Origin: Haladaptatus paucihalophilus DX253
GTDB lineage: Archaea; Halobacteriota; Halobacteria; Halobacteriales; Haladaptataceae
Direction of reading: 5' to 3'
DNA: 64,000 bases
Assembly (NCBI RefSeq): GCF_000376445.1
Contig: NZ_AQXI01000001.1
Location: 1,334,962 to 1,398,961, forward strand
Part shown: in pieces, positions 1 to 64,000 of the stretch
How the letters are laid out: each line of letters begins with the position of its first letter
Numbering within the stretch: position 1 is the first letter of the stretch
Translations under genes and position numbers: made by a program
Notes under the pieces: generated by a model
Database searches by the model: none
Told to the model about the DNA's origin: nothing
Seen by the model: only the letters and a program-made list of their open reading frames with translations

Positions 1-134
1 CTCGACGGCCGCACGACTCTTCTCTCGGATGACTGCTGTCCGGTCCCCGTCGCCGGTCGAACCGCGGACGACGCGGAAGGCGGCACTCACGGTGTTACGC
101 AAGATAGTTCAATCCGCTTCCCCGAACAACGGGT
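1..134. other. Left-edge sequence upstream of arcS, no clear gene
   Basis: One plus-strand frame is open from base 1 to a TGA at 136-138 that overlaps the arcS ATG in an ATGA arrangement. This could be the tail of an upstream coupled gene. However, the third codon positions are not GC-biased as in real genes here, and the peptide resembles nothing I know. I treat it as intergenic or a possible truncated gene end. Confidence 0.3.
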
Positions 135-1886
135 ATGACTGACTATTTCGAGATTCACGGCCGCGATGGGGCGGCCCGAATCGGGGAACTCCGGCTTTCG
201 GAGTCCCTGACGACGCCCGCGCTGGCGGACGACGTGATTTCGGATGCCGGGAGTCTCTGGTTCAAGGACCGCGACCTGCCTGAGGGTGACGAGTCGAAAC
301 TGACCGTCCTGCCCCACCGGTCGTTCCCGAGCGGGACCGACGAGGAAGTGATGGAGTCGTTCGCGGTGGACTACCCGGACGTGGACTATCCGAGCGCCGC
401 CGTCGTCGCGCCGGAGACGGCGGACGACTACGGAGCGGACGCCTACGTCCTCTCTGGTGCGCGCGGCGTCGTGGGGCACGGGGCCGGGTTCAAGGACGCC
501 ATCATCGACACCCGCGAAGCGATTCCCGCCGACAGCGCGCTCGTGCTGTCGGGGGTCGCCACGCCGGAGAACGTCGCCACGCTGGTGTACGCCGGGGTGG
601 ACCTCGTGGACTCGGATTTGGCGGTCGTCAAGGGAACCCAAGGGAAGTACCTGACGACGGAAGGGCAACACTACTTGGACGACCTCCACGAACTGCCGTG
701 TTCCTGCCCGGCCTGCCAGCGCCCGGTCGACGAGTTCACGCGCGAACACTGCGTCGAACACAACGTCAACGCGCTCCGGGCCGAGTTGGGCATCGTCCGC
801 GAGCGAATCCGCTCGGGGCGACTCCGCGATTACATCGAGGGACAGGCCCGCCACGAGCAGTGGCTAACGGCCGCCTTCCGGGAGTTCGACCAGCAGTGGA
901 GTTACGTCGAGGAGCGAACGCCCGTCATCCGGAACGCGGAACTCGCCGCCGCGACCGAAGACAGCCTTCGCCGCGTGGAGATTCAGCGCTTCGCCGACCG
1001 CGTGACGACGCGCTATCGGAATCGGTTCGACCGCCCGCTGGTACTCCTGCCGTGTTCGGCGAAAAAGCCCTACAGCGAATCCCAGAGTCACGGCCAGTAC
1101 CACGACGCCATCCAGTTCCGCGCGCACAAGGTGTCGATGACGAGTCCCATCGGCGTCGTCCCGCAGGAACTCGAACTGACCTACCCCGCACAGCACTACG
1201 ATTCCGTGGTTACCGGCCGCTGGAGCGAGGACGAAAAGGAGTTCGTGGCGGAGGTCCTCCGGCGCTATCTGGAGCGAAACGAATACCCGAGAATCATCGC
1301 CCACGTGCCCGAGGAGGGGTACCGCGACGTGTGCGAGCGAGTCGAGGAGGCGCTCGACGTGGAGTTCGAGTACACCGTCGAGGACCACCCGACGACGACG
1401 GAATCGCTCGGCAATCTCGCCAGCACGCTCACGGGCGAGTCGAAGTACGGCAAGCGCGACCGCCAGCACAACACCGTCCGGGCGATGGCGGACTACCAGT
1501 TCGGCGACGGCGCTGGCGACGCGCTCTTTTCCGAACTCAACATCCAGAGTCGCTATCCGAAACTCAGAGTGCACGACGACGACGGCGAACAACTCGCGGC
1601 GATGGTTCCCCAGTACGGTACCCTCTCGTTCACGCTCGCGGGTGCCCGCCGATGGGTCGAGAGCGACGCGCCGGTAAAGCGGGTCGAAATCGACGCGTTC
1701 GCGCCTCACGGGAGCGTCCTCGCGCCCGGGGTGGTGGACGCCGACGACGACATCCGCCCCGGCGACGAGGTGGTCATCGAAGGCCCGAAGGCGTTCGCCA
1801 TCGGCCGCGCCGAGATGAGCGGCCCGGAGATGGCCGAATCCACCCGCGGCATCGCCACCGAAGTGCGGCACGTCGAAGAAAAATAG
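135..1886 (+). CDS. arcS: Archaeosine synthase ArcS (TgtA2-type)
   Basis: ArcS converts preQ0 at position 15 of tRNA toward archaeosine. In Euryarchaeota it transfers lysine to preQ0 and works with the radical SAM partner RaSEA, which is encoded at 3146-4216. The 583-residue protein has a TGT-like N-terminal region and a Cys-rich segment (CSCPAC, about residues 189-194, with a further C-x5-H). The ArcS-specific PCSAKKPY motif lies near residue 305. A C-terminal PUA RNA-binding domain spans about 505-580. Length and domain order match the family. The ATG at 135 is the first good start and the frame runs unbroken to TAG. Having both archaeosine-synthase components within 4 kb supports the assignment. 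Confidence 0.95.
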   Translation: MTDYFEIHGRDGAARIGELRLSESLTTPALADDVISDAGSLWFKDRDLPEGDESKLTVLPHRSFPSGTDEEVMESFAVDYPDVDYPSAAVVAPETADDYGADAYVLSGARGVVGHGAGFKDAIIDTREAIPADSALVLSGVATPENVATLVYAGVDLVDSDLAVVKGTQGKYLTTEGQHYLDDLHELPCSCPACQRPVDEFTREHCVEHNVNALRAELGIVRERIRSGRLRDYIEGQARHEQWLTAAFREFDQQWSYVEERTPVIRNAELAAATEDSLRRVEIQRFADRVTTRYRNRFDRPLVLLPCSAKKPYSESQSHGQYHDAIQFRAHKVSMTSPIGVVPQELELTYPAQHYDSVVTGRWSEDEKEFVAEVLRRYLERNEYPRIIAHVPEEGYRDVCERVEEALDVEFEYTVEDHPTTTESLGNLASTLTGESKYGKRDRQHNTVRAMADYQFGDGAGDALFSELNIQSRYPKLRVHDDDGEQLAAMVPQYGTLSFTLAGARRWVESDAPVKRVEIDAFAPHGSVLAPGVVDADDDIRPGDEVVIEGPKAFAIGRAEMSGPEMAESTRGIATEVRHVEEK

Positions 1887-1933
1887 ATTTATTCGTTCGC
1901 GAGTTTATAATCCGAGGTGCGCTTTTTTAGGCG

Positions 1934-1947
1934 ATAAATAATAAATC
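1934..1947 (+). promoter_or_regulatory. TATA-like promoter of the GNAT gene
   Basis: An AT-only stretch (ATAAATAATAAATC) is centred about 30 bp before the ATG at 1971. This is the spacing expected for a leaderless or nearly leaderless haloarchaeal transcript. It supports ATG 1971 over the upstream in-frame GTG at 1956. Confidence 0.45.
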
Positions 1948-1970
1948 CCTTCGGAGTGGTACCCACACCT

Positions 1971-2774
1971 ATGGGAGCACCCGCTGACCTCGAGTTCGAG
2001 GACACGATTCAGCAACGCATCTACCACCACGTCGAGCGGAGCGGTTCGGCCACCGTCGAAGAGGTCCGCGACGAGGTTCGCATCGACTCGCGGTCCGGGT
2101 CGAAACCGGCCCGGTCGGGAACGACGGAGCCGCGGGTTCGGATTCCACCGGAGGAGTTCCACGAGACGGTGGCCGACCTCGTGGACGCCGGTCTGCTCGT
2201 CCGAGACGAGGGCGAACTCCACCTCGCGCTGGACGAAGAGGTCGAGACGTACGAGGAAGAGGACCTCTCGTATCGCATCCGGCAGGCGCGGCAGTCCGAC
2301 TGGAGCGGCATCGAGACGGCGATTCGGGAGGTCGCCGACGAGGGGGCGTCGATTTCCGCCCAGCGCGTCGCCGCCGACATCAGCGACGAGGGAGCGCTCT
2401 TGCGCCGCAACGACCGCCGCTCGCGGATGTTCTACGTCGCCACCGTTGAGGGCGGCGAAAACGACGGCGAGGTCGCCGGATGGGTCCACCTCGACGCGCC
2501 GGAACTCGACCAACTGCGCCATACCGCCGAGTTGACCGTCGGCGTGCGCGGCCCCTTCCGCGAACACGGCATCGGCGGACGGCTACTGGAACGCGCGATG
2601 GACTGGGCGCGCGACGCGGGCTACACGAAGGTCTATCAGAGCCTTCCAGCAACGAACGAGACCGCAATCGAGCTGCTGCAGGAGTACGGGTGGGAAACCG
2701 AGGCCACCCGCGCGGACCACTATCTCGTCGGCGACGAGTTCGTCGACGAGGTGATGATGGCGCGGAAGCTCTGA
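1971..2774 (+). CDS. GNAT-family N-acetyltransferase with N-terminal helix-turn-helix-like region
   Basis: Predicted acetyl-CoA-dependent N-acyltransferase with unknown substrate. The 267-residue protein starts with about 85 residues that resemble a winged-helix region, followed by an acidic linker. The GNAT core runs from about residue 95 to 265. The acetyl-CoA loop is seen as the V-R-G-x-F-R-E-H-G-I-G-G-R-L-L segment near 190-205, followed by the family Asn in ATNETA. The start at 1971 is chosen because of the TATA-like box at 1934-1947. It sits downstream of arcS and convergent to raSEA. A tRNA or ribosomal substrate is possible from context but is not shown by the sequence. Confidence 0.85.
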   Translation: MGAPADLEFEDTIQQRIYHHVERSGSATVEEVRDEVRIDSRSGSKPARSGTTEPRVRIPPEEFHETVADLVDAGLLVRDEGELHLALDEEVETYEEEDLSYRIRQARQSDWSGIETAIREVADEGASISAQRVAADISDEGALLRRNDRRSRMFYVATVEGGENDGEVAGWVHLDAPELDQLRHTAELTVGVRGPFREHGIGGRLLERAMDWARDAGYTKVYQSLPATNETAIELLQEYGWETEATRADHYLVGDEFVDEVMMARKL

Positions 2775-2829
2775 GCTGAACGTTTCGAAAAATTCTCGTC
2801 CCGTCGAGACTCGACGCGCCCGGTAACTG

Positions 2830-2934
2830 CTACTTCCGTCGCTGGCGTGCGAGGAGTCGCCACGCGACGGACACCAGCAGTCCCCCCACGAAGAGCAGGA
2901 CCAGCGGCCAGAGGATGACCGGTCCGGCGTACAT
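2830..2934 (-). CDS. Possible single-span membrane microprotein (34 aa)
   Basis: The 34-codon frame encodes one hydrophobic helix (about residues 3-27) followed by a basic RQRRK tail, a typical membrane-anchored microprotein layout. The reading frame stays open upstream, so a longer start is possible. It lies between the GNAT gene and raSEA. I cannot assign a function and it may be spurious. Confidence 0.35.
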   Translation of the reverse strand: MYAGPVILWPLVLLFVGGLLVSVAWRLLARQRRK

Positions 2935-3145
2935 TAGCGCCGTACCTCTGTCGGTGAGTCCGTGGCGATCCACTGTGCCGTCCGCTCCGGATGCCGGATC
3001 TCTATCCAGCCGTTCGAACAGAACACCGTTTCGTACGTCCCACCTGTGTTCGTCATTCCTTCGGGCCGCTGCCCTCCCCCCGAGAGACGACTCGGGTGGT
3101 ACGTACTTTGTTATCCACGCCGTAGCCCCGATAAGGTCGGCCTGA

Positions 3146-4216
3146 CTACCGCGCCAGCGGGAGGCTATAGCTCGTTTCGCGCTCCATGACGGCCTCCCAC
3201 GTGTGCTCACACTCACAGGAGACCTCCGAGAAGACGGAGGGGTCCTGGCGAAGGTCGAAGTCCTTGATCGCCTTCTGTACGAGGTCGTCGCACTCGCCGC
3301 AGTTGTGCGCGCCGCGGTCGCTGCCGTGGCCAACGGGGTCGGAGACGACGATGGCAGGGACGTCCGCCGTGTCCTCCAGAACGTCACAGACGCTCCAGAG
3401 CCACGGCGGACGGTAGCCGTCGCGGAAGTACAACTCGTCGACCATGGTGTAGCGCTGGACGTTGGTCGGGTTCATCGAGACGGTGTGGGCGTACTCGGCG
3501 CACTTTCGGATGGACTCCTTCATGTCCTGTACCGCCTCGGCTTCGGAGAGGAACAGCGGTTTCATCAGCAGATACGCCTTGATGCCAGCGCCGACGGATT
3601 CGGCGTTCTCGCTGGCCTGAATGAAGTCGTCGAAGTCGAAGTACTTGTTCACGCTGTCGTGGCGCACGCGGTCGTTCGCCGTCTCCAGTCCGATGGCAAC
3701 GTCGGTTTCGAGGCCGACGTCGCGGAAGTCGCGCAGTTTCTCGGGGGTGACGAAATCCGGCAGGCTCTCGACGACGATGCGGTCGCGGTCGGAAAACGTC
3801 TCGGCGATGGCCTCGCGCGTCTCCGCGCCGACCTCGCGCTCGTCCAAGAACGACCCCGAGGTGTAGATTTTGATGAGACCGCTCTTCTCGTCGGCTCCCT
3901 CGCGTTCGTGGTCCAGACAGACCTCGATTTGGTCCATCAGGGCGTCGTGGGGGACGCTTCCGCCTTCGACGGATTCGGCGACGTAGCCGCACATCGTACA
4001 GCCACCGGCGCGCGCCCAGCGACAGCCGCCGGTGTTGAGGATGATGGTGAGACTCTGGTAGACGCCATCGGGCGTGTTGTCCTCGTCCAGCCACACCCGC
4101 GTCGGTTCGTGCGGGTCGTAGTGTTTCTCCTTCCGGGCGCGAATATCGCGCATCACGGAGTTGTGGGCGTCCATACCCTTGCCCCGCTCGTAGCTCTCGG
4201 GAGTCGGCGTACTCAT
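3146..4216 (-). CDS. raSEA: Radical SAM enzyme for archaeosine synthesis (RaSEA, archaeosine synthase beta subunit)
   Basis: RaSEA uses SAM and a 4Fe-4S cluster to convert the lysine-modified preQ0 made by ArcS into archaeosine at tRNA position 15. The 356-residue protein shows the cluster motif C65-x7-C73-x2-C76 preceded by the ILNTGGC sequence. It also has typical Elp3-like radical SAM features such as the GLE-T-ND segment, and late cysteines (C-x2-C and C-x-C near the end) that could hold metal. Length matches the family. It converges with the arcS/GNAT genes, so the two synthase genes are close but not co-transcribed. Confidence 0.93.
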   Translation of the reverse strand: MSTPTPESYERGKGMDAHNSVMRDIRARKEKHYDPHEPTRVWLDEDNTPDGVYQSLTIILNTGGCRWARAGGCTMCGYVAESVEGGSVPHDALMDQIEVCLDHEREGADEKSGLIKIYTSGSFLDEREVGAETREAIAETFSDRDRIVVESLPDFVTPEKLRDFRDVGLETDVAIGLETANDRVRHDSVNKYFDFDDFIQASENAESVGAGIKAYLLMKPLFLSEAEAVQDMKESIRKCAEYAHTVSMNPTNVQRYTMVDELYFRDGYRPPWLWSVCDVLEDTADVPAIVVSDPVGHGSDRGAHNCGECDDLVQKAIKDFDLRQDPSVFSEVSCECEHTWEAVMERETSYSLPLAR

Positions 4217-4231
4217 TGTCGGAGAGAACGG

Positions 4232-4660
4232 TTACGAGCGTAAATCGGCTTCGTCTCGGCGTGCGACGAGCCACCACCCGACCGCGCCAATCACCGCCCC
4301 GACCGTATCCGCGCCGACGTCCATGGCCGACGTGTGGCGGAGAGGCACCGCCAGTTGTGCGAACTCCATGGCGATGCCGAAACCGACCGCACCGACGACC
4401 GCGAGGAGAACCGCGCGTCCGTACCGGTCGGAACGGCCGTCGAGGTGATTTCTCACCCCCACGGCGGCGGCGATGGAGACGGCGAGGACGGCGTATCCCG
4501 CCGCGTGAAACCACTTGTCCCGACCGAAGAGGGAGAGCGGTCCCAACCGCTCAACGCCGACGTCGGGCGACGCGAACACGGAGAAATAACAGATGACGGC
4601 CGCCACGAGGACGGCGACGAGCCAGCGTCGCGTGGGCGTTCGGGCGCGAGATGAAGACAT
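4232..4660 (-). CDS. VanZ-like integral membrane protein
   Basis: 142-residue protein with about four hydrophobic segments and VanZ-like hallmarks: a D-K-W-x-H-A motif after the second segment and an E-F-A-Q-L region in the third. VanZ-like proteins are of unclear function; one founder gives low-level teicoplanin resistance. An ATG at 4660 is preferred over a TTG 21 bases upstream. It ends 15 bp before the raSEA start and is transcribed in the same direction, so the two may share a transcript. Confidence 0.82.
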   Translation of the reverse strand: MSSSRARTPTRRWLVAVLVAAVICYFSVFASPDVGVERLGPLSLFGRDKWFHAAGYAVLAVSIAAAVGVRNHLDGRSDRYGRAVLLAVVGAVGFGIAMEFAQLAVPLRHTSAMDVGADTVGAVIGAVGWWLVARRDEADLRS

Positions 4661-5080
4661 CGGCCCGACGATTGGGGACAACCGGGCTAAAACGCGGTGA
4701 TTTAGACCCGGCGTACGCCGGGAGTTCGGACCGGTCCAACGGCGACTACGGGTTCGTCTACTCCTTCGACCGCGAGTAGCCGTATTCCGCGTCCGAACCC
4801 ATATGTTATCAGATATTTATCCAGTTGCTATTGGTTCAGAAAATTTGTCAGATATCTCGGATCGGTGTTTGATCGTGAGAGGTTTCGGTGAAAAATACAG
4901 TTTGTGCGAACGAAGCGCTGCATTTCTTCGTCGGGTGGTTATTACATTTTCTAGACATGACATCCACCGATAGGGAGAGTCCATCCTGTCTGGAATCCCA
5001 CGGGTGAAACGACGTGAAATGGACGAAAAGACGATTAGCGACCTGATAGCAAATACGTCTCTCTCGAATGAATAATCCGC
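4661..5080. other. Intergenic region upstream of the PQQ-repeat gene
   Basis: About 420 bp of AT-richer DNA without a convincing gene. It holds the promoters of the VanZ-like gene and probably of the PQQ protein. A plus-strand fragment at 4681-4779 ends in a peptide resembling the last strand of a PQQ propeller (see findings). Two TCAGATAT copies lie near 4810-4858. Confidence 0.5.
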
Positions 5081-7525
5081 ATGTCAAAGGATACACGTCG
5101 CACGTTCCTGAAGACGGTCGGCCTCGCAGCCGGTGTCGCCGGTGTTGCGGGAGCAACGGCCACAGACACGCCCGGTACGATGACGAAGCAATCCTCCCAA
5201 GCCGCGGATACCGAGACCAACGCTTCGACGGAGTTGCATTCGTCGGACTGGGCGACGTTCCAGTTCGATGCCCGGAACACGGGGTACAATCCCGATGCAC
5301 GTGAAGTTGGGGAGACGCCGTGGATCGAGTGGAGCGAATCCCTGTCCGACGAACTCGCAAGCGAGATTTCGACCCCTACCATCGTCGATGGCGTCGCTTA
5401 TTTGGCGTCAGAGTACGGACGGGCCGCCGCCTTCGATTTGGAGGAGCGGGAGTTTCTATGGCAAAACGAGTACACGGACCGGTCTACCCACACGGACGAA
5501 GCACCGACCGTCGCCGACGGAACGATGTATATCAGCTACGGATGGCAGGTGTTCGCGCTCGACACCGAAACCGGCGAGTTGGTGTGGACATTCGAGAATC
5601 CCGAGACCGGTTCGCCCGCGAACGGCTGTGATGCGCCGAAACTCGGTGCGTCCTCGACGACCGTAAGCGACGGTACCGTTTTCCTGAAGATGCGGATCGA
5701 AACGCAAGCCTACGGGTTCGCCCTCTCAGCAGACACCGGAGAACTCCAGTGGAGCGTCGAGATGTCCGGCGGAGACGTCGAGTACGCCGCCAACTACGGC
5801 GGGCAGATGGACACCGCGGACCACGTTCCTGCAGTCGGCGACGGCGGCGTCTACTTCACGGAGGGTGGCACCGTCTACGCGTTCGATGTGGTAGATGGGA
5901 CGCTGCTGTGGAACGCACCGGTGCATGTCGGTTCCGACGTGTATGGCCCGGAACCGAACGCACCAGCGGTCGTCGATGGCACCGTTTACGTCACGATGAA
6001 CTATCGTGACGACAGCGGGAGCAATCCCGACCGACGGACGTTCGTGACAGCCCTCTCCGCCGACGATGGGGGGACACGATGGCAACACGAACTGGCGGGC
6101 GATATTCATCTCACCTCACCGGTGGTCGCCGACGAGACCGTCTATGTGGGCGAGACTCAAACAGTCTGGGCGCTCGCTGCAGACGACGGAAGCGTCCGCT
6201 GGAAGGGGAGCGAAACCGACGAGTTCCGGTACACCACCGTCGCCGAACTATCGGTCAGCGGGTCCACCGTCTACTATCCGCGTGAAGTCGATGACGAAGA
6301 CTCACAGGAAATCGCCGCGTTCGACACCGGAGATGGCTCTCTGAAGTGGCAGGTTCCGCTTCGCGCGTCCGTGAACGCGCCGACGGGGTGTGCGCTCGTC
6401 GGGGAGACCGTCTACGTCGTGGACGATATCGGTGTCCTGTACGCTATCAGCGGACCGACGGAGACCACCAACTGGCGACGAACCCTCGACTTCGGAAGCA
6501 GCGAGTCGTTCAGAACGGCCAGCGCCGACGACACGTCCGTTTACGCCGCCACGAACAGCACGCTCCGAGCGTTCGACCGAGAAAAGGGAACCGAACGATG
6601 GAGTATTTCGCTGGGTGAGAACGAGAACGACACGTTCCGACACGTCTGGACGACCGTAGTGGACGGGACGGTTTACTGTTCGCTCGGCGGGGACGGCGGC
6701 AGTAGCTACAACTTCGTCTACGCCATCGACGACGCGACAGGGACGACGCGGTGGCACGAGAAGGCCCCGGAGGGAACCGGGAGGCCAGTCGTCGTGGATG
6801 GCGTCGTCTACGTCGGCACCGAGAGTTCCCTTTACGGCAGTGCGTACGTGACCGCATACGACGCGGGCGACGGGTCGATACGTTGGAGCAGCGAATTCGA
6901 TTCGGACGACCCCTCGATATCGGTCGAAATGACCGGTCCCGTCGCCGTACAGGACGAGACGGTGTACGCCGCCACCACCGAAGGGACGTACGCACTCGAT
7001 GCAACGGACGGCAGCGAAAAGTGGACCGACGACCGGGACGCGGAGGCGGTAGCCGCTAACGACGAAACCGTATTCATCGTCGGTGGCGGTTCCGTTAGGG
7101 ATAGGAACGTCGTCGCACTCGACCCGGCGGACGGAACCGAGAACTGGTCCTCCAATCACGACGGGGAGACCTTGACGCTCGCCGACGATACGCTGTACGT
7201 CGTCTCGGGGGGTCCCAGCGACGCGCAGAAACTGTTCGCGCTGGACACCGCCGATGGAAGCGAACGCTGGACGTTCGATACGAAGTATACCTACCCGACG
7301 TACGGCTACGACTACCAGGCCACGCTAACGGAACCAACCGTCGAAGACGGGACGGTCTACATCGCAAGCGACGACCGTCGGGTGTATGCTCTCGATGCGG
7401 ACGATGGCGACACGCTCCAGCGGTTCGAACTGTTCGGAGACGCACGCGACACACCCGCCCTCCACGACGATACAGTTTACACCGTTGACGAAAACCGAGT
7501 GTACTCGTTCGACATCGAAGAGTAG
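5081..7525 (+). CDS. Tat-exported PQQ-binding-like beta-propeller repeat protein
   Basis: 814-residue secreted protein. The N-terminus carries a twin-arginine signal (T-R-R-T-F-L-K then a hydrophobic Ala/Gly/Val stretch, residues 5-25). The rest is built of repeated blade motifs of the form V-x-D-G-x-V-Y-x-A/G-x-x-x-x-x-x-A-L-D-x-x-x-G-x-x-x-W. These fit a PQQ-like (quinoprotein dehydrogenase-like) propeller, with at least a dozen blades and so perhaps two propellers. No dehydrogenase active site is recognisable, so a binding, scaffold or enzyme role is unresolved. There is no lipobox Cys or C-terminal anchor, so the mature protein may be free or surface associated. It appears monocistronic. 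Confidence 0.88.
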   Translation: MSKDTRRTFLKTVGLAAGVAGVAGATATDTPGTMTKQSSQAADTETNASTELHSSDWATFQFDARNTGYNPDAREVGETPWIEWSESLSDELASEISTPTIVDGVAYLASEYGRAAAFDLEEREFLWQNEYTDRSTHTDEAPTVADGTMYISYGWQVFALDTETGELVWTFENPETGSPANGCDAPKLGASSTTVSDGTVFLKMRIETQAYGFALSADTGELQWSVEMSGGDVEYAANYGGQMDTADHVPAVGDGGVYFTEGGTVYAFDVVDGTLLWNAPVHVGSDVYGPEPNAPAVVDGTVYVTMNYRDDSGSNPDRRTFVTALSADDGGTRWQHELAGDIHLTSPVVADETVYVGETQTVWALAADDGSVRWKGSETDEFRYTTVAELSVSGSTVYYPREVDDEDSQEIAAFDTGDGSLKWQVPLRASVNAPTGCALVGETVYVVDDIGVLYAISGPTETTNWRRTLDFGSSESFRTASADDTSVYAATNSTLRAFDREKGTERWSISLGENENDTFRHVWTTVVDGTVYCSLGGDGGSSYNFVYAIDDATGTTRWHEKAPEGTGRPVVVDGVVYVGTESSLYGSAYVTAYDAGDGSIRWSSEFDSDDPSISVEMTGPVAVQDETVYAATTEGTYALDATDGSEKWTDDRDAEAVAANDETVFIVGGGSVRDRNVVALDPADGTENWSSNHDGETLTLADDTLYVVSGGPSDAQKLFALDTADGSERWTFDTKYTYPTYGYDYQATLTEPTVEDGTVYIASDDRRVYALDADDGDTLQRFELFGDARDTPALHDDTVYTVDENRVYSFDIEE

Positions 7526-7637
7526 CCAAGCGGTCCAAACACCTCGCCCGCCCACCCTACGACGTAACCATTTTCGATTACTCTAGACTGATAACGACTA
7601 ACATGATAGCGCCCCTATATAATCACTAGACGTTACC

Positions 7638-9575
7638 ATGACCGAACTAGGCGGATTCCAAGACCACGTTGCCCGCGTGGACCTTTCGGACGGGTCGGTG
7701 GACTACGAAAGCGTCGACGACGAGGACGCGAAGAAGTACATCGGCGCGCGTGGACTGGGTGTAAAGTACGTGTTCGACCAAGGCCCGGACGTGGACCCGC
7801 TCGGTCCGGACAACCTCCTGGCGTTCATGAACGGTCCGCTCACGGGGACGCAAGTCGTGATGAGCGGTCGCATCGCGGTGTGTACGAAGTCGCCGCTGAC
7901 CAACACCGTCACGGACTCGCACCACGGCGGCTGGTCGGGAGCGCGACTGAAGTGGGCCGGATTCGACGGCCTGCTGTTCGAAGGACAGTCCGAGGACCCG
8001 GTGTACGCGGTCGTCGAGGACGGCGAAATCGAACTTCGTGACGCCTCCCACCTCTGGGGCAAGACCGTCCACGAGACGCGCGACACCTTGGAAGAGGAGG
8101 TCGAAGGGTCGTACGGCAAGAACCTCTCGATGATGGCCATCGGACCGGGCGGCGAGAACACCGTTCGGTACGCCTGCATCATGAACGAGGACGACCGCGC
8201 GTCCGGTCGCGGCGGGACCGGCGCTGTCATGGGTTCGAAGGGTCTCAAGGCAATCGTCATCAAATCCACGACGAAGATGCCGAAACCGGCGGACCAAGAG
8301 ACGTTCCAGAAGGGCCACCAGCAGGCCATGCAGGTCATTCAGGAGTCCGACGTGACCGCCCCGAACGAGGGCGGCCTGTCGCTGTACGGGACGAACGTCC
8401 TGATGAACCTCACCGAAGAGATGGACGGCCTTCCGACCCGGAACGGGAAGTTCACCAGCACGCACAGCGAGGGCGAGGAGAACCCCGAGGGACGACAGAT
8501 AGACTCCGAAAACGTCTCCGGCGAGAACGTCCGCGAGAACATTCTCGTGGACGAACCCACCTGTCACTCCTGCCCGGTCGCCTGCAAGAAGGAAGTCGAA
8601 GTGCAGGTCCACCACAAGGGCGAGGACATGAACGTTCGGATGGAGTCCTACGAGTACGAATCCGCGTGGGCGCTCGGTCCGAACTCGATGAACGACGACC
8701 GCGACAAAATCGCGGCGATGATAGACCGCTGTAACGCGATGGGCATCGACACCATCGACGCTGGCAACACCATGGCGATGGCGATGGAGGCCACCGAGAA
8801 GGGCTATCTGGACGAAGGCCTCGACTGGGGCGACGCCGACACCATGATAGACATGATAGAGCGCATCGCCCAGCGCGAGGAGGGTGACGACCTCGCGGAC
8901 CTGCTCGCCAAGGGCGCGGGCCGCGCGGCGTCCGAACTCGGCGACCCCGAGATGTCGCTCGACGTGAAGGGCCAGACGATGGCCGCCTACGACCCGCGGA
9001 GCATGAAGGGGATGGCCATCGGCTACGCGACGAGCAACCGCGGTGCCTGCCACCTGCGCGGCTACACTCCCGCCGCGGAAATCCTCGGCATCCCGGAGAA
9101 GGCCGAGCCGACCGAGTGGAAGGGCAAGGGCGAACTCTGTGCCACCTTCCAGGACCTCCACGCCATCAGCGACTCCTTCGACATCTGCAAGTTCAACGCC
9201 TTCGCGGAAGGTATCGAGGAGTACGTCCTCCAGTACAACGGCATGACCGGCCTCGACGTGACCGAGGACGACCTGCTGGAAGCCGGTGAGCGCGTCTACA
9301 ACCTCGAACGCTACTACAACAACCTCGTCGGCTTCGACGGCGACGACGACTCGCTCCCGGCCCGGTTCGTGAAGGGCCACCCGGACGCCATCCCCGGCAA
9401 GGGCGGCTCCGAGGGCTCGCTCGCCGAACTGGACGAGATGAAAGAGGAGTACTACGAGGTTCGCGGCTGGGAGGACGGCGTGGTCCCCGACGAGAAGCTC
9501 GAAGAACTCGGCATCGACGTCGGCCCCGGAACCGGCGTCAGTCGCGGCGGCGCGGCCGCTTCGGGCGACGACTAA
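7638..9575 (+). CDS. Aldehyde ferredoxin oxidoreductase-family tungsten enzyme
   Basis: 645-residue cytoplasmic enzyme of the AOR family. The family oxidises aldehydes to acids with a tungsten bis-pyranopterin cofactor and passes electrons through a 4Fe-4S cluster to ferredoxin. The cluster ligands are visible as C309-x2-C312-x3-C316 and C517. The N-terminal pterin-binding domain contains the Y-I-G-A-R-G-L-G and N-G-P-L-T-G motifs. The central domain has the R-G-G-T-G-A-V-M-G-S-K-G-L-K-A motif. Length is normal. Haloarchaea carry several paralogues, and I cannot say which substrate this one uses. No ferredoxin gene adjoins it; samp1, the MoaD-like sulfur carrier relevant to pterin synthesis, lies about 2 kb downstream on the other strand. 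Confidence 0.93.
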   Translation: MTELGGFQDHVARVDLSDGSVDYESVDDEDAKKYIGARGLGVKYVFDQGPDVDPLGPDNLLAFMNGPLTGTQVVMSGRIAVCTKSPLTNTVTDSHHGGWSGARLKWAGFDGLLFEGQSEDPVYAVVEDGEIELRDASHLWGKTVHETRDTLEEEVEGSYGKNLSMMAIGPGGENTVRYACIMNEDDRASGRGGTGAVMGSKGLKAIVIKSTTKMPKPADQETFQKGHQQAMQVIQESDVTAPNEGGLSLYGTNVLMNLTEEMDGLPTRNGKFTSTHSEGEENPEGRQIDSENVSGENVRENILVDEPTCHSCPVACKKEVEVQVHHKGEDMNVRMESYEYESAWALGPNSMNDDRDKIAAMIDRCNAMGIDTIDAGNTMAMAMEATEKGYLDEGLDWGDADTMIDMIERIAQREEGDDLADLLAKGAGRAASELGDPEMSLDVKGQTMAAYDPRSMKGMAIGYATSNRGACHLRGYTPAAEILGIPEKAEPTEWKGKGELCATFQDLHAISDSFDICKFNAFAEGIEEYVLQYNGMTGLDVTEDDLLEAGERVYNLERYYNNLVGFDGDDDSLPARFVKGHPDAIPGKGGSEGSLAELDEMKEEYYEVRGWEDGVVPDEKLEELGIDVGPGTGVSRGGAAASGDD

Positions 9576-9842
9576 GGTCCACCTTTCATTTTCGTCGGCG
9601 GGGGTTCCGGGAACGGGCCGGACGCTCTCTTTCGAGTCTCTCTTTCTCCACCTCGACCACCGCGCGCGAGAAAATTCGGGGGCGAAACCCCGACGATTCG
9701 GCCTGAGTTTAGCCGAAACACGTCGGCAATATTTCACCACTATGTTTCACGATAATTCACAGGGAACGGCGATTCTCGCGGCGCATGGCAACATCTACCG
9801 CATCGAAAGCTACTAAGTCTGGTCGTCGAACGTGACGGTGGC

Positions 9843-11057
9843 ATGACTGACCGGTCTTCCGACTCTCCGAAATTCGAAACGATGGCGGTGACGCACGCCG
9901 AACAACCGCCCCACCACGAGCGAGCAGGCGACGTGACGATGCCCATCCACCTCGCATCGACCTACGAAGCTGGCGGCATCGACCCGGACGTCGGGCTGGA
10001 GGATTTGGACCCCGACGAGAACCAGTATCTCTACTCGCGGCTCGCCAACCCGACCCGCCACGCGCTGGAACAGCGCATCGCGGCGCTCGAAGGCGGCGAC
10101 TACGGCATGGCCTTCGCCTCCGGCACGTCCGCCATCGTCGCCACGATTACGGCGTCCGTCACCCCCGGCGACCACGTCGTCGCGTTCGACGACCTCTACG
10201 GCGGAACGAAGACGATGCTCAAGGACCTGTTCCGAGAGCGCCTCGACGTTGCCGTCGACTTCGTGGACGCCCGCGACACCGACGCCGTGTCCGACGCCGT
10301 GCGCGACGAAACCGCACTCATCTGGATGGAGACGCCGACGAACCCGCTCCTCCGACTCTGTGACATCGAAGCCATCGCTTCGGTCGCCGAGTCGGTCGAT
10401 GCGACCCTCGGCGTGGACAACACCTTCCTTTCGCCGTACTTCCAGCACCCGCTCGAACTCGGTGCCGACGTCGTCGTCCACAGCACGACGAAGTACCTGA
10501 ACGGCCACAGCGACTCCATCGGCGGCGCCGTCGTCACCGACGACGCCGACCTCGCCGACGAAATCGGCTTCCTCCAGCAGGTCGGAATGGGTAACATGCT
10601 CGCGCCCTTCGACGCCTTCTTGACCCTCCGCGGGTTGAAGACGCTCCCGCTCCGCATGCGTCAGCACGAATCCAACGCCGCCGAAATCGCCGCCTATCTG
10701 GACGAACACGAGAAGGTTTCGACCGTCTACTACCCCGGACTCGAATCCCATCCGCAGTACGACCTCGCCCAGCGACAGATGGAGGGTGCCGGTGGCGTCC
10801 TCTCGTTCGAACTCGACGGCGACTTGCCCGACGTGGAACGCTTCGTCGCCGAGCTGAACGAGTTCCCGTTGGCCGTCAGCCTCGGCGGCGTGGAGTCGCT
10901 CATCGAACACCCGGCGAGCATGACCCACGCGCCGCTGACGCCCGAGGAGCGCGCCGAAATCGGTATCTCGGATTCGCTGCTCCGCGTCTCGGTCGGCGTC
11001 GAACACCCGAAGGACCTCATCGCCGACTTGGAGTCCGCGTTCGACGCGATAGAATAG
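9843..11057 (+). CDS. PLP-dependent trans-sulfuration enzyme (cystathionine gamma-synthase/lyase family)
   Basis: 404-residue Cys/Met-metabolism PLP enzyme. The PLP lysine is K217 in the H-S-T-T-K-Y-L-N-G-H motif. Other family signatures are Y-S-R-L-x-N-P-T near residue 60, F-A-S-G-T-S-A near 97 and the G-G-V-E-S-L-I-E-H-P segment near 350. The family covers cystathionine gamma-synthase, gamma-lyase and beta-lyase, and the exact reaction cannot be fixed from sequence alone. ATG 9843 gives the expected N-terminus. It is a single gene between convergent neighbours. Confidence 0.92.
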   Translation: MTDRSSDSPKFETMAVTHAEQPPHHERAGDVTMPIHLASTYEAGGIDPDVGLEDLDPDENQYLYSRLANPTRHALEQRIAALEGGDYGMAFASGTSAIVATITASVTPGDHVVAFDDLYGGTKTMLKDLFRERLDVAVDFVDARDTDAVSDAVRDETALIWMETPTNPLLRLCDIEAIASVAESVDATLGVDNTFLSPYFQHPLELGADVVVHSTTKYLNGHSDSIGGAVVTDDADLADEIGFLQQVGMGNMLAPFDAFLTLRGLKTLPLRMRQHESNAAEIAAYLDEHEKVSTVYYPGLESHPQYDLAQRQMEGAGGVLSFELDGDLPDVERFVAELNEFPLAVSLGGVESLIEHPASMTHAPLTPEERAEIGISDSLLRVSVGVEHPKDLIADLESAFDAIE

Positions 11058-11100
11058 GATGGAAGGACCTCGAAACGGTATTTTTCGGGGACCGGCCGCG

Positions 11101-11469
11101 CTAGTCCGCCGTGCCGACGAGCACCGCGTCCCGAATCTCCAGCGCGTTCTCGAACTCCTCCGTCCGACCTTCGTCCCGTCCGATTCGTCGAAACTGCTCC
11201 TCGTGTGCCCGTCGAACCGCGTCCCGCTCGCGGCGTTCGAAGCCGAGGCGGTCGCCGACCGTCTTCCAGTGACCCGTCTCCACGAGGAAGACGCTCCGCT
11301 CGGGCGTTTCGTGAATCCGCTCGTACTCCCGTCGATAGTCGTCGATTCGCGGTCCGAGGTCGGCCTGCACTACGGGGAGGAGTTCCGAGAGACGTTCGAG
11401 CGGCACGCTGGCTTTGGCACCCGCAAGTACGACGATTTGCCCGTCGATGGGATGGGCGTCGGGAGTCAT
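11101..11469 (-). CDS. Conserved-looking haloarchaeal hypothetical protein (122 aa)
   Basis: I do not recognise this family. The 122-residue acidic, soluble protein is rich in Arg and Glu with likely helical segments, and contains no Cys or membrane span. It is the last gene of a minus-strand run that begins with samp1; 19 bp separate it from the preceding 84-aa gene, so co-transcription with samp1 is likely. Its role may relate to sulfur-carrier or modifier chemistry, but that is context only. Confidence 0.7.
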   Translation of the reverse strand: MTPDAHPIDGQIVVLAGAKASVPLERLSELLPVVQADLGPRIDDYRREYERIHETPERSVFLVETGHWKTVGDRLGFERRERDAVRRAHEEQFRRIGRDEGRTEEFENALEIRDAVLVGTAD

Positions 11470-11488
11470 GGGTCGTCTTCCTCCGGTG

Positions 11489-11743
11489 CTATCCGCCCGC
11501 CCGCATCGCTTTCTGTGAAAACTTCGGGACGACGGAATCGAGGGACTCCTCGTCGCCCTCGAAGGCGATGGTCACCTCGGTCAACTCCACCGTCGGGCCG
11601 ATGCTCACCGTCTCCGAGGAGAGCGAGGCCTCCCACTCCTCGGCGACGACTGTCCCGTCGTCACGTACCTCCCCGCCGAGGTTTTCGAGGTACTTCCGCG
11701 CGAGTCGTTCACTGATTCCACGGAAGGACTTCTCGCGTCGCAT
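11489..11743 (-). CDS. Small MoaD-associated protein (DUF1952-like), ends in Gly-Gly
   Basis: 84-residue protein whose ATG directly abuts the samp1 stop codon, so the two are almost surely translated from one mRNA. The pattern resembles what I remember of the C-terminal domain found in MoaD-related proteins (DUF1952). It begins with a basic R-R-E-K-S-F-R-G helix, has short beta strands, and ends in F-S-Q-K-A-M-R-A-G-G. The family match is from memory and moderate in certainty. Like SAMP1 it ends in a diglycine, which may be coincidence or may mark a second activatable tail. Confidence 0.75.
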   Translation of the reverse strand: MRREKSFRGISERLARKYLENLGGEVRDDGTVVAEEWEASLSSETVSIGPTVELTEVTIAFEGDEESLDSVVPKFSQKAMRAGG

Positions 11744-12016
11744 CTATCCACCTGCAACCGGCGGGAAGATGCTCAGCCTGTCGCCGTCCGAGAGGGAGGT
11801 CTCTCGACCGTCGATGTGCACGACGTCCTTTCCGTTTCGCATGATGGAGAGCTGTGGTCTGAGGTCGCCGTCCTCGAAGAAATCGAGGTCGTGGTACTCC
11901 TCGGTCAGCGATTCGAGCACCTCGCCGACCGTCGTATCGTCCTCGTACTCCCGTTCCAGCGTCTTCTGTCCGACCGCCTCGCGGAAGTTCGCGAAGAACC
12001 GAAGGGTGAGTTCCAT
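11744..12016 (-). CDS. samp1: Ubiquitin-like small archaeal modifier SAMP1 / MoaD-family sulfur carrier
   Basis: 90-residue beta-grasp protein ending in the required C-terminal Gly-Gly (F-P-P-V-A-G-G). SAMP1 proteins act as ubiquitin-like modifiers after adenylation by the E1-like UbaA. In Haloferax they also serve as the MoaD sulfur donor for molybdopterin. The start M-E-L-T-L-R-F-F-A gives the classic first strand. It leads a minus-strand operon with the 84-aa and 122-aa genes. Pterin chemistry is relevant locally: an AOR-family enzyme and a sulfite-oxidase-family molybdoenzyme are both in this window. Confidence 0.93.
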   Translation of the reverse strand: MELTLRFFANFREAVGQKTLEREYEDDTTVGEVLESLTEEYHDLDFFEDGDLRPQLSIMRNGKDVVHIDGRETSLSDGDRLSIFPPVAGG

Positions 12017-12068
12017 ATCGGACAATGACCCGCGGCGACCATAAACGTCCAGTTCGCGGCGAGCGGTT

Positions 12069-12533
12069 TCACGGTCGCTTCGCGCCGAGCGCACCGACGA
12101 CGACGCCAGCCAGCAGGAGGCAGACGACCGTCCCCGCGAGCACGGGGGTACCACCGTCGCCGACCAGCAGTCGGCCGAGTTCCGCGAGCGCGCCGCCGGT
12201 ACCGACGAACAGCACCGCACCGCCGCCGAGAACGGCGAGCGAGAGCACCGTCGCCAGAAGGCCGTGCATACCGCCGCGGGTCGAATCCCCGCCCGCGAAC
12301 CGTCCCGCGGCGTAGCTGCCGAGCGGAAACGCGAGGGTACTCGCGAGTGCCATCCCGCCGACGAGGGTGTCCGAAACGCGGAGGAGAACGAGGAGCGCAG
12401 GAACGAGATGCGCACCGAGCGCCACGACCATGCCGACTGCGACGGCTCCGCCGTCGATTCGTGACGAGGGCGACGCCCGGCTTTTCGCCCGACGGACGCG
12501 GGTCAGCGGTGCGTCGCCGTCGTCGTCGCTCAT
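12069..12533 (-). CDS. Polytopic membrane protein of unknown function
   Basis: 154 residues with a basic, Ser-rich cytoplasmic N-terminus (about 30 aa) and four hydrophobic segments rich in Gly, Ala, Val and Leu. No family is recognised. Its ATG overlaps the stop of the upstream 123-aa gene by 4 bases, indicating translational coupling. An ATG exists at 12533, and a longer frame upstream is a shadow of the neighbouring gene. Confidence 0.75.
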   Translation of the reverse strand: MSDDDGDAPLTRVRRAKSRASPSSRIDGGAVAVGMVVALGAHLVPALLVLLRVSDTLVGGMALASTLAFPLGSYAAGRFAGGDSTRGGMHGLLATVLSLAVLGGGAVLFVGTGGALAELGRLLVGDGGTPVLAGTVVCLLLAGVVVGALGAKRP

Positions 12534-12901
12534 CGGCCGGGGCGGATACCGTCGGTGACGAGACGGGCGTTCCGCTCGCGGTCGATGTGCGACGACAGCT
12601 CCTCGTGGTCGTACAACTGCTGGATGAGCGACGCGTGGAGGTCCCGCCACGCCATCGCGTAGATGGGCGACTGTCCCCACGCGCGGAGTTCGGCGACGAA
12701 ATCGTCGTACTGCTCCCAGCGACTCTCGAACCGTTCGAGAACGTCCACGGCGGCGCTGGCGAGTTCGTCGTTCTCGTCGAGTCGGTTGAGTCGCCGTTCC
12801 CACCCGGCGACGGCCTCCTGCATATCGCGCGCCGCCGAATCGCCGTCCTCCGGGAGCGAACTGATGATGGCCTCGGGTACCGAAAGCGAAATTTCGTCCA
12901 T
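12530..12901 (-). CDS. Haloarchaeal hypothetical protein (123 aa), coupled to a membrane protein
   Basis: Soluble, acidic, mostly helical 123-residue protein with many Trp, Glu and Arg residues and no Cys. I do not recognise the family. It overlaps the downstream membrane protein by 4 bases (ATGA), so the two probably act together or share regulation. The start at 12901 is the only ATG that avoids the neighbouring aldo/keto reductase region. Confidence 0.72.
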   Translation of the reverse strand: MDEISLSVPEAIISSLPEDGDSAARDMQEAVAGWERRLNRLDENDELASAAVDVLERFESRWEQYDDFVAELRAWGQSPIYAMAWRDLHASLIQQLYDHEELSSHIDRERNARLVTDGIRPGR

Positions 12902-12987
12902 GCTACTCGATTGTTCGCTCTTCGTCAAAAACGCTTGGCTCGATTTTCGGGACGGGGGATTTATGTGGACTTTTCGGGTCCGGCGAC

Positions 12988-13953
12988 TTACGCGGACTTC
13001 GCGTTCGTCAGCCGTTCGAACTGGTCGTCGGACAGCGATACCTCGGTCGCGGCGAGGTTCTCCGCCAACTGCTCGACGGTTCGCGCACCGATGATGGGCG
13101 CGGTCACGGCGTCGTGTTTCAGCAACCACGCGAGGCTGACCTTGGCGGGCGTCGTCCCGAGTTCGTCGGCGACGTCCTCGACGACTTCCAGCACGTCGAA
13201 GTTCTCCTCGGTGAGGTAGCTGTCGCGGAACTGTTGGTCGGTCGCGCCGCGGGTGCCGTCTGCCGGTTCCTCGTTCCGGGAGTATTTGCCCGTCAGGAAC
13301 CCGCCACCCAGCGGCGACCACGGAATGATGCCGATGTCGTAGTCGTCGCACATCGGGATGTAGTTCGGTTCGATTTCGCGGTTGACGAGGTTGTATCGCG
13401 GCTGCGCGAGGCGGAACGGTTCGTACTCCATCTCGTTCGCCTTGACGACCTTCCACGCGTTGGGGTCGAGCGTCGAGGTGCCGAGGTAGTTCACTTTTCC
13501 GTCGCGGACGAAGCCGTCGAGGGTTCGCATGAACTCGTCGGCGGGCGTGTCGTCGTCCCAGCGGTGGATGTAGAGGAGGTCCACGTAGTCCGTCCCGAGG
13601 CGGTCGAGGATGAGGTCCATCTGCCGCCGGAGGTGCTTCCGGGAGAGACCCCGGCCGTTCGGGTCGTCCGTCCGCGTCGGCCAGTAGATTTTGGATGCGA
13701 TGACGAAATCCTCGCGGTCGCGCTCGGCGAGCCAGTTGCCGATGTATTTCTCGCTCTCGCCACCGCCGTACATGTCGGCGGTGTCGATGAAGTTGCCGCC
13801 CGCTTCGGCGTAGGCGTCGAGGAGTTCGTGGGCGCGGTCCTCGCCGATTTCGACCGTCCCCTCGTCGTTTTCGCGGCCGAATCGCCACGTTCCGAACGCG
13901 ATTTCGCTGACTTTCGTGCCGGTCGTCCCCAACGAGACGGTTTCGAGTCCCAT
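12988..13953 (-). CDS. Aldo/keto reductase
   Basis: 321-residue NADPH-dependent oxidoreductase of the AKR superfamily (TIM barrel). The N-terminal G-T-W-R-F-G strand, the catalytic Asp and Tyr region (D-T-A-D-M-Y-G-G-G-E-S-E, residues 58-69), the active-site Lys (A-S-K-I-Y-W) and the His in Y-I-H-R-W-D are all present. So is the cofactor-binding P-I-I-G-A-R-T motif near the C-terminus. The physiological substrate is unknown. A 25-bp G-rich tandem repeat lies 50 bp upstream of its start. Confidence 0.93.
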   Translation of the reverse strand: MGLETVSLGTTGTKVSEIAFGTWRFGRENDEGTVEIGEDRAHELLDAYAEAGGNFIDTADMYGGGESEKYIGNWLAERDREDFVIASKIYWPTRTDDPNGRGLSRKHLRRQMDLILDRLGTDYVDLLYIHRWDDDTPADEFMRTLDGFVRDGKVNYLGTSTLDPNAWKVVKANEMEYEPFRLAQPRYNLVNREIEPNYIPMCDDYDIGIIPWSPLGGGFLTGKYSRNEEPADGTRGATDQQFRDSYLTEENFDVLEVVEDVADELGTTPAKVSLAWLLKHDAVTAPIIGARTVEQLAENLAATEVSLSDDQFERLTNAKSA

Positions 13954-14005
13954 GTTCGGGTCTATTCGTGGGTGGCGGTTAAATCGACCGAAGGAGAGAC
14001 GACGG

Positions 14006-14105
14006 AGCGACAGCGGGGTGACAGTGGAGGCATGTCAGCGGGGAGACGGTGGAGGCGTGCCAGCAGGGTAGTAGTGGTGGCGCGACAGCGGGGTGACGGG
14101 GGGAG
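14006..14105. repeat. Four tandem copies of a 25-bp degenerate G-rich repeat
   Basis: Units at 14006-14030, 14031-14055, 14056-14080 and 14081-14105 share the core CAGCGGGGTGAC-GTGGAGG with substitutions. They occupy the gap between the aldo/keto reductase start and the stop of the small membrane protein. They could act as a regulatory array or as simple slippage sequence; no coding potential is seen. Confidence 0.75.
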
Positions 14106-14121
14106 AACGAGCGGGGATGGA

Positions 14122-14388
14122 CTACTCCTGACCGTAGGCGTGTCCGACGAAGAGCGCGATGACGTTGCAGCCAAGCAGGGCGAGAAAGAGGGAGACCTCC
14201 GCGTCAGAGAGACCGTTCAGGAGCAAGACCGGATAGAAGAGGGGGCAGACGACCGCCGACCAGAAGCCAACGAACTGGACTGGCGTCGTCAGCGAATGCT
14301 CGTTGAATCTCGCGTGCAGTGCGGTGAGTTTCCGGCGATCGACGGCGATGGATTCGCCGTCGTTCTCGTAGGTGGTTGTTCCCGGCAT
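14122..14388 (-). CDS. Small two-helix membrane protein, paralogue of 15795-16052
   Basis: 88 residues with a hydrophilic N-terminus of about 35 aa followed by two hydrophobic helices. The P-V-Q-F-V-G-F-W-S-A motif opens helix 1, and the end has V-G-H-A-Y. The same motifs occur in the protein at 15795-16052, so the two are paralogues on either side of the ZIP transporter. A TATA-like TTATAAG lies about 40 bp upstream (near 14430). The family and function are unknown to me. Confidence 0.75.
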   Translation of the reverse strand: MPGTTTYENDGESIAVDRRKLTALHARFNEHSLTTPVQFVGFWSAVVCPLFYPVLLLNGLSDAEVSLFLALLGCNVIALFVGHAYGQE

Positions 14389-14604
14389 AGTAGCACACCC
14401 GTGCCCGGCTAAATCATTGCCGAGGGATATCTTATAACGGGCCGAGCGTTGGGGTGAATTCACACCGTTTAGCGTCGATGAACAGACCTGTCGATTCGAG
14501 AACTGCGGGGGGAGAACGTCCTATTCGATTTAAAACCGTTTTTGCGGCGGTAAAAGTCCGCCGAACGCTCCGGAGCCGACGACGTTGAACGTCGGGGACC
14601 GACC

Positions 14605-15411
14605 TCAGATGAACGCCAATGGCAACATCAACAGTACGCCGAGCGTAAGACCGGAGAGCAGTTCGCGGTAGCCGTCGCCCGGGAGACCCTCGCCGACTTC
14701 GAGCGCCTCGGGGATGAACTCCGAGAGGACGAGGTAGATCATCGCTCCGGCCGCGAATCCGAATCCCATCGGCAGGAACGCGCGTGCGCTTCGCACGAAG
14801 TAGAACGCGATGACCGCGCCGATGGGTTGCGGGAGGCTGGAGAATATCGACCACCAGACCATCCGCCACTTGCGCACGCCCATCGAGTGGAGCGGAATGG
14901 AGATGGCCACGCCCTCGGGAATGTTGTGAATCGAGATGGCGATGGTCATGAATATCGCCAACAGCGGGACGACGAATCCGGCGAACTGATAGCCGCCCTG
15001 AAAGCCGAGGTCGGCGAACGAAACGCCGATGGCGACGCCCTCCGGGAAGCTGTGAACGGTAAGCACGCCGAGGATGAGGATGAGCTTCTTGAAGTCCGCC
15101 TGTTCGTACTTCTTCGGATTCACGTCGGTACCGGAGATAATGTAATCGCTGACGACGACGAGTGCCACGCCGACCAGCATACCGATGACGACGCCGATTA
15201 CGCTACCGCCGTTCGCACTGGAGAGACCCTCGGATATCAGTCCGAAGACGGACGCCGAGACCATGATTCCGGACGCGAGCCCCCAGAGCCCCACGTTCCA
15301 GCGGTCGTTTACGTCCTTGACGAGGAAGAACGGGAGCGCGCCGATACCCGTCGCCAGCGCCGTAATCAGCCCCGCAATGAACACCAATACGAGATTAGCG
15401 AGTAAGGTCAT
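14605..15411 (-). CDS. ZIP-family divalent metal transporter
   Basis: 268-residue polytopic membrane protein with about eight helices. The metal-site motifs of ZIP transporters are present: H120-S-F-P-E124-G in helix IV and H162-N-I-P-E166-G in helix V. ZIP proteins import Zn, Fe or Mn into the cytoplasm, but the metal cannot be told from sequence. An 18-bp imperfect palindrome resembling a DtxR/IdeR-type operator lies 50-67 bp before the ATG (15461-15478), consistent with metal-dependent control. Confidence 0.93.
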   Translation of the reverse strand: MTLLANLVLVFIAGLITALATGIGALPFFLVKDVNDRWNVGLWGLASGIMVSASVFGLISEGLSSANGGSVIGVVIGMLVGVALVVVSDYIISGTDVNPKKYEQADFKKLILILGVLTVHSFPEGVAIGVSFADLGFQGGYQFAGFVVPLLAIFMTIAISIHNIPEGVAISIPLHSMGVRKWRMVWWSIFSSLPQPIGAVIAFYFVRSARAFLPMGFGFAAGAMIYLVLSEFIPEALEVGEGLPGDGYRELLSGLTLGVLLMLPLAFI

Positions 15412-15794
15412 ACTTGCCGTTGGTACTCGAAGGGGTTAATAGTTATCACTTCCATTACTATTTTTGGCGGGCCTAAAACGTATTGGAGATTTACTGGAAG
15501 AGAATTTCCCGAAAAGTAAAAATAAATTTCCGGTTCTATTGTTTGGCTATCAGGAATCGGGATGGGGGCGAGAAGCGTAAACGACGGACAGCGCGATAGA
15601 GACGCGGAAATTACGAGAGACTGAGATAGAAAGAAGAAGTGAACAGAGGAAACGAAGAACAGGGGGAAGCGGACGACTGGCGGAACGAACACACATCGAG
15701 TCGAAGGGGAGGTCAGGGCGTCGAGGTTCGATGCCGGGAGTGGTCGGCGCGTGCCGTTCAGGGCAAACGGTCGTTCACACCGATGCCGGGAGTT
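15412..15794. other. Intergenic region upstream of the ZIP gene
   Basis: 383 bp with no convincing ORF. It contains the ZIP promoter and its candidate operator (15461-15478), an AT-rich segment to about 15560, and a strongly purine-rich plus strand from about 15590 to 15700. Confidence 0.55.
15461..15478. promoter_or_regulatory. Candidate DtxR-family operator of the ZIP transporter
   Basis: TTTTTGGC-GG-GCCTAAAA is an 18-bp imperfect palindrome: two 8-bp half-sites, one mismatch, 2-bp spacer. DtxR/IdeR/SirR-type metal regulators bind palindromes with TTAGGC-like arms. The position 50-67 bp before a metal transporter start fits a repressor site. This is inference from pattern and context. Confidence 0.45.
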
Positions 15795-16052
15795 TCAATC
15801 GCGTTTGTAGCCGTGACCGACGACCATCGCGACGAGATTGAGGACGAAGAGCAGCGCCAACGCGTCGGCGGAGTCCGAGACAGGGCCGCTGTAGAGGAGG
15901 GGGAGGTAGCCGAACGGGAGCGCGATGGCTGACCAAAAGCCGACGAACTGCACTGGAGCGAGGAGCTTCTTTCCCGCTGCTTCGACGGTGTGACGGGATA
16001 GGAATTCGAAGTTCGATGCACCTTCCTTCCGTATCGTTGGAGGACTCGACAT
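15795..16052 (-). CDS. Small two-helix membrane protein, paralogue of 14122-14388
   Basis: 85 residues, hydrophilic N-terminus then two hydrophobic helices. It shares P-V-Q-F-V-G-F-W-S-A, a P-L-L-x-x-G-x-x-S-D connector and the closing V-G-H-x-Y with the protein at 14122-14388. A TATA-like TTATATTACC lies about 40 bp upstream (near 16095). Function is unknown; the paired arrangement around a ZIP gene may indicate a role in metal or envelope physiology. Confidence 0.75.
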   Translation of the reverse strand: MSSPPTIRKEGASNFEFLSRHTVEAAGKKLLAPVQFVGFWSAIALPFGYLPLLYSGPVSDSADALALLFVLNLVAMVVGHGYKRD

Positions 16053-16374
16053 GATTTCTCGGGGATGTATTTCTCTCTATGACTGGAGGGGTAATATAAC
16101 AAGTCGAGAGTAAAGCAGAATTCACGACATTTCAGCCCCAAATGCCGGTTCGACGACGTTTTATAAACGCCTCAAAAATCTTTAGACCTTTCACAAACTC
16201 CTCTAATCCCACTATCTGGTTCTGAGGCCAAAGCGACCAATCGATGATATTCTCGACGATACGATCGGAATCAGTCGGTCAATCGAACACGACACGTCAC
16301 GTCGAAGATACGCGGAGTGACCGTTTCGGATTAGCAGCATGAGCGACGGGTCGAACGTCGTACTCGGCTCGCCG
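16053..16374. other. Intergenic region between small membrane protein and FilR1-like regulator
   Basis: 322 bp, AT-richer than coding DNA, without a convincing gene. It contains the promoter of the 85-aa membrane protein near 16095 and the 3' flank of the regulator. I see no repeat or RNA signature. Confidence 0.5.
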
Positions 16375-17163
16375 TCACAGGTCCGGAATCACGTTCGCCC
16401 GACGACTTTCTCCGCGTCGCGTCTCGTACGTACTCGTCGCCCATTCGACGAAATCGGGGTTCTTGCCGTCGAGACACGCCCGTAAGTTGCCGCGGTCGTC
16501 GAACGCGGAGACGAGCACGCGCTCGCCGTCGAGAATCGTCACGCCGAACGGGAGATCTTCGGGAACGCTGTAGAGGTCGAACCCCGCGACCGAATCCGGC
16601 GATTGCTGCTCGGCCGACCGTTGGACCGCCGATTCCAGAGAGGGTTCCGAGACTATCAGTTCGATCCGCGCTCCTCGGTCGAGCAGCCGTCGCGCCGCGT
16701 CGGCGAACAGCGGACTGACGATGGGCGTGATACAGCGGATTCGGTCGGCCGACGTTTCCGTGAGCGCGTCGATGATGTACGTGGTTGCCCTGTACGGGTC
16801 GTCTTTCGTCGCCGATACCATGTTCGCACAGGTGGTGCCGTGTATCGGAAACGTCCCGTCGGCGTCGTCGAGATGCGTGAGAAACTCCTCGTACTCCTCG
16901 ACCCACTCTATCGTCCGAATCAACGTTTCGTACGCGTCCAACACGAGTTCCCCGGCCTCCGTGAGGCGGTAGGTACCGTCCACGCGTCGCGTCCACCCGT
17001 ACTCGGTGAACGTTCGGAGGGACCGGTGCACGGTCGAACGCGACATCGAGAGGCGGTCGGAGATGCTTCCAACGGTCCCCGTTCCGTCTTCGTGGAGGGC
17101 AGTGACGACGCGGGCACGGTTGGCCGAACCGGCGAGAAACGTCGCGTACTCGTGAGACGTCAT
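16375..17163 (-). CDS. Winged-helix transcriptional regulator with FilR1-like (DUF1724) sensor domain
   Basis: 262 residues. Residues 1-75 form an HTH of the type common in haloarchaea, with S-M-S-R-S-T-V-H-R-S-L as recognition helix. Residues about 120-250 resemble the FilR1 middle/DUF1724 domain, with the R-C-I-T-P-I-V-S-P and L-P-F-G-V-T-I-L-D-G segments. These are one-component regulators, often of neighbouring genes. It is divergent from the giant subtilase and 197 bp from that gene's likely start, making the protease a plausible target. Confidence 0.85.
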   Translation of the reverse strand: MTSHEYATFLAGSANRARVVTALHEDGTGTVGSISDRLSMSRSTVHRSLRTFTEYGWTRRVDGTYRLTEAGELVLDAYETLIRTIEWVEEYEEFLTHLDDADGTFPIHGTTCANMVSATKDDPYRATTYIIDALTETSADRIRCITPIVSPLFADAARRLLDRGARIELIVSEPSLESAVQRSAEQQSPDSVAGFDLYSVPEDLPFGVTILDGERVLVSAFDDRGNLRACLDGKNPDFVEWATSTYETRRGESRRANVIPDL

Positions 17164-17330
17164 CCGTTTTCCAACGCCGTCCCGCTCGAACGCTGTGCGT
17201 CGGGACGCTCCGCACGACTGTCGCCGGTCGGTACCGAAGAGTGGCAGTTGTTACCGGTTGTGTCACGATTTGAACGTCGTTTCATCTGTTGAATCATCTT
17301 CATCTACTGAGGATTTTTTCATTCCCTAAC

Positions 17331-17340
17331 TATATATTAA
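17331..17340 (+). promoter_or_regulatory. TATA box of the subtilase gene
   Basis: TATATATTAA is centred about 26 bp before the GTG at 17361. This is the expected TATA-to-start distance for a leaderless haloarchaeal transcript. The same box is only about 8 bp from the ATG at 17343, so it decides the start in favour of 17361. Confidence 0.55.
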
Positions 17341-17360
17341 TTATGTGTGTTGATGATAAT

Positions 17361-20300
17361 GTGCTGCATAGAAAAAAGAGAATACTAGCACTCGCGCTCG
17401 TATGGGTGCTGACGATTTCGTGTATCGCACCGTTCCTCGGTGCGTCCGTATCGGCACAGGAAACAACCACGCGTCTCGACACGATGGAAGCGTCCACGTC
17501 CGTCGATTCCGCCGCGCCAATCGACCCGGCGCTGACGGACGCGGACGGAACCGTGACCGTCGTCGTGCGCTTAGAGGAGGCGAACCCGGACGTGACCGCG
17601 GACCGGGCCACGACGTTGGAGACGCTACAGACGCACGCGGAACGGAGCCAGCGGCCCGTTCTCTCGTACGCGAAGCGACACGCGGACAGCGTTACAGTCC
17701 TCAATCGGCTGTGGATAACCAACGCCGTCGTGCTCCGCGTCGATACCTCCGACGCCGACCTGAAGAAACTCGCGTCGATAGAAGGCGTCACACGGCTGCA
17801 CAAGAACTTCGAACTCACGCTTCCGAAGCCCGCCGACTCCGGCGGTGACGAGACGCCCGTCGGTCTGTACGACGCCGCCAAAAGCGTCGGCGGGACGGAC
17901 TACAACACCACCTACGGTCTCGACCAGATCAACGCGACGGACGTGTGGGACGACTACGGGACGAGAGGAGACGGCGTTAAGGTGGCAGTGCTCGATACGG
18001 GCGTGGACATCGACCACCCGGACATCGAACTCTACACCGAAAACGAGAGCGACCCGACCTACCCCGGCGGGTGGGCCGAGTTCGACGACGGCGGCAACCG
18101 CGTTCAGGGCAGCGTGCCACACGACACGGACACGCACGGGACGCACACCAGCGGAACCGTCTCCGGCGGCAACGCCAGCGGCGAATACATCGGCGTCGCG
18201 CCCGACGTCGAACTCATGCACGGGCTCATCCTCCCCAGCGGTAGCGGCTCCTTCACGCAAGTCGCCGCGGGGATGCAGTGGGCCGTCGAGCAGGACGCCG
18301 ACGTCATCAGCATGAGCCTCGGCGCGACCGGCTACTACAGTCAGATGATAGAGCCGGTCCGGAACGCCGAATCGGCAGGTACCATCGTCGTCGCCGCGGC
18401 CGGAAACAGCGGCGAAGGGACGAGCGGCTCGCCCGGCAACGTGTACGAATCGTTCGCCATCGGCGCGTCGAACGAAGACCTCGGCATCGCGTCGTTCTCC
18501 AGCGGCGAAGAGATAGACACCGAAAACGACTGGGGAAGCGACGCACCCGCCTCGTGGCCGGACAGTTACGTCGTCCCCGACGTCGCCGCACCCGGCGTTG
18601 ACGTCAAGAGTTCCGTCCCCGGCGGCGGCTACTCCCGATACGACGGAACGTCGATGGCGACCCCGCATACCGCCGGTGCCGCGGCGCTGATGATCGCCGC
18701 GGCCGGTGGCGACTTACAGCCGTCGGACATCCGGTCCGCCTTCCGCGAAACGGCGTTCAAACCGGAGAACTGTTCGCCGAGTTGCTCGCCCCGCGACGGA
18801 AACGACACCCGATACGGCGCGGGAATCATCGACGTGAAAGCGGCGACCGATACGGTCGCGCTCGAAAACGGTATCACCGGAACGGTGACCAACGAGAGCG
18901 GCGCGCCGGTCGACGGTGCGACCGTTTCCCTCGACACCGGTCGCACGACAGAGACGAACGCCTCCGGTGGATACACGCTCCTGGAAGAACCCGGAACGTA
19001 CGACGTCACCGCGAGCGCGTTCGGATACGGGACGACGACATCGACGGTCACCGTCGAAAACGGGTCGTTCGCGCGACAGGACTTCTCGCTGTCGCCCGCG
19101 CTCGGCGTTCGCATCCTCGACGGGCAACCCGATGCGATAGAAGGCGGCGAGTCCGTCACCGTCACCGCGGACGTGCGAAATCTGGAAACGTACACCGTCG
19201 AACTCGACGGCGACTACGAGACGAACAACGCGACGCTGGTCGTCAACGGCGAGGAACACGCGTTCGGCGAGGCCATCGACTTGGGTGGCTACTCCGGTGA
19301 ACTCACCGTGACAGTCGAAACGACGTCGGGAACGCACGGCTCGTTCTCGCTTTCTCACACCTTCGAAGGGACGAACGACAGCGTGACGGCGACGACCGGC
19401 CCGACGGAAATCTTCGAGGAGTACACGACCATCGCCGTGGTCGATTCGGACGACGGGTTCGGCGAGCAGACCGCGGACGCCCTCGACGGGTCGCTTCCCG
19501 CGAACTATCAGGTGACGGTCGTGCAGGACGAGAACGCCATGGAGGCCGTCGGCGAGTACGACTCGTTCGTGATTCAGGACTTCGACCCCGCCCAACTCGA
19601 CGCGCAGGCGTTCGTCGACGCGACGAACAGCCCGAGCACCGGCGTCGTCTGGTTGGAACAGTGGGGCGACAACAGCAACGGCATCGCGGGACGGTCAGCC
19701 GCGGTCGGCGACCCCGCGAGTACCGCCGACGAAGGGTTCGGGGCCGGAAACCCGTACTTCACCATCACGGAGTCGAGTCCCCTGTTCGAAGGGGTCGGCT
19801 CGGTCGGTGACCAAGTGACCATCCACACCGGAAGCTGGGGCGACCACGCGTGGTACGACGGATACAGCGGCCAAACCGTCGCCACGGTCGGCGACGACGA
19901 CGGCACCAAAGGATCCGCCATCGGCGTCGACCGACAGACGGGCACGGTGCTCGCATCGTCGCTCGGCCGCACGTCGTACGTCGAAAACGGCGACTACACC
20001 GAGGAGGCGGACGCGATACTGGCGAACGCGGTCCAGTACGTGAGCACCGCTCCGGCGGTCATCGTCAAATCCGGTCAACCCCGCCACGTGAGCACGGGCG
20101 AGGAAGTCGAAGTGAACCTCTCCGTGAACCAACTCCGCGACGTGCAAGTCGATTTGAGCGAGAACTCCACGCTGAGCGAGGACGACCTCACGCTCTACAT
20201 CGACGGGTGGGGACCGATTCCGTTCGGCCTCCCCATCCTCGAACGACCACCGGAGACGACCGACGAGTACACCATCAGGGTCGTTCCCGACGAGAACGCT

Positions 20301-22226
20301 GTCGGTTCGTTCTCGCTCGAAACCACGGCGACCGCTGGACCGGACGCGGAACGGGTCACGATTCGAACCGGACCGACCGCCGTCTACGACGCCCCGATAA
20401 ACGTACCCGAGGACGTCGAGTCCGTTCAGGAAGCGGTCGACCTCGCGCCACCGGGCGCGGAGATAGTCGTCGGTAGCGGCACGTACACCGAGCAGGTGAC
20501 GGTGGATACGCCCGGCGTCACCATCCGCGGTGCCGACGGAGCGACTTCGGTCATCGCCGCACCCGAAAACGCGACCGGCGACACCATCGCGGTCGACGCA
20601 CCCGACGTCACCGTGACCGGCGTTACGGTCGATGCGGGCGGACGAACGAGCGGCCTCTCCGTCGACGGCGCGGACAACGCGACCGTCCGGGGAGTCACGG
20701 TTCGCAACGCGACGACGGGCATCTCGGTCGATACCGCGAACGGCGCGGTCGTTGACGGGAACGTCGTTCGAAACGCATCCGTCGGCATCGACGCGAACGC
20801 GCCGGGTGCGACCGTCACCGACAACCGCATCGAGGACGCCGCGACCGGGCTTCGGTTCGGAAACGGCAACGACGCGGCGACCCCGACCGAGGTGCGGAAG
20901 AACGAGGTCGCGGCCGAGACGGGCGTCGGCATCGAGGGCGCGAACGCGACGGCCGTGTCGCTTCGGTTCAACGACCTCGAAGCGACGGACGTCGCCGTCG
21001 CTTCGACGGCGGACGCGACGTTCGACGCGCGGCTGAACTACTTCGGCGACCGCGGTCCGGCCGACACGACGTTCGACGGGGACGTCGCGTACGAACCCTT
21101 CCTGACCGCACGACCGGAGAACGTCGATACTGACGCGCCGACGAAGATCGGTATCGACCTCGACATGCCCGCGACCGCGGGTGACGGACAGGCGACGTAC
21201 TACACTGTCGGCATCCCCGGTCCGACGGACCAGACCGTCGGCGACATTCTGGGTTCGTTCGACGGCACCGTCTACGGTTACGACGCCGCCGCCGGGCAGT
21301 GGGAGCAGTTGACGGCCGATTCGTCCGTCGATGCGCTCGACGCGCTGTTGGTCGGTACCACGACCGACGCGCGCGGGATGCTGACCTTCGAGCACACGCA
21401 AGGACCGCCGTCCCCGCCGGGACAGGCGACGCTCGTGGAAGGCTGGAACTTCGTGGCCGCACCGCAGTACGCGGGCGCTGACGAGGCGTTCGGCGTCTCC
21501 TCCGGAAACCCGACGCTCGTGCAGGAGTACGCCACGCAGCCGACGAGTCAACCCGGTCCGCGGAGCGAACTCAGCGGGACGTACGAACTCGGCAGTTCGA
21601 ACCCCGGTCCGAACGTGAGCGCGTTCGCGGGGTACTACGTCTACTCGGAGTCCGCGGGCACGCTCCCGACGTACCTCACGAGTAACCCGACGATGACGGA
21701 GCTGTACGACGGGTTGAATATCCCGACCGACGACCGCGGACTGCCGGTCACCGACGTCTCGGCGACGATGACGGACGCGGTGTCGCCCACCGACGTCTCG
21801 GTCGATGCGAACGGGGCCGCCGTCGAACCGCTTCCAACTCTCCCGATGACCGTTCACGGAACGGTGACGGTTGACGGCGAACCGGCGTCCGCCGGAACGA
21901 CCGTCACGGTGGACGTCGGCGGCGAGACGCGCGGCACGTTCACGGTCGGCGAGAACGGCACGCTCGGTGCCGCGAGCGGAACGGCGAAGAAACTCGTCGT
22001 CTCCGGGACGGCGGACGACGCGGGCGAACCCGTGACGTTCTCCGTGGACGGCACCGCCGCCGCGGCCGATTCCAGCGTCACGTGGAAACCGGGCGCGGTC
22101 GAATCGGTCCACCTCACGGTGAAATCGGGGTCGGCAGCGCGAACCGGCGACGATTCGACCGATTCGGGGAAGGAGAAGACGGGGAAGAAGAAAGCGAAGC
22201 GAACGCTCACGCCGCTGAGCGCCTGA
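17361..22226 (+). CDS. Giant secreted subtilisin-like serine protease with beta-helix region
   Basis: About 1621 residues if translation begins at GTG 17361; an ATG at 17343 adds 6. A Sec-type signal peptide (basic R-K-K-R then a hydrophobic run ending A-S-V-S-A) covers residues 1-31. An I9-like propeptide spans about 50-170. The S8 catalytic domain has D212, H259 (H-G-T-H), oxyanion N349 and S431 (G-T-S-M-A-T-P). Next comes a carboxypeptidase-regulatory-like Ig domain (about 490-560), further beta domains, and a right-handed beta-helix region resembling NosD/pectate lyase folds (about 1014-1245). The C-terminal part ends in a Lys/Ser/Asp-rich tail without a PGF-CTERM anchor. Use of Sec rather than Tat is notable for a haloarchaeal subtilase. 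The divergent regulator at 16375-17163 may control it. Confidence 0.92.
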   Translation: MLHRKKRILALALVWVLTISCIAPFLGASVSAQETTTRLDTMEASTSVDSAAPIDPALTDADGTVTVVVRLEEANPDVTADRATTLETLQTHAERSQRPVLSYAKRHADSVTVLNRLWITNAVVLRVDTSDADLKKLASIEGVTRLHKNFELTLPKPADSGGDETPVGLYDAAKSVGGTDYNTTYGLDQINATDVWDDYGTRGDGVKVAVLDTGVDIDHPDIELYTENESDPTYPGGWAEFDDGGNRVQGSVPHDTDTHGTHTSGTVSGGNASGEYIGVAPDVELMHGLILPSGSGSFTQVAAGMQWAVEQDADVISMSLGATGYYSQMIEPVRNAESAGTIVVAAAGNSGEGTSGSPGNVYESFAIGASNEDLGIASFSSGEEIDTENDWGSDAPASWPDSYVVPDVAAPGVDVKSSVPGGGYSRYDGTSMATPHTAGAAALMIAAAGGDLQPSDIRSAFRETAFKPENCSPSCSPRDGNDTRYGAGIIDVKAATDTVALENGITGTVTNESGAPVDGATVSLDTGRTTETNASGGYTLLEEPGTYDVTASAFGYGTTTSTVTVENGSFARQDFSLSPALGVRILDGQPDAIEGGESVTVTADVRNLETYTVELDGDYETNNATLVVNGEEHAFGEAIDLGGYSGELTVTVETTSGTHGSFSLSHTFEGTNDSVTATTGPTEIFEEYTTIAVVDSDDGFGEQTADALDGSLPANYQVTVVQDENAMEAVGEYDSFVIQDFDPAQLDAQAFVDATNSPSTGVVWLEQWGDNSNGIAGRSAAVGDPASTADEGFGAGNPYFTITESSPLFEGVGSVGDQVTIHTGSWGDHAWYDGYSGQTVATVGDDDGTKGSAIGVDRQTGTVLASSLGRTSYVENGDYTEEADAILANAVQYVSTAPAVIVKSGQPRHVSTGEEVEVNLSVNQLRDVQVDLSENSTLSEDDLTLYIDGWGPIPFGLPILERPPETTDEYTIRVVPDENAVGSFSLETTATAGPDAERVTIRTGPTAVYDAPINVPEDVESVQEAVDLAPPGAEIVVGSGTYTEQVTVDTPGVTIRGADGATSVIAAPENATGDTIAVDAPDVTVTGVTVDAGGRTSGLSVDGADNATVRGVTVRNATTGISVDTANGAVVDGNVVRNASVGIDANAPGATVTDNRIEDAATGLRFGNGNDAATPTEVRKNEVAAETGVGIEGANATAVSLRFNDLEATDVAVASTADATFDARLNYFGDRGPADTTFDGDVAYEPFLTARPENVDTDAPTKIGIDLDMPATAGDGQATYYTVGIPGPTDQTVGDILGSFDGTVYGYDAAAGQWEQLTADSSVDALDALLVGTTTDARGMLTFEHTQGPPSPPGQATLVEGWNFVAAPQYAGADEAFGVSSGNPTLVQEYATQPTSQPGPRSELSGTYELGSSNPGPNVSAFAGYYVYSESAGTLPTYLTSNPTMTELYDGLNIPTDDRGLPVTDVSATMTDAVSPTDVSVDANGAAVEPLPTLPMTVHGTVTVDGEPASAGTTVTVDVGGETRGTFTVGENGTLGAASGTAKKLVVSGTADDAGEPVTFSVDGTAAAADSSVTWKPGAVESVHLTVKSGSAARTGDDSTDSGKEKTGKKKAKRTLTPLSA

Positions 22227-22358
22227 TTCCCCTCCCGACAGGTTCCCGTCATTGGTGACGGGACACGGACTATTTTTTGCCGTCGTTCTCGACGGCGATG
22301 ACGGTTTCTGGACGATACGCAAGCATCCGCTTATCGCCTCGGAGCGCATGCAGTCGGT

Positions 22359-22571
22359 ATGGGTGGGGACTTGCTCATCGATTTGGACGAAGAGAGCTGG
22401 ATCGCACTGGCGAAGTACAACTTACTGCTCACGACACTGTTCGGCCTGCTCACGCTGGGAACGAAGTACGCGTGGGGTAGCGACGCGCTGTTACTCGTCG
22501 AAAACGGCGCGCTGACGCTGGTGTTCGGAAGCGTGCAAACGTACTGCTGGTTGGTCGCACCGCGAGCGTGA
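22359..22571 (+). CDS. Small two-span membrane protein (70 aa)
   Basis: 70 residues with an acidic N-terminal helix (D-L-D-E-E-S-W) and two hydrophobic segments (about 22-38 and 45-66). The family is not recognised. It begins with an ATG at 22359 and stands alone between the protease and tRNA-Met. Confidence 0.65.
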   Translation: MGGDLLIDLDEESWIALAKYNLLLTTLFGLLTLGTKYAWGSDALLLVENGALTLVFGSVQTYCWLVAPRA

Positions 22572-22636
22572 TGGTAACCGTTGCGGGAGTATCCGTTCGA
22601 CTACGGGAGTGAAAAACGGGAGTGAAAATTTCGAAA

Positions 22637-22788
22637 TGCCCGGGGAGGGCTCCGAACCCTCGATCTCCGCATGTCCCAGATTCGAGACCTGGCAGGGCCT
22701 CGCGGGCGCATGGGAGGCTTCCAAGGCCTGAGCGCCAAATCTCAGAACCCTATGAGTGCGGCGCTATGTCCAGCTAAGCCACCCGGGC
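22637..22788 (-). tRNA. tRNA-Met (CAT, elongator) with intron
   Basis: The minus strand folds as a tRNA. The acceptor stem GCCCGGG pairs with CCCGGGC, with discriminator A at 22637. The anticodon stem CCGCA pairs with TGCGG, with CAT at 22754-22752. The T arm is GAGGG-TTCGGAG-CCCTC. A 78-nt intron (22673-22750) follows position 37, leaving a 74-nt mature tRNA. Haloarchaeal elongator tRNA-Met genes are known to carry an intron at this position, removed by the splicing endonuclease at a bulge-helix-bulge. Confidence 0.93.
22673..22750 (-). other. tRNA-Met intron (78 nt)
   Basis: Inserted between anticodon-loop positions 37 and 38. Its ends can pair in part with each other (TTC/GAA and GAGA/TCTC near both junctions), as needed for bulge-helix-bulge recognition. 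I see no clear C/D-box guide motifs in it, unlike the tRNA-Trp intron of haloarchaea. Confidence 0.8.
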
Positions 22789-22986
22789 TCGATTACGGGT
22801 AGGGAACTGGTACTCTTTAAAGTTCCCATCTCCATCGAGGATGATACGGGACTGAACAGTGTCCATTGCCACCCCGTCACGCGATTTCGAGCGGTCGATA
22901 TCGCAAAACATGTTCGAAAAGACACCCGTTTTGTCACTGTCGTGTCTACCCATCGGTTTTAAGACATGGGCCTGACCATTCCCACC

Positions 22987-24090
22987 ATGAGCATTCCGGG
23001 AATCGTCCAGTCCAGCCTCGGAGACGAACACGTCGCGGCGAAAGTGTCCCTCGGGGGGGAAGACATCCTCTACGTGACACCGACGCGGACGCTTATCTAT
23101 CGCGCTGACGGCCTGCTCAGCGACGAATCCGTCGAGGAGTACCCGCACGACGCGGAGCGAATCACGGTGTCCGAGGGCCGACGAAAATCGACCATCACGC
23201 TCGATTACGGTATCGACGGCACCGAGAAGTTCAAGATTCCGACGAAGCGCCTGCACGACGCCCTGCACCCCGTCATCGCGGGCGTGTTGAACGGTGCGGG
23301 CGTCACCGACTCGAACGAACAGGTCCTCCAAACCTACCAGTTCAGCGAACTGACGCTCGTTCTCACCAGCGCACGCGTGGTAAAACACGTCGGCGAAGCG
23401 ATTTGGGACACGGATTTCGAGCAGTTCCACTTCGCGGACGTGACGAGCCTCGACGTGGAGGAGGGCAACGTCTCCTCGCAAATCATCATCGAAGCGGACG
23501 GACGACCGCAGCGCATCAAAACCCCGAGCGACCGGACGCGGGAGGTCCGCGAGCGAATCGAGCAGGGACTGCTCTCCTACCACGACGTGGGAAGCTACGC
23601 CGAATTCGAGCAGACGGTCGTCCCCGACGACCCCGAACCGGACGCCGACGAGAACGTCTCGTTCGCGGAGGACGACGACGACGTGTTCGGCGGCGGCGTC
23701 GAACCCCTCAACGCGAACCCCCCCGAGCTGAACGACAGCGGACAAATCGTCGAAACGCCGACCGCCGACCCGCTTGGCGGCGAAAGCGAGAGCGTGAACG
23801 GCGGTGGGGCAGGGACCGTCGCCGCCGAAGCTACACCGGCAGACTCGCCGTCCGCCAGCTCCGGAACCGCGACGAACACCGTAGCCGACGGGATGCAGAC
23901 CGACGGGGAGGAACCGGACGAAACCGTCTTCGCAGACTCGGGCTTCGAATCGGCGAGCGAGAATCTGGACGACCCCGTGGAGGCTCAACTCGCCGCGCTC
24001 ACCGAGACGGTCGAGCGACAGAACGAGCTACTCGAACGGCAACAGAAGACGATAGAGCGACTCATCTCCGAACTCAGCCGCGGTCGATAA
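22987..24090 (+). CDS. Haloarchaeal conserved protein (DUF7115-like), possible PH-like domains
   Basis: 367 residues. Two beta-rich N-terminal modules (about 1-95 and 110-200) each begin with a strand-rich stretch (I-L-Y-V-T-P-T-R and L-V-L-T-S-A-R) reminiscent of bacterial PH-domain folds. An acidic, low-complexity linker (about 215-310) and a C-terminal coiled coil (E-T-V-E-R-Q-N-E-L-L-E-R-Q-Q, about 335-365) follow. The family is widespread in haloarchaea as I remember it, with no known function. The ATG at 22987 is chosen over one seven codons upstream. It is divergent from tRNA-Met. Confidence 0.8.
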   Translation: MSIPGIVQSSLGDEHVAAKVSLGGEDILYVTPTRTLIYRADGLLSDESVEEYPHDAERITVSEGRRKSTITLDYGIDGTEKFKIPTKRLHDALHPVIAGVLNGAGVTDSNEQVLQTYQFSELTLVLTSARVVKHVGEAIWDTDFEQFHFADVTSLDVEEGNVSSQIIIEADGRPQRIKTPSDRTREVRERIEQGLLSYHDVGSYAEFEQTVVPDDPEPDADENVSFAEDDDDVFGGGVEPLNANPPELNDSGQIVETPTADPLGGESESVNGGGAGTVAAEATPADSPSASSGTATNTVADGMQTDGEEPDETVFADSGFESASENLDDPVEAQLAALTETVERQNELLERQQKTIERLISELSRGR

Positions 24091-24117
24091 GTTTCCTCTC
24101 CGTCGGCGGGCGAGACG

Positions 24118-24480
24118 TTATTCCCGACCGGTGACCTTCCGGATGCACGACGACCCGAAGGGACCGAGTTCGCCCGCGTCGAGTTTGATGAAGTGCCCGG
24201 TCGAGATGCCGGTGCCACAGCGCCGACAGGTGAAGTCGCCTTCCTTGGTCACGACTTGGCTTTCGAATCGGACGAACCCGCCACCGGTCGGGCGGATGAT
24301 GCCGTTTTCCCGCTCGATGACGCCCCGTTTTTCCGCCTCGTCCAGAATCGTCCGCGTCGTCGTCGGGTCGGTCGTGATGGTTTCGATGCGGTCCACCGCT
24401 TCCGCGACCGACAGCTCCGGGTGTTCGACCTTGCTCAACAGTTCGACCCCCATCGCCACGGGGTCGTCGTCCGATTCCAT
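24118..24480 (-). CDS. DUF5830-family haloarchaeal protein
   Basis: 120 residues. An N-terminal helical, wHTH-like half (E-L-L-S-K-V-E-H to G-V-I-E-R-E) precedes a C-terminal half with one C-x2-C pair (C-R-R-C-G-T-G-I-S) and a closing G-P-F-G-S-S-C-I-R-K-V-T-G-R. Together these could bind zinc. The pattern matches my memory of DUF5830. Function is unknown; DNA or RNA binding is plausible. It converges with the DUF7115-like gene. Confidence 0.85.
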   Translation of the reverse strand: MESDDDPVAMGVELLSKVEHPELSVAEAVDRIETITTDPTTTRTILDEAEKRGVIERENGIIRPTGGGFVRFESQVVTKEGDFTCRRCGTGISTGHFIKLDAGELGPFGSSCIRKVTGRE

Positions 24481-24566
24481 CGTCTACGAATCTCGCGTGA
24501 AGCGGATTAAACGTTGCGCGGTCGGGTGGAAAGAACTTAGCCACTCCTCGGGCTACCTTGGGTCGA

Positions 24567-25211
24567 ATGGAGTTCTCGGGGAACAGACGACAGGTGGCCG
24601 GAGTGGGGTTGGTCGCGCTGGTCGTCGTCGCTGGCGTCCTCCTCTCGCCGGAAGTCGTCCTGCAGCGGGTTCGGCGCGTGACGCACGACCCGCTTCTCGC
24701 CGCGGGGCTGTTTCTCGGCGTCTACCTCGTCCGACCGCTGTTCGCGTGGCCGACCACGGTGGTCGCCGTCGCGGTCGGCTACGTGTACGGGCCGGTCGTC
24801 GGGTTTCCGGTCGCGCTCGGCGGAACCGTGATGAGCGCCTACCTTCCCTTCGCCGCGGCGCGCTACTTCCGCGTCGATTCGGGGGTGTTCGGTCGCCTCG
24901 GCGACTCGGGAGAACGGTTCTTCGACGCGACCGGCGACCTTCGCGGCATGGTCGCCTCGCGCCTCGTCCCCGCCCCTTCGGACGCGGTGTCCGCCGCCGC
25001 CGGGTTGTCGAACGTCCCGGACCGCTCGTTCCTCCTCGGCACCGCCATCGGCGAAGTGCCGTGGATGGTCGTCGCCGTCCTCGCCGGTGGCTCGCTCGAC
25101 ACGCTCTCGGTCCACGAAATCGGGAAGAACTGGGCGGTCGTCGCCGTCGTCGGTATCGGCGGACTGTTCCTGTTGGCCGGACCCGCCTACCGCGCCGTCA
25201 CCGACGATTAG
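24567..25211 (+). CDS. TVP38/TMEM64-family (VTT domain, DedA-like) membrane protein
   Basis: 214 residues with six or so hydrophobic segments. The VTT/SNARE-associated signature is seen: a Y-V-Y-G-P-V-V-G-F reentrant loop near residue 72 and R-L-V-P-A-P-S-D near 133, where the Pro-rich loop is typical. Bacterial and eukaryotic relatives act in lipid scrambling or in envelope ion homeostasis. The ATG at 24567 is preferred over a TTG nine bases upstream. Confidence 0.88.
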   Translation: MEFSGNRRQVAGVGLVALVVVAGVLLSPEVVLQRVRRVTHDPLLAAGLFLGVYLVRPLFAWPTTVVAVAVGYVYGPVVGFPVALGGTVMSAYLPFAAARYFRVDSGVFGRLGDSGERFFDATGDLRGMVASRLVPAPSDAVSAAAGLSNVPDRSFLLGTAIGEVPWMVVAVLAGGSLDTLSVHEIGKNWAVVAVVGIGGLFLLAGPAYRAVTDD

Positions 25212-25236
25212 TCGAACGCGTCCGCGCAATCGACGA

Positions 25237-25359
25237 CTAGTAGAACGTGTCCGCGCAGTCGTAGACGACGCCGTGCTGCGGGCAGACGTACTTGCAGTGG
25301 CGGTGGAACATCGACGCACCGCACAGCGGACAGGGCCGTCCCTTCGGCGTCTCCTCCAT
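25237..25359 (-). CDS. HVO_2523-type zinc finger microprotein (40 aa)
   Basis: Forty residues with C-P-L-C, H-x2-H-C and C-P-x-H-G-V-V-Y-D-C elements that can bind one or two zinc ions. The sequence matches my memory of the HVO_2523 family of haloarchaeal small zinc-finger proteins (mu-proteins), which are regulators or adaptors of unknown target. The ATG at 25359 gives exactly the family length; the longer upstream frame is not needed. Confidence 0.82.
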   Translation of the reverse strand: MEETPKGRPCPLCGASMFHRHCKYVCPQHGVVYDCADTFY

Positions 25360-25471
25360 GGGGGAACAACGACGCCCGACCGGTATCACGTTTTCCGTCC
25401 GCGAGCGTCGCGTCGGGTCGCCGCTCGGTTTATCTTCAACCATCCCATATTCGGTTAGCATCACACAGTTG

Positions 25472-25534
25472 GGAGAGATTTGGAAAAGAGTAGGAGAGAT
25501 TTGGAAGAGAGTGGGCGAGAGTTCGAAAAACGGC
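25472..25534 (+). repeat. 21-bp purine-rich tandem repeat in a promoter
   Basis: Units at 25472-25492 and 25493-25513 read GGAGAGATTTGGAA-R-AGAGT-R. A decayed third copy is at 25514-25534. The array ends directly at the TATA-like element before the Met-rich protein gene, a position where haloarchaeal activators or repressors bind. Confidence 0.7.
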
Positions 25535-25541
25535 TATCTAA
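25533..25541 (+). promoter_or_regulatory. TATA-like element of the Met-rich protein/molybdoenzyme operon
   Basis: CTATCTAAC is centred 26 bp before ATG 25563, predicting a leaderless transcript. It directly follows the tandem repeat array. Confidence 0.45.
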
Positions 25542-25562
25542 CGGGACGCGGTCGGTTCGGAT

Positions 25563-26030
25563 ATGCGATTCAAACGCATACACGTGCTGGCAGTCGTACT
25601 GATGATTTGTGCCGTCCCCGCGACGGTGAGCGCGGCGACGGCCGCGAACGACGTTTCGAGCGCGCCGCTCGCGCAACAGACGACCACCACGGACACGATG
25701 GGCAACGGGACCATGGACGACAACATGACCACGACGACGGACTCCATGGACGACGGGATGAGCGATGACCAGATGACGACGACCGAGACGATGGACGACG
25801 GCATGGGCGACGACAACATGACGGACGGGACGATGACCGATGACAACATGACCGATGACAACATGACCGATGACAACATGACCGATGACAACATGAGTGA
25901 CACCACGACCGACGGAATGAACGACGGCGAGGAGGGCGGAAACTCGGACACTTCCTTGCCCGGATTCGGCATCGTGGTCGCGCTCGTCGCGCTCGTCGGC
26001 GGCGCGCTGTACATCGCACGGAACCGGTGA
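25563..26030 (+). CDS. Methionine-rich secreted protein with PGF-CTERM anchor
   Basis: 155 residues. A Sec signal peptide covers about 1-25. Residues 46-119 are low complexity, Asp/Thr/Met rich, with 15 Met at near 5-residue spacing (M46, 51, 55, 62, 66, 71, 77, 81, 86, 91, 96, 101, 106, 111, 119), including four consecutive T-D-D-N-M units. Residues 132-155 are a PGF-CTERM signal (L-P-G-F-G, a hydrophobic helix, then A-R-N-R), recognised by archaeosortase ArtA for lipid anchoring at the S-layer surface. The exposed Met array could scavenge oxidants or bind Cu(I). The next gene, 3 bp downstream, is a molybdoenzyme, so one operon is likely. Confidence 0.88.
   Translation: MRFKRIHVLAVVLMICAVPATVSAATAANDVSSAPLAQQTTTTDTMGNGTMDDNMTTTTDSMDDGMSDDQMTTTETMDDGMGDDNMTDGTMTDDNMTDDNMTDDNMTDDNMSDTTTDGMNDGEEGGNSDTSLPGFGIVVALVALVGGALYIARNR
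25843..25902 (+). repeat. 15-bp in-gene tandem repeat encoding T-D-D-N-M
   Basis: The unit GATGACAACATGACC and close variants recur without interruption, encoding consecutive D-D-N-M-T pentads of the Met-rich region. Near-identical codons between units suggest recent expansion by slippage or recombination, so copy number may vary between strains. Confidence 0.7.
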
Positions 26031-26033
26031 ACC

Positions 26034-27509
26034 ATGACCGCAGAACAGTCCCCCACGAACTCGCTCGCGGACGTGGCGGCCGACGGAGCGGTCGCTCTCG
26101 CCGCGGGCGTCGCCGCCGTCGCCGGGTCGTACGCCGTGGTCGGCTTCACCCCGTCGTTCGTCGCCGCGCCGGTCAGCGATTTCGTGGTCGCAACGACGCC
26201 CAGCGCCGTCATCGCGTGGTCGATACAGACGCTCGGCGACCTCGGCGACCAACTCGGGTTCCTGCTGGCGCTCGTCCTGACCGCTCTCCTCTTCGCGGTG
26301 ACGGCGGCGGTCGGCGTGCGAATAGCCGACGCCGCCGACCTCCCTGCCGCGCCGGTCGCCGGACTCCTCTGTGTCGCACCCGCGCTGGCGTTGACCGGCG
26401 CTCCCGGTTCCGCGCTGGCCGCCGGAGCGGGTGCCGGGTTCGTCGTCGCGGTGGCTCGATTCGGTGCGACGGAGACGGAATCGGTCTCCGAAACGCGGCG
26501 GAGCATCCTCCGAGCCATCGCCGGGGCGGTCGCGGTCGGTGCCGTCGGCGGCGCGCTCGGGTCCGGGAAGGGCGGCGACGCGCCGAAGCAGACGGGACCA
26601 GTCAGCGCTGACGTGGAGTCGCTCCTCGACGAAGCCGACGCGAAATCGCTCTCCATCGACGGTCTCGAAGGGCTAGTGAGCCAAGAGTTCTATCAGGTGG
26701 ACATCAACAGCGTGGACCCGGTGGTGTCCGCGGAAGACTGGGACCTCCGGGTGACGGGGGCCGTCGAGGAGGAACTGCGCTTTACCCTCGACGACCTCGA
26801 ATCGATGCCCGAGGAACACCGGTTCATCACGCTACGTTGCGTCGGTGAATCGCTGAACGGGATGAAGATGGACAACGCGCTCTGGACGGGCGTGCCGATT
26901 TCGGCGCTGTTCGAGGGAACGACGATGCCCGACGAATGTTGCGTCATGTTCCGCGCCGCGGACGACTACTACGAGGAGTTCCCGCTCTCGGCGCTCGAAG
27001 ACGGCTTTTTGGCCTACGAGATGAATGGCAACCCGCTTCCGCGCTCGCACGGCCACCCCGTCCGGGCGCTGATTCCAGGTCACTGGGGCGAAATCAACGT
27101 CAAATGGATTACCGAAATCGAAGTGCTGGAACGGGAGGCGGAGGGGTACTGGGAGAAACGCGGCTGGCACGGGACGGGACCGGTCAACATCGTCGCCAAA
27201 CTGCACGCCGTCAACCACCTCGACGACGGTCGTGTGCAAGTCGGCGGGCACGCCTACGCCGGGACGCGCGGCATCGAACGCGTCGAGGTGTCCACCGACG
27301 GCGGCGCGTCGTGGACCGACGCCCGCCTCTCCGAACCGCTTCCCGGAACCGACGTGTGGCGGCAGTGGGAGCACACCTACGAACCGTCGGGGTCGCACGA
27401 GGTCGTCGTCAGAGCGACGGACGGGGAGGGAAATCTACAGTCCGCAAACGAGACGGAAGCCTATCCGAACGGCGCGTCCGGGTGGGTGTCGGAGCGTATC
27501 GAGCCGTAG
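26034..27509 (+). CDS. Membrane-anchored sulfite oxidase-family molybdopterin oxidoreductase
   Basis: 491 residues. Residues 15-145 hold about four hydrophobic helices. Then comes a twin-arginine-like element (T-R155-R156-S-I-L-R plus a hydrophobic Ala/Gly/Val run), suggesting that the catalytic part is exported by Tat. The Moco domain (about 215-370) has the single Mo-ligand cysteine C269 in L-R-C-V-G-E-S, plus the H-G-x-P-V-R and K-W-I-T motifs. A Mo-co dimerisation Ig-like domain follows (about 380-485), which sulfite oxidases have and MsrP lacks. The family oxidises sulfite or reduces S- or N-oxides; this enzyme's substrate is unknown. It lies 3 bp after the Met-rich protein gene. Confidence 0.9.
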   Translation: MTAEQSPTNSLADVAADGAVALAAGVAAVAGSYAVVGFTPSFVAAPVSDFVVATTPSAVIAWSIQTLGDLGDQLGFLLALVLTALLFAVTAAVGVRIADAADLPAAPVAGLLCVAPALALTGAPGSALAAGAGAGFVVAVARFGATETESVSETRRSILRAIAGAVAVGAVGGALGSGKGGDAPKQTGPVSADVESLLDEADAKSLSIDGLEGLVSQEFYQVDINSVDPVVSAEDWDLRVTGAVEEELRFTLDDLESMPEEHRFITLRCVGESLNGMKMDNALWTGVPISALFEGTTMPDECCVMFRAADDYYEEFPLSALEDGFLAYEMNGNPLPRSHGHPVRALIPGHWGEINVKWITEIEVLEREAEGYWEKRGWHGTGPVNIVAKLHAVNHLDDGRVQVGGHAYAGTRGIERVEVSTDGGASWTDARLSEPLPGTDVWRQWEHTYEPSGSHEVVVRATDGEGNLQSANETEAYPNGASGWVSERIEP

Positions 27510-27518
27510 ATATATCTG
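27508..27518 (+). promoter_or_regulatory. TATA-like box of the wHTH/membrane protein pair
   Basis: AGATATATCTG overlaps the stop codon of the molybdoenzyme gene. It lies about 37 bp before the ATG at 27550, so the downstream pair can have its own promoter with a very short leader. Confidence 0.4.
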
Positions 27519-27549
27519 GCTGCATGACCCTCTCCCAAGTGACCGTTCG

Positions 27550-27825
27550 ATGGACAAGGCGCTCTGGTACCTACTCACGGCGACGCGCGGCGGCGAGAAC
27601 CGCGCGCGCATCATTCGCGCCCTCTCGGAGCGCCCACGGAACGCGAACCAGCTGGCGGAATCGCTCGACGTGGAGTACAAGACGGTTCGACACCACCTCG
27701 ACATGCTCGTTGACCACGGCGTCGTCGAGCCCGGTGACAACGAGTACGGGAAACTCTACTTTCTCACCGACCGGTTCGAACACCATCGGGACGCGTTCGA
27801 GGAGATAATGGAGCAGATAGAATGA
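27550..27825 (+). CDS. Winged-helix (ArsR-like) transcriptional regulator
   Basis: 91 residues forming a compact wHTH: helix 1 (W-Y-L-L-T-A-T-R-G-G-E-N), recognition helix (V-E-Y-K-T-V-R-H-H-L-D-M-L) and a wing (E-Y-G-K-L-Y-F-L-T). No metal-binding Cys is present, so it is not a classic metal sensor. It overlaps the next gene by 4 bases. As I recall, wHTH genes coupled to a small membrane protein of this kind are common in haloarchaea; the membrane partner may sense or sequester the regulator. Confidence 0.87.
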   Translation: MDKALWYLLTATRGGENRARIIRALSERPRNANQLAESLDVEYKTVRHHLDMLVDHGVVEPGDNEYGKLYFLTDRFEHHRDAFEEIMEQIE

Positions 27826-28109
27826 ACTCGATACAACTCGCAAGCGGACTCGCGGTCGTGAACATCCTCCTGCTGGCAGTGTTGGTTGCCGTTTGGGTAC
27901 GAAGCTATCTGAAGTTCCGCACCTCGCTCGTCCTCGGCCTGCTTGCCTTCGCCCTCGTGATGCTCGCCGAGAACGCCGTCGCCATCTACTACTTCTTCGG
28001 CATGAAGATGTTCTACTCCGGCGACCCGGCGGTTCAGCAGGCCGTGCTGGTGCTCCGCGCGCTCCAACTCGTCGCGCTCGTGTTCCTGACGTGGGTGACG
28101 GTGAAGTAG
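27822..28109 (+). CDS. Small three-helix membrane protein (DUF7521-like)
   Basis: 95 residues with three hydrophobic segments (about 8-28, 34-57, 74-93) and little else exposed. It overlaps the wHTH regulator by ATGA, so it is translationally coupled. The assignment to DUF7521 is from memory. It may be the membrane partner of the regulator. Confidence 0.75.
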   Translation: MNSIQLASGLAVVNILLLAVLVAVWVRSYLKFRTSLVLGLLAFALVMLAENAVAIYYFFGMKMFYSGDPAVQQAVLVLRALQLVALVFLTWVTVK

Positions 28110-28126
28110 CGGGGACGCGGAATCGA

Positions 28127-28150
28127 GAAGAACGGAGAGAAGAACGGAGA
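28127..28150 (+). repeat. 12-bp purine tandem repeat downstream of the wHTH pair
   Basis: GAAGAACGGAGA occurs twice perfectly, followed by degenerate purine-rich copies to about 28174. It fills the gap to the ribonucleotide reductase stop codon. Confidence 0.6.
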
Positions 28151-28205
28151 GAAGAGCAGGAAGAGCGGGAGAAACGGAAAATCGGCTAGTTCCTTCGGAT
28201 GCTAT

Positions 28206-31200
28206 TTACGAGCACTCGCTCCAGCCACACGACTCGCAGGTCTTGCAGCCTTCCGAGAAGTACAGCGAGAGGGAGCCACACTCGGGACACTCGGGGCTTT
28301 CGCCCGCGTCGATGAGCGACTGCGAGGCGTCCTTTTGCGTCTCCGTCTCCACCGCACCGCCGTCGGCTTCGGTGTCGTCGGCCGTCTCTTCGAGCGTCTT
28401 CTGTTGCGGGTAGGATGCCTTCTCGATTTCGCCGTCGAGGTAGCGCCGCATGGCGACGCCGATGGCGTCCGGGATGGAGTTGATCTGCTCGCCCTTGTCC
28501 CACGCGACCTTCGGACTGCGGATGCCCTGCAGGTCGGAGGCGATTTCGTTCGGGTCAACGCCGCTGCGGAGCGCGTAGCTGATGACCTTCGCCAACGCTT
28601 CCGTGAAGGAGTTGGTGAACCCGCCGGAGTTGCCGATGGTGGCGAACAGTTCGAACGGTTCGCCGTTCTCGTCCTCGTTGATGTTGATGTACATCTTGCC
28701 GTAGCCGGTGTCCACGCGTTGAGTCACGCCGTGGAGCACGTCGGGCCGGGGACGCTCTTGGGCGTACGCGCCGCCCGTGACGCCCTCGCCCACGAGGTCG
28801 TCGAGTTCGGTGCCGAGCGCGGTCTGCACGTCCTCGTTCTCGATGAAGCCTTCGACGCCGCCGAAGACCTCCTCTATCTGCTCGACGATGGTTTCCGCCG
28901 CCTCCTCCTCGTCGGCGAACTCGGCGTTGTCGGCGCGCGTGGTGAGCACCTGCTTCGAGCGCGTGCCGTCGCGGTAGACCGTGACGCCCTTGCCGCCGTG
29001 GTCGTAGATGTAGCGGTACACCTCGTCCATGTCCTCCTTGCTGGCGGAGTTCGGGAAGTTGCAGGTCTTCGAGATGGCCGAGTCAACGCCCTGCTGACAG
29101 GAACACTGCACCGCGGCGTGTTGCTTGCCGGTGAGGTCGCCCGTCACGACGAACAGTTCGCCGATGGCGTCCGGGACGGTTTCCAGCCCTTCGACGCCGG
29201 AGAACTCGTTGTTCGCCATCTGCGTCTGGGCCTCTTCTTTCACCGCGTCCACGTCGATGTCGTTCGCCTCCAGCGTGCGGAGGAAGTAGTCGTCGAACTC
29301 GACGAGCATCTCGTCGCCCTGCACGTCGTCGGAGACGTTCTTGTAGTAGGCGACGTTGTAAATCGGCTCACAGCCACCCGTGGTGTTGCCGACCATCGAG
29401 GTGGTGCCCGTCGGCGCGATGGTGGTCGTGTTGTGGTTGCGGACTGCAAAGCCGTCCTTCCACTTCTCGGCGTCGAGGCCGGTCTGCTTTTCGAACCACT
29501 CGGCGTACTCGGTCGGGTTCGCGTACTTCGAGTCCTCCCAGTCGTTGAACGACCCGCGCTCCTCGGCGAGTTCGTGGGAGGCCCACTTGGACTCGTGGTT
29601 GATGTGGGTCATCAACTGCTTTGCAATCTCGTTGCCCTCCTCGCTGCCGTAGCGGACGCCGAGTTGGATGTACAGCTGGGCCAGTCCCATGATTCCCAGT
29701 CCGATTTTGCGCATGTCCCGGACCTTCTGTTCTATCTTCTCGACCGGGAAGTCGGACATCGTGACGACGTTTTCGAGGAAGCGGGTGCCGTACTCGATGC
29801 GGTGGTCGAACTCCTCCCAGTCGATGCCCTCGCGGAGGAAGGCGTCGACGGCCTCCGAGAGCGACCCGTAGTTGTCGCCGTTCTCGTCGTACCAGACGCG
29901 CCAGTCGGGGGCGTCGAGGTCGGCGAGCGTCGAGAGGTTGATGTGGCCGAGGTTGCAAGCTTCGTACTCTTCGAGCGGCTGTTCGCCGCACGGGTTCGTC
30001 GCCAGAATCCGGTGGTCCGGGTGTTTCTCGACGTCGAAGGAGTGTTGCTTGTTCACCCGTTCGAGGTAGATGATTCCGGGTTCGCCGTTCTCCCACGCGC
30101 CCTCAACGATGCGGTCCCAGAGGACCTTCGCCGGGATGGAGAGCACTTCGCCGGGCGTAACGTAGTCGCCGAGGCCAAACATGTCGTACATCTCCTTCGT
30201 GTGTTCGGTGGCGACGTGCGGTTCCTCCGTCCGCGGGTTGGTGAAGACGAACTCCTCGTCGTTGTACAGCGCCTCCATGAAGTCGTCGGTCACGCCGACC
30301 GAGATGTTGAAGTTCGAGAGGTGTCCCTCGGCGGCGTTGCGGAGGTGTTTCGGGACGCGTCCGTCGTCGTCGATGAGTTCGCGGGCCTCTTCGAGCGCCT
30401 CCTTGAACGACGTGTGCGTGTAGTCGTCGGGGTCGTTCAGGCGGAGCGTGTTGGCGAGGCTCACGTCCTTGTTCTTCGCGTGGATGAACTGGATGACGTC
30501 CGGGTGCGAGACGCGCATGACGCCCATCTGTGCGCCGCGCCGGGCACCGCCCTGCGCGATGGTCTCGCACATCTGGTCGTACGTGCGCATGAAGGTGATC
30601 GGACCGGAGGCGATGCCGCCCGTCGAACCCACCGCGTCGCCGTACGGCCGGAGTCGCCAGAAGGCGTAGCCCATGCCGCCGCCGGACTGGAACACCTCGG
30701 CGGCCTCCTTGGCCGTCTGGTGGATGTCCGTGATGTCGTCGCCGGGCGAGTCGACGAAACACGCCGAAAGCTGCTGGAGTTCGTCGCCCGCGTTCATCAG
30801 CGTCGGCGAGTTGGGGATGAACGAGAGCCCTTCCATCAGGTCGCCGAACTCATCCCGGACGGACTCCACGTGGTCGCGGATGTCGTCGGGGAGTTCGGGG
30901 ACGACCGTCTCGTAGGCGAACTTGTTGACGTTGTAGACCGAAAGCGTCGTTTCGGCGTCGTCTGCCGCCGTTGTCCCTTTACCGAACACTTCGGCCGCGA
31001 GTTCGTCGCGCCGGGGGTGGTCGGGTTTCAACTGTTCGGGCGTGACGGTGAGTTCGACGCCCTGCTTTTCGGCCTCGTAGACGGCCTCGGCGAGCGCGAT
31101 GTTCTTCGCCACGCGCGGGAACAAGTCGTCCTGTGATTCGACCAGTTCGCCCTCCGCGTTCTTCCGGAGATACCGGGCCGGAAGGATGTTCTGATAGGCG

Positions 31201-31292
31201 TTGCCCGTCATCCGGTCTTCGAGGGTGTCGCCCTCGGTTCGCTTGACCGGGAGGGTTACGTCGTCGGCGTCCGCCTCGTGCGCGCCGCTCAT
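28206..31292 (-). CDS. nrdJ: Adenosylcobalamin-dependent (class II) ribonucleotide reductase
   Basis: 1028-residue enzyme reducing ribonucleotides to deoxyribonucleotides with a B12-derived thiyl radical. Visible features: a short N-terminal extension, the S-P-T-L-M-N-A-G motif and following substrate-site C (S-A-C-F-V), G-G-G-M-G-Y, A-Q-G-G-A-R-R-G, the active-site loop N-P-C-G-E-Q with the radical Cys (about residue 432), and P-T-G-T-T-S-M. A C-terminal zinc-ribbon-like Cys cluster (C-P-E-C-G, C-K-T-C-E-S-C-G) occupies the last 35 residues. The C-terminal Cys pairs are thought to re-reduce the active site. No intein interrupts it. It is a single gene. Confidence 0.95.
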   Translation of the reverse strand: MSGAHEADADDVTLPVKRTEGDTLEDRMTGNAYQNILPARYLRKNAEGELVESQDDLFPRVAKNIALAEAVYEAEKQGVELTVTPEQLKPDHPRRDELAAEVFGKGTTAADDAETTLSVYNVNKFAYETVVPELPDDIRDHVESVRDEFGDLMEGLSFIPNSPTLMNAGDELQQLSACFVDSPGDDITDIHQTAKEAAEVFQSGGGMGYAFWRLRPYGDAVGSTGGIASGPITFMRTYDQMCETIAQGGARRGAQMGVMRVSHPDVIQFIHAKNKDVSLANTLRLNDPDDYTHTSFKEALEEARELIDDDGRVPKHLRNAAEGHLSNFNISVGVTDDFMEALYNDEEFVFTNPRTEEPHVATEHTKEMYDMFGLGDYVTPGEVLSIPAKVLWDRIVEGAWENGEPGIIYLERVNKQHSFDVEKHPDHRILATNPCGEQPLEEYEACNLGHINLSTLADLDAPDWRVWYDENGDNYGSLSEAVDAFLREGIDWEEFDHRIEYGTRFLENVVTMSDFPVEKIEQKVRDMRKIGLGIMGLAQLYIQLGVRYGSEEGNEIAKQLMTHINHESKWASHELAEERGSFNDWEDSKYANPTEYAEWFEKQTGLDAEKWKDGFAVRNHNTTTIAPTGTTSMVGNTTGGCEPIYNVAYYKNVSDDVQGDEMLVEFDDYFLRTLEANDIDVDAVKEEAQTQMANNEFSGVEGLETVPDAIGELFVVTGDLTGKQHAAVQCSCQQGVDSAISKTCNFPNSASKEDMDEVYRYIYDHGGKGVTVYRDGTRSKQVLTTRADNAEFADEEEAAETIVEQIEEVFGGVEGFIENEDVQTALGTELDDLVGEGVTGGAYAQERPRPDVLHGVTQRVDTGYGKMYININEDENGEPFELFATIGNSGGFTNSFTEALAKVISYALRSGVDPNEIASDLQGIRSPKVAWDKGEQINSIPDAIGVAMRRYLDGEIEKASYPQQKTLEETADDTEADGGAVETETQKDASQSLIDAGESPECPECGSLSLYFSEGCKTCESCGWSECS

Positions 31293-31641
31293 GTGCGCGC
31301 CACCACCGTTCGTTCGTTACTCTGCACGTCGATTCTCACTTGGTTTCGCACGTAGACCCGTTTCATTCGTGACGAAGAATCCATTTACCCCAACCCCAAT
31401 TAAGTTTACTTTCTTTATTTCAAGTGTAGTTGGATAGTGATGCCTCTGCGAATTTTCTTCGGCCTATCCACTAGTAAGGCGCGGAGGAATATAAGAGTGT
31501 TCAGACCGGAGCGAAAGTGACCGGAATGCCGAACATTCCCGCGGTAATGTCCCGTTACTCGGGTCACGTCGGCCGATTTTCGGTCGCTCGGGAATCGACA
31601 CCACCGATACGTTTACGATTCAGTAGGGAGTCATTTCTCGC
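31293..31641. other. Intergenic region upstream of nrdJ
   Basis: 349 bp with the nrdJ promoter and the 5' flank of a 54-aa membrane protein. An AT-rich stretch around 31380-31425 is the probable TATA/BRE region of nrdJ. I looked for a cobalamin riboswitch and saw no convincing B12-box sequence. Confidence 0.5.
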
Positions 31642-31806
31642 ATGCTTCCCCTCGCCATCGAACCCGTCGGAATCGTGGTGGCCGTTATCGCGGTCATCCT
31701 CCTCATCGCCGCCATCCGATTCGCCATCAGCATCCTCTTTCGCGTCGTCATCGTCGGCGTCCTCGTTGCCGCCGCACTCTACGCGGCGGGCGTACTGACG
31801 ATATAA
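31642..31806 (+). CDS. Small membrane protein (54 aa)
   Basis: 54 residues, almost wholly hydrophobic: two helices (about 7-28 and 32-53) split by R-F. It begins at ATG 31642 and ends TAA 31806, overlapping the 3' end of trpG by 28 bases on the opposite strand. No family is recognised. The hydrophobic pattern and third-position GC bias support a real gene. Confidence 0.6.
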   Translation: MLPLAIEPVGIVVAVIAVILLIAAIRFAISILFRVVIVGVLVAAALYAAGVLTI

Positions 31807-32399
31807 GACGCGAAGAAGTTCCCAATTAGCTCCCGGCCGCACGCCGTGAGAACGCTCTCGGGGTGGAACTGCACGCACTCGATGGGGTACTCGCGGTGGC
31901 GAATCCCCATCACGAGTTCCGTCCCGTCGTGGGTCGTCGTCGCGCTCACCTCGAACGGGTCGGGGACGCTCGTCGTCACGAGCGAGTGGTACCGTCCGGC
32001 CCGGAAGCCCTGCTCGATTCCCTCGAAAACCCCCTTCTCGTCGTGTTCGACGGGGAACGCCTTGCCGTGAACCGGTTCGGGTGCCCTCCCGATTTCACCG
32101 CCGTACTCGTGGATCGCGGCTTCCAGTCCGAGACAGACGCCGAGCGTCGGGATGTCGGACGAGAGTTCGCGGAGCACGGCCGCCGTGACACCCACGTCGC
32201 GCTCGTTCGCGGGATGGCCCGGCCCCGGACTGATGACGATGGCGTCGGGGTCGAAGTCGCGGATGTCGTCCAGCGAGGCCGTGTTCTTGACGACTTTCGT
32301 CTCGAACGCCGCGCCGCTGGCCCGGAGCGCGTCCTCGGTGTACTCCACGAGGTTGTACGTGAACGAATCGTAGTTGTCCACGAACAGCACGCGAGTCAT
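31779..32399 (-). CDS. trpG: Anthranilate synthase component II (glutamine amidotransferase)
   Basis: 206 residues. It supplies ammonia from glutamine to TrpE for anthranilate synthesis. The class I amidotransferase signatures are present: D-N-Y-D-S-F-T-Y-N, P-G-P-G-H-P, the nucleophile Cys in G-V-C-L-G-L-E-A, and the His-Glu dyad in Q-F-H-P-E-S. The usual H-Q after C-L-G is replaced by L-E. It is the last gene of trpDFEG and overlaps trpE by 4 bases. Its 3' end overlaps a 54-aa gene on the other strand. Confidence 0.94.
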   Translation of the reverse strand: MTRVLFVDNYDSFTYNLVEYTEDALRASGAAFETKVVKNTASLDDIRDFDPDAIVISPGPGHPANERDVGVTAAVLRELSSDIPTLGVCLGLEAAIHEYGGEIGRAPEPVHGKAFPVEHDEKGVFEGIEQGFRAGRYHSLVTTSVPDPFEVSATTTHDGTELVMGIRHREYPIECVQFHPESVLTACGRELIGNFFASYIVSTPAA

Positions 32400-34066
32400 T
32401 TCGGCACCTCCGCGAGTTCCGTCTCCGGCGGTTGTTCGAGGGCCTCCAGCGCGGCGAGCACGCCGCCCATCTTCTGTTCGGTCTCCTCGAACTCGGCGGT
32501 CGGGTCGCTGTCGGCGACGATTCCCGCCCCCGCCTGCACCGTGATTTCGTCCGTCGGTCCGTGCGAGACGGTCGCCGTCCTGATGGCGATGGCGAAGTCG
32601 GCGTCGCCCGTCCACGAGACGTAACCGACGCCGCCGCCGTAGACGCCGCGGGGGGTCCGTTCGAGGTCGTCGATTATCTCCATCGCCCTGATTTTGGGTG
32701 CTCCCGTCAGCGTCCCCGCGGGGAACGAGGCGCGCACCGCGTCGAAGGCGTCGCGGTTCTCGGCCAGCGTTCCCGTCACGGTGCTCTCGATGTGCTGGAC
32801 GTGGCTGTATTTGATGACGTTCATGAACTCCTCGACGCGGACGCTCCCCGACTCGGCGACCCGGCGCACGTCGTTTCGCGCCAAATCGACGAGCATGGCG
32901 TGTTCCGAGCGCTCCTTTTCGTCGGCGAGGAGTTCGCCCGCGAGACGGCGGTCCTCCATCGGACTCCCGCCGCGGGGGCAGGTTCCGGCGATTGGGTTCG
33001 AGACGATTTCGCCGTCCTGTACCGACACCAGCGTCTCTGGACTCGCGCCGACGATGCTCAAATCGTCGTGGCCGAGGAGGTACATGTACGGCGATGGGTT
33101 CACGTCCCGAAGCGCCGCGTACAGCGCCCGCGAGTCGATGTCGGCCTCGACGGTCCGCTTGCGCGAGATGACGCCCTGGTAGATGTCGCCCGCCGCGACG
33201 TGTTCGTTCGCCCGCTTCACGGCCTCCTCGTACTCCGCTTGCGGCCCGGCCGTCCCGTCCGTCGGGTCGTACTCGCCGAACGACGGCTGGTTCGCCGCTT
33301 CGAGGAGCTCGGCGACGCGCTCGCGCTCCGCGACCAGCTCGTCGTAGCGGTCGTCGATGTCATCGTCCGACGACACGAGCGGCGTAAACACGAGCGAGAG
33401 CGTCCCTTCCACGTGGTCGAAGACGAGGGTCTTCGTGCTCAGGACGAACTGCGCGTCGGGCAGGTCGGTTTCGGGACGGTCGATACCCTGTTCGTCCAAC
33501 CAGAGGTCGTAGACGGCGTTGTAAGCGAGGAATCCGACCAGCCCGCCACAGAACCCTTCGCCGTCCGGGAACCCGCGACGCGGTGCGTCAGGGAGCGTCT
33601 CGCGGAGCGCGTCGAGGACGTCACGGTCGGCGTGGGGGTCGCCGCCCGTCCGGTTCGGTCCCTCGTCCAACCGGTTCGACTCCCACTCGTCGTTCAACAC
33701 TTCCACGCGGGTTTCGCCCGGGGCGACGGAAATCACCGCGGCGGGGTCGTAGCCGACGAAGGAGTAGCGCGCCCGGCTCGTCTGGGCGGACCTCGACCCG
33801 TCGTTCCGTTCGGCGTCGAACGCGCCGGAAGGGTCGCTGGAGGCGATTTTGTCCGCGCTTTCGAGGAGGAAATCGTACTTTTCCCCGCCGAGAACCGAAT
33901 ACGCCGCCAGCGGGTCGATGGACACGTCGAGGTCGGTAGAGACGTAGACGACCGCGCCGTCGTGATTTCCGTCTCCGTCGTTCCTATCGTCGCCGCCGTT
34001 GCTATCGGTGCCGTCGTTATCATCGTGGCCACTGGTCGCCAGCGTTTCGAACTCGTCCCGGTTCAT
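32396..34066 (-). CDS. trpE: Anthranilate synthase component I
   Basis: 556-residue chorismate-utilising enzyme that converts chorismate and ammonia to anthranilate. The C-terminal chorismate-binding half is clear (P-I-A-G-T-C-P-R-G, D-L-A-R-N-D, H-I-E-S-T-V-T-G, P-A-G-T-L-T-G-A-P-K-I-R-A). The N-terminal regulatory half carries an S-A-D-K-I-A-type segment near residue 70, where tryptophan feedback sites lie. A low-complexity Asp/Asn/Gly stretch (about residues 13-35) precedes the conserved fold. It overlaps trpF and trpG by 4 bases each. Confidence 0.95.
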   Translation of the reverse strand: MNRDEFETLATSGHDDNDGTDSNGGDDRNDGDGNHDGAVVYVSTDLDVSIDPLAAYSVLGGEKYDFLLESADKIASSDPSGAFDAERNDGSRSAQTSRARYSFVGYDPAAVISVAPGETRVEVLNDEWESNRLDEGPNRTGGDPHADRDVLDALRETLPDAPRRGFPDGEGFCGGLVGFLAYNAVYDLWLDEQGIDRPETDLPDAQFVLSTKTLVFDHVEGTLSLVFTPLVSSDDDIDDRYDELVAERERVAELLEAANQPSFGEYDPTDGTAGPQAEYEEAVKRANEHVAAGDIYQGVISRKRTVEADIDSRALYAALRDVNPSPYMYLLGHDDLSIVGASPETLVSVQDGEIVSNPIAGTCPRGGSPMEDRRLAGELLADEKERSEHAMLVDLARNDVRRVAESGSVRVEEFMNVIKYSHVQHIESTVTGTLAENRDAFDAVRASFPAGTLTGAPKIRAMEIIDDLERTPRGVYGGGVGYVSWTGDADFAIAIRTATVSHGPTDEITVQAGAGIVADSDPTAEFEETEQKMGGVLAALEALEQPPETELAEVPK

Positions 34067-34701
34067 CGTTGGAGAACCGCCCGTTGGCGCTGTTTCGCGT
34101 TCGTGATGAAGGACTCGACGGCGTCGGGGTCCTTTCGCCCGCCGGTCGATTCGACGCCGCTGGCCACGTCCACGGCGAAGGGTTCGACCGCCCGAACCGC
34201 GTCCGCGACGTTCTCCGGGGTCAGTCCCCCGGCCAGCAGGACCGGCGAGGAGAGCGATTCGGTCAACTCCCGTGCACGGTCCCAGTCGTGGGTCTCGCCG
34301 GTGCCGCCGGTTTCCGCGGCGTCGAGCAACAGCGCGTCGGCCACGCTGTCGTACCGCTCCGGGCGGTCGGTCGACGGGTCGATGGAACAGACCACGTTCG
34401 CGTCCACGTTCGCCGTGAGGTACGCGAGGTCGCCCACGCTGGTCCCGTGGACCTGTACGATGTCGGGTTCGACGAGTTCGGCGATTTCGACGGTTCGCTC
34501 CGTCGTCTCGGGCATCGTTACGAGGACAGTCGAGACGAACGGCGGGACTTCGCGGGCGAGTTCGGCGGCCCGAGTGGGGGGTATCTCGCGCGGCGAATCG
34601 ACCGGCACGTCCACCAGCAGGCCGATGGCGTCGGCCCCGGCATCGACGGCGGCCGCGAGGTCGTCCTCGTCCGTCAGGCCGCAGATTTTCACGCGCGTCA
34701 T
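34063..34701 (-). CDS. trpF: Phosphoribosylanthranilate isomerase
   Basis: 212-residue TIM-barrel enzyme catalysing the Amadori rearrangement of phosphoribosylanthranilate. It opens with the family signature V-K-I-C-G-L-T, with the catalytic Cys. It also has Q-V-H-G, L-L-D-A (catalytic Asp) and the phosphate-binding L-A-G-G-L-T-P-E-N-V and D-V-A-S-G-V-E motifs. Overlaps of 4 bases with trpD and trpE show tight coupling. Confidence 0.95.
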   Translation of the reverse strand: MTRVKICGLTDEDDLAAAVDAGADAIGLLVDVPVDSPREIPPTRAAELAREVPPFVSTVLVTMPETTERTVEIAELVEPDIVQVHGTSVGDLAYLTANVDANVVCSIDPSTDRPERYDSVADALLLDAAETGGTGETHDWDRARELTESLSSPVLLAGGLTPENVADAVRAVEPFAVDVASGVESTGGRKDPDAVESFITNAKQRQRAVLQR

Positions 34702-35702
34702 GCCGACAGCGCCCCCGTCATGGCCGACAGTTGCTCGCCAGCGCGTCCCGAGTCGATGGCGTTTCGGGCCTGTTCGACGCCATCCGCGAGCGAATCCGCC
34801 TGCCCGGAGACGTAAATCGCGGCCCCGGCGTTCGCCAGCACGATGTCCCGCTTGGCCCCGCCGACGGTTCCCTCCACGATTCCTTCGAGGTCCCGCGCGT
34901 TCTCGGCGGGTGTGCCGCCCGAGACGGCGGACACGTCGTGTTCCTCGACGCCGAGGTCGGTCGGGGAGAGCGCGTACTCCTCGATGGTTCCGCCTTCGAC
35001 TTCGGCGACCGTCGTCTCGCCGTGGACCGCGATTTCGTCCATGCCGGAGCCGTGGACGACGAGCGCGTGGGAGACGTCCATGTGGGAGAGGGCGCGGGCC
35101 AGAACGGGAACGAGGTCGGGGTCGTAGACGCCGACGACTTGCGCGTCCGCCCCGGCGGGGTTCGTCAGCGGTCCGAGGACGTTGAACACGGTGCGCATGC
35201 CGAGTTCCTTGCGCGGGCCGATGACGGCCTTCATCGCGGGGTGGAACACGGGCGCGAGCATGAAGCCGATTCCCTGCTCCTCGATGGCGCGCTCGACCGC
35301 GGGCGGTTCGGAATCCACGACGACGCCCACCTCGTCGAGCACGTCGGCGCTCCCGGACGAGGAGGAGACGGAGTAGTTGCCGTGTTTTGCCACCGGAACG
35401 CCCGCGCCGCTGGCGACGATGGCCGAGGTGGTCGAGACGTTGATGGTGTCGTAGTCGTCGCCGCCGGTGCCGCAGGTGTCCACCAGCGGCGTCCGGTCGG
35501 GCGAAATCGTCCGCGCCGCCCCGCGCATCCCCTGCGCGAAACCGGCGATTTCGGCCTCCGTCTCCCCCTTGGCCCGCAATCCGGTGAGGAGCGCGCCGAT
35601 TTGAGCCTCCGTTGCCCCGTCGAAGACGGCCGTCGCCGCCTCCCGTGCTTGCGATATCGTGAGGTCCTGCCCGTCGGTGACGAGTTCGATGTAATCCTGC
35701 AT
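34698..35702 (-). CDS. trpD: Anthranilate phosphoribosyltransferase
   Basis: 334 residues. It transfers the phosphoribosyl group of PRPP to anthranilate. Family motifs are present: D-T-C-G-T-G-G-D (PRPP/Mg binding, about 77-84), N-V-S-T, K-H-G-N-Y-S-V-S-S-S-S-G-S-A-D, and F-N-V-L-G-P-L-T-N-P. The ATG at 35702 is chosen; an upstream in-frame ATG at 35744 would add residues unlike the family. It is the first gene of trpDFEG. Confidence 0.95.
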   Translation of the reverse strand: MQDYIELVTDGQDLTISQAREAATAVFDGATEAQIGALLTGLRAKGETEAEIAGFAQGMRGAARTISPDRTPLVDTCGTGGDDYDTINVSTTSAIVASGAGVPVAKHGNYSVSSSSGSADVLDEVGVVVDSEPPAVERAIEEQGIGFMLAPVFHPAMKAVIGPRKELGMRTVFNVLGPLTNPAGADAQVVGVYDPDLVPVLARALSHMDVSHALVVHGSGMDEIAVHGETTVAEVEGGTIEEYALSPTDLGVEEHDVSAVSGGTPAENARDLEGIVEGTVGGAKRDIVLANAGAAIYVSGQADSLADGVEQARNAIDSGRAGEQLSAMTGALSA

Positions 35703-35751
35703 AGTGGAACACCAATGAACGTGTTTGGGTTGTAATGAACACATACGTACA

Positions 35752-35765
35752 TCAACTTAAAGCTG
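35752..35765 (-). promoter_or_regulatory. TATA-like promoter of the trpDFEG operon
   Basis: On the minus strand the sequence CTTTAAGTTG lies about 55 bp before the trpD ATG, leaving a leader of roughly 30 bases. The leader contains repeated GTTCATT words but no leader peptide or terminator-antiterminator pair that I can see. Confidence 0.4.
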
Positions 35766-35867
35766 TCGTCGGGAGGGTCATGAATAAAACCGAGGGACGG
35801 AGGCGCGTTTCGAAACATTCAATTACCCTTGCGGGTAACTGATGAATGCGTTCAAACGAAGCCGACT

Positions 35868-35941
35868 GGGTTTGTGGTCTAGTTGGTTATGACACCTCCT
35901 TGACATGGAGGAGGCCGGCAGTTCAAATCTGCCCAAACCCA
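35868..35941 (+). tRNA. tRNA-Val (GAC)
   Basis: The 74-nt cloverleaf is complete: acceptor GGGTTTG pairs with CAAACCC, with discriminator A. The anticodon stem CCTCC/GGAGG holds loop TTGACAT with anticodon GAC. The T arm CCGGC-A-GTTCAAATCTG completes it. No intron, and CCA is not encoded. A 20-bp copy of its 3' end recurs at 36078-36097. Confidence 0.95.
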
Positions 35942-36097
35942 TACTTTTCCGCGCTACCAACCGACGAGCGTAGCGAGTCGCGGTAGCGCGGAAAATCTTC
36001 TTTGGCAGATTTGAACCAGACGAGACGAAAGCCCGCGGAGCGCAACGAAGTGGAGCGAGCAGGAACGTCTCGGCGAGGTTCAAATCTGCCCAAACCC
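35921..36097. repeat. Direct repeat of the tRNA-Val 3' end (20 bp)
   Basis: GTTCAAATCTGCCCAAACCC at 35921-35940, inside tRNA-Val, is repeated exactly at 36078-36097. An inverted near-copy (TTTGGCAGATTTGAAC) is at 36001-36016. This resembles paired attachment sites left by an integrative element, but only 137 bp lie between the copies. Confidence 0.75.
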
Positions 36098-36342
36098 TAT
36101 TCAAACACCTACGGACCTACTCTTTCAGCGGTTGCTGTCGAAGCAACGAATCCGAGTCGGACCGTGATGCTTCGGGGTTAAATCCGTGTGTTTTCGCCAC
36201 AGTATTGTACATATAACACATTATCACAGCGAGAGCGTGGCGAGACACGACACTCACACCGACCCCAGCGACCGAGCGTTGGGACTCCGAACAATCGATA
36301 GCTCCGGGGTAAAAACGTGGTCGAATCGCGGTTTTCGGTCGG
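35942..36342. other. Intergenic region after tRNA-Val
   Basis: 401 bp without a gene. It holds a perfect 14-bp inverted repeat (35945-35995), the imperfect palindrome and tRNA-end repeat (36001-36097), and an AT-rich stretch around 36188-36230 with ATATAAC. Confidence 0.55.
35945..35995. terminator. Perfect 14-bp inverted repeat after tRNA-Val
   Basis: TTTTCCGCGCTACC (35945-35958) pairs with GGTAGCGCGGAAAA (35982-35995) around a 23-nt loop containing GAGCGTAGCGAG. It begins four bases after the tRNA, where it could form a terminator hairpin. It also looks like haloarchaeal intergenic palindromes. Confidence 0.5.
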
Positions 36343-36819
36343 TCAGAACAGGTTGAGCGGATTCAGCATATCCACGAACTGGAGAACGCTGTCCTGCGTG
36401 TACTTCGTGACATCGACGATGAGATACTCCGTTTCGACGATGAGTTCCTCGGTGTAGACGATGCGGTCCGCCATCTCGCCGATACGGTCCGCCATCTGCC
36501 CGATCTGGTCTTCGGTGTACAGCACGCCGTCGAGGCTTTCGAGGTACAGCACTTCGCCGGTCTCGGAGAGGACCATCACGACGTCATCGACCTGACAGCA
36601 CTGGCTGTAGTTCTGGAACAGGTAGTACGTGCTACCATCCGGCAGGTCCGCGTAGATGAGCGATTCGCCGAGATACGTCTTCGCGTACGAAATCGTCGTG
36701 TCCGGCGCGAGTTCGATGTCGTAACTGTCCTGCGCGGACGCAGGAGTGGTGGCGACGGCGGCGGCTCCGCCAGCGAGTGCAACAGCACCGAGCTTCGAGA
36801 GGTACGTTCTGCGTTGCAT
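36343..36819 (-). CDS. Secreted protein of unknown function with Tat-like signal
   Basis: 158 residues. The N-terminus (M-Q-R-R-T-Y-L-S-K-L-G then a Gly/Ala-rich hydrophobic run to A-S-A-Q) is a twin-arginine-like signal cleaved near residue 29. The mature 129 residues are acidic and Tyr rich, with a C-C pair (S-Q-C-C-Q), a duplicated I-G-x-M-A-D-R-I heptad, and a hydrophobic end. No family is recognised. It is monocistronic, with the ATG at 36819 directly giving the signal. Confidence 0.72.
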   Translation of the reverse strand: MQRRTYLSKLGAVALAGGAAAVATTPASAQDSYDIELAPDTTISYAKTYLGESLIYADLPDGSTYYLFQNYSQCCQVDDVVMVLSETGEVLYLESLDGVLYTEDQIGQMADRIGEMADRIVYTEELIVETEYLIVDVTKYTQDSVLQFVDMLNPLNLF

Positions 36820-37026
36820 GGTTGTTGGATACCCAATGGACCATTTCGGTATTGGGCTGTATTGTGGACATTGCACAATAACGCTGTTAAGCCTGTCGAA
36901 ACTCGACGGCCGTCCGTGAGCGGAGAACAGAAATAGAGCGTTGACTGCTTCGCTCTCCACCCGACGACGAGGAATTCGGGTGACGAGGCCATTTCGGCAA
37001 AAAATAAACTCGACTCGCGGAACGTC

Positions 37027-37179
37027 CTACACCGGAATCCGGTGGCCGCACGGCCACACCCGCATGTACTCGGGGTCCGTGACCGTTATCATCGAGACCC
37101 GCTCGTCACAGCGCGGGCAGGTTTTCGGGAGCGGTCGCTGAGCGGTACTCTTTTCTTGCGCAGAATCATTTGTGAACAT
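37027..37179 (-). CDS. Small zinc-finger-like protein (50 aa)
   Basis: Fifty residues with C-P-R-C near position 21 and a later C-G-H, enough ligands for one zinc ion. Similar tiny zinc fingers are very common in haloarchaea. ATG 37179 is preferred; an ATG further upstream would add 19 basic residues that look like non-coding sequence. Confidence 0.55.
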   Translation of the reverse strand: MFTNDSAQEKSTAQRPLPKTCPRCDERVSMITVTDPEYMRVWPCGHRIPV

Positions 37180-37347
37180 GCTTCGAGTCCGTCGAAGCAA
37201 GCAGGGTCGGAGCTTCCACCTCCGGCCGTTTGGCAAAACCCTGTTGCTTCGTCCGACGTATCACGTCCCGGTGAGTTAATTCTATTGGTCCTGAATGAAT
37301 CGAAAATCGACAGGTACGCGAACGAGCGGCGGGAATCTTGATACCGG

Positions 37348-37530
37348 CTAGCCTTCGGAATAGCCGAGGTACAGTTGCGGGACGATGACGGCCACGAGAA
37401 TCACGGCGGCCCCACCGGCCCACGCGGGGACGTCGAACCAGTAGTCGTTGACCACCCGGAGCGCCCCCAGCGTCACCGGCAGGGCGACGAGGATGGCGAA
37501 CAGGATGACCTTGTTTTCGTGGGACACCAT
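37348..37530 (-). CDS. Small two-span membrane protein (60 aa)
   Basis: Sixty residues: M-V-S-H-E-N-K, helix 1 (about 8-27), an aromatic loop (N-D-Y-W-F-D-V-P-A-W) and helix 2 (about 38-56). The family is not recognised by name. Its ATG lies one base after the stop of the 46-aa gene upstream, so the two are translated together. Confidence 0.65.
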   Translation of the reverse strand: MVSHENKVILFAILVALPVTLGALRVVNDYWFDVPAWAGGAAVILVAVIVPQLYLGYSEG

Positions 37531-37531
37531 G

Positions 37532-37672
37532 TCAGCGTGCGACGGGCGCACCCTCTCGGACGCCGCGCTTGTGGACCTCGCGCATCAGGCCGCCGCCGAT
37601 GGCTCCGAAGGCGATGGGGTCGAGGAGGTTCGGACGACTTGAGAACCCGCCGTCTTTTATCAGGTGCGACAT
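37532..37672 (-). CDS. Small basic protein (46 aa), first gene of a two-gene unit
   Basis: The 46 codons run from ATG 37672 to TGA at 37534-37532. The peptide starts M-S-H-L-I-K-D-G-G-F-S-S-R-P, contains a Gly-rich A-F-G-A-I-G-G-G-L-M centre and ends in a basic tail. Junction with the next ATG is one base. The frame has high third-position GC, and the tight coupling supports a real gene. Function is unknown. Confidence 0.55.
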   Translation of the reverse strand: MSHLIKDGGFSSRPNLLDPIAFGAIGGGLMREVHKRGVREGAPVAR

Positions 37673-37900
37673 GCTCGGATTTTTCACGCCTGTCGGTATC
37701 TACTTTGTGAAAATGATGAGCGTGTTGAAACAGAACCTATTCGACGATACCGACGGCACTCACGGGGAGTCTACCGCGCGGTAACGAGAGTTTCGAGAAA
37801 TCGTCGGGACTGGTTACGCGATTTCCGATTTCGATAGTCGGTCGCCGTCGGTCTTCCGTCGCCCGTCGAAGAGCGGAGAAGAAAGGAGAAACGGACCCCC

Positions 37901-38569
37901 CTAGTCGTCCACGATTTCCGGTGCTTGCTCGCCGGTCGTCGGCGCGCGTCGTGCGTCGTAGGTGTGCGCTACGGCGACGATGGTGAACGCGACGACGACG
38001 AGGAGCGCGAGTCCGATGTCGCCGATTCCCGCGAGGGGCGGGATTTCGAGCCACGCCGCGGTAAGGAGTGCGAATCCGATGGCCGCGATGCCGAGGTATC
38101 GCTTGCACCACGAGATGTCGTCCCGCGTGTTCGTTTCGAGATACGGGTCGAGTTGCTCGGCCGCCGTGGAGAGTTCTACGATACCCCTGTTTTGGTTATA
38201 ATCCACGATTCCTGCGTCGTCGAGTTTCGGGAGGTGGGATTGGTAAAGCGCGGTGTAGACTCGTTTTCGCTCGGCCGCCGAAATCGCGCCGACGGTGGTT
38301 TCGTTCTCCCACGCGGCGACCTGCTCCGCAAGGTCGCTCAACTGGACGGTTTCGTCCGCCTGCTTCAGGTAGTGCAGGGCGTACCGTCGTCGCTGATTTT
38401 TCAATACGTCGAAGACCATATCGCGGGAGAGCGGCGTCGCGCGTTCGTCGTTCGAGCGATTCGAATCGAGGATATCCGAGACCTGTTTCGCAACCGTCGA
38501 GTCCGCCTCGCTTGTTTCGTTACCGGTGTCGCTGTCCCCGGTGCCGGAGGAATCACCGATTGTGCTCAT
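37901..38569 (-). CDS. DUF7344-type winged-helix regulator with two membrane helices
   Basis: 222 residues. An acidic, Ser/Asp-rich N-terminus (1-40) precedes a wHTH of the haloarchaeal DUF7344 type (R-D-M-V-F-D-V-L-K-N-Q-R-R-R-Y-A-L-H-Y-L, about 48-67, then E-R-K-R-V-Y-T-A-L-Y-Q-S-H-L-P-K-L). Two transmembrane helices lie at about 158-200, with a short cytoplasmic tail. This layout suggests a membrane-tethered DNA-binding protein. Targets are unknown. Confidence 0.85.
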   Translation of the reverse strand: MSTIGDSSGTGDSDTGNETSEADSTVAKQVSDILDSNRSNDERATPLSRDMVFDVLKNQRRRYALHYLKQADETVQLSDLAEQVAAWENETTVGAISAAERKRVYTALYQSHLPKLDDAGIVDYNQNRGIVELSTAAEQLDPYLETNTRDDISWCKRYLGIAAIGFALLTAAWLEIPPLAGIGDIGLALLVVVAFTIVAVAHTYDARRAPTTGEQAPEIVDD

Positions 38570-38743
38570 TACTATGCCACCCCTTGCTCGTAACCCAGCA
38601 TGGATTCGAACATTGCCGGGTTTGTTCTTTGTTATTCACCATTTACCAGCCGTAAACGACCGGTTACGGACGACGAGAAATGAATTTTACCTCGCCGCCG
38701 TCATGCGGTAATCGCCAGTTACTGGCGGTTTTTCGGCGACCTC

Positions 38744-39046
38744 TCAGCGACGGTGCAGGTTCTCGTGAATCCCCAGCACGAGTGCGGGGACGACGACCAT
38801 GAAAATGTGCTCTTCGAGGGGGATACCGACCAGTTCGATGCCCGTTCGAAGTGGAATGGCGAACACGCCGATAGTAAGGGTGTACCAATCCCAGACGTAG
38901 GCCAACGGATACAGAACGAGGATGGTTTTCCCGGCGCGCGTGAGGGCGTCCGCTCGAACGAGCAACCACAGCGCGAACGAGCCGAACACCAGTTCGCTGA
39001 CAATGTACGTGTAGGGACCGAACACCGCGCCGATGTCAGGGAGCAC
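38744..39046 (-). CDS. Lycopene cyclase domain-like membrane protein
   Basis: 100 residues from GTG 39046 with three hydrophobic helices. The repeat-type signature Y-T-Y-I-V-S-E-L-V-F-G-S-F-A-L-W and P-L-E-E-H-I-F-M resembles one half of heterodimeric lycopene cyclases (CrtYc/CrtYd). Single-domain relatives are common in haloarchaea, and whether they cyclise carotenoids is not clear. No carotenoid gene is adjacent. A TTG at 39085 would add 13 unlikely residues. Confidence 0.75.
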   Translation of the reverse strand: MLPDIGAVFGPYTYIVSELVFGSFALWLLVRADALTRAGKTILVLYPLAYVWDWYTLTIGVFAIPLRTGIELVGIPLEEHIFMVVVPALVLGIHENLHRR

Positions 39047-39134
39047 GGTCGGTCTACGACGCGTAGTGCAAAAAAATCCCGTCAAAATGCCTATTCCGCG
39101 ACAAAGTTCAAGACGGGTGGCCTCGTCATTCTAA

Positions 39135-40283
39135 ATGCCGATGGATATCTCTAACATTGCGACCACCGATTACTTCGAAATCGAAGCGGAAGAGCGACTG
39201 GGCAAAGCCCGCTCGATGTTCGAAGAGGAGAACCCGAAAGGAATCGTGGTCACCGAAGCGGGCACGTACAACGGTGTCATCACCCAGAAACAACTCCTCC
39301 AATCCCATATCGAGGACCAGACGAAGGTGGCGACGCTGACGAAACCCGCGCCGAAGGTAAACCGTACCGACGACGTGCGTGACGTCGCCCGCGCGCTCGT
39401 CGAAGGCGGGACCAAGGTCGCACCCGTCTTCGAGGACGGGCAACTGTGGGGCATCATCGACGAGGACATCATCCTCGAAGGCGTCCTCGAAAATCTGGAC
39501 GCCCTCACCGTTCAGCAGATTTACACCGAGAACCCAGTCACGATTCCGGAGGACGCGACGCTCGGACGCGTCATCAATCTCATGCGCGAGCACAGCATCT
39601 CCCGGCTTCCGGTCGTGAACGAAAACGGCTACCTCACCGGGATGGTCACGACTCACGACATCGTGGATTTCGTCACCCGGAACATGGACAAACCGACGAC
39701 GGGCGAGCGGATGGGCGACAGCGACCGGATGCTCGACCTGCCGGTGTACGACGTGATGAACAACCCCGTCGAAACCATCTCGCTCACCGACACCGTGGAG
39801 GATGCGGTGGAACGCATGTTCGAGAAAGACTACGCCGGACTGGTCGTCACGGCCGAGGACGACGACCGCGTGGTCGGCGGCGTCCTCACGAAGACCGACG
39901 TGCTTCGCGCCCTCACCTACACCGAAGAGGACCACATGGACGTCCAGATAACGAACATCGACCTGCTCGACACCATCTCCCGACAGGACATCCGTGAGGG
40001 CGTCGAGGATATCACGGACAAGTATCAGGACATGCAGGTGCGCCACGCGCACGTGCGATTCCACGAGCACAAGGAGAAACTCCGCGGAACGCCGCTCATC
40101 CAGTGTAAAATCCGCCTCCGCACCAACCGCGGACAGGTCGCCGGAACCGGCGAAGGCTACGGTTCCGAACAGGCGTTCAACGTCGCCCGCGACGTGTTGG
40201 AGCGCAACGTCCTCGAACTGAAGGGCGTCCAGAGCGACCGCGAGTACGAAGGCCAACTGCTCCGAAAACTCAACGAACTGTAA
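39135..40283 (+). CDS. Four-CBS protein with C-terminal HPF-like domain
   Basis: 382 residues. Residues 1-275 contain four CBS repeats (two Bateman modules), seen as repeated D-A-x-x-x-M and G-x-x-T-x-x-D-I/V units; CBS pairs typically bind adenine nucleotides or SAM. Residues about 280-378 have a beta-alpha-beta-beta-beta-alpha pattern and an E-Q-A-F-N-V-A-R-D-V-L-E-R end like HPF/RaiA ribosome hibernation factors. An energy-sensing ribosome-binding role is thus conceivable. The ATG at 39135 (or 39141) gives a natural start. Confidence 0.85.
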   Translation: MPMDISNIATTDYFEIEAEERLGKARSMFEEENPKGIVVTEAGTYNGVITQKQLLQSHIEDQTKVATLTKPAPKVNRTDDVRDVARALVEGGTKVAPVFEDGQLWGIIDEDIILEGVLENLDALTVQQIYTENPVTIPEDATLGRVINLMREHSISRLPVVNENGYLTGMVTTHDIVDFVTRNMDKPTTGERMGDSDRMLDLPVYDVMNNPVETISLTDTVEDAVERMFEKDYAGLVVTAEDDDRVVGGVLTKTDVLRALTYTEEDHMDVQITNIDLLDTISRQDIREGVEDITDKYQDMQVRHAHVRFHEHKEKLRGTPLIQCKIRLRTNRGQVAGTGEGYGSEQAFNVARDVLERNVLELKGVQSDREYEGQLLRKLNEL

Positions 40284-40381
40284 CCGCACGACTCGCGTCG
40301 TTCGGTCCGCCGACCCGCTGTCGTTCACCGCGATTTTTCTGTTTCACCGGCAAGTCCCGGCTCTCGGTCGATTCCGTCGTC

Positions 40382-41080
40382 TCAAACGCTTTCCTGTGCG
40401 CCTTCGAGTCCCGTATCCGTGATTCGGAACTGAGTGCGGCCGCCAGCGGGTTTCGACCGGTGCTTTTCGAGGGTCGCCCGGCGATTACCGCCGCGGAAGC
40501 GGTCCACGCGGAGGACGACACCCGTCCAGTGTTCGAGCGTATGCCCTCCGAGCGGCCGCGTTCCGTCCGAATCCGGGTCGGTGTACACCTGATTCGTCAG
40601 CAGAACAGCGATGTCGTGTTTGCGCGCGAGCGAAAGCAGGTGCGTCACTTGGCGGGCGACCCCGCGAAGCGCCTCGCCGCCCTCTCGGTCGTCGCCGCGT
40701 TCGAGGCGGTAAAATCCGGTCGCGCTGTCGAGGACAACGAGGTCCGCCCGTTCCGCGAACTCGGAGACGTCCTTGACTGCCTCCTGCTGTTCTCCGAAAT
40801 CGAGGGCCTCCTTGATGACGATTCGGGAGGCAACTTCGTCCACGTCGTCCGCGCGCGCGGCGGCGATCTGTTCGAAGCGGTCGATGGACAGCCCCTCGGT
40901 GTCGATGTACACCACGGTACCGCCATCCCGTGCGGTCTCGACCGTGGCACCCAGCGCGACGTTCGTCTTCCCGGCGGCGGGCGGGCCGTACACCTGTGTC
41001 ACGGTTCCGCGCTCCAAGCCGCCCCCGAGCAAGTCGTCCACCGGCGGGCACCCTGTCGTCAGTTTCTCGGCGTCGGTCAC
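40382..41080 (-). CDS. radB: RadB, RecA-family recombination mediator
   Basis: 232-residue RecA-like ATPase without the N-terminal DNA-binding domain of RadA, as is typical for RadB. Walker A is G-P-P-A-A-G-K-T (about 32-39); the Walker B strand is L-V-V-L-D-S-A. It supports RadA in homologous recombination. GTG 41080 is the only sensible start: the overlapping ATG is immediately followed by a stop. It is divergent from the RuvC-like gene, sharing an 88-bp promoter region. Confidence 0.93.
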   Translation of the reverse strand: MTDAEKLTTGCPPVDDLLGGGLERGTVTQVYGPPAAGKTNVALGATVETARDGGTVVYIDTEGLSIDRFEQIAAARADDVDEVASRIVIKEALDFGEQQEAVKDVSEFAERADLVVLDSATGFYRLERGDDREGGEALRGVARQVTHLLSLARKHDIAVLLTNQVYTDPDSDGTRPLGGHTLEHWTGVVLRVDRFRGGNRRATLEKHRSKPAGGRTQFRITDTGLEGAQESV

Positions 41081-41168
41081 ATGCCGGGCTTGGCGCTTCT
41101 CACGCAAAAGGTTCCGGTTTTTCGGGGAGACCGAGCCGACTTTATTCCACCCGATCGAAGGGAGCGTA

Positions 41169-41897
41169 GTGACAATCGTCGTTGCGACCGAGGACTTCGA
41201 AGTGTACCACGACGTGGTGGGCGAACTCCGCGACAGGGGCGTCCGGTTCACGACGGTCGAACCGGACGGCGAACTCCCCGACGGCGCTCGAATCGTCATT
41301 CGCGGTGCGGACGACGACATCGCCACCGACCTACCCGTGGTCGTCGCCGACCCGAACCGTCCCCGAAAAGCGGTCGAGGAAGCGTTGGGGCTGCTCCGCG
41401 GCGAGAACGGCCGCACCGTCATCGGCATCGACCCCGGAACGCGACCCGGAATCGCCGTGCTCTCGGGCGACATGGTGGTCGCGTCGTTCCACGTCCCCAT
41501 CGCTGACGCCGCGGACGTGGTTCGGGAGGAGGCGAAGGACGCCATCGACCCCGTGGTTCGAATCGGCGACGGCGCGCGACTTCAGGGGTCGCAACTCATC
41601 CGCGAACTCGAAGACGTGCGGGTCGAACTCGTGGACGAAACCGGGACGACGCCGTACCTCGGCACCGGCGCCCGCGGCATGGGCGACGTGCTCGCGGCGG
41701 TCAACATCGCACGGTTGGAGGGCGAAATCGTGGAGGAGCGCGAAATCGAACCGACGGCGGGCGAACTCGGCGTCATCAAACGCCGGTCGCGCGAACGGTC
41801 GGCCGACAACCGCGAAATCGACGAGGAACTCGCCCGGCGGGTCGCCGCCGGGGAGTTGACCATCGAGGAGGCGCTGGCGAAACACCGCGAGGAATGA
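41169..41897 (+). CDS. RuvC/RNase H-fold-like conserved archaeal protein
   Basis: 242 residues. The centre has V-I-G-I-D-P-G-T-R-P-G-I-A-V-L (about 93-107), the acidic first strand of the RNase H/RuvC fold, with candidate later acidic residues (V-E-L-V-D-E-T-G-T-T and G-M-G-D-V-L-A-A). A charged helical tail ends R-R-V-A-A-G-E-L-T-I-E-E-A-L. GTG 41169 follows a TTTATTC TATA-like box by about 26 bp. A nuclease or Holliday-junction role is plausible next to divergent radB, but unproven. Confidence 0.8.
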   Translation: MTIVVATEDFEVYHDVVGELRDRGVRFTTVEPDGELPDGARIVIRGADDDIATDLPVVVADPNRPRKAVEEALGLLRGENGRTVIGIDPGTRPGIAVLSGDMVVASFHVPIADAADVVREEAKDAIDPVVRIGDGARLQGSQLIRELEDVRVELVDETGTTPYLGTGARGMGDVLAAVNIARLEGEIVEEREIEPTAGELGVIKRRSRERSADNREIDEELARRVAAGELTIEEALAKHREE

Positions 41898-41906
41898 CCC
41901 GGGCGG

Positions 41907-42131
41907 TCATAGCTCGACCAGAACCGTGTACTGATGCGACTCGTCCTTCGGACACTGGAGGTGTTCTTCCTTCACGATGGTTCCCGAGAGCAGTTGCTTG
42001 CCGATTTTCTGGAATCTATCGACCTCGACGTGTCCCTTCTCTCGGGCGATGACCTCGCTTTCGGGGTCGGTTTCGAACTCGTCCATGCCGTCACATCCCT
42101 CGTACGGACACTGGACGCGCACACGAGCCAT
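41907..42131 (-). CDS. Small conserved protein with Cys pairs (74 aa)
   Basis: 74 residues with C-P-Y-E-G-C near the start and C-P-K-D-E-S-H near the end, giving three Cys and one His that could bind zinc. The middle is charged and helical. I do not recognise the family by name. It converges with the RuvC-like gene and precedes larC's 3' end. Confidence 0.72.
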   Translation of the reverse strand: MARVRVQCPYEGCDGMDEFETDPESEVIAREKGHVEVDRFQKIGKQLLSGTIVKEEHLQCPKDESHQYTVLVEL

Positions 42132-42156
42132 ACTTCGAACGAGGACCTATCGTCGG

Positions 42157-43575
42157 TTATAGGTTTTCGTGAATCGTCCCTTCCGCCCGCCGCATAACCT
42201 CACCAACCGCGAGTCCGGTTTCCGTCGCCACGGCCAGCGCGTCGTCGAACTCCGCGCTCACGTCGTAGACCGTCCCGGACTCGTCGCGGGCGACTTTGAC
42301 CGACACGTCGAATTCCCCTCCGTCTAACTCCTCTCCGTCTATTTCCAGCGTCGCCGTCTCGAACTCCCGGTGGGCAATCCAGCGGTGGCGGACACCCGTC
42401 TCGCGGACGCCCAGCGTCCCGGTCTCCTCGGCGAGTTTCCGGGCGACCCGTTCTGCGTCCTCGGGTTTGACGACGACCTTCACGACGTGCCCCGGTCGGG
42501 CCTTCTTCATCGTCGCGGGGAGAATCGAGACATCGCGTGCGCCTGCGTCCGCGAGGATTTCTTGAAGCCCGCCAAGCACCTCCGGCGGGGCGTCGTCCAG
42601 ATTGGTTTCGAGGACGGTGATGTCGTCGCGCACGAGACCACCGCTCGACTCACCGGCGAGGACGCGCAACACGTTCGGATGGTCGGGGAAATCGTGGCCG
42701 CCAGCGCCGTATCCAGAGCCGTCGACGTTCAGCGTCGGAAGCGTTTCGACGCCATCGGCGAAGTGGGCCAAAATCGCGGCACCGGTCGGCGTGAGCAGTT
42801 CCGCTTCGACGGGGCCGCCGGACAGCGACCAGTCCGCACCCGCCGCGATTTCCACGACCGCCGGTGCGGGTATCGGGAACGTTCCGTGGCTCATGCCGAC
42901 TTCGCCGCCGCCGGTCGCCAGGGGCGTCGTCACGATTCGGTCGGCGTCGAGGTCGGCGAACAGCAGGGACGCGCCGACGATATCCGCGATCGCGTCGTCG
43001 GTCCCGACCTCGTGGAAGTGGGTCGAATCGAGGTCGGTGTCGTGGACGCTCGCCTCCGCCTCGCCGAGAATTCGAAAGACGGCTTTGGCGTCGCGTTCGA
43101 TAGGGACGTCGAGACCCATGGATTCGAGCACGTCGATGACCTCGCGGTAGGTCCGGGCCGGACCGGAACCCTCGGCATGCTGGTGGTTGTGGTGATGGTT
43201 GTGGTCGTGCTGGTGTGTGTGCTCATCGTGGCCGTGATGGCCGTCGTCGTCATCGTGGTCGTGTTCGTGGTCGCCGTCGTCCCCGTGATGGTGGTCGCCG
43301 TGGTCGTGTATCTCCCCGTTTCCGTGGTGCTGGTCGTGACCGTCGTCGCGTGCGTTGTCGTCCCCGTCTTCCGATTCGTCCCCACCGTCGGTCAGAAGAA
43401 CGGCGACGCTCGTCGCTGAAATCCCGTTTTTGACGACGGTTTCGACCTCGTACTCCACGTCGAGGGCGTCTTCGACCGGTTCCAGCGCGTCCCGATTCGC
43501 TCCCGCGTCGAGCAGCGCTCCGAGAATCATATCGCCGCTGGCCCCCATTCGGCCGTCGAACGCAAGCGTTCTCAT
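42157..43575 (-). CDS. larC: LarC, nickel-pincer cofactor nickel insertase, with His-rich insert
   Basis: 472 residues. LarC inserts nickel into the pyridinium bis-thiocarboxylic mononucleotide to make the cofactor of lactate racemase LarA and relatives. The N-terminus D-G-R-M-G-A-S-G-D-M-I-L-G-A-L-L, the H-F-H-E-V-G region (F-H-E-V-G-T-D-D-A-I-A-D) and the C-terminal V-K-V-V-V-K-P segment are typical. Residues about 78-138 form an insert with 23 His plus many Asp, a probable nickel store or chelator. The gene is one continuous frame, unlike bacterial versions that need a programmed frameshift. larA, larB and larE are not in this window. Confidence 0.92.
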   Translation of the reverse strand: MRTLAFDGRMGASGDMILGALLDAGANRDALEPVEDALDVEYEVETVVKNGISATSVAVLLTDGGDESEDGDDNARDDGHDQHHGNGEIHDHGDHHHGDDGDHEHDHDDDDGHHGHDEHTHQHDHNHHHNHQHAEGSGPARTYREVIDVLESMGLDVPIERDAKAVFRILGEAEASVHDTDLDSTHFHEVGTDDAIADIVGASLLFADLDADRIVTTPLATGGGEVGMSHGTFPIPAPAVVEIAAGADWSLSGGPVEAELLTPTGAAILAHFADGVETLPTLNVDGSGYGAGGHDFPDHPNVLRVLAGESSGGLVRDDITVLETNLDDAPPEVLGGLQEILADAGARDVSILPATMKKARPGHVVKVVVKPEDAERVARKLAEETGTLGVRETGVRHRWIAHREFETATLEIDGEELDGGEFDVSVKVARDESGTVYDVSAEFDDALAVATETGLAVGEVMRRAEGTIHENL

Positions 43576-43774
43576 ACGTCGTTCCTGTTCCGAGACGCGA
43601 AAACCCCTGCGGTCGTGTCGCCACCACTATCCCTTTGTACTGCCCCCACGTATTGACGGTCATCGCACGCGGGCACCATCCATCGCTATCGGCGACGTGG
43701 CTAAACCTCCCGGTAGCACAGGACTTATGCCCCGCGAACTATCATCCACAACTATCCCCCGTGACTGAACAATC

Positions 43775-45997
43775 ATGAACGAAGTGCAACTGGAGGTGGC
43801 GAAGGCGTATCCGAACGATTCGGGACGCGGCATCGCCCGTCTCGACCCGGATACGCTCTTGCATCTGAAGCTGAGCCCCGGAGATATAATCGAGATAGAA
43901 GGAGGCGATACGACCGCCGCGAAAGTCTGGCGTGCCGACCGGCAGGACTGGAACACCGATACGGTACGTATCGACGGGTTCACCCGCCAAAACGCCGACG
44001 TCGGTATCGGCGAACGCGTCGAAATCCGCAAAGCGGAGGCCGACAAGGCCGACAAACTGGTCCTCGCACCGCCGGAAGAAGCGAGCGTCCAGTTCGGCAG
44101 CGACGCCGCCGGAATGGTCAAGCGACAGATCCTGAAGCGGCCGGTCGTCGAGCGCGACATCGTGCCCGTCATGTCGAGCACGAACCACCCGTTCATGCGG
44201 TCGCCGGGACAGGCAATCCCGCTCATCGCGGTCGAAACCGACCCGCAGGGCGTCTGTCTCATTACCGAGGACACGGAAGTCGAGTTGCGCGAAGAGCCGA
44301 TTTCCGGCTTCGAGAAGACCGGCGGCGGCATCACCTACGAGGACATCGGCGGCCTCCAGAACGAAATCCAACGCGTGCGGGAGATGGTCGAACTCCCGAT
44401 GAAGCACCCGCAGATATTCCAGAAGCTCGGCATCGAGCCGCCACAGGGTGTTCTCCTGCACGGCCCGCCGGGGACCGGGAAGACGCTGTTGGCGAAAGCG
44501 GTCGCCAACGAAACCAGCGCGAGTTTCTTCTCCATCGCTGGTCCGGAAATCATCTCGAAATACTACGGGGAATCCGAACAGCAACTCCGTGAAATCTTCG
44601 AGGACGCCGCCGAGGAGTCTCCCTCCATCATCTTCATCGACGAACTCGACTCCATCGCGCCGAAACGCGAGGACGTGACCGGCGAAGTCGAACGCCGCGT
44701 CGTCGCCCAGTTGTTGACGATGATGGACGGCCTCGAAGCGCGCGGACAGGTCATCGTCATCGCCGCGACGAACCGCGTCGATTCGGTGGACCCGGCGCTC
44801 CGCCGCCCCGGCCGCTTCGACCGCGAAATCGAAATCGGCGTGCCGGACGAAGAAGGCCGCACGGAAATTCTGCAGATACACACGCGCGGGATGCCGCTCT
44901 CGGACGACGTGAACCTCCCCGGCCTGTCGAACGACACGCACGGCTTCGTCGGAGCCGACATCGAGAGCCTGACGAAGGAAGCCGCGATGAAGGCGCTCCG
45001 GCGCTACCTGCCGGAAATCGACCTCGACGAGGAGTCCATCCCGCCGTCGCTAATCGACCGGATGATCGTCAAGCGCGAGGACTTCCGCGGCGCGCTGAAC
45101 GAGGTCGAACCCTCGGCGATGCGCGAGGTGCTGGTCGAACTCCCGAAGGTGTCGTGGGACGACGTGGGCGGCCTCGAAGACGCCAAGAGTCAAGTCAAAG
45201 AGAGCGTCGAATGGCCGCTCTCCTCGCCCGAGAAGTTCGAGCGCATGGGCATCGAACCGCCGTCCGGCGTCCTGCTCTACGGGCCGCCCGGAACCGGGAA
45301 GACGCTCATGGCGAAGGCGGTCGCCAACGAGACGAACGCCAACTTCATCAGCGTGCGCGGCCCACAACTGCTGTCGAAGTGGGTCGGCGAGTCGGAGAAG
45401 GCCATCCGGCAGACGTTCCGCAAGGCGCGGCAGGTCAGCCCGACGGTCATCTTCTTCGACGAACTCGACAGCCTCGCCCCCGGTCGGGGACAGGAAGTCG
45501 GGAGCAACGTCTCGGAGCGCGTCGTCAACCAGCTCCTCACCGAACTCGACGGGTTGGAGGACAAGGGCGACGTGATGGTCATCGGCGCGACCAACCGCCC
45601 GGACATGATCGACCCGGCGCTCATCCGCTCCGGTCGCTTCGACCGCCTCGTCATGATCGGCCAACCCGACGAGGAGGGCCGCGAGCAGATCCTCAAGATT
45701 CACACCGAGGACAGCCCGCTCGCGCCCGACGTGAGCCTCCGCGAACTCGCGGAGATGACCGACGGCTACGTCGGCAGCGACTTGGAATCCATCGCCCGCG
45801 AGGCCGCAATCGAGGCCCTGCGCGAGGACGACGACGCGGAGGAAGTCGAGATGCGACACTTCCGCGCCGCGATGGAGAGCGTCCGCGCCACCGTCACGGA
45901 AGACCTCCTCGACTACTACGCCGACATGGAACAGGAGTTCAAGGGCGGTTCGTCCGGCCCACAGCGCCAGACCGGCGGCCGCATCGGTTTCCAATAG
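43775..45997 (+). CDS. cdc48: Cdc48/VAT-type AAA+ ATPase
   Basis: 740-residue hexameric unfoldase that feeds proteins to the proteasome and remodels complexes. Order: N-terminal double-psi barrel and clamp domain (1-180), D1 ATPase with Walker A G-P-P-G-T-G-K-T (about 230-237) and Walker [10 protein letters not shown]2 with Walker A about 503-510 and V-I-F-F-D-E-L-D, then an acidic tail ending G-G-R-I-G-F-Q. Arginine fingers and sensor residues of both rings are evident ([13 protein letters not shown]). A strong palindrome follows the stop codon. Confidence 0.96.
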
Positions 45998-46070
45998 AAC
46001 CTTTTACGACGGTCGCGGTCAGAGACGACGACTTCTGTCGTCGTCTCTGACGGCTCCCTGTAAAAGGTTC
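45997..46070. terminator. Nested perfect palindrome after cdc48
   Basis: The outer arms GAACCTTTTAC and GTAAAAGGTTC (11 bp, perfect) enclose an inner perfect 15-bp stem (46018-46032 with 46037-46051) around loop TTCT. The left arm starts with the last base of the cdc48 stop codon. It may act as a terminator or be an immobile palindromic repeat element. Confidence 0.7.
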
Positions 46071-46217
46071 ATCAAAAGCACGGCGCTCCTCCCGTTGGTC
46101 GTCGCTTGGCCCGCTCACTTGGCTCACGGCTACGCCGTTCGCCTCGTTCGCGGTGAGAATGCTAGCGACCGACGGCTGTATCCCTGCTGATTCTGGGATA
46201 TTTGCTTCGCTATCCGC

Positions 46218-46670
46218 TTAGTTACCACAGGAATCCGTTTCGTTCGACGGCATGTCAAATAGTCCGCCTTGACGAATACGGATGGTCACGGAAAAACAAT
46301 CTCCTTGCCGATTCTTCGCTGGAAACCGATGTTCGTACCAGTCGGTCCGGTCATCGACTCGCGCCGCGACGGCGTATTTACCCGCCGTGGACATCCATTC
46401 CTCCTGTATGACCGGTGCCGGATTTTCACGAGTTCCGAACTCTGAACCCTCGTCAAGAGCGTAGTCTGCGGTATGAACTCGCTCACCGTCCCGAGAAATT
46501 CGAACGTGAACTGTGTGTGGGGATTCATCGAGATTGAGCAGTATCAGTTCCGCGAGACGCGTCGTTTCGGGTCGAGCGAGCGCCGAACAACCGCTCAATC
46601 CACCGACCACACCACCTGCGGAGAGCACACTAACCTGTCGGAGGAGGGACCGTCGGGACGGGGATTTCAT
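46218..46670 (-). CDS. Tat-exported lipoprotein of unknown function
   Basis: 150 residues. The N-terminus S-R-R-S-L-L-R followed by a hydrophobic run and L-S-G-C is a Tat signal with a lipobox; the lipidated Cys is about residue 28. The mature protein is beta-rich, with L-L-N-L-D-E-S-P-H-T-V-H-V strands like small haloarchaeal Ig-like lipoproteins, and ends in S-C-G-N. Substrate or partner unknown. Confidence 0.8.
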   Translation of the reverse strand: MKSPSRRSLLRQVSVLSAGGVVGGLSGCSALARPETTRLAELILLNLDESPHTVHVRISRDGERVHTADYALDEGSEFGTRENPAPVIQEEWMSTAGKYAVAARVDDRTDWYEHRFPAKNRQGDCFSVTIRIRQGGLFDMPSNETDSCGN

Positions 46671-46759
46671 GCACTGATTCCGTAGTAATCAAACAAATAT
46701 TTTGTCTATAGTGGTTCCCAGAACGGAAGAGCAAACGAGTCAACCACCGAAAATCGGCC

Positions 46760-46945
46760 AGCGACAAAACCGCGGAGGCCAGCGCCCTCTCCGGAAAATC
46801 TCCGATTTCCGGGCCGAGGAACCCTCGGAGGCGCGTCTTCGACGCGCCGAAGGGGGTGACGCTGTGCTTTTGGTGCAGATTTTTCCAGGGAGACGGACGA
46901 AGCCAGCGCGATTCGCGCTGGCTTCGTTTCTCGACCGCAGAAAAA
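46760..46945. other. Structured intergenic region between the lipoprotein and phoU
   Basis: Dense inverted repeats lie here: CCGGAAAATC/GATTTCCGG near 46790-46820, GGCGCGTC/GACGCGCC near 46830-46850, and the hairpin at 46899-46925. A GGTGCAGATTTTT word at 46872 resembles sequences I recall from other haloarchaeal intergenic repeats. It may be a repeat element or an unannotated RNA. Confidence 0.4.
46899..46925 (-). terminator. Hairpin downstream of the pst-phoU operon
   Basis: GAAGCCAGCGCGA-T-TCGCGCTGGCTTC is a perfect 13-bp inverted repeat with a one-base centre (a 12-bp stem and 3-nt loop in practice). It starts 25 bp after the phoU stop codon on the minus strand and may terminate the operon. 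Confidence 0.5.
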
Positions 46946-46949
46946 GGTG

Positions 46950-47627
46950 CTAGTATATTAGCTCGTCGTCGTTCTCGACCATGTAGAACGTGCGGGCGGC
47001 GATGTTGACGGCGTGGTCGCCGATGCGTTCGAGGTCGCGGATGGTGAGGAGGAGGCGCGAAACGTCCTGCAGCAGTCGCTCGATTTCCGCTTCCGTGTTC
47101 TCTTCGAGTTCGGTCTCGATGAGGTCGCGGACGACGAGGGCGCTGGCACGCTCACAGAGGTTGTCCAGGTCCTCGTCGCGGTCGGCGACGGCGTAGCAGT
47201 CCTCGGAATTCTCCTCGGCGTAGGCGTCCATCGTGACTTCGAGCATGTCGAGCGTGAGGGTGCCCAGCTCCTGAATATCGACCTCGGGGAACACGTCGTG
47301 GTCCGCTTCGAGCGTGTACTCGCCGAGGTTGACGGCGAGGTCGGCGATGCGTTCGAGGTCGGTGATGATCTTGAACGACGCCGCGATCATTCGGAGGTCG
47401 GTTGCGACCGGTTGCTGGAGCGCGAACAGGTCGATACAGTCCTTTTCGAGCGAGAGGTAGAGTTCGTTCACCTCGTCGTCGCCCTCGATGACTTCGTGGG
47501 CGAGTTCGCGGTCCTTCTGCTCCAGGGCGTTGAGACCGAGCCGGAGGCGTTCCATCACGACCTCGCTCATGTAGAGGACGTTCTCTCGAAGGTCTTCGAG
47601 TTGCGTCTGATAGTCTTCTCGTGGCAT
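46950..47627 (-). CDS. phoU: Phosphate regulatory protein PhoU
   Basis: 225-residue protein of two PhoU three-helix bundles, with the metal-cluster motifs E-x3-D-x3-E (I-T-D-L-E-R-I-A-D-L-A-V-N and I-R-D-L-E-R-I-G-D-H-A-V-N). PhoU restrains PstSCAB-dependent phosphate uptake and signalling. It is the last gene of the operon, 6 bp after pstB. Confidence 0.95.
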   Translation of the reverse strand: MPREDYQTQLEDLRENVLYMSEVVMERLRLGLNALEQKDRELAHEVIEGDDEVNELYLSLEKDCIDLFALQQPVATDLRMIAASFKIITDLERIADLAVNLGEYTLEADHDVFPEVDIQELGTLTLDMLEVTMDAYAEENSEDCYAVADRDEDLDNLCERASALVVRDLIETELEENTEAEIERLLQDVSRLLLTIRDLERIGDHAVNIAARTFYMVENDDELIY

Positions 47628-47633
47628 AGATTG

Positions 47634-48542
47634 TTATCCGAACTTCCCCGTAATGTAATCTTCGACGCGTTGACTCTCGGGGTTCTCGAAGATTTTGTCC
47701 GTGTTGTCGTACTCGACGAGTTCGCCACCCGTGAGGAACACCGCGGTCTGGTCGGAGATGCGGGCCGCCTGCTGCATGCTGTGGGTGACGATGACGACGG
47801 TGTACTCCTCGGCGAGGTCCTGAATCAAGTCCTCGATCTTCGAGGTGGCGATGGGGTCGAGCGCGCTCGCCGGTTCGTCCATCAGGATGACTTCCGGTTC
47901 GACCGACAGACAGCGGGCGATACAGAGGCGCTGTTGTTGACCGCCGGAGAGACCGAGCGCGTTGTCGTCGAGGCGGTCGTTCACCTCGTCCCAAATCGCG
48001 GCCTGTTTCAGACAGCGCTCGACGAGTTCTTCTTCCTCCTCGCTGTCGTCGCGCCCGAGCAATCGGGCGAGCAGGCCAGTGTCGAGTTCGCCGTGCTTTC
48101 GCGGCCCGTAGGCGATGTTGTCCCGGATGGACTTCGGGAACGGGTTCGGTTGCTGGAACACCATCCCGATTCGCTTGCGGAGTTCGACGAGGTTCACGTC
48201 GTCGTCGTAGATGTTCTGCCCGTGGAACTCGATGTTTCCGTCGACTCGGGCGGCCTTGATGCGGTCGTTCATCCGGTTGAGACACCGGAGGAACGTGGAT
48301 TTACCGCACCCGGACGGCCCGATGAGGGCGGTCACGCTCTTTTCGGGGATGTCCATCGAAACGGACTGAATCGCCTGCTCGTCGCCGTAGTAGACGTCCA
48401 AGTCTTCCACCGACAACGCTGGCTGTCCGTCGAAGTCGTACTCGACCCAATCGGCGCGAATCCGCTCCTCGGTTTCGCCCTTGGTCGTTTGCGACCCGGA
48501 ACTGTTCTGCTCTGAATCCATCTCCTTGATTGTCTCGCTCAT
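47634..48542 (-). CDS. pstB: Phosphate ABC transporter ATPase PstB
   Basis: 302 residues. Walker [11 protein letters not shown]-loop ([10 protein letters not shown]), signature L-S-G-G-Q-Q-Q-R and Walker B V-I-L-M-D-E-P are all present. It has a 45-residue acidic N-terminal extension typical of haloarchaea and an insertion near residues 155-175. It overlaps pstA by 4 bases. Confidence 0.96.
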
Positions 48543-50086
48543 TGTTGAAGTTTCCTCCTGAAGTAGATGCGCATCGCAATGCCAACCACGTAGAACGACA
48601 TCACCACGATGAGCAGGACGAGTGCCGTCGCCCATCCGACCGATTCGGGCGCGGAGACACCCGCCGTGATGACTGCAAACAGTTGATACGGAAGCGCGCT
48701 CGCGGGTTGCAACAGCGCGTCGTTGACGACGAACGGTGGCGTCGCCTGCAGCGTGAACGACGATAGAACCTTCGGCGCTTCCGACGGGAACGGGTCCTGC
48801 ACGAGGATAAGCAAGATAGGTGCCGTCTCCCCGGCAATTCGACCGACGCCGAGGATGACGCCCGTGAGGACGCCCGGTATCGCCGCCGGAAGGACGACGC
48901 TCTTGATGGTTTCCCACTGGTTCACCCCGAGCGCGGCGCTCGCATCCCGGTACTCGTCGGGGACGTTCTGCAGCGACTCCCGGCTGGTGATGAGCACCAG
49001 CGGGAGGAGCATCGCGCCCAAAACGACCTGCCCAGCCAGCAGCGACGGTGTATTTCCGAGTCGAGGGACGAGGAACGCGTACCCGAACAGGCCGAAGATG
49101 ATGCTCGGCGTGCTCCACAGACCGTTCGTTGCGATTTCGACTATCGACGTGAATCGGCCCTGTTCCGCGTACTCGGTCAGGTACACCGCCGCACCGACTC
49201 CAAGCGGGACGGCGAAGCAAATCGCACCGATGACGAGCCAGATGGTCCCGACGACGGCGGGGAAGATGCCGTTGATGTCGTACTGCAACCCATTTCCGTT
49301 CGTGATGAACGGAATCGCCGGCGGCCATAGGGTGGCCCCTTTCAGCATCGGGTCGAGTCCCTTCTGGACGATGAACAGGATGATTCGCGCGAGGATGAAC
49401 AGGAGAATGGCGGTGTTGATGCTGATGAGCACGTACGCGCCGAACTCGCGGCCGCGGGCACCGAAGCCGCGGTAGGCGGCTGCCGAAGACCACGCGGTCA
49501 ACAGCCCGCCGAACAGGCCGAGTATTGCGATGGCGATGAATCCCGGAAACGTCGCCGAGAAGCCCTCGGGCGTCCACGACCATCCCGAGCCGATGACGCC
49601 GGTCAACACGACGAGGCCGAAGACGAGTTCGAAGATACCGACCGGAACCGTGACGCCGATGTCCTCGCGGAGAAGCAGGGTTCCGACGAAGACGGCGACA
49701 CCGGCGACGAGTGCGGCGGGAATCCACGCGAACCATCCCAGTCCGAACGTCTGGGAAACGACCAGACCGGAGATGACGGCCGCAATCGAGCCATCGATGA
49801 ACGCGACGACGCTACTGACGCTCGGACTCGGCGTCGTATCGACCGACCCTTGCCACGAGAGAGCGCCGAGGGCGAACAACGACAACGCGATGACGACGTG
49901 AAGACCGCCGAAGACGGTCGCCACGCTGACTCCCGCCACCGTCGTGGTCAATGACACCCACTGGAAGAGGAGCGCCCCTCCCAGCAGAATCATGCCGAGT
50001 GCGAGCACGAACGGTACGGTTGCAAGTTGCCCGAGAACACCGGTCTCGGTGACGATTTCACTGTCCTGTGAGTACGCTTCGCTCAT
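48539..50086 (-). CDS. pstA: Phosphate ABC transporter permease PstA, extended
   Basis: 515-residue inner permease. The C-terminal 280 residues form the standard PstA domain, with the permease E-A-A-like loop ([13 protein letters not shown]). The N-terminal 230 residues add about six further hydrophobic helices compared with bacterial PstA, a layout I recall in other haloarchaeal PstA proteins. It overlaps pstB and pstC by 4 bases each. Confidence 0.94.
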
Positions 50087-51147
50087 TGTTCACCTCCCAG
50101 TTTCCGCGCCATGCGGCGTTCGATGGCCTGTGACACGATACTGAGCGTCAGGACGATGACGAACAACACGACACCGGCGGCGAACAGCGCGCTGAGTTGG
50201 GTCGGTCGCCCGATTGCCACGCCGGATTGGCTGGCGATGGCGGACGTGAGCGTAATGGTGTTCCCGAACACGTCGTACAGCGGGTCGGGAAGTCGAGTCA
50301 CGTTCCCGAGAATGACGGTTGCGGCCATCGTCTCGCCGACGGCACGACCGACGCCGAGGATGACGGCCGCCGAAATTCCCGATATGGCGGCCGGAAGCGT
50401 GACGCTCTTCGTCGTTTGCCAGTCAGTCGCGCCGAGGCCGACCGACCCGCTCTTCATCGAGTTGGGGACGGCGGTCAGCGAGTCCTCCGCGACGGACACG
50501 ACCGTCGGGAGCGCCATGAATCCGATCATGACTCCGACCAAGAACAGGCTTCCGCTGGTCGGCAACAAGAGTTCGTTCGACAGGTACGGGTTGAGGACCA
50601 TGAAGCCGATGAATCCGTACACGATGGACGGGATACCGGCGAGCAGTTCGATAGCCGGTTTCGTCACTTCCCGAACCATGTCGGACGCGAGTTCGCTGAT
50701 GAAGATTGCGCCCGCGATACCGAGCGGTGCGGAGACGAGCGTCGCTATGATGGTCGTCACGAGCGTCCCCCACATCATCGTCAGGAGTCCGTACCGGTTC
50801 GTGGACGTCCGCCAGACGGTGTCGGTAACGATGGAGAGTCCCATCTTCCGGACGACCGGAACGGATTGGATGAACAGATAGGCGGTGATGAGGCCCAGGA
50901 TGATAACCGTCGAAACAGTCGTCAGCAGCGACAGCGCTCGGGCCGTTTCCGCCTGATACGTGACCCATCCGTACACGACGACGGCGATGAACGCCGCGAG
51001 CGGGAAGGCCACGTACGTCGGTGCCGCGATGAACGCGGTAAACGCGGCAACGAGCGATAGCGCACCCACGGCGGCCGCGATTTGGGCCGGTGTCTCAAGT
51101 TCATCGACCGAGCGTCGAACCGCCGAAAAACTGGGTGCGTCAACCAT
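50083..51147 (-). CDS. pstC: Phosphate ABC transporter permease PstC
   Basis: 354-residue permease with about eight membrane helices. The conserved P-S-I-V-Y-G-F-I-G segment and the loop S-V-G-L-G-A-T-D-W-Q-T-T-K-S identify the Pst permease domain. It begins 14 bp after pstS and is coupled to pstA by a 4-base overlap. Confidence 0.95.
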   Translation of the reverse strand: MVDAPSFSAVRRSVDELETPAQIAAAVGALSLVAAFTAFIAAPTYVAFPLAAFIAVVVYGWVTYQAETARALSLLTTVSTVIILGLITAYLFIQSVPVVRKMGLSIVTDTVWRTSTNRYGLLTMMWGTLVTTIIATLVSAPLGIAGAIFISELASDMVREVTKPAIELLAGIPSIVYGFIGFMVLNPYLSNELLLPTSGSLFLVGVMIGFMALPTVVSVAEDSLTAVPNSMKSGSVGLGATDWQTTKSVTLPAAISGISAAVILGVGRAVGETMAATVILGNVTRLPDPLYDVFGNTITLTSAIASQSGVAIGRPTQLSALFAAGVVLFVIVLTLSIVSQAIERRMARKLGGEQ

Positions 51148-51161
51148 AAATTATCGAGTGG

Positions 51162-52274
51162 TTAGTTGGTCGTCTCAGGGAGTTTTGAAAGTTCCTCTTT
51201 GCGTCGGCTGTCCGAGAGCGTCGCATACCCGGCCGGGTCGACGAACTGACCTTGACCGAATTCGGTGAGGATCATTCGGAGGAACGCGGCTTCCTTCTTC
51301 GAGGTCCCCTCGTACGTGTAGCAGTGAAGGTCACGCGAGAGCGGGTATCCCTTGTCGGAGAGGTTCTTGCCGGGTTCGTAGGTCGTTCCGTCGAAGTTGA
51401 GCGCGATGGCGGGAACGTCCTTCGAGACGAACGCGAGCGCCATGTACGCGATGGCGTTGTTGGCGTTGCCGACCGCCTTTGCGACCTCCTGGTTCTCGCC
51501 TTTACGGATATCGACGCCGGGCATCTTGGCGTCGCCGCTGCCGAGCATGTTCGCGCGGAACGACGTGTCCGTCCCCGAACCGACGGAGCGGCCGATGGCC
51601 TGAACTTCCATGTCCTTACCGGTGTAGCCGTCGACTTCGCTCCACTTCTTGATCTTGCCCGTGTAGATTTTGCGAACGGTGTCGGCTTTCAGTTTCTTGA
51701 CGCCGTTCTCGTAGAGATACTTGCTGACGACGATGGGCTGGGCGTCCACGCCGACGACGTGGTTCTTGAACTTCTCGAGTTCGGACTTGCTAGCGTCGAG
51801 TTCGGCGTCGACCGGCGCGCTGGCGTCACCGATGTCGACCTGTCCCTTCTGAAGCTTCGTCAGACCCACACCGGAGTGGCTCAGACCGATGCTGACGTTG
51901 AACGGGGGCTGACCGTCTTTGCCCGCCTCGAAGCCGTATTTGCTCGCCCAGTAGTCGGCGAGGTTCTTGTCGGTACTGATGCCGTACTTCTCCTGCGGCC
52001 AGTACTCCTTGTCGTCCGCCGGTGGGTTGTAGCCCCAGACGGACGCCGCCTTGTTCGTGATGGGGTACACCGTCGAGGAACCTCCCGCCGTGAGGGCCCC
52101 GGACGAGTCGTTTCCGCCGTTGTTGCCGGTGTCATCGTTGTTCCCACCGTCGCCGTCCGTGGTTTCCCCGCTCGATCCGTTGTCTGTACATCCAGCGAGC
52201 GCGAGTGCACTCGAAGTTCCCGCTGCCACGAGGAATTTCCGCCGCGAAACGCCGCTTGACGACTTACCTGACAT
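51162..52274 (-). CDS. pstS: Phosphate-binding lipoprotein PstS
   Basis: 370 residues. The N-terminus V-S-R-R-K-F-L is a Tat motif, followed by a lipobox (A-L-A-G-C), so it is exported folded and lipid anchored. A Gly/Asn/Asp-rich linker leads to the type II binding protein fold, with phosphate-site sequences A-G-G-S-S-T-V-Y-P and S-G-T-D-T-S-F. It opens the pstSCAB-phoU operon. ATG 52274 is chosen because it gives the signal directly. Confidence 0.95.
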   Translation of the reverse strand: MSGKSSSGVSRRKFLVAAGTSSALALAGCTDNGSSGETTDGDGGNNDDTGNNGGNDSSGALTAGGSSTVYPITNKAASVWGYNPPADDKEYWPQEKYGISTDKNLADYWASKYGFEAGKDGQPPFNVSIGLSHSGVGLTKLQKGQVDIGDASAPVDAELDASKSELEKFKNHVVGVDAQPIVVSKYLYENGVKKLKADTVRKIYTGKIKKWSEVDGYTGKDMEVQAIGRSVGSGTDTSFRANMLGSGDAKMPGVDIRKGENQEVAKAVGNANNAIAYMALAFVSKDVPAIALNFDGTTYEPGKNLSDKGYPLSRDLHCYTYEGTSKKEAAFLRMILTEFGQGQFVDPAGYATLSDSRRKEELSKLPETTN

Positions 52275-52596
52275 ACACTGCAATCCATGAACAGAACGTA
52301 ATAATACGTTGCTATTATTTCTATATATCTCTACGTTTGCTACTATTCTACGGATGCATATGATTCTCACACGACCGTCTTAGATGCCCTATTCCGGCGA
52401 ATTCAGCAGTTTCGATGAGAGCTCGCCGTTTGTACTACGTATGTATTCTATAATTTTGCCGTTCCAAGATGTTGAAAACATATCTTGAGGGAAACGGTTC
52501 GATGGAATACCATATTATGTACGGAAATAATCTCTGTTCCGAACGAGTATATAGAGATAGTTGGATTTATAGTCTCGGCCGAACCAACCTGTCGGT
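52275..52596. promoter_or_regulatory. Divergent promoter region between pstS and the AbrB-PhoU regulator
   Basis: 322 bp, AT-rich. The pstS side has a minus-strand ATATATAG near 52318-52326. The regulator side has TATATAGAG near 52549-52557. The GAGATA word recurs beside both boxes. Phosphate-starvation control from here is likely, but I cannot name a verified P-box. Confidence 0.5.
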
Positions 52597-53592
52597 ATGG
52601 AGACGCGCAAAGTTCAGGTGACGGGCGGTTCGACGTACACCGTTTCGCTTCCGAAGTCGTGGGCGACGGATAACGGCGTTGAAGCCGGAAGCGTCGTGGA
52701 GTTCTATCCCGAGTCCGACTCGCTGTTGCTCACGCCGAAAAACGACCGCGGACAGCTGGAGGGGTCCATCGACATCACGAACCTGAAGGACGAGGAACTC
52801 AGACGCGCGGTGTTCACGATGTACGTGAGCGGGTTCGATATCATCACGTTGGAGGCGAGCCGCATCACGACCGAACAGCGCCGCACCATCAGCGCGGCGA
52901 CCCAGAGCCTCGTCGGTCTCGAAGTCCTCGAAGAGACCGGGAACAAGGTCGTCATTCAGGACCTGCTCGACTCCTCGGAACTGTCGATTCACAACGCGGT
53001 CACGCGCATGCGTCTCATCGCCCTCTCGATGTTGGACGACGCCATCACCGCCATCGCGGAGAACGACGACGACATCGCGCGCGACGTCATCGAGCGCGAC
53101 GAGGACGTCGACCGACTCTGGTTCGTCGTCTCGCGCATCTTCCGCGCGACGCTCCGCACGGCGAAGGCGACCGAGGAACTCGGTATGTCCCGCGAGGTGT
53201 GTTTCGACTACCATTCGAGCGCCCGCCAGCTCGAACGCATCGCCGACCACGCCGCCAAAATCGGCCAGCTCACGCTCCAGTTGCCCGAGGTCGATGAGGA
53301 CGTCATCGAGAGCTACGAGGCGCTTCACGAGGATTCGACCGCGGTCATCGACAAGGCGATGGACGCGCTGCTCATGGACGACAGCGAGAAAGCCACCGAA
53401 TTGGCGAACGAGGCGCGCGAGTCCATCCTCGACATCGACGAGCACGCGCGCGCGATAGACAAACTCCTACGAAAACAGGACCCACAGCAGGCCCAACTGC
53501 TCGGCCTCGTCGTGGACTCGTTGTCCCGGTGTGCCGACTACGGCGGCAACATCGCCGAGACGGCATTGCAGAAGGCCGCACCGCGACCCTGA
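52597..53592 (+). CDS. AbrB/SpoVT N-domain plus PhoU-domain regulator
   Basis: 331 residues. Residues 1-45 form a swapped-hairpin AbrB-like DNA-binding domain (R-K-V-Q-V-T-G-G-S-T-Y-T-V-S-L-P-K-S-W). Residues 95-325 contain two PhoU-type bundles. The fusion is a haloarchaeal arrangement usually near pst genes. Its divergent position suggests it regulates pstSCAB-phoU and itself in response to phosphate. Confidence 0.92.
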   Translation: METRKVQVTGGSTYTVSLPKSWATDNGVEAGSVVEFYPESDSLLLTPKNDRGQLEGSIDITNLKDEELRRAVFTMYVSGFDIITLEASRITTEQRRTISAATQSLVGLEVLEETGNKVVIQDLLDSSELSIHNAVTRMRLIALSMLDDAITAIAENDDDIARDVIERDEDVDRLWFVVSRIFRATLRTAKATEELGMSREVCFDYHSSARQLERIADHAAKIGQLTLQLPEVDEDVIESYEALHEDSTAVIDKAMDALLMDDSEKATELANEARESILDIDEHARAIDKLLRKQDPQQAQLLGLVVDSLSRCADYGGNIAETALQKAAPRP

Positions 53593-53720
53593 GGGTGGAG
53601 AAAAATCGAACTCTCGCTGAACCCGAGCCGAGACTGGTTCTGACCGCGGACGTTTCCGGGCGAAACATGTAGAGCAGTGCCGCCGCTCGGCGGTTCGCGA
53701 ATCGAAAAAATCGACGCCGA

Positions 53721-54098
53721 TTATTCGTCGTCGAGGAGAACTGCGTTGACCTGACCGGTCTGGCCGGGACGCGAGGTCACGCGAGCCTTGCCCTCGTCCG
53801 TGACGATGATGGCGCCCTTCGTGATGATGTTTCGGCGGGCGTAGTTCGGGTTCGCGCCGTTTTCGAGCACGTCCTGAATCGTCGCGCTGACCGTCTCGCC
53901 GTCGGTGGTCACGTTGGCGACGTCGGTCGTGAGCGCGCGAATCTTCGAGTTGCGGCCACGGGCGTCCGTGGTGCGGTAGCGCGGTTCTCCGACCTGCGTT
54001 TCGGTGGGTTCACGGCCGAGTTGGTGTTTCTTTTTCTTGTCGAGGGGCTTCAGTCGTCCACCCGTTCGCTTTCGCGTGGAGCGTCCTTGGTCTTTCAT
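53721..54098 (-). CDS. rps8e: Ribosomal protein eS8 (S8e)
   Basis: 125 residues. The basic N-terminus (R-S-T-R-K-R-T-G-G-R-L-K) and the conserved N-P-N-Y-A-R-R-N-I-I-T-K-G-A-I-I segment are diagnostic of archaeal/eukaryotic S8e, a small-subunit protein binding 16S rRNA. Start at 54098 gives the standard length. Confidence 0.96.
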   Translation of the reverse strand: MKDQGRSTRKRTGGRLKPLDKKKKHQLGREPTETQVGEPRYRTTDARGRNSKIRALTTDVANVTTDGETVSATIQDVLENGANPNYARRNIITKGAIIVTDEGKARVTSRPGQTGQVNAVLLDDE

Positions 54099-54189
54099 AT
54101 CGGGAAAGTAGCCTACGAAATACTTCAATGACTCGGTTCGCAATCCCACATCGGCAGATTTAGGCCGCCGTGTCCAGTTTCGCCGGACG

Positions 54190-54636
54190 ATGAGTTTGCG
54201 GATCGCCGTCGCCGCGCCGTTTCAGCAGAAGGGCCGCGAACGGATGCGTGAAAGCGAGTTCGTGGTGTCGCTGTCGCTCGACCGAGACTGGTTCTCCCCC
54301 GACCAAGCGAAGCGTCTCGTCGATGTCGCCAGCGGGCAGGGACTGCTGTCCCACGAGGACGACGAACTGATCACCGAGTTCGACCCGGCGAGCGTCGAGA
54401 TTCCCGACGATTTCGTTCCCGACGAGAGCCTACTCCAGGAGCAATCGACGTTCGAGAAAGTGCTGGATAAGGTCGTCTCCCACGGAACGACGAAACAGAC
54501 CGCGGTCGCCGAAATCAACGAGCTCCAAGCGGAGGTCGCCGTTTCGGTCGAGGCCGCCGCCGTCGTCTACGCGCGACGGAAGGGTATCGACGTGAGCGAC
54601 GAAGCGCGGGAAGCGCTCGCGGACCTCAAAGCGTAA
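54190..54636 (+). CDS. DUF2240-family protein
   Basis: 148-residue archaeal conserved protein. It opens with L-R-I-A-V-A-A-P-F-Q-Q-K-G, as typical members do, then an acidic middle and a C-terminal helical region. No function is established; the S-P-D-Q-A-K-R-L-V-D region might be a winged helix. It is divergent from rps8e and followed by a 122-aa gene 24 bp downstream. Confidence 0.88.
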   Translation: MSLRIAVAAPFQQKGRERMRESEFVVSLSLDRDWFSPDQAKRLVDVASGQGLLSHEDDELITEFDPASVEIPDDFVPDESLLQEQSTFEKVLDKVVSHGTTKQTAVAEINELQAEVAVSVEAAAVVYARRKGIDVSDEAREALADLKA

Positions 54637-54660
54637 ACCGCCGCCCCGCCAACGCCGAGT

Positions 54661-55029
54661 ATGGTCGAGGATAGGATTACCGACGGGGTGCGCATCGCAC
54701 AACTGCTCTCCTCCGAATTCGACGGCCGCGAGGACCCGCCGCTCGATTCGGTCGCCGTCGTGAACGCGGACCCGGACGTCGAACCGAGCGAGGACGGCGC
54801 ACTGGCCTACGAACTCGAACGGAACGGCGACCCCGCCGCGAAAGTGTTCGTCCACCCGGACAGGGTTCGTATCGAACTGACCGACGAAATCGAGGCCGTC
54901 GAGCGGAAAGCGGCCGAGTCGGGCATCCGCGTCCGACCGAAGGCGGTCCGTCCGCCCCGCGTCCTCGTCTTCGTCGAGAGCGGCGCGGAGGTCAAACGCG
55001 CCGTGGACGCCGTGATCGAATCGCTATAG
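54661..55029 (+). CDS. Haloarchaeal hypothetical protein (122 aa), alpha/beta
   Basis: 122 acidic residues. It appears to alternate helix and strand (I-A-Q-L-L-S-S-E-F, V-A-V-V-N-A, A-K-V-F-V-H-P, R-V-L-V-F-V-E-S-G). No Cys or membrane span; the family is not recognised. Probably co-transcribed with the DUF2240 gene. Confidence 0.72.
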   Translation: MVEDRITDGVRIAQLLSSEFDGREDPPLDSVAVVNADPDVEPSEDGALAYELERNGDPAAKVFVHPDRVRIELTDEIEAVERKAAESGIRVRPKAVRPPRVLVFVESGAEVKRAVDAVIESL

Positions 55030-55045
55030 TCGTCTCCGTGTTCTC

Positions 55046-55720
55046 TTATCCGTCGTCTCGCGCTTCGAGCGATGCAATCACGTCCGGAAGCGCGGTGACG
55101 AGTTCGTCGCGCTCGACGTACGCGTCCGCCGACGGCTCCGGGTCCGGCCCGTCGGGAAACAGCACTTGTATCGTCTTCATCCCGGCATCGTTCGCCCCCC
55201 GAACGTCCATTTTCGGGTCGTCGCCGACGTACACGGTGTCGGCGGGTGGGTCCCCGAGTTTCTCACAGAACGCGTCGAACGCGTGACGGGTCGGCTTTCC
55301 CGCCTCCAGTTCGCCGGTGACGACCGTGACGTCGAAGTTGTCTTCCCACCCCAGTTGGGCGAGTTTGCCGCGTTGGGCGACGACCGGGCCGTTCGTAAGC
55401 AAGCCGACGCGATACTCCCGACGGAGGGACGAGAGCAGGTCCGGGACGCCATCGAGCGGCGACAGCGCGTCCAATATCGCCCGTCGATAGGCGGCGGCGA
55501 GTTCGTCGGCGTCGGTGCCGCACCCGTCCGCGAGCAAGTCGGCGAAGATGGGTTCGCGCGTCTCGCTGGCGAGGTGGCGACTGTGGGCGTCGAGATACGC
55601 CTGACGGGACAGCGACGGCGCGTCCACCGCCGTCGTCGCGTCCGCGAGCAGTTTCGCCCGCGGTCTATCGGTCACGGCGAGGGTGGCATCGAGGTCGAAC
55701 CCCACGGCGGTCACGCACAT
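55046..55720 (-). CDS. HAD-family hydrolase
   Basis: 224-residue haloacid dehalogenase-superfamily phosphatase. Motif I is G-F-D-L-D-A-T-L (nucleophile Asp and +2 Asp), motif II L-L-T-N-G, motif III Lys in G-E-L-E-A-G-K-P, and motif IV Y-V-G-D-D-P-K-M-D. A helical C1 cap lies between motifs I and II. Substrate unknown. It is divergent from pyrF. Confidence 0.92.
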   Translation of the reverse strand: MCVTAVGFDLDATLAVTDRPRAKLLADATTAVDAPSLSRQAYLDAHSRHLASETREPIFADLLADGCGTDADELAAAYRRAILDALSPLDGVPDLLSSLRREYRVGLLTNGPVVAQRGKLAQLGWEDNFDVTVVTGELEAGKPTRHAFDAFCEKLGDPPADTVYVGDDPKMDVRGANDAGMKTIQVLFPDGPDPEPSADAYVERDELVTALPDVIASLEARDDG

Positions 55721-55791
55721 GGGGGATACATAGGAGCGGAGTACCTTTACCAGTTCGATAGCTCCATGACCCCCGGCGAAAATCTCCGAAT

Positions 55792-56589
55792 ATGAACTTC
55801 TTCGACCGCCTCGCGAACCGCATCGCGGCGACGGACAGCATCGTCTCCGTCGGACTCGACGCCGACATCGACCGAATTCCGGACCATCTGCACGAGTACG
55901 ACCTGCCCCGCTGGGCGTTCAACCGTCGTATCATCGACGCGACACACGAACACGCGGCGGTGTACAAACCCAACGTCGCGTTCTACGAGGACGCGGACGG
56001 GTGGGCGGCGCTGGAGGAGACCATCGCGTACGCGCACGGAAAAGACGTTCCCGTCCTGCTCGACGCGAAGCGCGCCGACATCGGCAACACGGCGCGACAG
56101 TACGCGAAACTCCTCGATTCGGCGGACGCCATCACGGTCAACCCTTACATGGGCCGCGACTCGCTCGACCCGTTCCTCTCGCGGGAAGACAAGGGCGTCT
56201 TCATCCTCTGTCGGACTTCGAATCCCGGCGGGTCGGACATGCAGAACCTCGAACTCGCGTCCGGCGAGACCCTCTACGAGTGGGTTGCCTCGCTCGCCGA
56301 CCTGTGGAACGGTAACGGCAACGTCGGCCTCGTCGTCGGCGCGACGACGCCGGACGAACTCGAAGAACTCCGCGAGCGCGTCCCGGACCTCCCGTTCCTC
56401 GTCCCCGGCGTCGGCGCGCAGGGCGGCGACGTCGAAGCGGCGGCGACCTACGCCCTCGCGGACGGCGCGGGACTGGTGAACTCCTCGCGCGGCATCATCT
56501 TCGCGGGCGAGGACGCCGGAGAGCAGTTCGCCGAGGCGTCGGGACAGGCCGCGAAGCGACTGAAGAAACGGCTGAATCAGTACCGGTAA
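55792..56589 (+). CDS. pyrF: Orotidine 5'-phosphate decarboxylase
   Basis: 265 residues, the last step of UMP synthesis. The catalytic D-A-K-R-A-D-I-G-N-T-A motif identifies it (about 87-97), with the phosphate loop V-P-G-V-G-A-Q-G-G-D near residue 205. The length and motif are of the longer pyrF type (UMP-synthase-like group) rather than the short archaeal type. A 22-bp tandem repeat starts right after the stop codon. Confidence 0.94.
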   Translation: MNFFDRLANRIAATDSIVSVGLDADIDRIPDHLHEYDLPRWAFNRRIIDATHEHAAVYKPNVAFYEDADGWAALEETIAYAHGKDVPVLLDAKRADIGNTARQYAKLLDSADAITVNPYMGRDSLDPFLSREDKGVFILCRTSNPGGSDMQNLELASGETLYEWVASLADLWNGNGNVGLVVGATTPDELEELRERVPDLPFLVPGVGAQGGDVEAAATYALADGAGLVNSSRGIIFAGEDAGEQFAEASGQAAKRLKKRLNQYR

Positions 56590-56590
56590 C

Positions 56591-56670
56591 CGCGATACGG
56601 ATTATCGATAGCCGCGATACGGATTATCGATAGTCGCGATACGGATTATCGATAGCCGCGATACGGATTA
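56591..56670. repeat. 22-bp tandem repeat, 3.6 copies
   Basis: Units starting at 56591, 56613, 56635 and 56657 share CGCGATACGGATTATCGATAG plus C or T; the last is partial and then diverges. Each full unit contains the palindrome TATCGATA. The array lies between the pyrF stop and the zinc-finger gene stop, where two transcripts converge. Confidence 0.9.
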
Positions 56671-56685
56671 CCGCGAATCGCGTCG

Positions 56686-56910
56686 TCAGAATCGGTGCGT
56701 TTCGTCCTCGGTGTCCGGGGGTGTGATGTCTTCCGCTCCTGGCCCGTTCGGCGTTCTCTCGCCCTCGCCGACGCCGAGTTCCGCCGCGCATTCGACGCAG
56801 AAGCCGCTCTGCCGGTTCCAGTGTTCGTCACAGACGAGGGCACCGCAGCGGTCACAGTCGTGCGTCGCCTCGGCCGCCTCGCAGATTTGACACAGGCCGG
56901 TCACGCTCAT
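56686..56910 (-). CDS. Small zinc-finger protein (74 aa)
   Basis: 74 residues. The first 42 hold C-x2-C, C-x2-C-x4-C-x2-H and C-x2-C, resembling a B-box or HIT-like treble arrangement able to bind two zinc ions. The last 30 residues are Pro/Glu/Asp rich and probably disordered. Target unknown; a protein or nucleic-acid adaptor role is likely. Confidence 0.75.
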   Translation of the reverse strand: MSVTGLCQICEAAEATHDCDRCGALVCDEHWNRQSGFCVECAAELGVGEGERTPNGPGAEDITPPDTEDETHRF

Positions 56911-57024
56911 GGACGGAAAGACGGGAGCGACGTACATCAGTCTGCGGGCAGAAACGAACCCATCCCTATCCCGCGTTCTACCGGACCCCGAACAGTTATC
57001 GGCGTCGGAGCAGACCACGAAAGC

Positions 57025-58581
57025 ATGACAGCGCCAGCGGATGTGATTCTCACGAACGCCGAGGTACACACCCTGTCGGACGGCGACGCGACCGCCGAAG
57101 CGGTCGCCGTCCGCGACGGGAAAATCGTTCGCGTGGATTCCGCCTACGAAGTCGCGTTCCTCGAAGGCATCGAAACCGAGGTCATCGACCTCGGCGGTCG
57201 CGTCCTCCTGCCGGGATTCATCGACGCCCACACGCACATGCAGACGGTCGGGAGCTACATCGTCAACGCCGACCTCTCGGCGGCCGACTCGCCGGGCGAT
57301 TGCGTGGACCTGCTGGCCGAGTTGGAGGGCGACCGCGAGTGGATACTCGGCTACGGGTTCGACGAGAGCATGTGGGACGAATCGCGCTACCTCACCCGCG
57401 AGGACCTCGATGCAGTGAGCGAAACCCGCCCCGTGGTCGCGTTCCGCGAGGACCTCCACGTCGCCTCCGTCAACGGCGTCGCCCTCGACCGACTCGGCGA
57501 CGAGATGCCGGACGAAGACGTCGAAACGGAGGACGGCGACCCGACCGGCGTCATCGTGGAGGATGCGGTCAACGCGGTGTACGAAGCCATCGAACCCGAC
57601 GCCGAGACGACGCGAGAACTCCTGCTCGCGGCACAGCGGGACGCCCACGAGAAGGGCGTCACCGGGGTCCACGACATGGTTCGCCAGTCGCGCGCGCCGA
57701 AGGTGTACCGCCGCCTCGAACGGGACGGCGACCTCTCCTTGCGGGTCCGAATCAACTACTGGAGCGACCACATCGAGGCCGCGGACGAGATCGGCCTCGT
57801 AACGAACCACGGCAGTTCGCTGGTGACGACGGGCGCGATAAAGTCCTTCACCGACGGCAGTTTCGGCGGCCGGACGGCGAAGCTCTCGGAACCGTACGCC
57901 GACGCGGACGACGCCGCGGACACCGACGGCGACGTGACGGGCCAGTGGGTCGTTTCCCCGGAAGAACTGGACGACATCGTGGAGCGGGCTGACGGCGCGG
58001 GCTTTCAGGTAACGGCCCACGCCATCGGCGACGAAGCCATCGAGGCCGTGTTGGACGCCTTCGAGAAAACCGGGGATGCGGGCGAAAAGCGCCACCGCGT
58101 CGAACACGTCGAACTCGTGACGGACGAACAGATAGAGCGGTTCGCGGAGTCGGGCGTCATCGCGTCCGTCCAACCGAACTTCCTGAAGTGGGCGCAACCG
58201 GACGGCCTGTACGACGTCCGACTCGGCGAGGAGCGACGACGGCAGACCAACCGCTACCGCACCCTGCTCGACGCCGGTGCCCACCTCGCGTTCGGGAGCG
58301 ACTGCATGCCCCTCGACCCGCTCCTCGGGATTCACCAGACCGTCAACGCGCCCGTCGAGGAACAGCGCCTGTCCGTGACGGAGGCGCTCCGCGCGTACAC
58401 GCTCGGGGCGGCCTACGCCGGGTTCGACGAGGACGACCTCGGAACCGTCGAGACGGGTAAGCGGGCGGATTTCACCGTCCTCGACCGCTCGCCGTGGGAA
58501 CACGAGGACGACATCGAGAACATCGACGTGGCGATGACGGTGGTGGACGGTACTGTCGTCTTCGACGGACGGAACGATTAA
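57025..58581 (+). CDS. Amidohydrolase (YtcJ-like, amidohydrolase family 3)
   Basis: 518-residue metal-dependent hydrolase. The N-terminal composite-domain strand (A-D-V-I-L-T-N-A-E-V) and metal site D-A-H-T-H-M (about 66-71) are seen. So are the H-A-I-G-D-E-A motif near 333, H-V-E-L and a late F-G-S-D-C-M-P with the catalytic Asp. The C-terminal A-D-F-T-V-L-D returns to the beta-sandwich. Substrates of this family include N-substituted formamides and other imides; here unknown. ATG 57025 is chosen; longer frames upstream are shadows of the zinc finger gene. Confidence 0.92.
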   Translation: MTAPADVILTNAEVHTLSDGDATAEAVAVRDGKIVRVDSAYEVAFLEGIETEVIDLGGRVLLPGFIDAHTHMQTVGSYIVNADLSAADSPGDCVDLLAELEGDREWILGYGFDESMWDESRYLTREDLDAVSETRPVVAFREDLHVASVNGVALDRLGDEMPDEDVETEDGDPTGVIVEDAVNAVYEAIEPDAETTRELLLAAQRDAHEKGVTGVHDMVRQSRAPKVYRRLERDGDLSLRVRINYWSDHIEAADEIGLVTNHGSSLVTTGAIKSFTDGSFGGRTAKLSEPYADADDAADTDGDVTGQWVVSPEELDDIVERADGAGFQVTAHAIGDEAIEAVLDAFEKTGDAGEKRHRVEHVELVTDEQIERFAESGVIASVQPNFLKWAQPDGLYDVRLGEERRRQTNRYRTLLDAGAHLAFGSDCMPLDPLLGIHQTVNAPVEEQRLSVTEALRAYTLGAAYAGFDEDDLGTVETGKRADFTVLDRSPWEHEDDIENIDVAMTVVDGTVVFDGRND

Positions 58582-58605
58582 GCCGGGTCGACACCGATTT
58601 CTGTC

Positions 58606-58791
58606 ATGTTCCAGCCCCTACTCGACGCCGGAATCGCCGTCGTATTCCCGCTGTTTTTCGTCCTCGCAATCGGCGGTCCGCTCCTCCTGTGGTGGCTCAT
58701 CGACACGGAAAGCGACGGCGAGGAATCCGAACATCGGGATTGGTCGAGCGCCGAACGCGCCGCGCGCCGCGACACGCGCGACCGCCGATAG
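58606..58791 (+). CDS. Small membrane protein with charged tail (61 aa)
   Basis: 61 residues. One or two hydrophobic segments (about 4-32, ending L-L-L-W-W-L-I) are followed by an acidic then Arg-rich cytoplasmic tail. No family recognised. It lies 24 bp after the amidohydrolase and could be on the same transcript. Confidence 0.65.
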   Translation: MFQPLLDAGIAVVFPLFFVLAIGGPLLLWWLIDTESDGEESEHRDWSSAERAARRDTRDRR

Positions 58792-58887
58792 GGAACGCGG
58801 AACTCATTTTCGAGTGGTATTTTCGAGTGATTAGCCGACGAAATGGCCCACCAGTCGCTACCGAAATCAGATAGCCACCTTTGAAGA

Positions 58888-58899
58888 GAAAATATTTTC
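58888..58899. promoter_or_regulatory. Perfect 12-bp AT-rich palindrome upstream of nadA
   Basis: GAAAATATTTTC lies 44-55 bp before the nadA GTG (58943). It may be the promoter element itself or an operator for the nadABC operon. Confidence 0.4.
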
Positions 58900-58942
58900 A
58901 ATACCTGCTGTTGTGGGCTAGTGCAACCACAGGTGGAACGAC

Positions 58943-60076
58943 GTGCCAAAAATGGAGACAGCAAACCTCGAAACGGAACTCAGTCTGTTCAAGTACGACA
59001 ATTTAGAGCAACTTCCCTCCGAATATCGAGGACTGAGTGAAGAAGAGCGAACGGAGCGCATCGAGCGGGCGCTCGACGAACTGGGCGACGACGTGGTCGT
59101 CCTCGGTCACAACTACCAGCGGCGGGAAATCGTCGAACACGCGGATTTCGTCGGCGACTCCTACCAGTTGAGTGTCCAAGCGGCGGAGGCCGACGCGAAA
59201 TACGTCGTCTTCGGCGGCGTCACGTTCATGGCCGAGTCGGCGGACATCATCACGGACGACGACCAGACGGTCATCCTCCCGTCGATGGAGGCGTCCTGCC
59301 CGATGGCCGGGATGGCGGAGGCGCTGCAGGTGGACGCCGCCTGGGAGCGTATCGAGGCGGCCGCGCCCGACGACGACATCGTTCCGATAACGTACATGAA
59401 CTCCTACGCCGACCTGAAGGCGTTTTGCGCCGAGCAGGGCGGCGCGGTCTGTACCTCCTCGAACGCCCACCGCGTCTTCGAGTGGGCCCTGGAACGGGGC
59501 GACAAGGTTCTCTTTCTGCCCGACAAGCACCTCGGCGAGAACACCGCTCACCGACTCGGATTGGAGGACGAGACGGTGCTGTGGAATCCGTGGGACCCCG
59601 AGGAACAGGATTCGGAGTCCGTGGCGGACGCGAAAATCGTCCTCTGGGACGGCTACTGTCAGGTTCACGAGCGCTTCGACGTGGGACACGTCGAGCGCGT
59701 CCGCGAGGGGCATCCGGACGCGAATGTGGTCGTCCACCCCGAATGTCGCCGCGAAGTCGTGGAGGCGGCCGACGTCGTTGGCAGCACGGCGACGATTTGC
59801 GAGTCCATCGCCGAGGCCGACCCCGGCGAGACGTGGGCCGTCGGGACGGAGATTCACCTCGTCGAGCACCTCGAGCGCTGGCATCCGGAGGTGAACGTGC
59901 TCCCCCTCTGTGGCGACGCGTGCATGGACTGCAACGCGATGCGCCAAATCGACCCGAACTACCTGACGTGGGTGCTGGAGGAGTTGGTCAGCGGACGGGA
60001 ACGAAACGTCATCGAGGTCGCACCGGAGGAAAAGGACCTCGCAATGCTGGCGCTCGACAGGATGTTGGACCTATGA
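58943..60076 (+). CDS. nadA: Quinolinate synthase NadA
   Basis: 377 residues. It condenses iminoaspartate with dihydroxyacetone phosphate to quinolinate using an oxygen-sensitive 4Fe-4S cluster. The three cluster ligands are present in A-S-C-P-M-A (about C116), in P-E-C-R-R-E in the central domain, and in C-G-D-A-C-M-D-C. GTG 58943 is taken; an ATG three codons in is an equal option. It overlaps nadB by 4 bases. Confidence 0.94.
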   Translation: MPKMETANLETELSLFKYDNLEQLPSEYRGLSEEERTERIERALDELGDDVVVLGHNYQRREIVEHADFVGDSYQLSVQAAEADAKYVVFGGVTFMAESADIITDDDQTVILPSMEASCPMAGMAEALQVDAAWERIEAAAPDDDIVPITYMNSYADLKAFCAEQGGAVCTSSNAHRVFEWALERGDKVLFLPDKHLGENTAHRLGLEDETVLWNPWDPEEQDSESVADAKIVLWDGYCQVHERFDVGHVERVREGHPDANVVVHPECRREVVEAADVVGSTATICESIAEADPGETWAVGTEIHLVEHLERWHPEVNVLPLCGDACMDCNAMRQIDPNYLTWVLEELVSGRERNVIEVAPEEKDLAMLALDRMLDL

Positions 60077-61608
60077 GCGGGACGAAAAACGACGCCGAAA
60101 CGACGGACGTACTGGTCGTCGGCAGCGGCATCGCGGGCTGTAGCGCCGCGCTCGCCGCGGCGCGTGCGGGCGCGGACGTGCTCGTCGCCACCAAGGCGAC
60201 CCGCCCCGAAAACGCCTCGACGCACTGGGCGCAGGGCGGCATCGCCGTGACCCGCGACGACCCGGAATCGCTCCGCGCGGACGTGCTGACGGCGAGCGCA
60301 AACACGGCCGACCCGGACGCGGTGGACATGCTGGTCGAGAACGCGAACGACGCGGTGACGGACGTGCTCATCGACACGCTCGACGTTTCCTTCGACACGG
60401 ACGGCGAAGAATACGACTACGGACGGGAGGCCGCTCACTCCGAGAAGCGAATCCTCCACGTCGATGCCAGCACGGGCCAGCACGTTCTCGGGCCGTTCCT
60501 GTCCCATCTGGACGACCACCCGCGCGTGACGATTCACGATGGCACCGCCGCGCTGTCGCTCGTGACCCGCGAGGGACGGGTTCACGGTGCGATGCTCGAA
60601 CGCGAGGGCGACCGCCGTCCCGTCTTCGCGGGGGCGACGGTACTCGCAACCGGCGGCGTCGGGGCGCTGTACGGCCACTCGACGAATCCGGCGTCGGCGA
60701 CGGGTGACGGCATCGCCATGGCCGCGCTCGCCGGGGCAAAGACGGCCGACATGGCCTACGTGCAGTTTCATCCGACCGCGTATTCGGGACGCGTGGAACC
60801 ACGTTCCACGAACCGAGCGGCGACGCCGCGAGACGACTCCTTCCTCGTCAGCGAGGCGGTTCGCGGCGAGGGCGCGGTCCTCCGGAACGCCGACGGCGAG
60901 CGGTTCATGACGGACGTGCACCCCGACGCCGAGTTGGCGCCGCGGGACGTGGTGGCCCGCGCGGTCCAGCGCGAACGCGAGCGAACCGGCGAGGTCGTCC
61001 TCGATACGACGCCGCTCGACTTCGCCGGGACGTTCCCGGATCTCGCCGAGAAGTGCGACGAGCGCGGCGTTCCGCGCGATTCGATTCCGGTCGCGCCGAG
61101 CGAGCACTTCCTCTGTGGCGGTATCGACGTGGACGACCGCGGACGGACGAGCCTCGACCGCCTGTCCGCGGTCGGCGAGTGCGCACGAACCGGCGTGCAC
61201 GGCGCGAACCGACTCGCCTCGACCAGCCTGCTCGAAGGGTTGGTGTGGGGACTCCGCGCCGGGGAGACGGCGGCGACCGGCGGAGCGAAGCCCGAACCCG
61301 TCGAAGCGCCGGATCTGTTGAACAGCGACCCGGCGCTTCCGGACGGATTCGCCCGCGACAAGTTCGCCCGACTGCGGGCGGTGATGGACGAGTGCGTCGG
61401 CCTCACCCGAACACCGGACGACCTTCGGCGGGCGACGGCGGTGCTCAGGCGACTGAAGGGCGAGGTCGACGCCTACGCCAGAACCCGAACCGCGCGCGAC
61501 CTCTACGAACTCAGGAACGCGACCGTCGTCGCCCTGCTGGTCGCACGGGACGCGCTAGACGCCGAATCAGTCGGCTGTCACCACGTGGAGGAGGTCCATG
61601 CTGACTGA
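60073..61608 (+). CDS. nadB: L-aspartate oxidase NadB
   Basis: 511-residue flavoprotein oxidising aspartate to iminoaspartate for NadA. The FAD-binding G-S-G-I-A-G-C-S-A-A at the N-terminus, the T-H-W-A-Q-G-G-I-A-V active-site segment, Q-F-H-P-T and the G-A-N-R-L-A-S-T-S-L-L-E motif match the family. The start ATG overlaps the nadA stop, and the 3' end overlaps nadC by 11 bases. Confidence 0.95.
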   Translation: MSGTKNDAETTDVLVVGSGIAGCSAALAAARAGADVLVATKATRPENASTHWAQGGIAVTRDDPESLRADVLTASANTADPDAVDMLVENANDAVTDVLIDTLDVSFDTDGEEYDYGREAAHSEKRILHVDASTGQHVLGPFLSHLDDHPRVTIHDGTAALSLVTREGRVHGAMLEREGDRRPVFAGATVLATGGVGALYGHSTNPASATGDGIAMAALAGAKTADMAYVQFHPTAYSGRVEPRSTNRAATPRDDSFLVSEAVRGEGAVLRNADGERFMTDVHPDAELAPRDVVARAVQRERERTGEVVLDTTPLDFAGTFPDLAEKCDERGVPRDSIPVAPSEHFLCGGIDVDDRGRTSLDRLSAVGECARTGVHGANRLASTSLLEGLVWGLRAGETAATGGAKPEPVEAPDLLNSDPALPDGFARDKFARLRAVMDECVGLTRTPDDLRRATAVLRRLKGEVDAYARTRTARDLYELRNATVVALLVARDALDAESVGCHHVEEVHAD

Positions 61609-62404
61609 CGGCGACGTGGAACGGTGGCTCCGCGAGGACGTGGGCCACCGCGACGTGACCAACCACGTCCCCGGCGAGACGGTCGGGCGACTCGTCGCGC
61701 GGGAGTCCGGCGTCGTCGCCGGATTGGACGCCGCGCTGGCCGTGTTCGACTACCTCGGTTGCGACTCCCAACAGGCGGTCGAGAGCGGGACCCGCGTCGA
61801 GGCGGGCGACACGGTGTTCGAGGTTCACGGTCCGGCGACGGACGTCCTCCGCGGGGAGCGAGTCGCGGTCAACCTCGTCGGCCACGCGTCGGGCGTCGCA
61901 ACGAAGACGGCGAACGCGGTGGCCGCCGCTCGAACCGTCAGCGACGACGTGGCGATTGCGGGGACGCGAAAGACGACGCCCGGCCTTCGCGGCATCGAGA
62001 AACGGGCCATCGCGGCCGGTGGGGGCGACACCCACCGGCTCACGCTCTCGGGGATGGTCATGGTCAAGGACAACCACATCGAGGAGATGGGACTCGACGA
62101 CGCGATAGCACACTTCCGCGAGTCGGCGTCGTTCGCCACGAAAATCGAGGTAGAAGTGGAGCGCCCAGCCGACGGCCGCCGGGCGGCCGAGGCGGGGGCG
62201 GATATCGTGATGTTCGACAACCTCCCGGCGGCGGACGTGGAGCGCGGCGTCGAACTGCTCCCGAATGGCGTCCTCGCGGAGGCGAGCGGCGGCATCGGTA
62301 TCGAGGACGTACCCGACTACGCCGGGACCGGCGTGGACGTGATTTCCATCGGCGCGCTGACCCACAGCGCGCCGTCGGTGGATTTCTCGTTCCACACTGG
62401 CTGA
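61598..62404 (+). CDS. nadC: Nicotinate-nucleotide pyrophosphorylase (carboxylating) NadC
   Basis: 268 residues. It converts quinolinate and PRPP to nicotinate mononucleotide. Family motifs: the N-terminal E-D-V-G-H-R-D-V-T, the G-T-R-K-T-T-P-G-L-R active-site loop, H-R-L-x-L-S-G-M-V-M-V-K-D-N-H, the acidic E-V-E-V-E region and the D-N-L phosphate-site strand. It completes a tightly overlapping nadABC operon for de novo NAD synthesis. Confidence 0.95.
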   Translation: MLTDGDVERWLREDVGHRDVTNHVPGETVGRLVARESGVVAGLDAALAVFDYLGCDSQQAVESGTRVEAGDTVFEVHGPATDVLRGERVAVNLVGHASGVATKTANAVAAARTVSDDVAIAGTRKTTPGLRGIEKRAIAAGGGDTHRLTLSGMVMVKDNHIEEMGLDDAIAHFRESASFATKIEVEVERPADGRRAAEAGADIVMFDNLPAADVERGVELLPNGVLAEASGGIGIEDVPDYAGTGVDVISIGALTHSAPSVDFSFHTG

Positions 62405-62458
62405 GAAGGGACGAACCGCAACCGGGACGGATTTTACGCCGCGGTGATACGTATCGGT

Positions 62459-63226
62459 ATGGACGAGAGTGACCTCGATTCGTTCGAGGCGGTCGCGGTG
62501 CGGGCGTGTGACACCGCCGGGGGGTATCTGGCTTCCGAGTTCGAAACGAACTCGCTCGCGGCGGAGCACGGCCCGGACGACGTGAAGGCGCTCGCCGACC
62601 GTGCGGCGGAGCGTCGCGTGCTGAACGTGTTGACCGAGGCGTTCCCCGACCACGCCATCTACGCCGAGGAGTCGGGAAAGCGGTCCGGCGCGGGCGAGTA
62701 CCGGTGGGTGGTGGACCCGCTCGACGGCACGAACAACTTCTGTTCCGGGATTCCGTACTTCGGCACCGCGCTCGCGCTCCTCCGGGAGGACGTGCCGGTT
62801 CTATCGGTGGTCCGCGACCCGCTTCACGACGACACCTACGTCGCCAGGCGGGGCGGCGGGGTCACGCTGAACGGCGAACCGATTCGGGCCGAGAGCGACA
62901 TGGCGAGCGACCACGCGACGGTTTCGTTCGTCCTCGGGCTGGACGCGGTTCGGGACGAGGAGTTGCGGGTGAAAGCGGACGCGTTGAACGATGAGGTCGC
63001 CGAACGCTGCAAGCGAGTCTGGGAGAGTTGGGCACCCGCGTTGGATTGGGGCCTGCTCGCGCGGGGGAAACTCGAAGCCGTCGTCTCCGTCCACCCGGAC
63101 GCGGTGGAACAGCACGCGGGGTGGTTGCTGGCGGAGGAGAGCGGCGCGCGGTTGGCGAACGACGACGACCTGTTCCTCGCGGCGGCGAGCGACGAGACCT
63201 TCGAGACGCTGCGAACGCTGTTGTGA
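62459..63226 (+). CDS. Inositol monophosphatase-family phosphatase
   Basis: 255 residues. Metal-binding motifs are clear: A-E-E-S-G, D-P-L-D-G-T-N-N-F and the later W-A-P-A-L-D-W-G-L. Archaeal members hydrolyse inositol phosphate, fructose 1,6-bisphosphate or related sugars, so the substrate is open. ATG 62459 is chosen over one five codons upstream. It lies 54 bp after nadC and may extend that transcript. Confidence 0.9.
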   Translation: MDESDLDSFEAVAVRACDTAGGYLASEFETNSLAAEHGPDDVKALADRAAERRVLNVLTEAFPDHAIYAEESGKRSGAGEYRWVVDPLDGTNNFCSGIPYFGTALALLREDVPVLSVVRDPLHDDTYVARRGGGVTLNGEPIRAESDMASDHATVSFVLGLDAVRDEELRVKADALNDEVAERCKRVWESWAPALDWGLLARGKLEAVVSVHPDAVEQHAGWLLAEESGARLANDDDLFLAAASDETFETLRTLL

Positions 63227-63323
63227 GTAGGGAATGCCGGTGAGCAACGACCATTCTGGTTGATTATCCAACAAGTATCAAAAAATCGTTATAGTTATGC
63301 AGTGCCATACCATACGTTACCAC

Positions 63324-63521
63324 ATGGCAGCCAAATCCAGCCGTTCCCCGTTCGACCGGCTACGACAGCATTACGAGGACAAGGAGCGCAAGTGCATCGA
63401 GTGCGGTTACGTCGATACGGAAGGTAACTGGCGCGTCACGAAACGAGGACGGGAAATCCACTACCAACACCTCTGCCCGCGCTGTGACGCCATCGACACG
63501 CGCATCCTCCGGTACGACTAG
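63324..63521 (+). CDS. HVO_0649-type zinc finger protein (65 aa)
   Basis: 65 residues with C-I-E-C-G-Y and H-L-C-P-R-C-D pairs forming a zinc ribbon. The layout matches my memory of the HVO_0649 family of haloarchaeal zinc-finger mu-proteins. ATG 63324 follows an AT-rich promoter. The stop overlaps the convergent gpmI stop by 3 bases. Confidence 0.82.
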   Translation: MAAKSSRSPFDRLRQHYEDKERKCIECGYVDTEGNWRVTKRGREIHYQHLCPRCDAIDTRILRYD

Positions 63522-64000
63522 TTTTCCAACAGCGACTCGCCGGTCATCTCCGCCGGTTGCTGGACGCCGATGAGCGACAGGAGCGTCGGCGCGAGGTCAC
63601 AGAGCGACCCGCCGCTCCGAACCCTCTTTCCGCCGTCGTCGCCCTCCGGGGAGACGTAGACGAGCGGAACGGGATTGTACGTGTGCGCCGTGTGCGGGTC
63701 GTCCGGCATCCCCATGTCGTCCGCGTTGCCGTGGTCCGCGGTGATGAGGACGTGGGCACCGTGGGCTTCGAGCGTGTCCACGAGTCGTCCGAGTTGTTCG
63801 TCCACCGCTTCGACGGCTTCCACGGCGGCGTCGAAGTCCCCGGTGTGGCCCACCATGTCCGGGTTCGCGTAGTTCAGGACGAGCACGTCGGGGTCCTCGG
63901 CGTCGATGACCGAGATAGCGGTGTCCGTGACGCCTTCGGCGCTCATCTCGGGTTGCTGGTCGTAGGTCGGTACGTCGGGACTCTCGATGATGCGCCGAAT
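63518..64000 (-). CDS. gpmI: 2,3-bisphosphoglycerate-independent phosphoglycerate mutase, C-terminal part (truncated by window edge)
   Basis: About 160 C-terminal residues of the alkaline-phosphatase-fold mutase; the gene continues past base 64000. Metal-site sequences N-Y-A-N-P-D-M-V-G-H-T-G and L-I-T-A-D-H-G-N-A-D are diagnostic, followed by H-T-A-H-T-Y-N-P-V-P and a normal C-terminus. It interconverts 3- and 2-phosphoglycerate in glycolysis and gluconeogenesis. Confidence 0.94.
   Translation of the reverse strand: MRRIIESPDVPTYDQQPEMSAEGVTDTAISVIDAEDPDVLVLNYANPDMVGHTGDFDAAVEAVEAVDEQLGRLVDTLEAHGAHVLITADHGNADDMGMPDDPHTAHTYNPVPLVYVSPEGDDGGKRVRSGGSLCDLAPTLLSLIGVQQPAEMTGESLLEN

Follow-up and report, generated by a model that had tools for sequence, protein, structure and literature searches.

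A small Gly-Gly-ending haloarchaeal protein encoded beside SAMP3: a probable partner in an AOR-linked function

The gene pair and its surroundings

Two small genes that abut without an intervening base lie on the minus strand of contig NZ_AQXI01000001.1 of Haladaptatus paucihalophilus DX253, within the stretch of 64,000 nucleotides analysed here (the window; positions 1,334,962 to 1,398,961 of the forward strand), to which coordinates refer unless another locus is named. The upstream gene (11744..12016, minus strand) encodes a SAMP3-type, MoaD-family ubiquitin-like protein of 90 residues ending in FPPVAGG, recognised by a Pfam ThiS match (3.3e-18), by NCBIfam and by its scores against PDB entries; the downstream gene (11489..11743, minus strand) encodes an 84-residue protein, hereafter P84, which ends in SQKAMRAGG and is defined by its open reading frame, a homologue search, an AF2 model and a fold match. 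The SAMP3 stop and the P84 start meet at 11741..11746 (minus strand) with zero gap; the bases around them, GTT GCA GGT GGA TAG ATG CGA CGC, spell V A G G stop M R R, and because TAG directly abuts ATG, P84 begins on the very next base and the reading frame of SAMP3 is kept. The preliminary description of this DNA, which had pointed to two abutting small proteins both ending in Gly-Gly, is borne out on the minus strand and in frame.

Downstream of P84 lies its usual neighbour, the gene for a 122-residue protein (P122; 11101..11469, minus strand), identified as an open reading frame and by gene order across loci; searches of Pfam and NCBIfam at E up to 1 gave no match for either P84 or P122. P122 shares locus and strand with 89 of the 101 Gly-Gly-ending P84 copies collected here, and SAMP3 with 88 of the same 101. 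It was not found near some P84 copies, such as those of loci L024, L045, L052 and L085. On the plus strand, a gene for a PLP enzyme of Cys/Met metabolism (Pfam; 9843-11057) and one for an AOR-family enzyme of 645 residues (7638..9575; Pfam AFOR_N 2.5e-76, AFOR_C 6.4e-119) follow, the end of the latter being 1.9 kb from P84. This enzyme is one of three AFOR_N proteins in the genome, and its subtype is present in 36 of 37 pair-bearing genomes, the remaining one (G345, a fragmented genome) showing the other subtype alone.

The preliminary description had named the 90-residue neighbour SAMP1, a label that does not hold. The protein scores 112 bits against 2m19, an entry entitled “Haloferax volcanii HVO 2177 protein”, versus 55 bits against SAMP1 (3po0), and the genome encodes a separate SAMP1 (L158; 101 bits against 3po0) that ends in PPVSGG. 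HVO_2177 is annotated as SAMP3 in passages of PMC4500146, and PMC7305310 places its Ala90 just before two C-terminal glycines, in agreement with the 92-residue match in 2m19. The SAMP1 label is also given by the NCBIfam model NF041918, which the window's protein passes (97 bits, cut-off 60). A SAMP3-type gene carries the name “ubiquitin-like small modifier protein 1” in one annotated record (L110, 5031-5336).

Tail and predicted fold of P84

Relatives of P84 were detected by homologue search in 300 of the 391 genomes of the class, so the observation is not a chance one. Among 108 copies from 108 loci, a count that includes the window's own P84 and some repeats, the tails are RAGG in 99, RSGG in two, RAPG in six and RASG in one, that is, 101 Gly-Gly ends and seven PG or SG ends, with no copy running past its tail. 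Copies whose profile match stops before position 80 were set aside; these are the second copy of G017, which has an in-frame TAG (L107), and partial pieces at L069 and L104, the other piece of each of these last two loci being counted. At L069 (1501-1875), a long low-complexity insert interrupts a P84 copy that retains its RAGG end. Conservation of the Gly-Gly in orthologues, on which the preliminary description had let its case turn, is complete in the 88 copies that have SAMP3 on the same locus and strand (88/88), and the dipeptide ends 13 of the 20 remaining copies. The codons of the terminal KAMRAGG and the stop occupy 11489..11512 (minus strand). All of 98 distinct Gly-Gly-ending copies share K78, A79 and R81; in this set, the invariance of G83 and G84 is itself due to selection for Gly-Gly ends.

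The two members of the pair differ in what may follow the tail. Residues beyond it occur in 0 of 104 distinct P84 copies versus 43 of 86 distinct SAMP3 copies (87 with repeats, leaving out the broken frame of L067 and weak partial matches at L012, L013, L042 and L043). VAGG itself is present in all 86; 31 copies continue past it for 1 to 47 residues and 12 run on into P84. Of the SAMP1-type proteins on the fetched loci, 3 of 13 extend past their Gly-Gly. The PG- and SG-ending copies of P84 (six distinct sequences) form a single paralogous clade (support 0.994), exemplified by RAPG or RASG ends at L002 (1501-1746) and G000:C2:290701-290946; no SAMP3 lies beside them on the fetched loci, and one copy is found in the window's genome. 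All seven stop at the end position of P84, so a fixed end by itself is no proof of tail chemistry. A further haloarchaeal MoaD-like type (L162, L168, L169, L171) ends in PSVYGG, with extra residues after it in three of the four.

The AF2 model of P84 (mean pLDDT 93.9) displays a beta-alpha-beta-beta-alpha order, in which the last helix reaches residue 82 and leaves two residues, the glycines, beyond it. Its best fold match is to residues 87-165 of 1v8c (Z 11.7, rmsd 1.6 over 79 residues; the next match has Z 8.1), a MoaD-related protein of Thermus thermophilus whose second domain is the Pfam family DUF1952 (PF09189). The fold-search neighbours of P84, namely this second domain, KA1, the C-terminal part of phosphoglucomutase and PYR/PYL, are taken here to belong to SCOP's TBP-like fold. 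Since the model departs from the beta-grasp fold and P84 has no ThiS match, an ordinary beta-grasp second modifier is rejected on the predicted fold; the Gly-Gly end is shared with SAMP3 (HVO_2177) and SAMP1 of Haloferax, but those are beta-grasp proteins and the P84 model is not.

By sequence, P84 alone retrieves no believable match in the PDB, whereas a profile built from short-linker SAMP3-P84 fusions (see below) together with P84s aligns to residues 4-168 of the 168 of 1v8c (E 3.5e-19). One fusion, L077, scores 18.4 bits against DUF1952 (E 0.0019), in the right register and under the Pfam cut-off of 22; the window's P84, the fusion L046 and L045 have no DUF1952 match, and the window's genome contains none. 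By comparison of the predicted model with the crystal structure, P84 nevertheless has the fold of the Thermus domain, and the same place behind a MoaD domain ending in PPVAGG; on its model, it is thus a stand-alone relative of the DUF1952 domain, though under the Pfam cut-off. In 1v8c, the two domains are joined without a linker and the chain closes with SRGGG, so that a bacterium, Thermus, repeats both the MoaD-DUF1952 order and the terminal Gly-Gly. A search with the first domain of 1v8c returned 23 records, of which two were looked at.

Fusions and co-inheritance with SAMP3 and AOR

At 12 loci, in 12 genomes and 9 genera, SAMP3 and P84 are encoded by one open reading frame in the order SAMP3-VAGG-linker-P84-RAGG, and in seven of these 12 the linker is free of ATG, GTG and TTG codons. 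As the loci were not drawn at random (the closest were taken, then chosen distant ones and some with long frames), the proportion 12 of 108 does not measure how often fusion occurs; L067 is left out of the 12. The AF2 model of a natural fusion contains two good domains in an arrangement that is not to be trusted (pTM 0.58); it predicts no SAMP3-P84 interface and overlays poorly on the whole of 1v8c (rmsd 16.8, TM 0.44-0.48). JAMM-family proteins are present in 13 of 13 genomes, these being the 12 with fusions and the window's own, a figure that has no comparison set and does not discriminate.

Across the 391 genomes of the class, SAMP3 and P84 are found together in 299 and both missing in 91; SAMP3 alone occurs in none and P84 alone in one (390/391 agree). 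The presence of a SAMP3-type protein was called at a best E < 1e-20, within a clean gap that extends from 8.2e-23 to 5.8e-16. The single P84-only genome (G389), with a completeness of 82%, shows a disrupted SAMP3 reading frame beside P84 (L067). Among 294 genomes drawn from the phylum, P84 matches 39 of 53 members of the window's order and 0 of 241 others (6 labelled “same phylum”, 235 unlisted); beyond the phylum, plasmids were searched, with P84 in three haloarchaeal records. On a Haladaptatus plasmid (L111, 4660-6934), two MoaD-like genes adjoin an AOR gene whose annotation mentions the C-terminal domain alone.

The pair is also inherited together with AOR-family enzymes. In a set of 79 genomes that were chosen and not random (14 genera with both states; 37 pair-bearing genomes and 42 of the 91 pair-less ones), AFOR_N is found in all 37 of the former and in one of the 42 latter, this exception (G366) being 88% complete. 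MoaE is found in 37 of 37 and in 40 of 42, respectively (77/79 in total), and because it is present with or without the pair, a MoaE-linked molybdopterin role for the pair is not favoured. Of the 35 genomes with coordinates for both, 30 have the AOR gene no more than 11 kb from the pair, three have it on another contig and two far away (G045, G273); SAMP3 coordinates were used where those of P84 were absent, and two of the 37 genomes (G361, G345) had neither. DUF1952 is not matched in the AOR-bearing genomes of E. coli, M. jannaschii and M. acetivorans, which speaks against the AOR link, but as a weak control, Haloferax and the window's genome being unmatched too.

A likely role for the pair and the use of the P84 tail

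The SAMP3-P84-AOR co-inheritance is most simply accounted for if SAMP3 and P84 cooperate in serving the tungsten AOR, and the assignment of P84 as a partner of SAMP3 in an AOR-linked function can be made with good confidence. That P84 is dedicated to SAMP3, and that the pair serves AOR-family (tungsten) enzymes at a cofactor step, is the preferred explanation and a reasonably probable one. The preliminary description had offered, as its second option, a dedicated SAMP1/MoaD partner: the partnership is well supported by comparison, on 390/391 co-inheritance, 12 fusion loci and the two-domain relative of Thermus, and its identity shifts from SAMP1 to SAMP3. From the observed gene order, fusions, tail conservation, co-inheritance and predicted fold, we infer physical binding of the two proteins, a role in the cofactor pathway, JAMM cleavage of the longer precursors and a use of the tail. 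In this scheme, the single ThiF-family E1 of the genome, presumably UbaA, would adenylate the VAGG tail of SAMP3, to which sulfur would then be added, while P84 would dock on SAMP3 and direct it to the making or loading of the tungsten pterin cofactor of AOR; SAMP1 and MoaE would serve general molybdopterin. Where SAMP3 is extended or fused, a JAMM protease would cut after VAGG to release free SAMP3 and a P84 with its own RAGG end. HvJAMM1 of Haloferax is described in PMC4443979 as cleaving a linear SAMP1-MoaE fusion exactly after the Gly-Gly. The tail of P84 would most likely enter a Gly-Gly pocket of the UbaA, MoaE or JAMM type, and such a use is the proposed reason for its retention as a free end. 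PMC4443979 also reports that SAMP3 modifies MoaE, a regulatory role that is outside the preferred model, and, judging by DMSO respiration, that SAMP3 has no direct part in making molybdopterin.

How the tail would be used is where the readings part. In one of them, which comes close to an even chance without reaching it, the tail would be a docking or mimic tail that is never itself activated but, seated in a UbaA, MoaE or JAMM pocket, would regulate or orient SAMP3. The tail directly follows a helix in the predicted model, the invariant K78, A79 and R81 beside the glycines suggest a binding motif, and SAMP3 and P84 are joined in the fusions, all of which fit such docking; a docking motif, however, has no obvious need for a free C-terminus that is exactly Gly-Gly, and no interface was predicted. 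The same free end, kept in 88 of 88 SAMP3-linked copies and never overrun in 104 distinct P84s (versus 43 of 86 SAMP3s), speaks for a P84 that is itself a carrier or modifier, the first option of the preliminary description: UbaA would adenylate RAGG, leading to a thiocarboxylate or to lysine conjugates, and P84 would be a non-beta-grasp analogue of ubiquitin in the manner of Pup. The Gly-Gly end of the Thermus relative, the lone ThiF-family protein of the window's genome and the prediction of ubiquitin-like (Ubl) analogues in PMC2948915 point the same way. Against this stand the predicted beta-alpha-beta-beta-alpha fold, whose helix to residue 82 would leave two residues for the E1 channel, and the PG/SG clade, whose identical stop position (7/7) shows that tail chemistry does not follow from a fixed end. 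We know of no conjugate or thiocarboxylate of P84, which also counts against a carrier, and this reading appears unlikely. A shade more doubtful still is its extended form, a two-tailed sulfur-transfer device for tungsten enzymes in which P84 would be a second, non-beta-grasp carrier activated on RAGG, recurring in Thermus and haloarchaea and, in some species, processed from a fused precursor. Pup, for its part, is non-beta-grasp and acts through a C-terminal GG motif, but most of it is disordered and its ligase is of a different kind, whereas P84 is by prediction a well-folded domain.

Co-inheritance of SAMP3 and P84 could also come from a shared AOR gene cluster, with both proteins riding a single mobile unit and no direct link between them needed. 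MoaD genes beside AOR were described in 2006 as a possible mobile cluster, with Thermus thermophilus in a table (PMC1779556), 30 of 35 genomes have the AOR gene close by (within 11 kb), and P122 accompanies P84 as regularly as SAMP3 does; this last point, together with the 13 Gly-Gly-ending copies that have no SAMP3 on their locus, means that neighbourhood alone does not single out SAMP3. Mere passengers would not be expected, however, to be fused in frame at 12 loci and joined in Thermus, to leave no SAMP3-only genome among 391 or to be retained as a pair where AOR lies far away (G045, G273), and such passive linkage is improbable.

Parts of this picture are already in print. Makarova and Koonin described arCOG06308 in 2010 as a small TBP-like protein confined to haloarchaea, with a C-terminal GG and an adjoining MoaD-like gene, and suggested that such GG-ending TBP-like proteins are functional analogues of Ubl proteins (PMC2948915); the Ubl-analogue idea for a P84-type protein is thus theirs. 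P84 is very probably arCOG06308 (sequence gi 76801892), given the features shared in the passages of that paper (small size, haloarchaea, GG end, MoaD-like neighbour and two small uncharacterized neighbour genes), and P122 is perhaps arCOG06307 or arCOG06309. Its passages on arCOG06308 contain no SAMP3 fusions, no co-inheritance of the family with SAMP3 and AOR and no Thermus relative. According to the same paper, fusion of such TBP-like proteins to E1 is common; no such fusion of P84 was seen, the only ThiF-family frame of the genome (L186) having, by eye, just a short end after the E1 core. The literature searched, with most subscription journals outside it, yielded no account of SAMP3 fusions, full SAMP3/AOR co-inheritance, the contrast between the two tails or the Gly-Gly end of the Thermus protein.

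Characterised systems offer partial likenesses. GOR, a tungsten enzyme, is presumably a member of the AOR family. In Thermococcus kodakarensis, growth that depends on GOR requires UblB with its GG; UblB and UblC are Ubl carriers tied to tungsten enzymes, and a P84-type partner is not mentioned in the passages of that report (PMC11323500). MoaX, a MoaD-MoaE fusion, and the linear SAMP1-MoaE fusion are carrier-partner fusions cut after the Gly-Gly (PMC4326299, PMC4443979), but their partner, MoaE, has no GG end, whereas P84 does. HVO_2177 was first reported as unattached owing to a wrong start codon (PMC4500146), and a negative report on P84 conjugates would therefore need care.

The co-inheritance with P84 and AOR suggests a metabolic role for SAMP3. 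A P84 tail in use would place a Gly-Gly carrier end on an unrelated fold, which would be rare. HVO_2178 may have been among the candidates of Humbard 2010. The metabolic role can be tested in a genetic model by way of genome G040, in which SAMP3 is 99% identical to HVO_2177, P84 follows directly with a KAMRAGG end and an AOR gene lies 4.6 kb away.

Follow-up and report, generated by a model that had tools for sequence, protein, structure and literature searches.

Haloarchaea carry adjacent genes for a methionine-rich surface protein and a membrane-tethered molybdoenzyme of the sulfite oxidase fold. We consider this pair to be, with fair but far from complete confidence, an archaeal cell-surface methionine sink that comes with its own repair enzyme. 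Sacrificial methionine (Met) combined with repair is the best explanation because the two genes are strongly linked and because the Met array is kept on unrelated scaffolds; counted against it are a fold and a dimer domain closest to those of sulfite dehydrogenases. The best reading of the pair, by analogy, would be a variant of the bacterial MrpX-YedY and BcrXQP systems. Oxidant defence by a Met-rich surface protein and a molybdenum enzyme, the probable role of the pair, had until now been described in bacteria only. If the explanation is true, the pair would be the first archaeal sacrificial-methionine system, as far as literature searches show, with a design convergent with that of bacteria and a different subclass of enzyme.

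We describe the pair in Haladaptatus paucihalophilus DX253, in a stretch of 64,000 nucleotides (the window; contig NZ_AQXI01000001.1, positions 1,334,962 to 1,398,961) whose coordinates are used throughout; the genes and protein features of the operon lie on its plus strand. The upstream gene (25563-26030) encodes a surface protein of 155 amino acids with a signal peptide and a PGF-CTERM anchor of the type processed by archaeosortase. Between them lies an array of 15 Met in residues 46-119 (25698-25919), built in part from recent 15-bp tandem repeats that encode DDNMT. The sorting motif and C-terminal helix occupy residues 128-155 (25944-26027) and match TIGR04126 at 38 bits, against a cut-off of 24.5, as well as PF18204. 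Three bases separate the stop codon from the ATG of the 491-amino-acid enzyme (26034). The first-pass annotation had described both the anchored protein with its 15 Met and the three-base gap, and the profile match and the coordinates bear it out.

Such an array is rare. The 100 residues before the PGF-CTERM motif hold 15 Met here and 0-3 in six other genuine PGF-CTERM proteins of the same genome. When a Met-rich segment is defined as at least 6 Met per polar 60-residue window, only 1 of 5,051 six-frame open reading frames (ORFs) qualifies, in 474 kb drawn from some ten genomes of haloarchaea, and it is the protein described here; none of the 5,050 other ORFs in this control DNA does, and the runner-up has 3 Met. 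This background, together with the in-frame signal peptide and anchor, rules out chance low complexity or Asp codons read out of frame as the origin of the array.

The pairing extends across many haloarchaeal families. Of 146 related genomes, 106 contain homologues of the enzyme at E <= 1e-20, short paralogues among them. We inspected the flanks of 90 of those loci and of 80 named loci, which left 153 distinct loci after removal of duplicates. A Met-rich exported ORF lies immediately upstream of the enzyme in 42 of the 153, usually overlapping the enzyme start or ending a few bases before it. Elsewhere in these flanks no Met-rich ORF was found, except antisense reads of the partner gene. The genera with a Met-rich partner include at least Haladaptatus, Halorussus, Halomicrococcus, Halostella, Halorientalis, Haloferax, Halogranum, Halonotius, Halobellus, Halobaculum, and Natronomonas, and the pair is annotated in Halobaculum halobium too. 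Conserved adjacency in haloarchaeal genomes was the check that the first-pass annotation had put forward, and the pair passes it strongly.

The remaining 111 of the 153 loci have no adjacent Met-rich gene by the criterion used; there, the enzyme must act without the partner, or the partner must be located elsewhere. One Halostella-like genome (L224) encodes a Met-rich Spondin_N-like lipoprotein (2297-3250, minus strand) that is unlinked to the enzyme and resembles the Spondin_N lipoprotein adjoining it in other genomes. Mapped onto a FastTree phylogeny, presence of the Met partner changes about 25 times, with at least 16 changes forced by well supported branches, and it has thus been gained or lost repeatedly. 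A strict Met pattern applied genome-wide misses most of Halorussus and is too narrow for counting all arrays; its matches outside the operon are mixed, and comprise cupredoxin-like, archaellum accessory, ribosomal L12-like, and acidic repeat proteins as well as one unlinked Met-rich Spondin_N lipoprotein. At one further locus (L161, a draft metagenome assembly), a lipoprotein encoded between about 450 and 30 bp ahead of the enzyme has a Met-rich tail that is apparently out of frame.

The Met array persists while the protein that carries it changes. Haladaptatus, Halorussus, Halomicrococcus, and Halorientalis have the form with signal peptide, array, and PGF-CTERM, and Halostella joins the array to another C-terminal helix. 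The partner is a lipoprotein in Halonotius, Halobellus, Halobaculum, and Natronomonas, and a lipoprotein with a Spondin_N domain in Haloferax mucosum and Halogranum. Two partners that had been labelled automatically as Spondin_N types proved on inspection by eye to be a plain Met-rich lipoprotein (L035) and a protein with a DUF7482-like domain (L151). Pooled over 36 distinct segments, the arrays consist of Asp (21.5%), Met (18.0%), Thr (14.8%), Ser (11.8%), Glu (11.4%), and Gly (10.7%); Leu, Ile, Val, and Phe together make up about 0.5%, Cys 0.3%, and His and Lys 0.1% each. The commonest Met spacing is 5. This composition, and the retention of the array while the scaffold changes, imply that the thioethers are what is conserved. 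A role for the thioethers is the natural reading, since Leu or Ile could stand in for Met if the role were hydrophobic, and His would normally be present if it involved copper. Scaffolds that are exchanged repeatedly while the array stays constant amount to an unusually clean natural experiment, in which selection appears to retain methionine itself rather than a fold or a sequence.

The downstream gene (26034-27509) encodes a membrane-tethered molybdopterin oxidoreductase of 491 amino acids with a sulfite oxidase fold (PF00174, PF03404). An AlphaFold2 model, built with 36 relatives in the alignment (pLDDT 88, pTM 0.81), predicts a five-helix membrane region at residues 11-176 (26064-26561), with helices at 11-36, 69-101, 105-121, 124-142, and 153-176. 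The twin arginine R155-R156 (26496-26501) directly precedes the fifth helix and is read as an internal Tat signal from its conservation and from the arrangement in Sco3746. The molybdenum-cofactor domain follows (PF00174, 26718-27152, E 4.3e-39), with the Mo ligand C269 (26838-26840) in the motif LRCVGE, identified by conservation and by alignment with the MsrP Cys; the dimerisation domain comes last (PF03404, 27222-27446, E 2.6e-8). Among 159 aligned relatives C269 and R156 are each invariant (159/159), and R155 is kept in 157. Helices, internal twin arginine, and C269 had all been read from the letters at the outset, and the model and the relatives agree with that reading.

Judged by its sequence, the enzyme is neither MsrP nor a true sulfite oxidase. 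It shares with MsrP the Cys ligand in an RCV motif (LRCV here, MRCV in Escherichia coli MsrP, LQC in plant sulfite oxidase, LTCV in actinobacterial relatives) and the FYxxxxxxxDP entrance strand, where FYQVDINSVDP matches FYEFGLDKADP of MsrP (FYxxDxxxxDP); hhalign against MsrP returns 97.9% with RCV and FY...DP aligned. The enzyme scores 48.5 bits against the MsrP equivalog model NF003767, whose cut-off is 207. The dimer domain, absent from MsrP, is present as PF03404 and as a sulfite-oxidase-like C-terminal part of the model. Where MsrQ was sought beside the enzyme, the neighbours are instead a winged-helix gene and a gene for a three-helix protein of 95 amino acids. The first-pass annotation had proposed, by analogy with bacteria, a sacrificial-Met protein and its repair enzyme, with the caveat that MsrP lacks a dimer domain; the caveat was well placed, for the enzyme is not MsrP, and the proposal is supported in part, with the adjacency (42 of 153 loci, with Met kept on unrelated scaffolds) making it the best explanation.

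A sulfite oxidase fold with a dimer domain is likewise present, and Foldseek ranks sulfite dehydrogenase and sulfite oxidase nearest, with both domains matched (2blf, E 2.8e-22; 1sox also), whereas MsrP matches over the first domain only (E 5e-10). Scores against the sulfite oxidase models nonetheless lie far below their cut-offs (SorA 109/600, SoxC 108/420, SorT 106/570 bits), and the residues expected of a sulfite oxidase are not conserved in the 159 relatives. In the chicken enzyme these are the sulfite-binding R138 and R190 and the catalytic Tyr322; equivalence was assigned by sequence alignment, for R138 by way of plant sulfite oxidase. The position of R138 is V222 here (Val in 158 of 159 relatives), that of R190 is L274 (Leu in 144 of 159), and that of Tyr322 is Y328 (Tyr, Phe, or Trp in 89, 29, and 28 of 159). 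The third sulfite-binding Arg has no firm alignment in the enzyme.

Its architecture places the enzyme in a haloarchaeal branch of the five-helix, Sec/Tat-dependent Sco3746 family of Mo-cofactor proteins. Members of this family use Sec and Tat together, and the authors who described them note euryarchaeal homologues and a parallel with MsrP/MsrQ (eLife 2017, PMC5449189). Like Sco3746, the haloarchaeal enzyme has five membrane helices, a twin arginine directly before the fifth, and a Mo-cofactor domain predicted to lie outside; unlike Sco3746, haloarchaeal enzymes mostly miss the heme-ligating His of helices 2-4. His is absent from the helices of the protein studied here; across the helix 2-4 columns of the 159 relatives it occurs at column 72 in 49 and at column 75 in 26, with none in helices 3-4. 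A membrane heme is disfavored as an electron path by the lack of a conserved His set. The Mo-ligand motif also differs, being LRCVGE in haloarchaea and LTCVSNE in Sco3746-type relatives from Rhodococcus and Streptomyces. We found no report in the literature of a substrate for the Sco3746 family. A 2018 review describes molybdoenzymes of the sulfite oxidase family as widespread in archaea, with no known activity on methionine sulfoxide (PMC6211008); for one large branch of them, the operon suggests a definite substrate and function that can be put to the test. A divergent sub-branch of the enzyme sits in cytochrome c maturation clusters, beside CcmE-like genes and without a Met-rich partner (L084-L086, L088-L090, L236), and may have a different function.

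Two bacterial systems provide the comparison. In Brucella melitensis, bcrXQP combines a Met-rich MXKDX peptide with MsrPQ; HOCl induces these genes, which contribute to resistance against it, and in the authors' proposal BcrX undergoes oxidation followed by re-reduction (PMC8315932). MrpX-YedY/YedZ of Azospira suillum, as cited in PMC8315932 and PMC9751292, is another bacterial Met-rich peptide with MsrPQ. The haloarchaeal pair resembles these systems in that an exported Met-rich repeat protein is encoded beside a molybdoenzyme of the sulfite oxidase fold. It differs in that the Met protein is anchored, by archaeosortase, lipid, or helix; in that the protein is rich in Asp, Thr, Ser, and Glu with almost no Lys, whereas MrpX and BcrX contain lysine; and in that one polypeptide, with five helices and a dimer domain, stands in place of MsrP and MsrQ. 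The MXKDX repeat model TIGR02953 matches the Haladaptatus protein only faintly (18.3 bits, below the cut-off of 41). We found no archaeal Met-rich partner described in the open-access literature.

We propose the following sequence of events. The upstream gene would supply an anchored, unstructured, acidic "thioether brush" at the cell surface. HOCl, HOBr, and similar oxidants arising in sunlit brine would oxidise its Met residues to sulfoxide before attacking proteins of the S-layer and the membrane. Sec and Tat together would insert the enzyme and leave its Mo-cofactor domain on the outer side; the extracellular location is presumed. The enzyme would then reduce the methionine sulfoxides back to Met with electrons from a source other than MsrQ. 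The reductase activity, the nature of the oxidant, and the alternative electron source are proposals. A broader version is more tentative, and we would not bet on it: the whole Sco3746-type family, in haloarchaea and Actinobacteria alike, may be one more class of extracytoplasmic methionine sulfoxide reductases in a self-contained Sec/Tat polypeptide, with haloarchaea independently fitting a Met-only brush to several unrelated scaffolds and Actinobacteria using fasciclin proteins.

The partner slot in Actinobacteria bears on a different explanation, that the enzyme serves general maintenance of surface proteins (S-layer, Spondin_N, and fasciclin-like adhesins) and that the Met array, present in the operon by coincidence, acts just as a tethered buffer or sensor of redox state whose own repair is secondary. 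The Sco3746-type enzyme has a Met-rich partner in haloarchaea and a fasciclin partner in Actinobacteria: in 6 of the 7 loci inspected on actinobacterial plasmids, relatives of the enzyme adjoin surface proteins with fasciclin domains (L205, L206, L231, L232, L233, and L235), a pairing that fits a wider role in surface-protein care. The slot also holds different surface proteins among haloarchaea, some of them Met-poor, such as DUF7482 and Spondin_N lipoproteins. Several haloarchaeal partners, however, have no folded domain and consist of an anchor and a Met array alone, and in these the array must be the functional part; we regard general maintenance as unlikely. Two of the actinobacterial plasmid loci have an anti-sigma factor close by, one of them with a sigma factor as well.

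Rather improbable is a second alternative, in which the enzyme oxidises sulfite or another small sulfur compound and the Met-rich protein forms a glycosylated surface stalk, with Met present only as a by-product of N-X-T sequons. The sulfite oxidase fold with its dimer domain speaks for it, as do the NMT sequons in the Haladaptatus protein, but the family as a whole has lost the Arg and Tyr positions for sulfite. Across the 36 segments, moreover, Met occupies the X of an N-X-S/T sequon in only 21 of 144 sequons, and these account for only 21 of the 516 Met; Met as a by-product of N-X-T sequons is thereby ruled out.

Least probable of all is metal handling, with Cu(I) or Ag(I) bound by the array and an enzyme whose role is unrelated or metal-dependent: copper proteins are known to contain Met-rich segments, and cupredoxin-like proteins of the same genomes carry Met arrays, but those copper-type arrays combine Met with His (HMDDEHMDDEHM), a combination that the enzyme-linked segments, with almost no His or Cys, do not show. 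The stretches inspected beside the operon contain no copper ATPase or chaperone, the one exception being a metal ATPase near a plasmid locus, and the window's operon has no neighbouring copper genes; the passages searched of an RNA-seq study of Haloferax alexandrinus under silver name neither a Met-rich surface protein nor a sulfite oxidase gene, an absence that would count only if that strain carries the operon (PMC10694973). The cupredoxin-like proteins with Met-plus-His repeats (L217, L219, and L230) are exported and distinct from the Met-only arrays of the operon.

Two genes follow the enzyme. An ArsR-like winged-helix regulator of 91 amino acids (27550-27825, PF01022) overlaps by 4 bp the gene for the three-helix membrane protein of 95 amino acids (27822-28109), which has one more paralogue in the genome. 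The first-pass annotation had not included these two genes. In roughly half of the loci, homologues of both come after the enzyme with nearly constant spacing. The Met-rich and enzyme genes are presumably co-transcribed, and the winged-helix gene may control them.

The region before the operon contains a potential target for such control. An imperfect direct-repeat array of 21-bp units (25472-25529; TRF 21 bp x 2.8) is proposed as an operator. It can also be read as blocks phased at about 11 bp, GATTTGGAA, GAGTnGGnGA, and GAGTTCGAAAA, which are GGAAC-like. It is unique in the genome even when as many as 3 mismatches are tolerated. Related phased arrays that end in GAAAA precede the operon in other haloarchaea, in a similar style across families. 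On an anchored motif score designed post hoc, 23 of 93 loci reach at least 16, whereas none of 240 control windows does; the array described here scores only 11.2, and in a plain identity statistic on the promoter array lag 11 does not stand out from other lags. As a lead, we suggest the 11-bp phased array as a candidate operator for the operon's winged-helix regulator. A BRE-like CGAAAAACGG and a TATA-like CTATCTAA, read from the letters (25524-25541, plus strand), overlap the end of the array. The TATA-like element lies about 26 bp before the start codon, GAAAA stands upstream of the start across families, and the spacing is consistent with a leaderless haloarchaeal transcript.

Two further observations concern the surroundings. 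A gene for a VTT-domain membrane protein (DedA/TVP38-like) occupies 24558-25211 of the window; it is conserved upstream of the operon in Haladaptatus, Halorussus, and some other families. Farther away, at 43201-43305, GTGGTCGTGATG-like tandem repeats can be read on the minus strand as a stretch rich in His and Asp that may bind metal.
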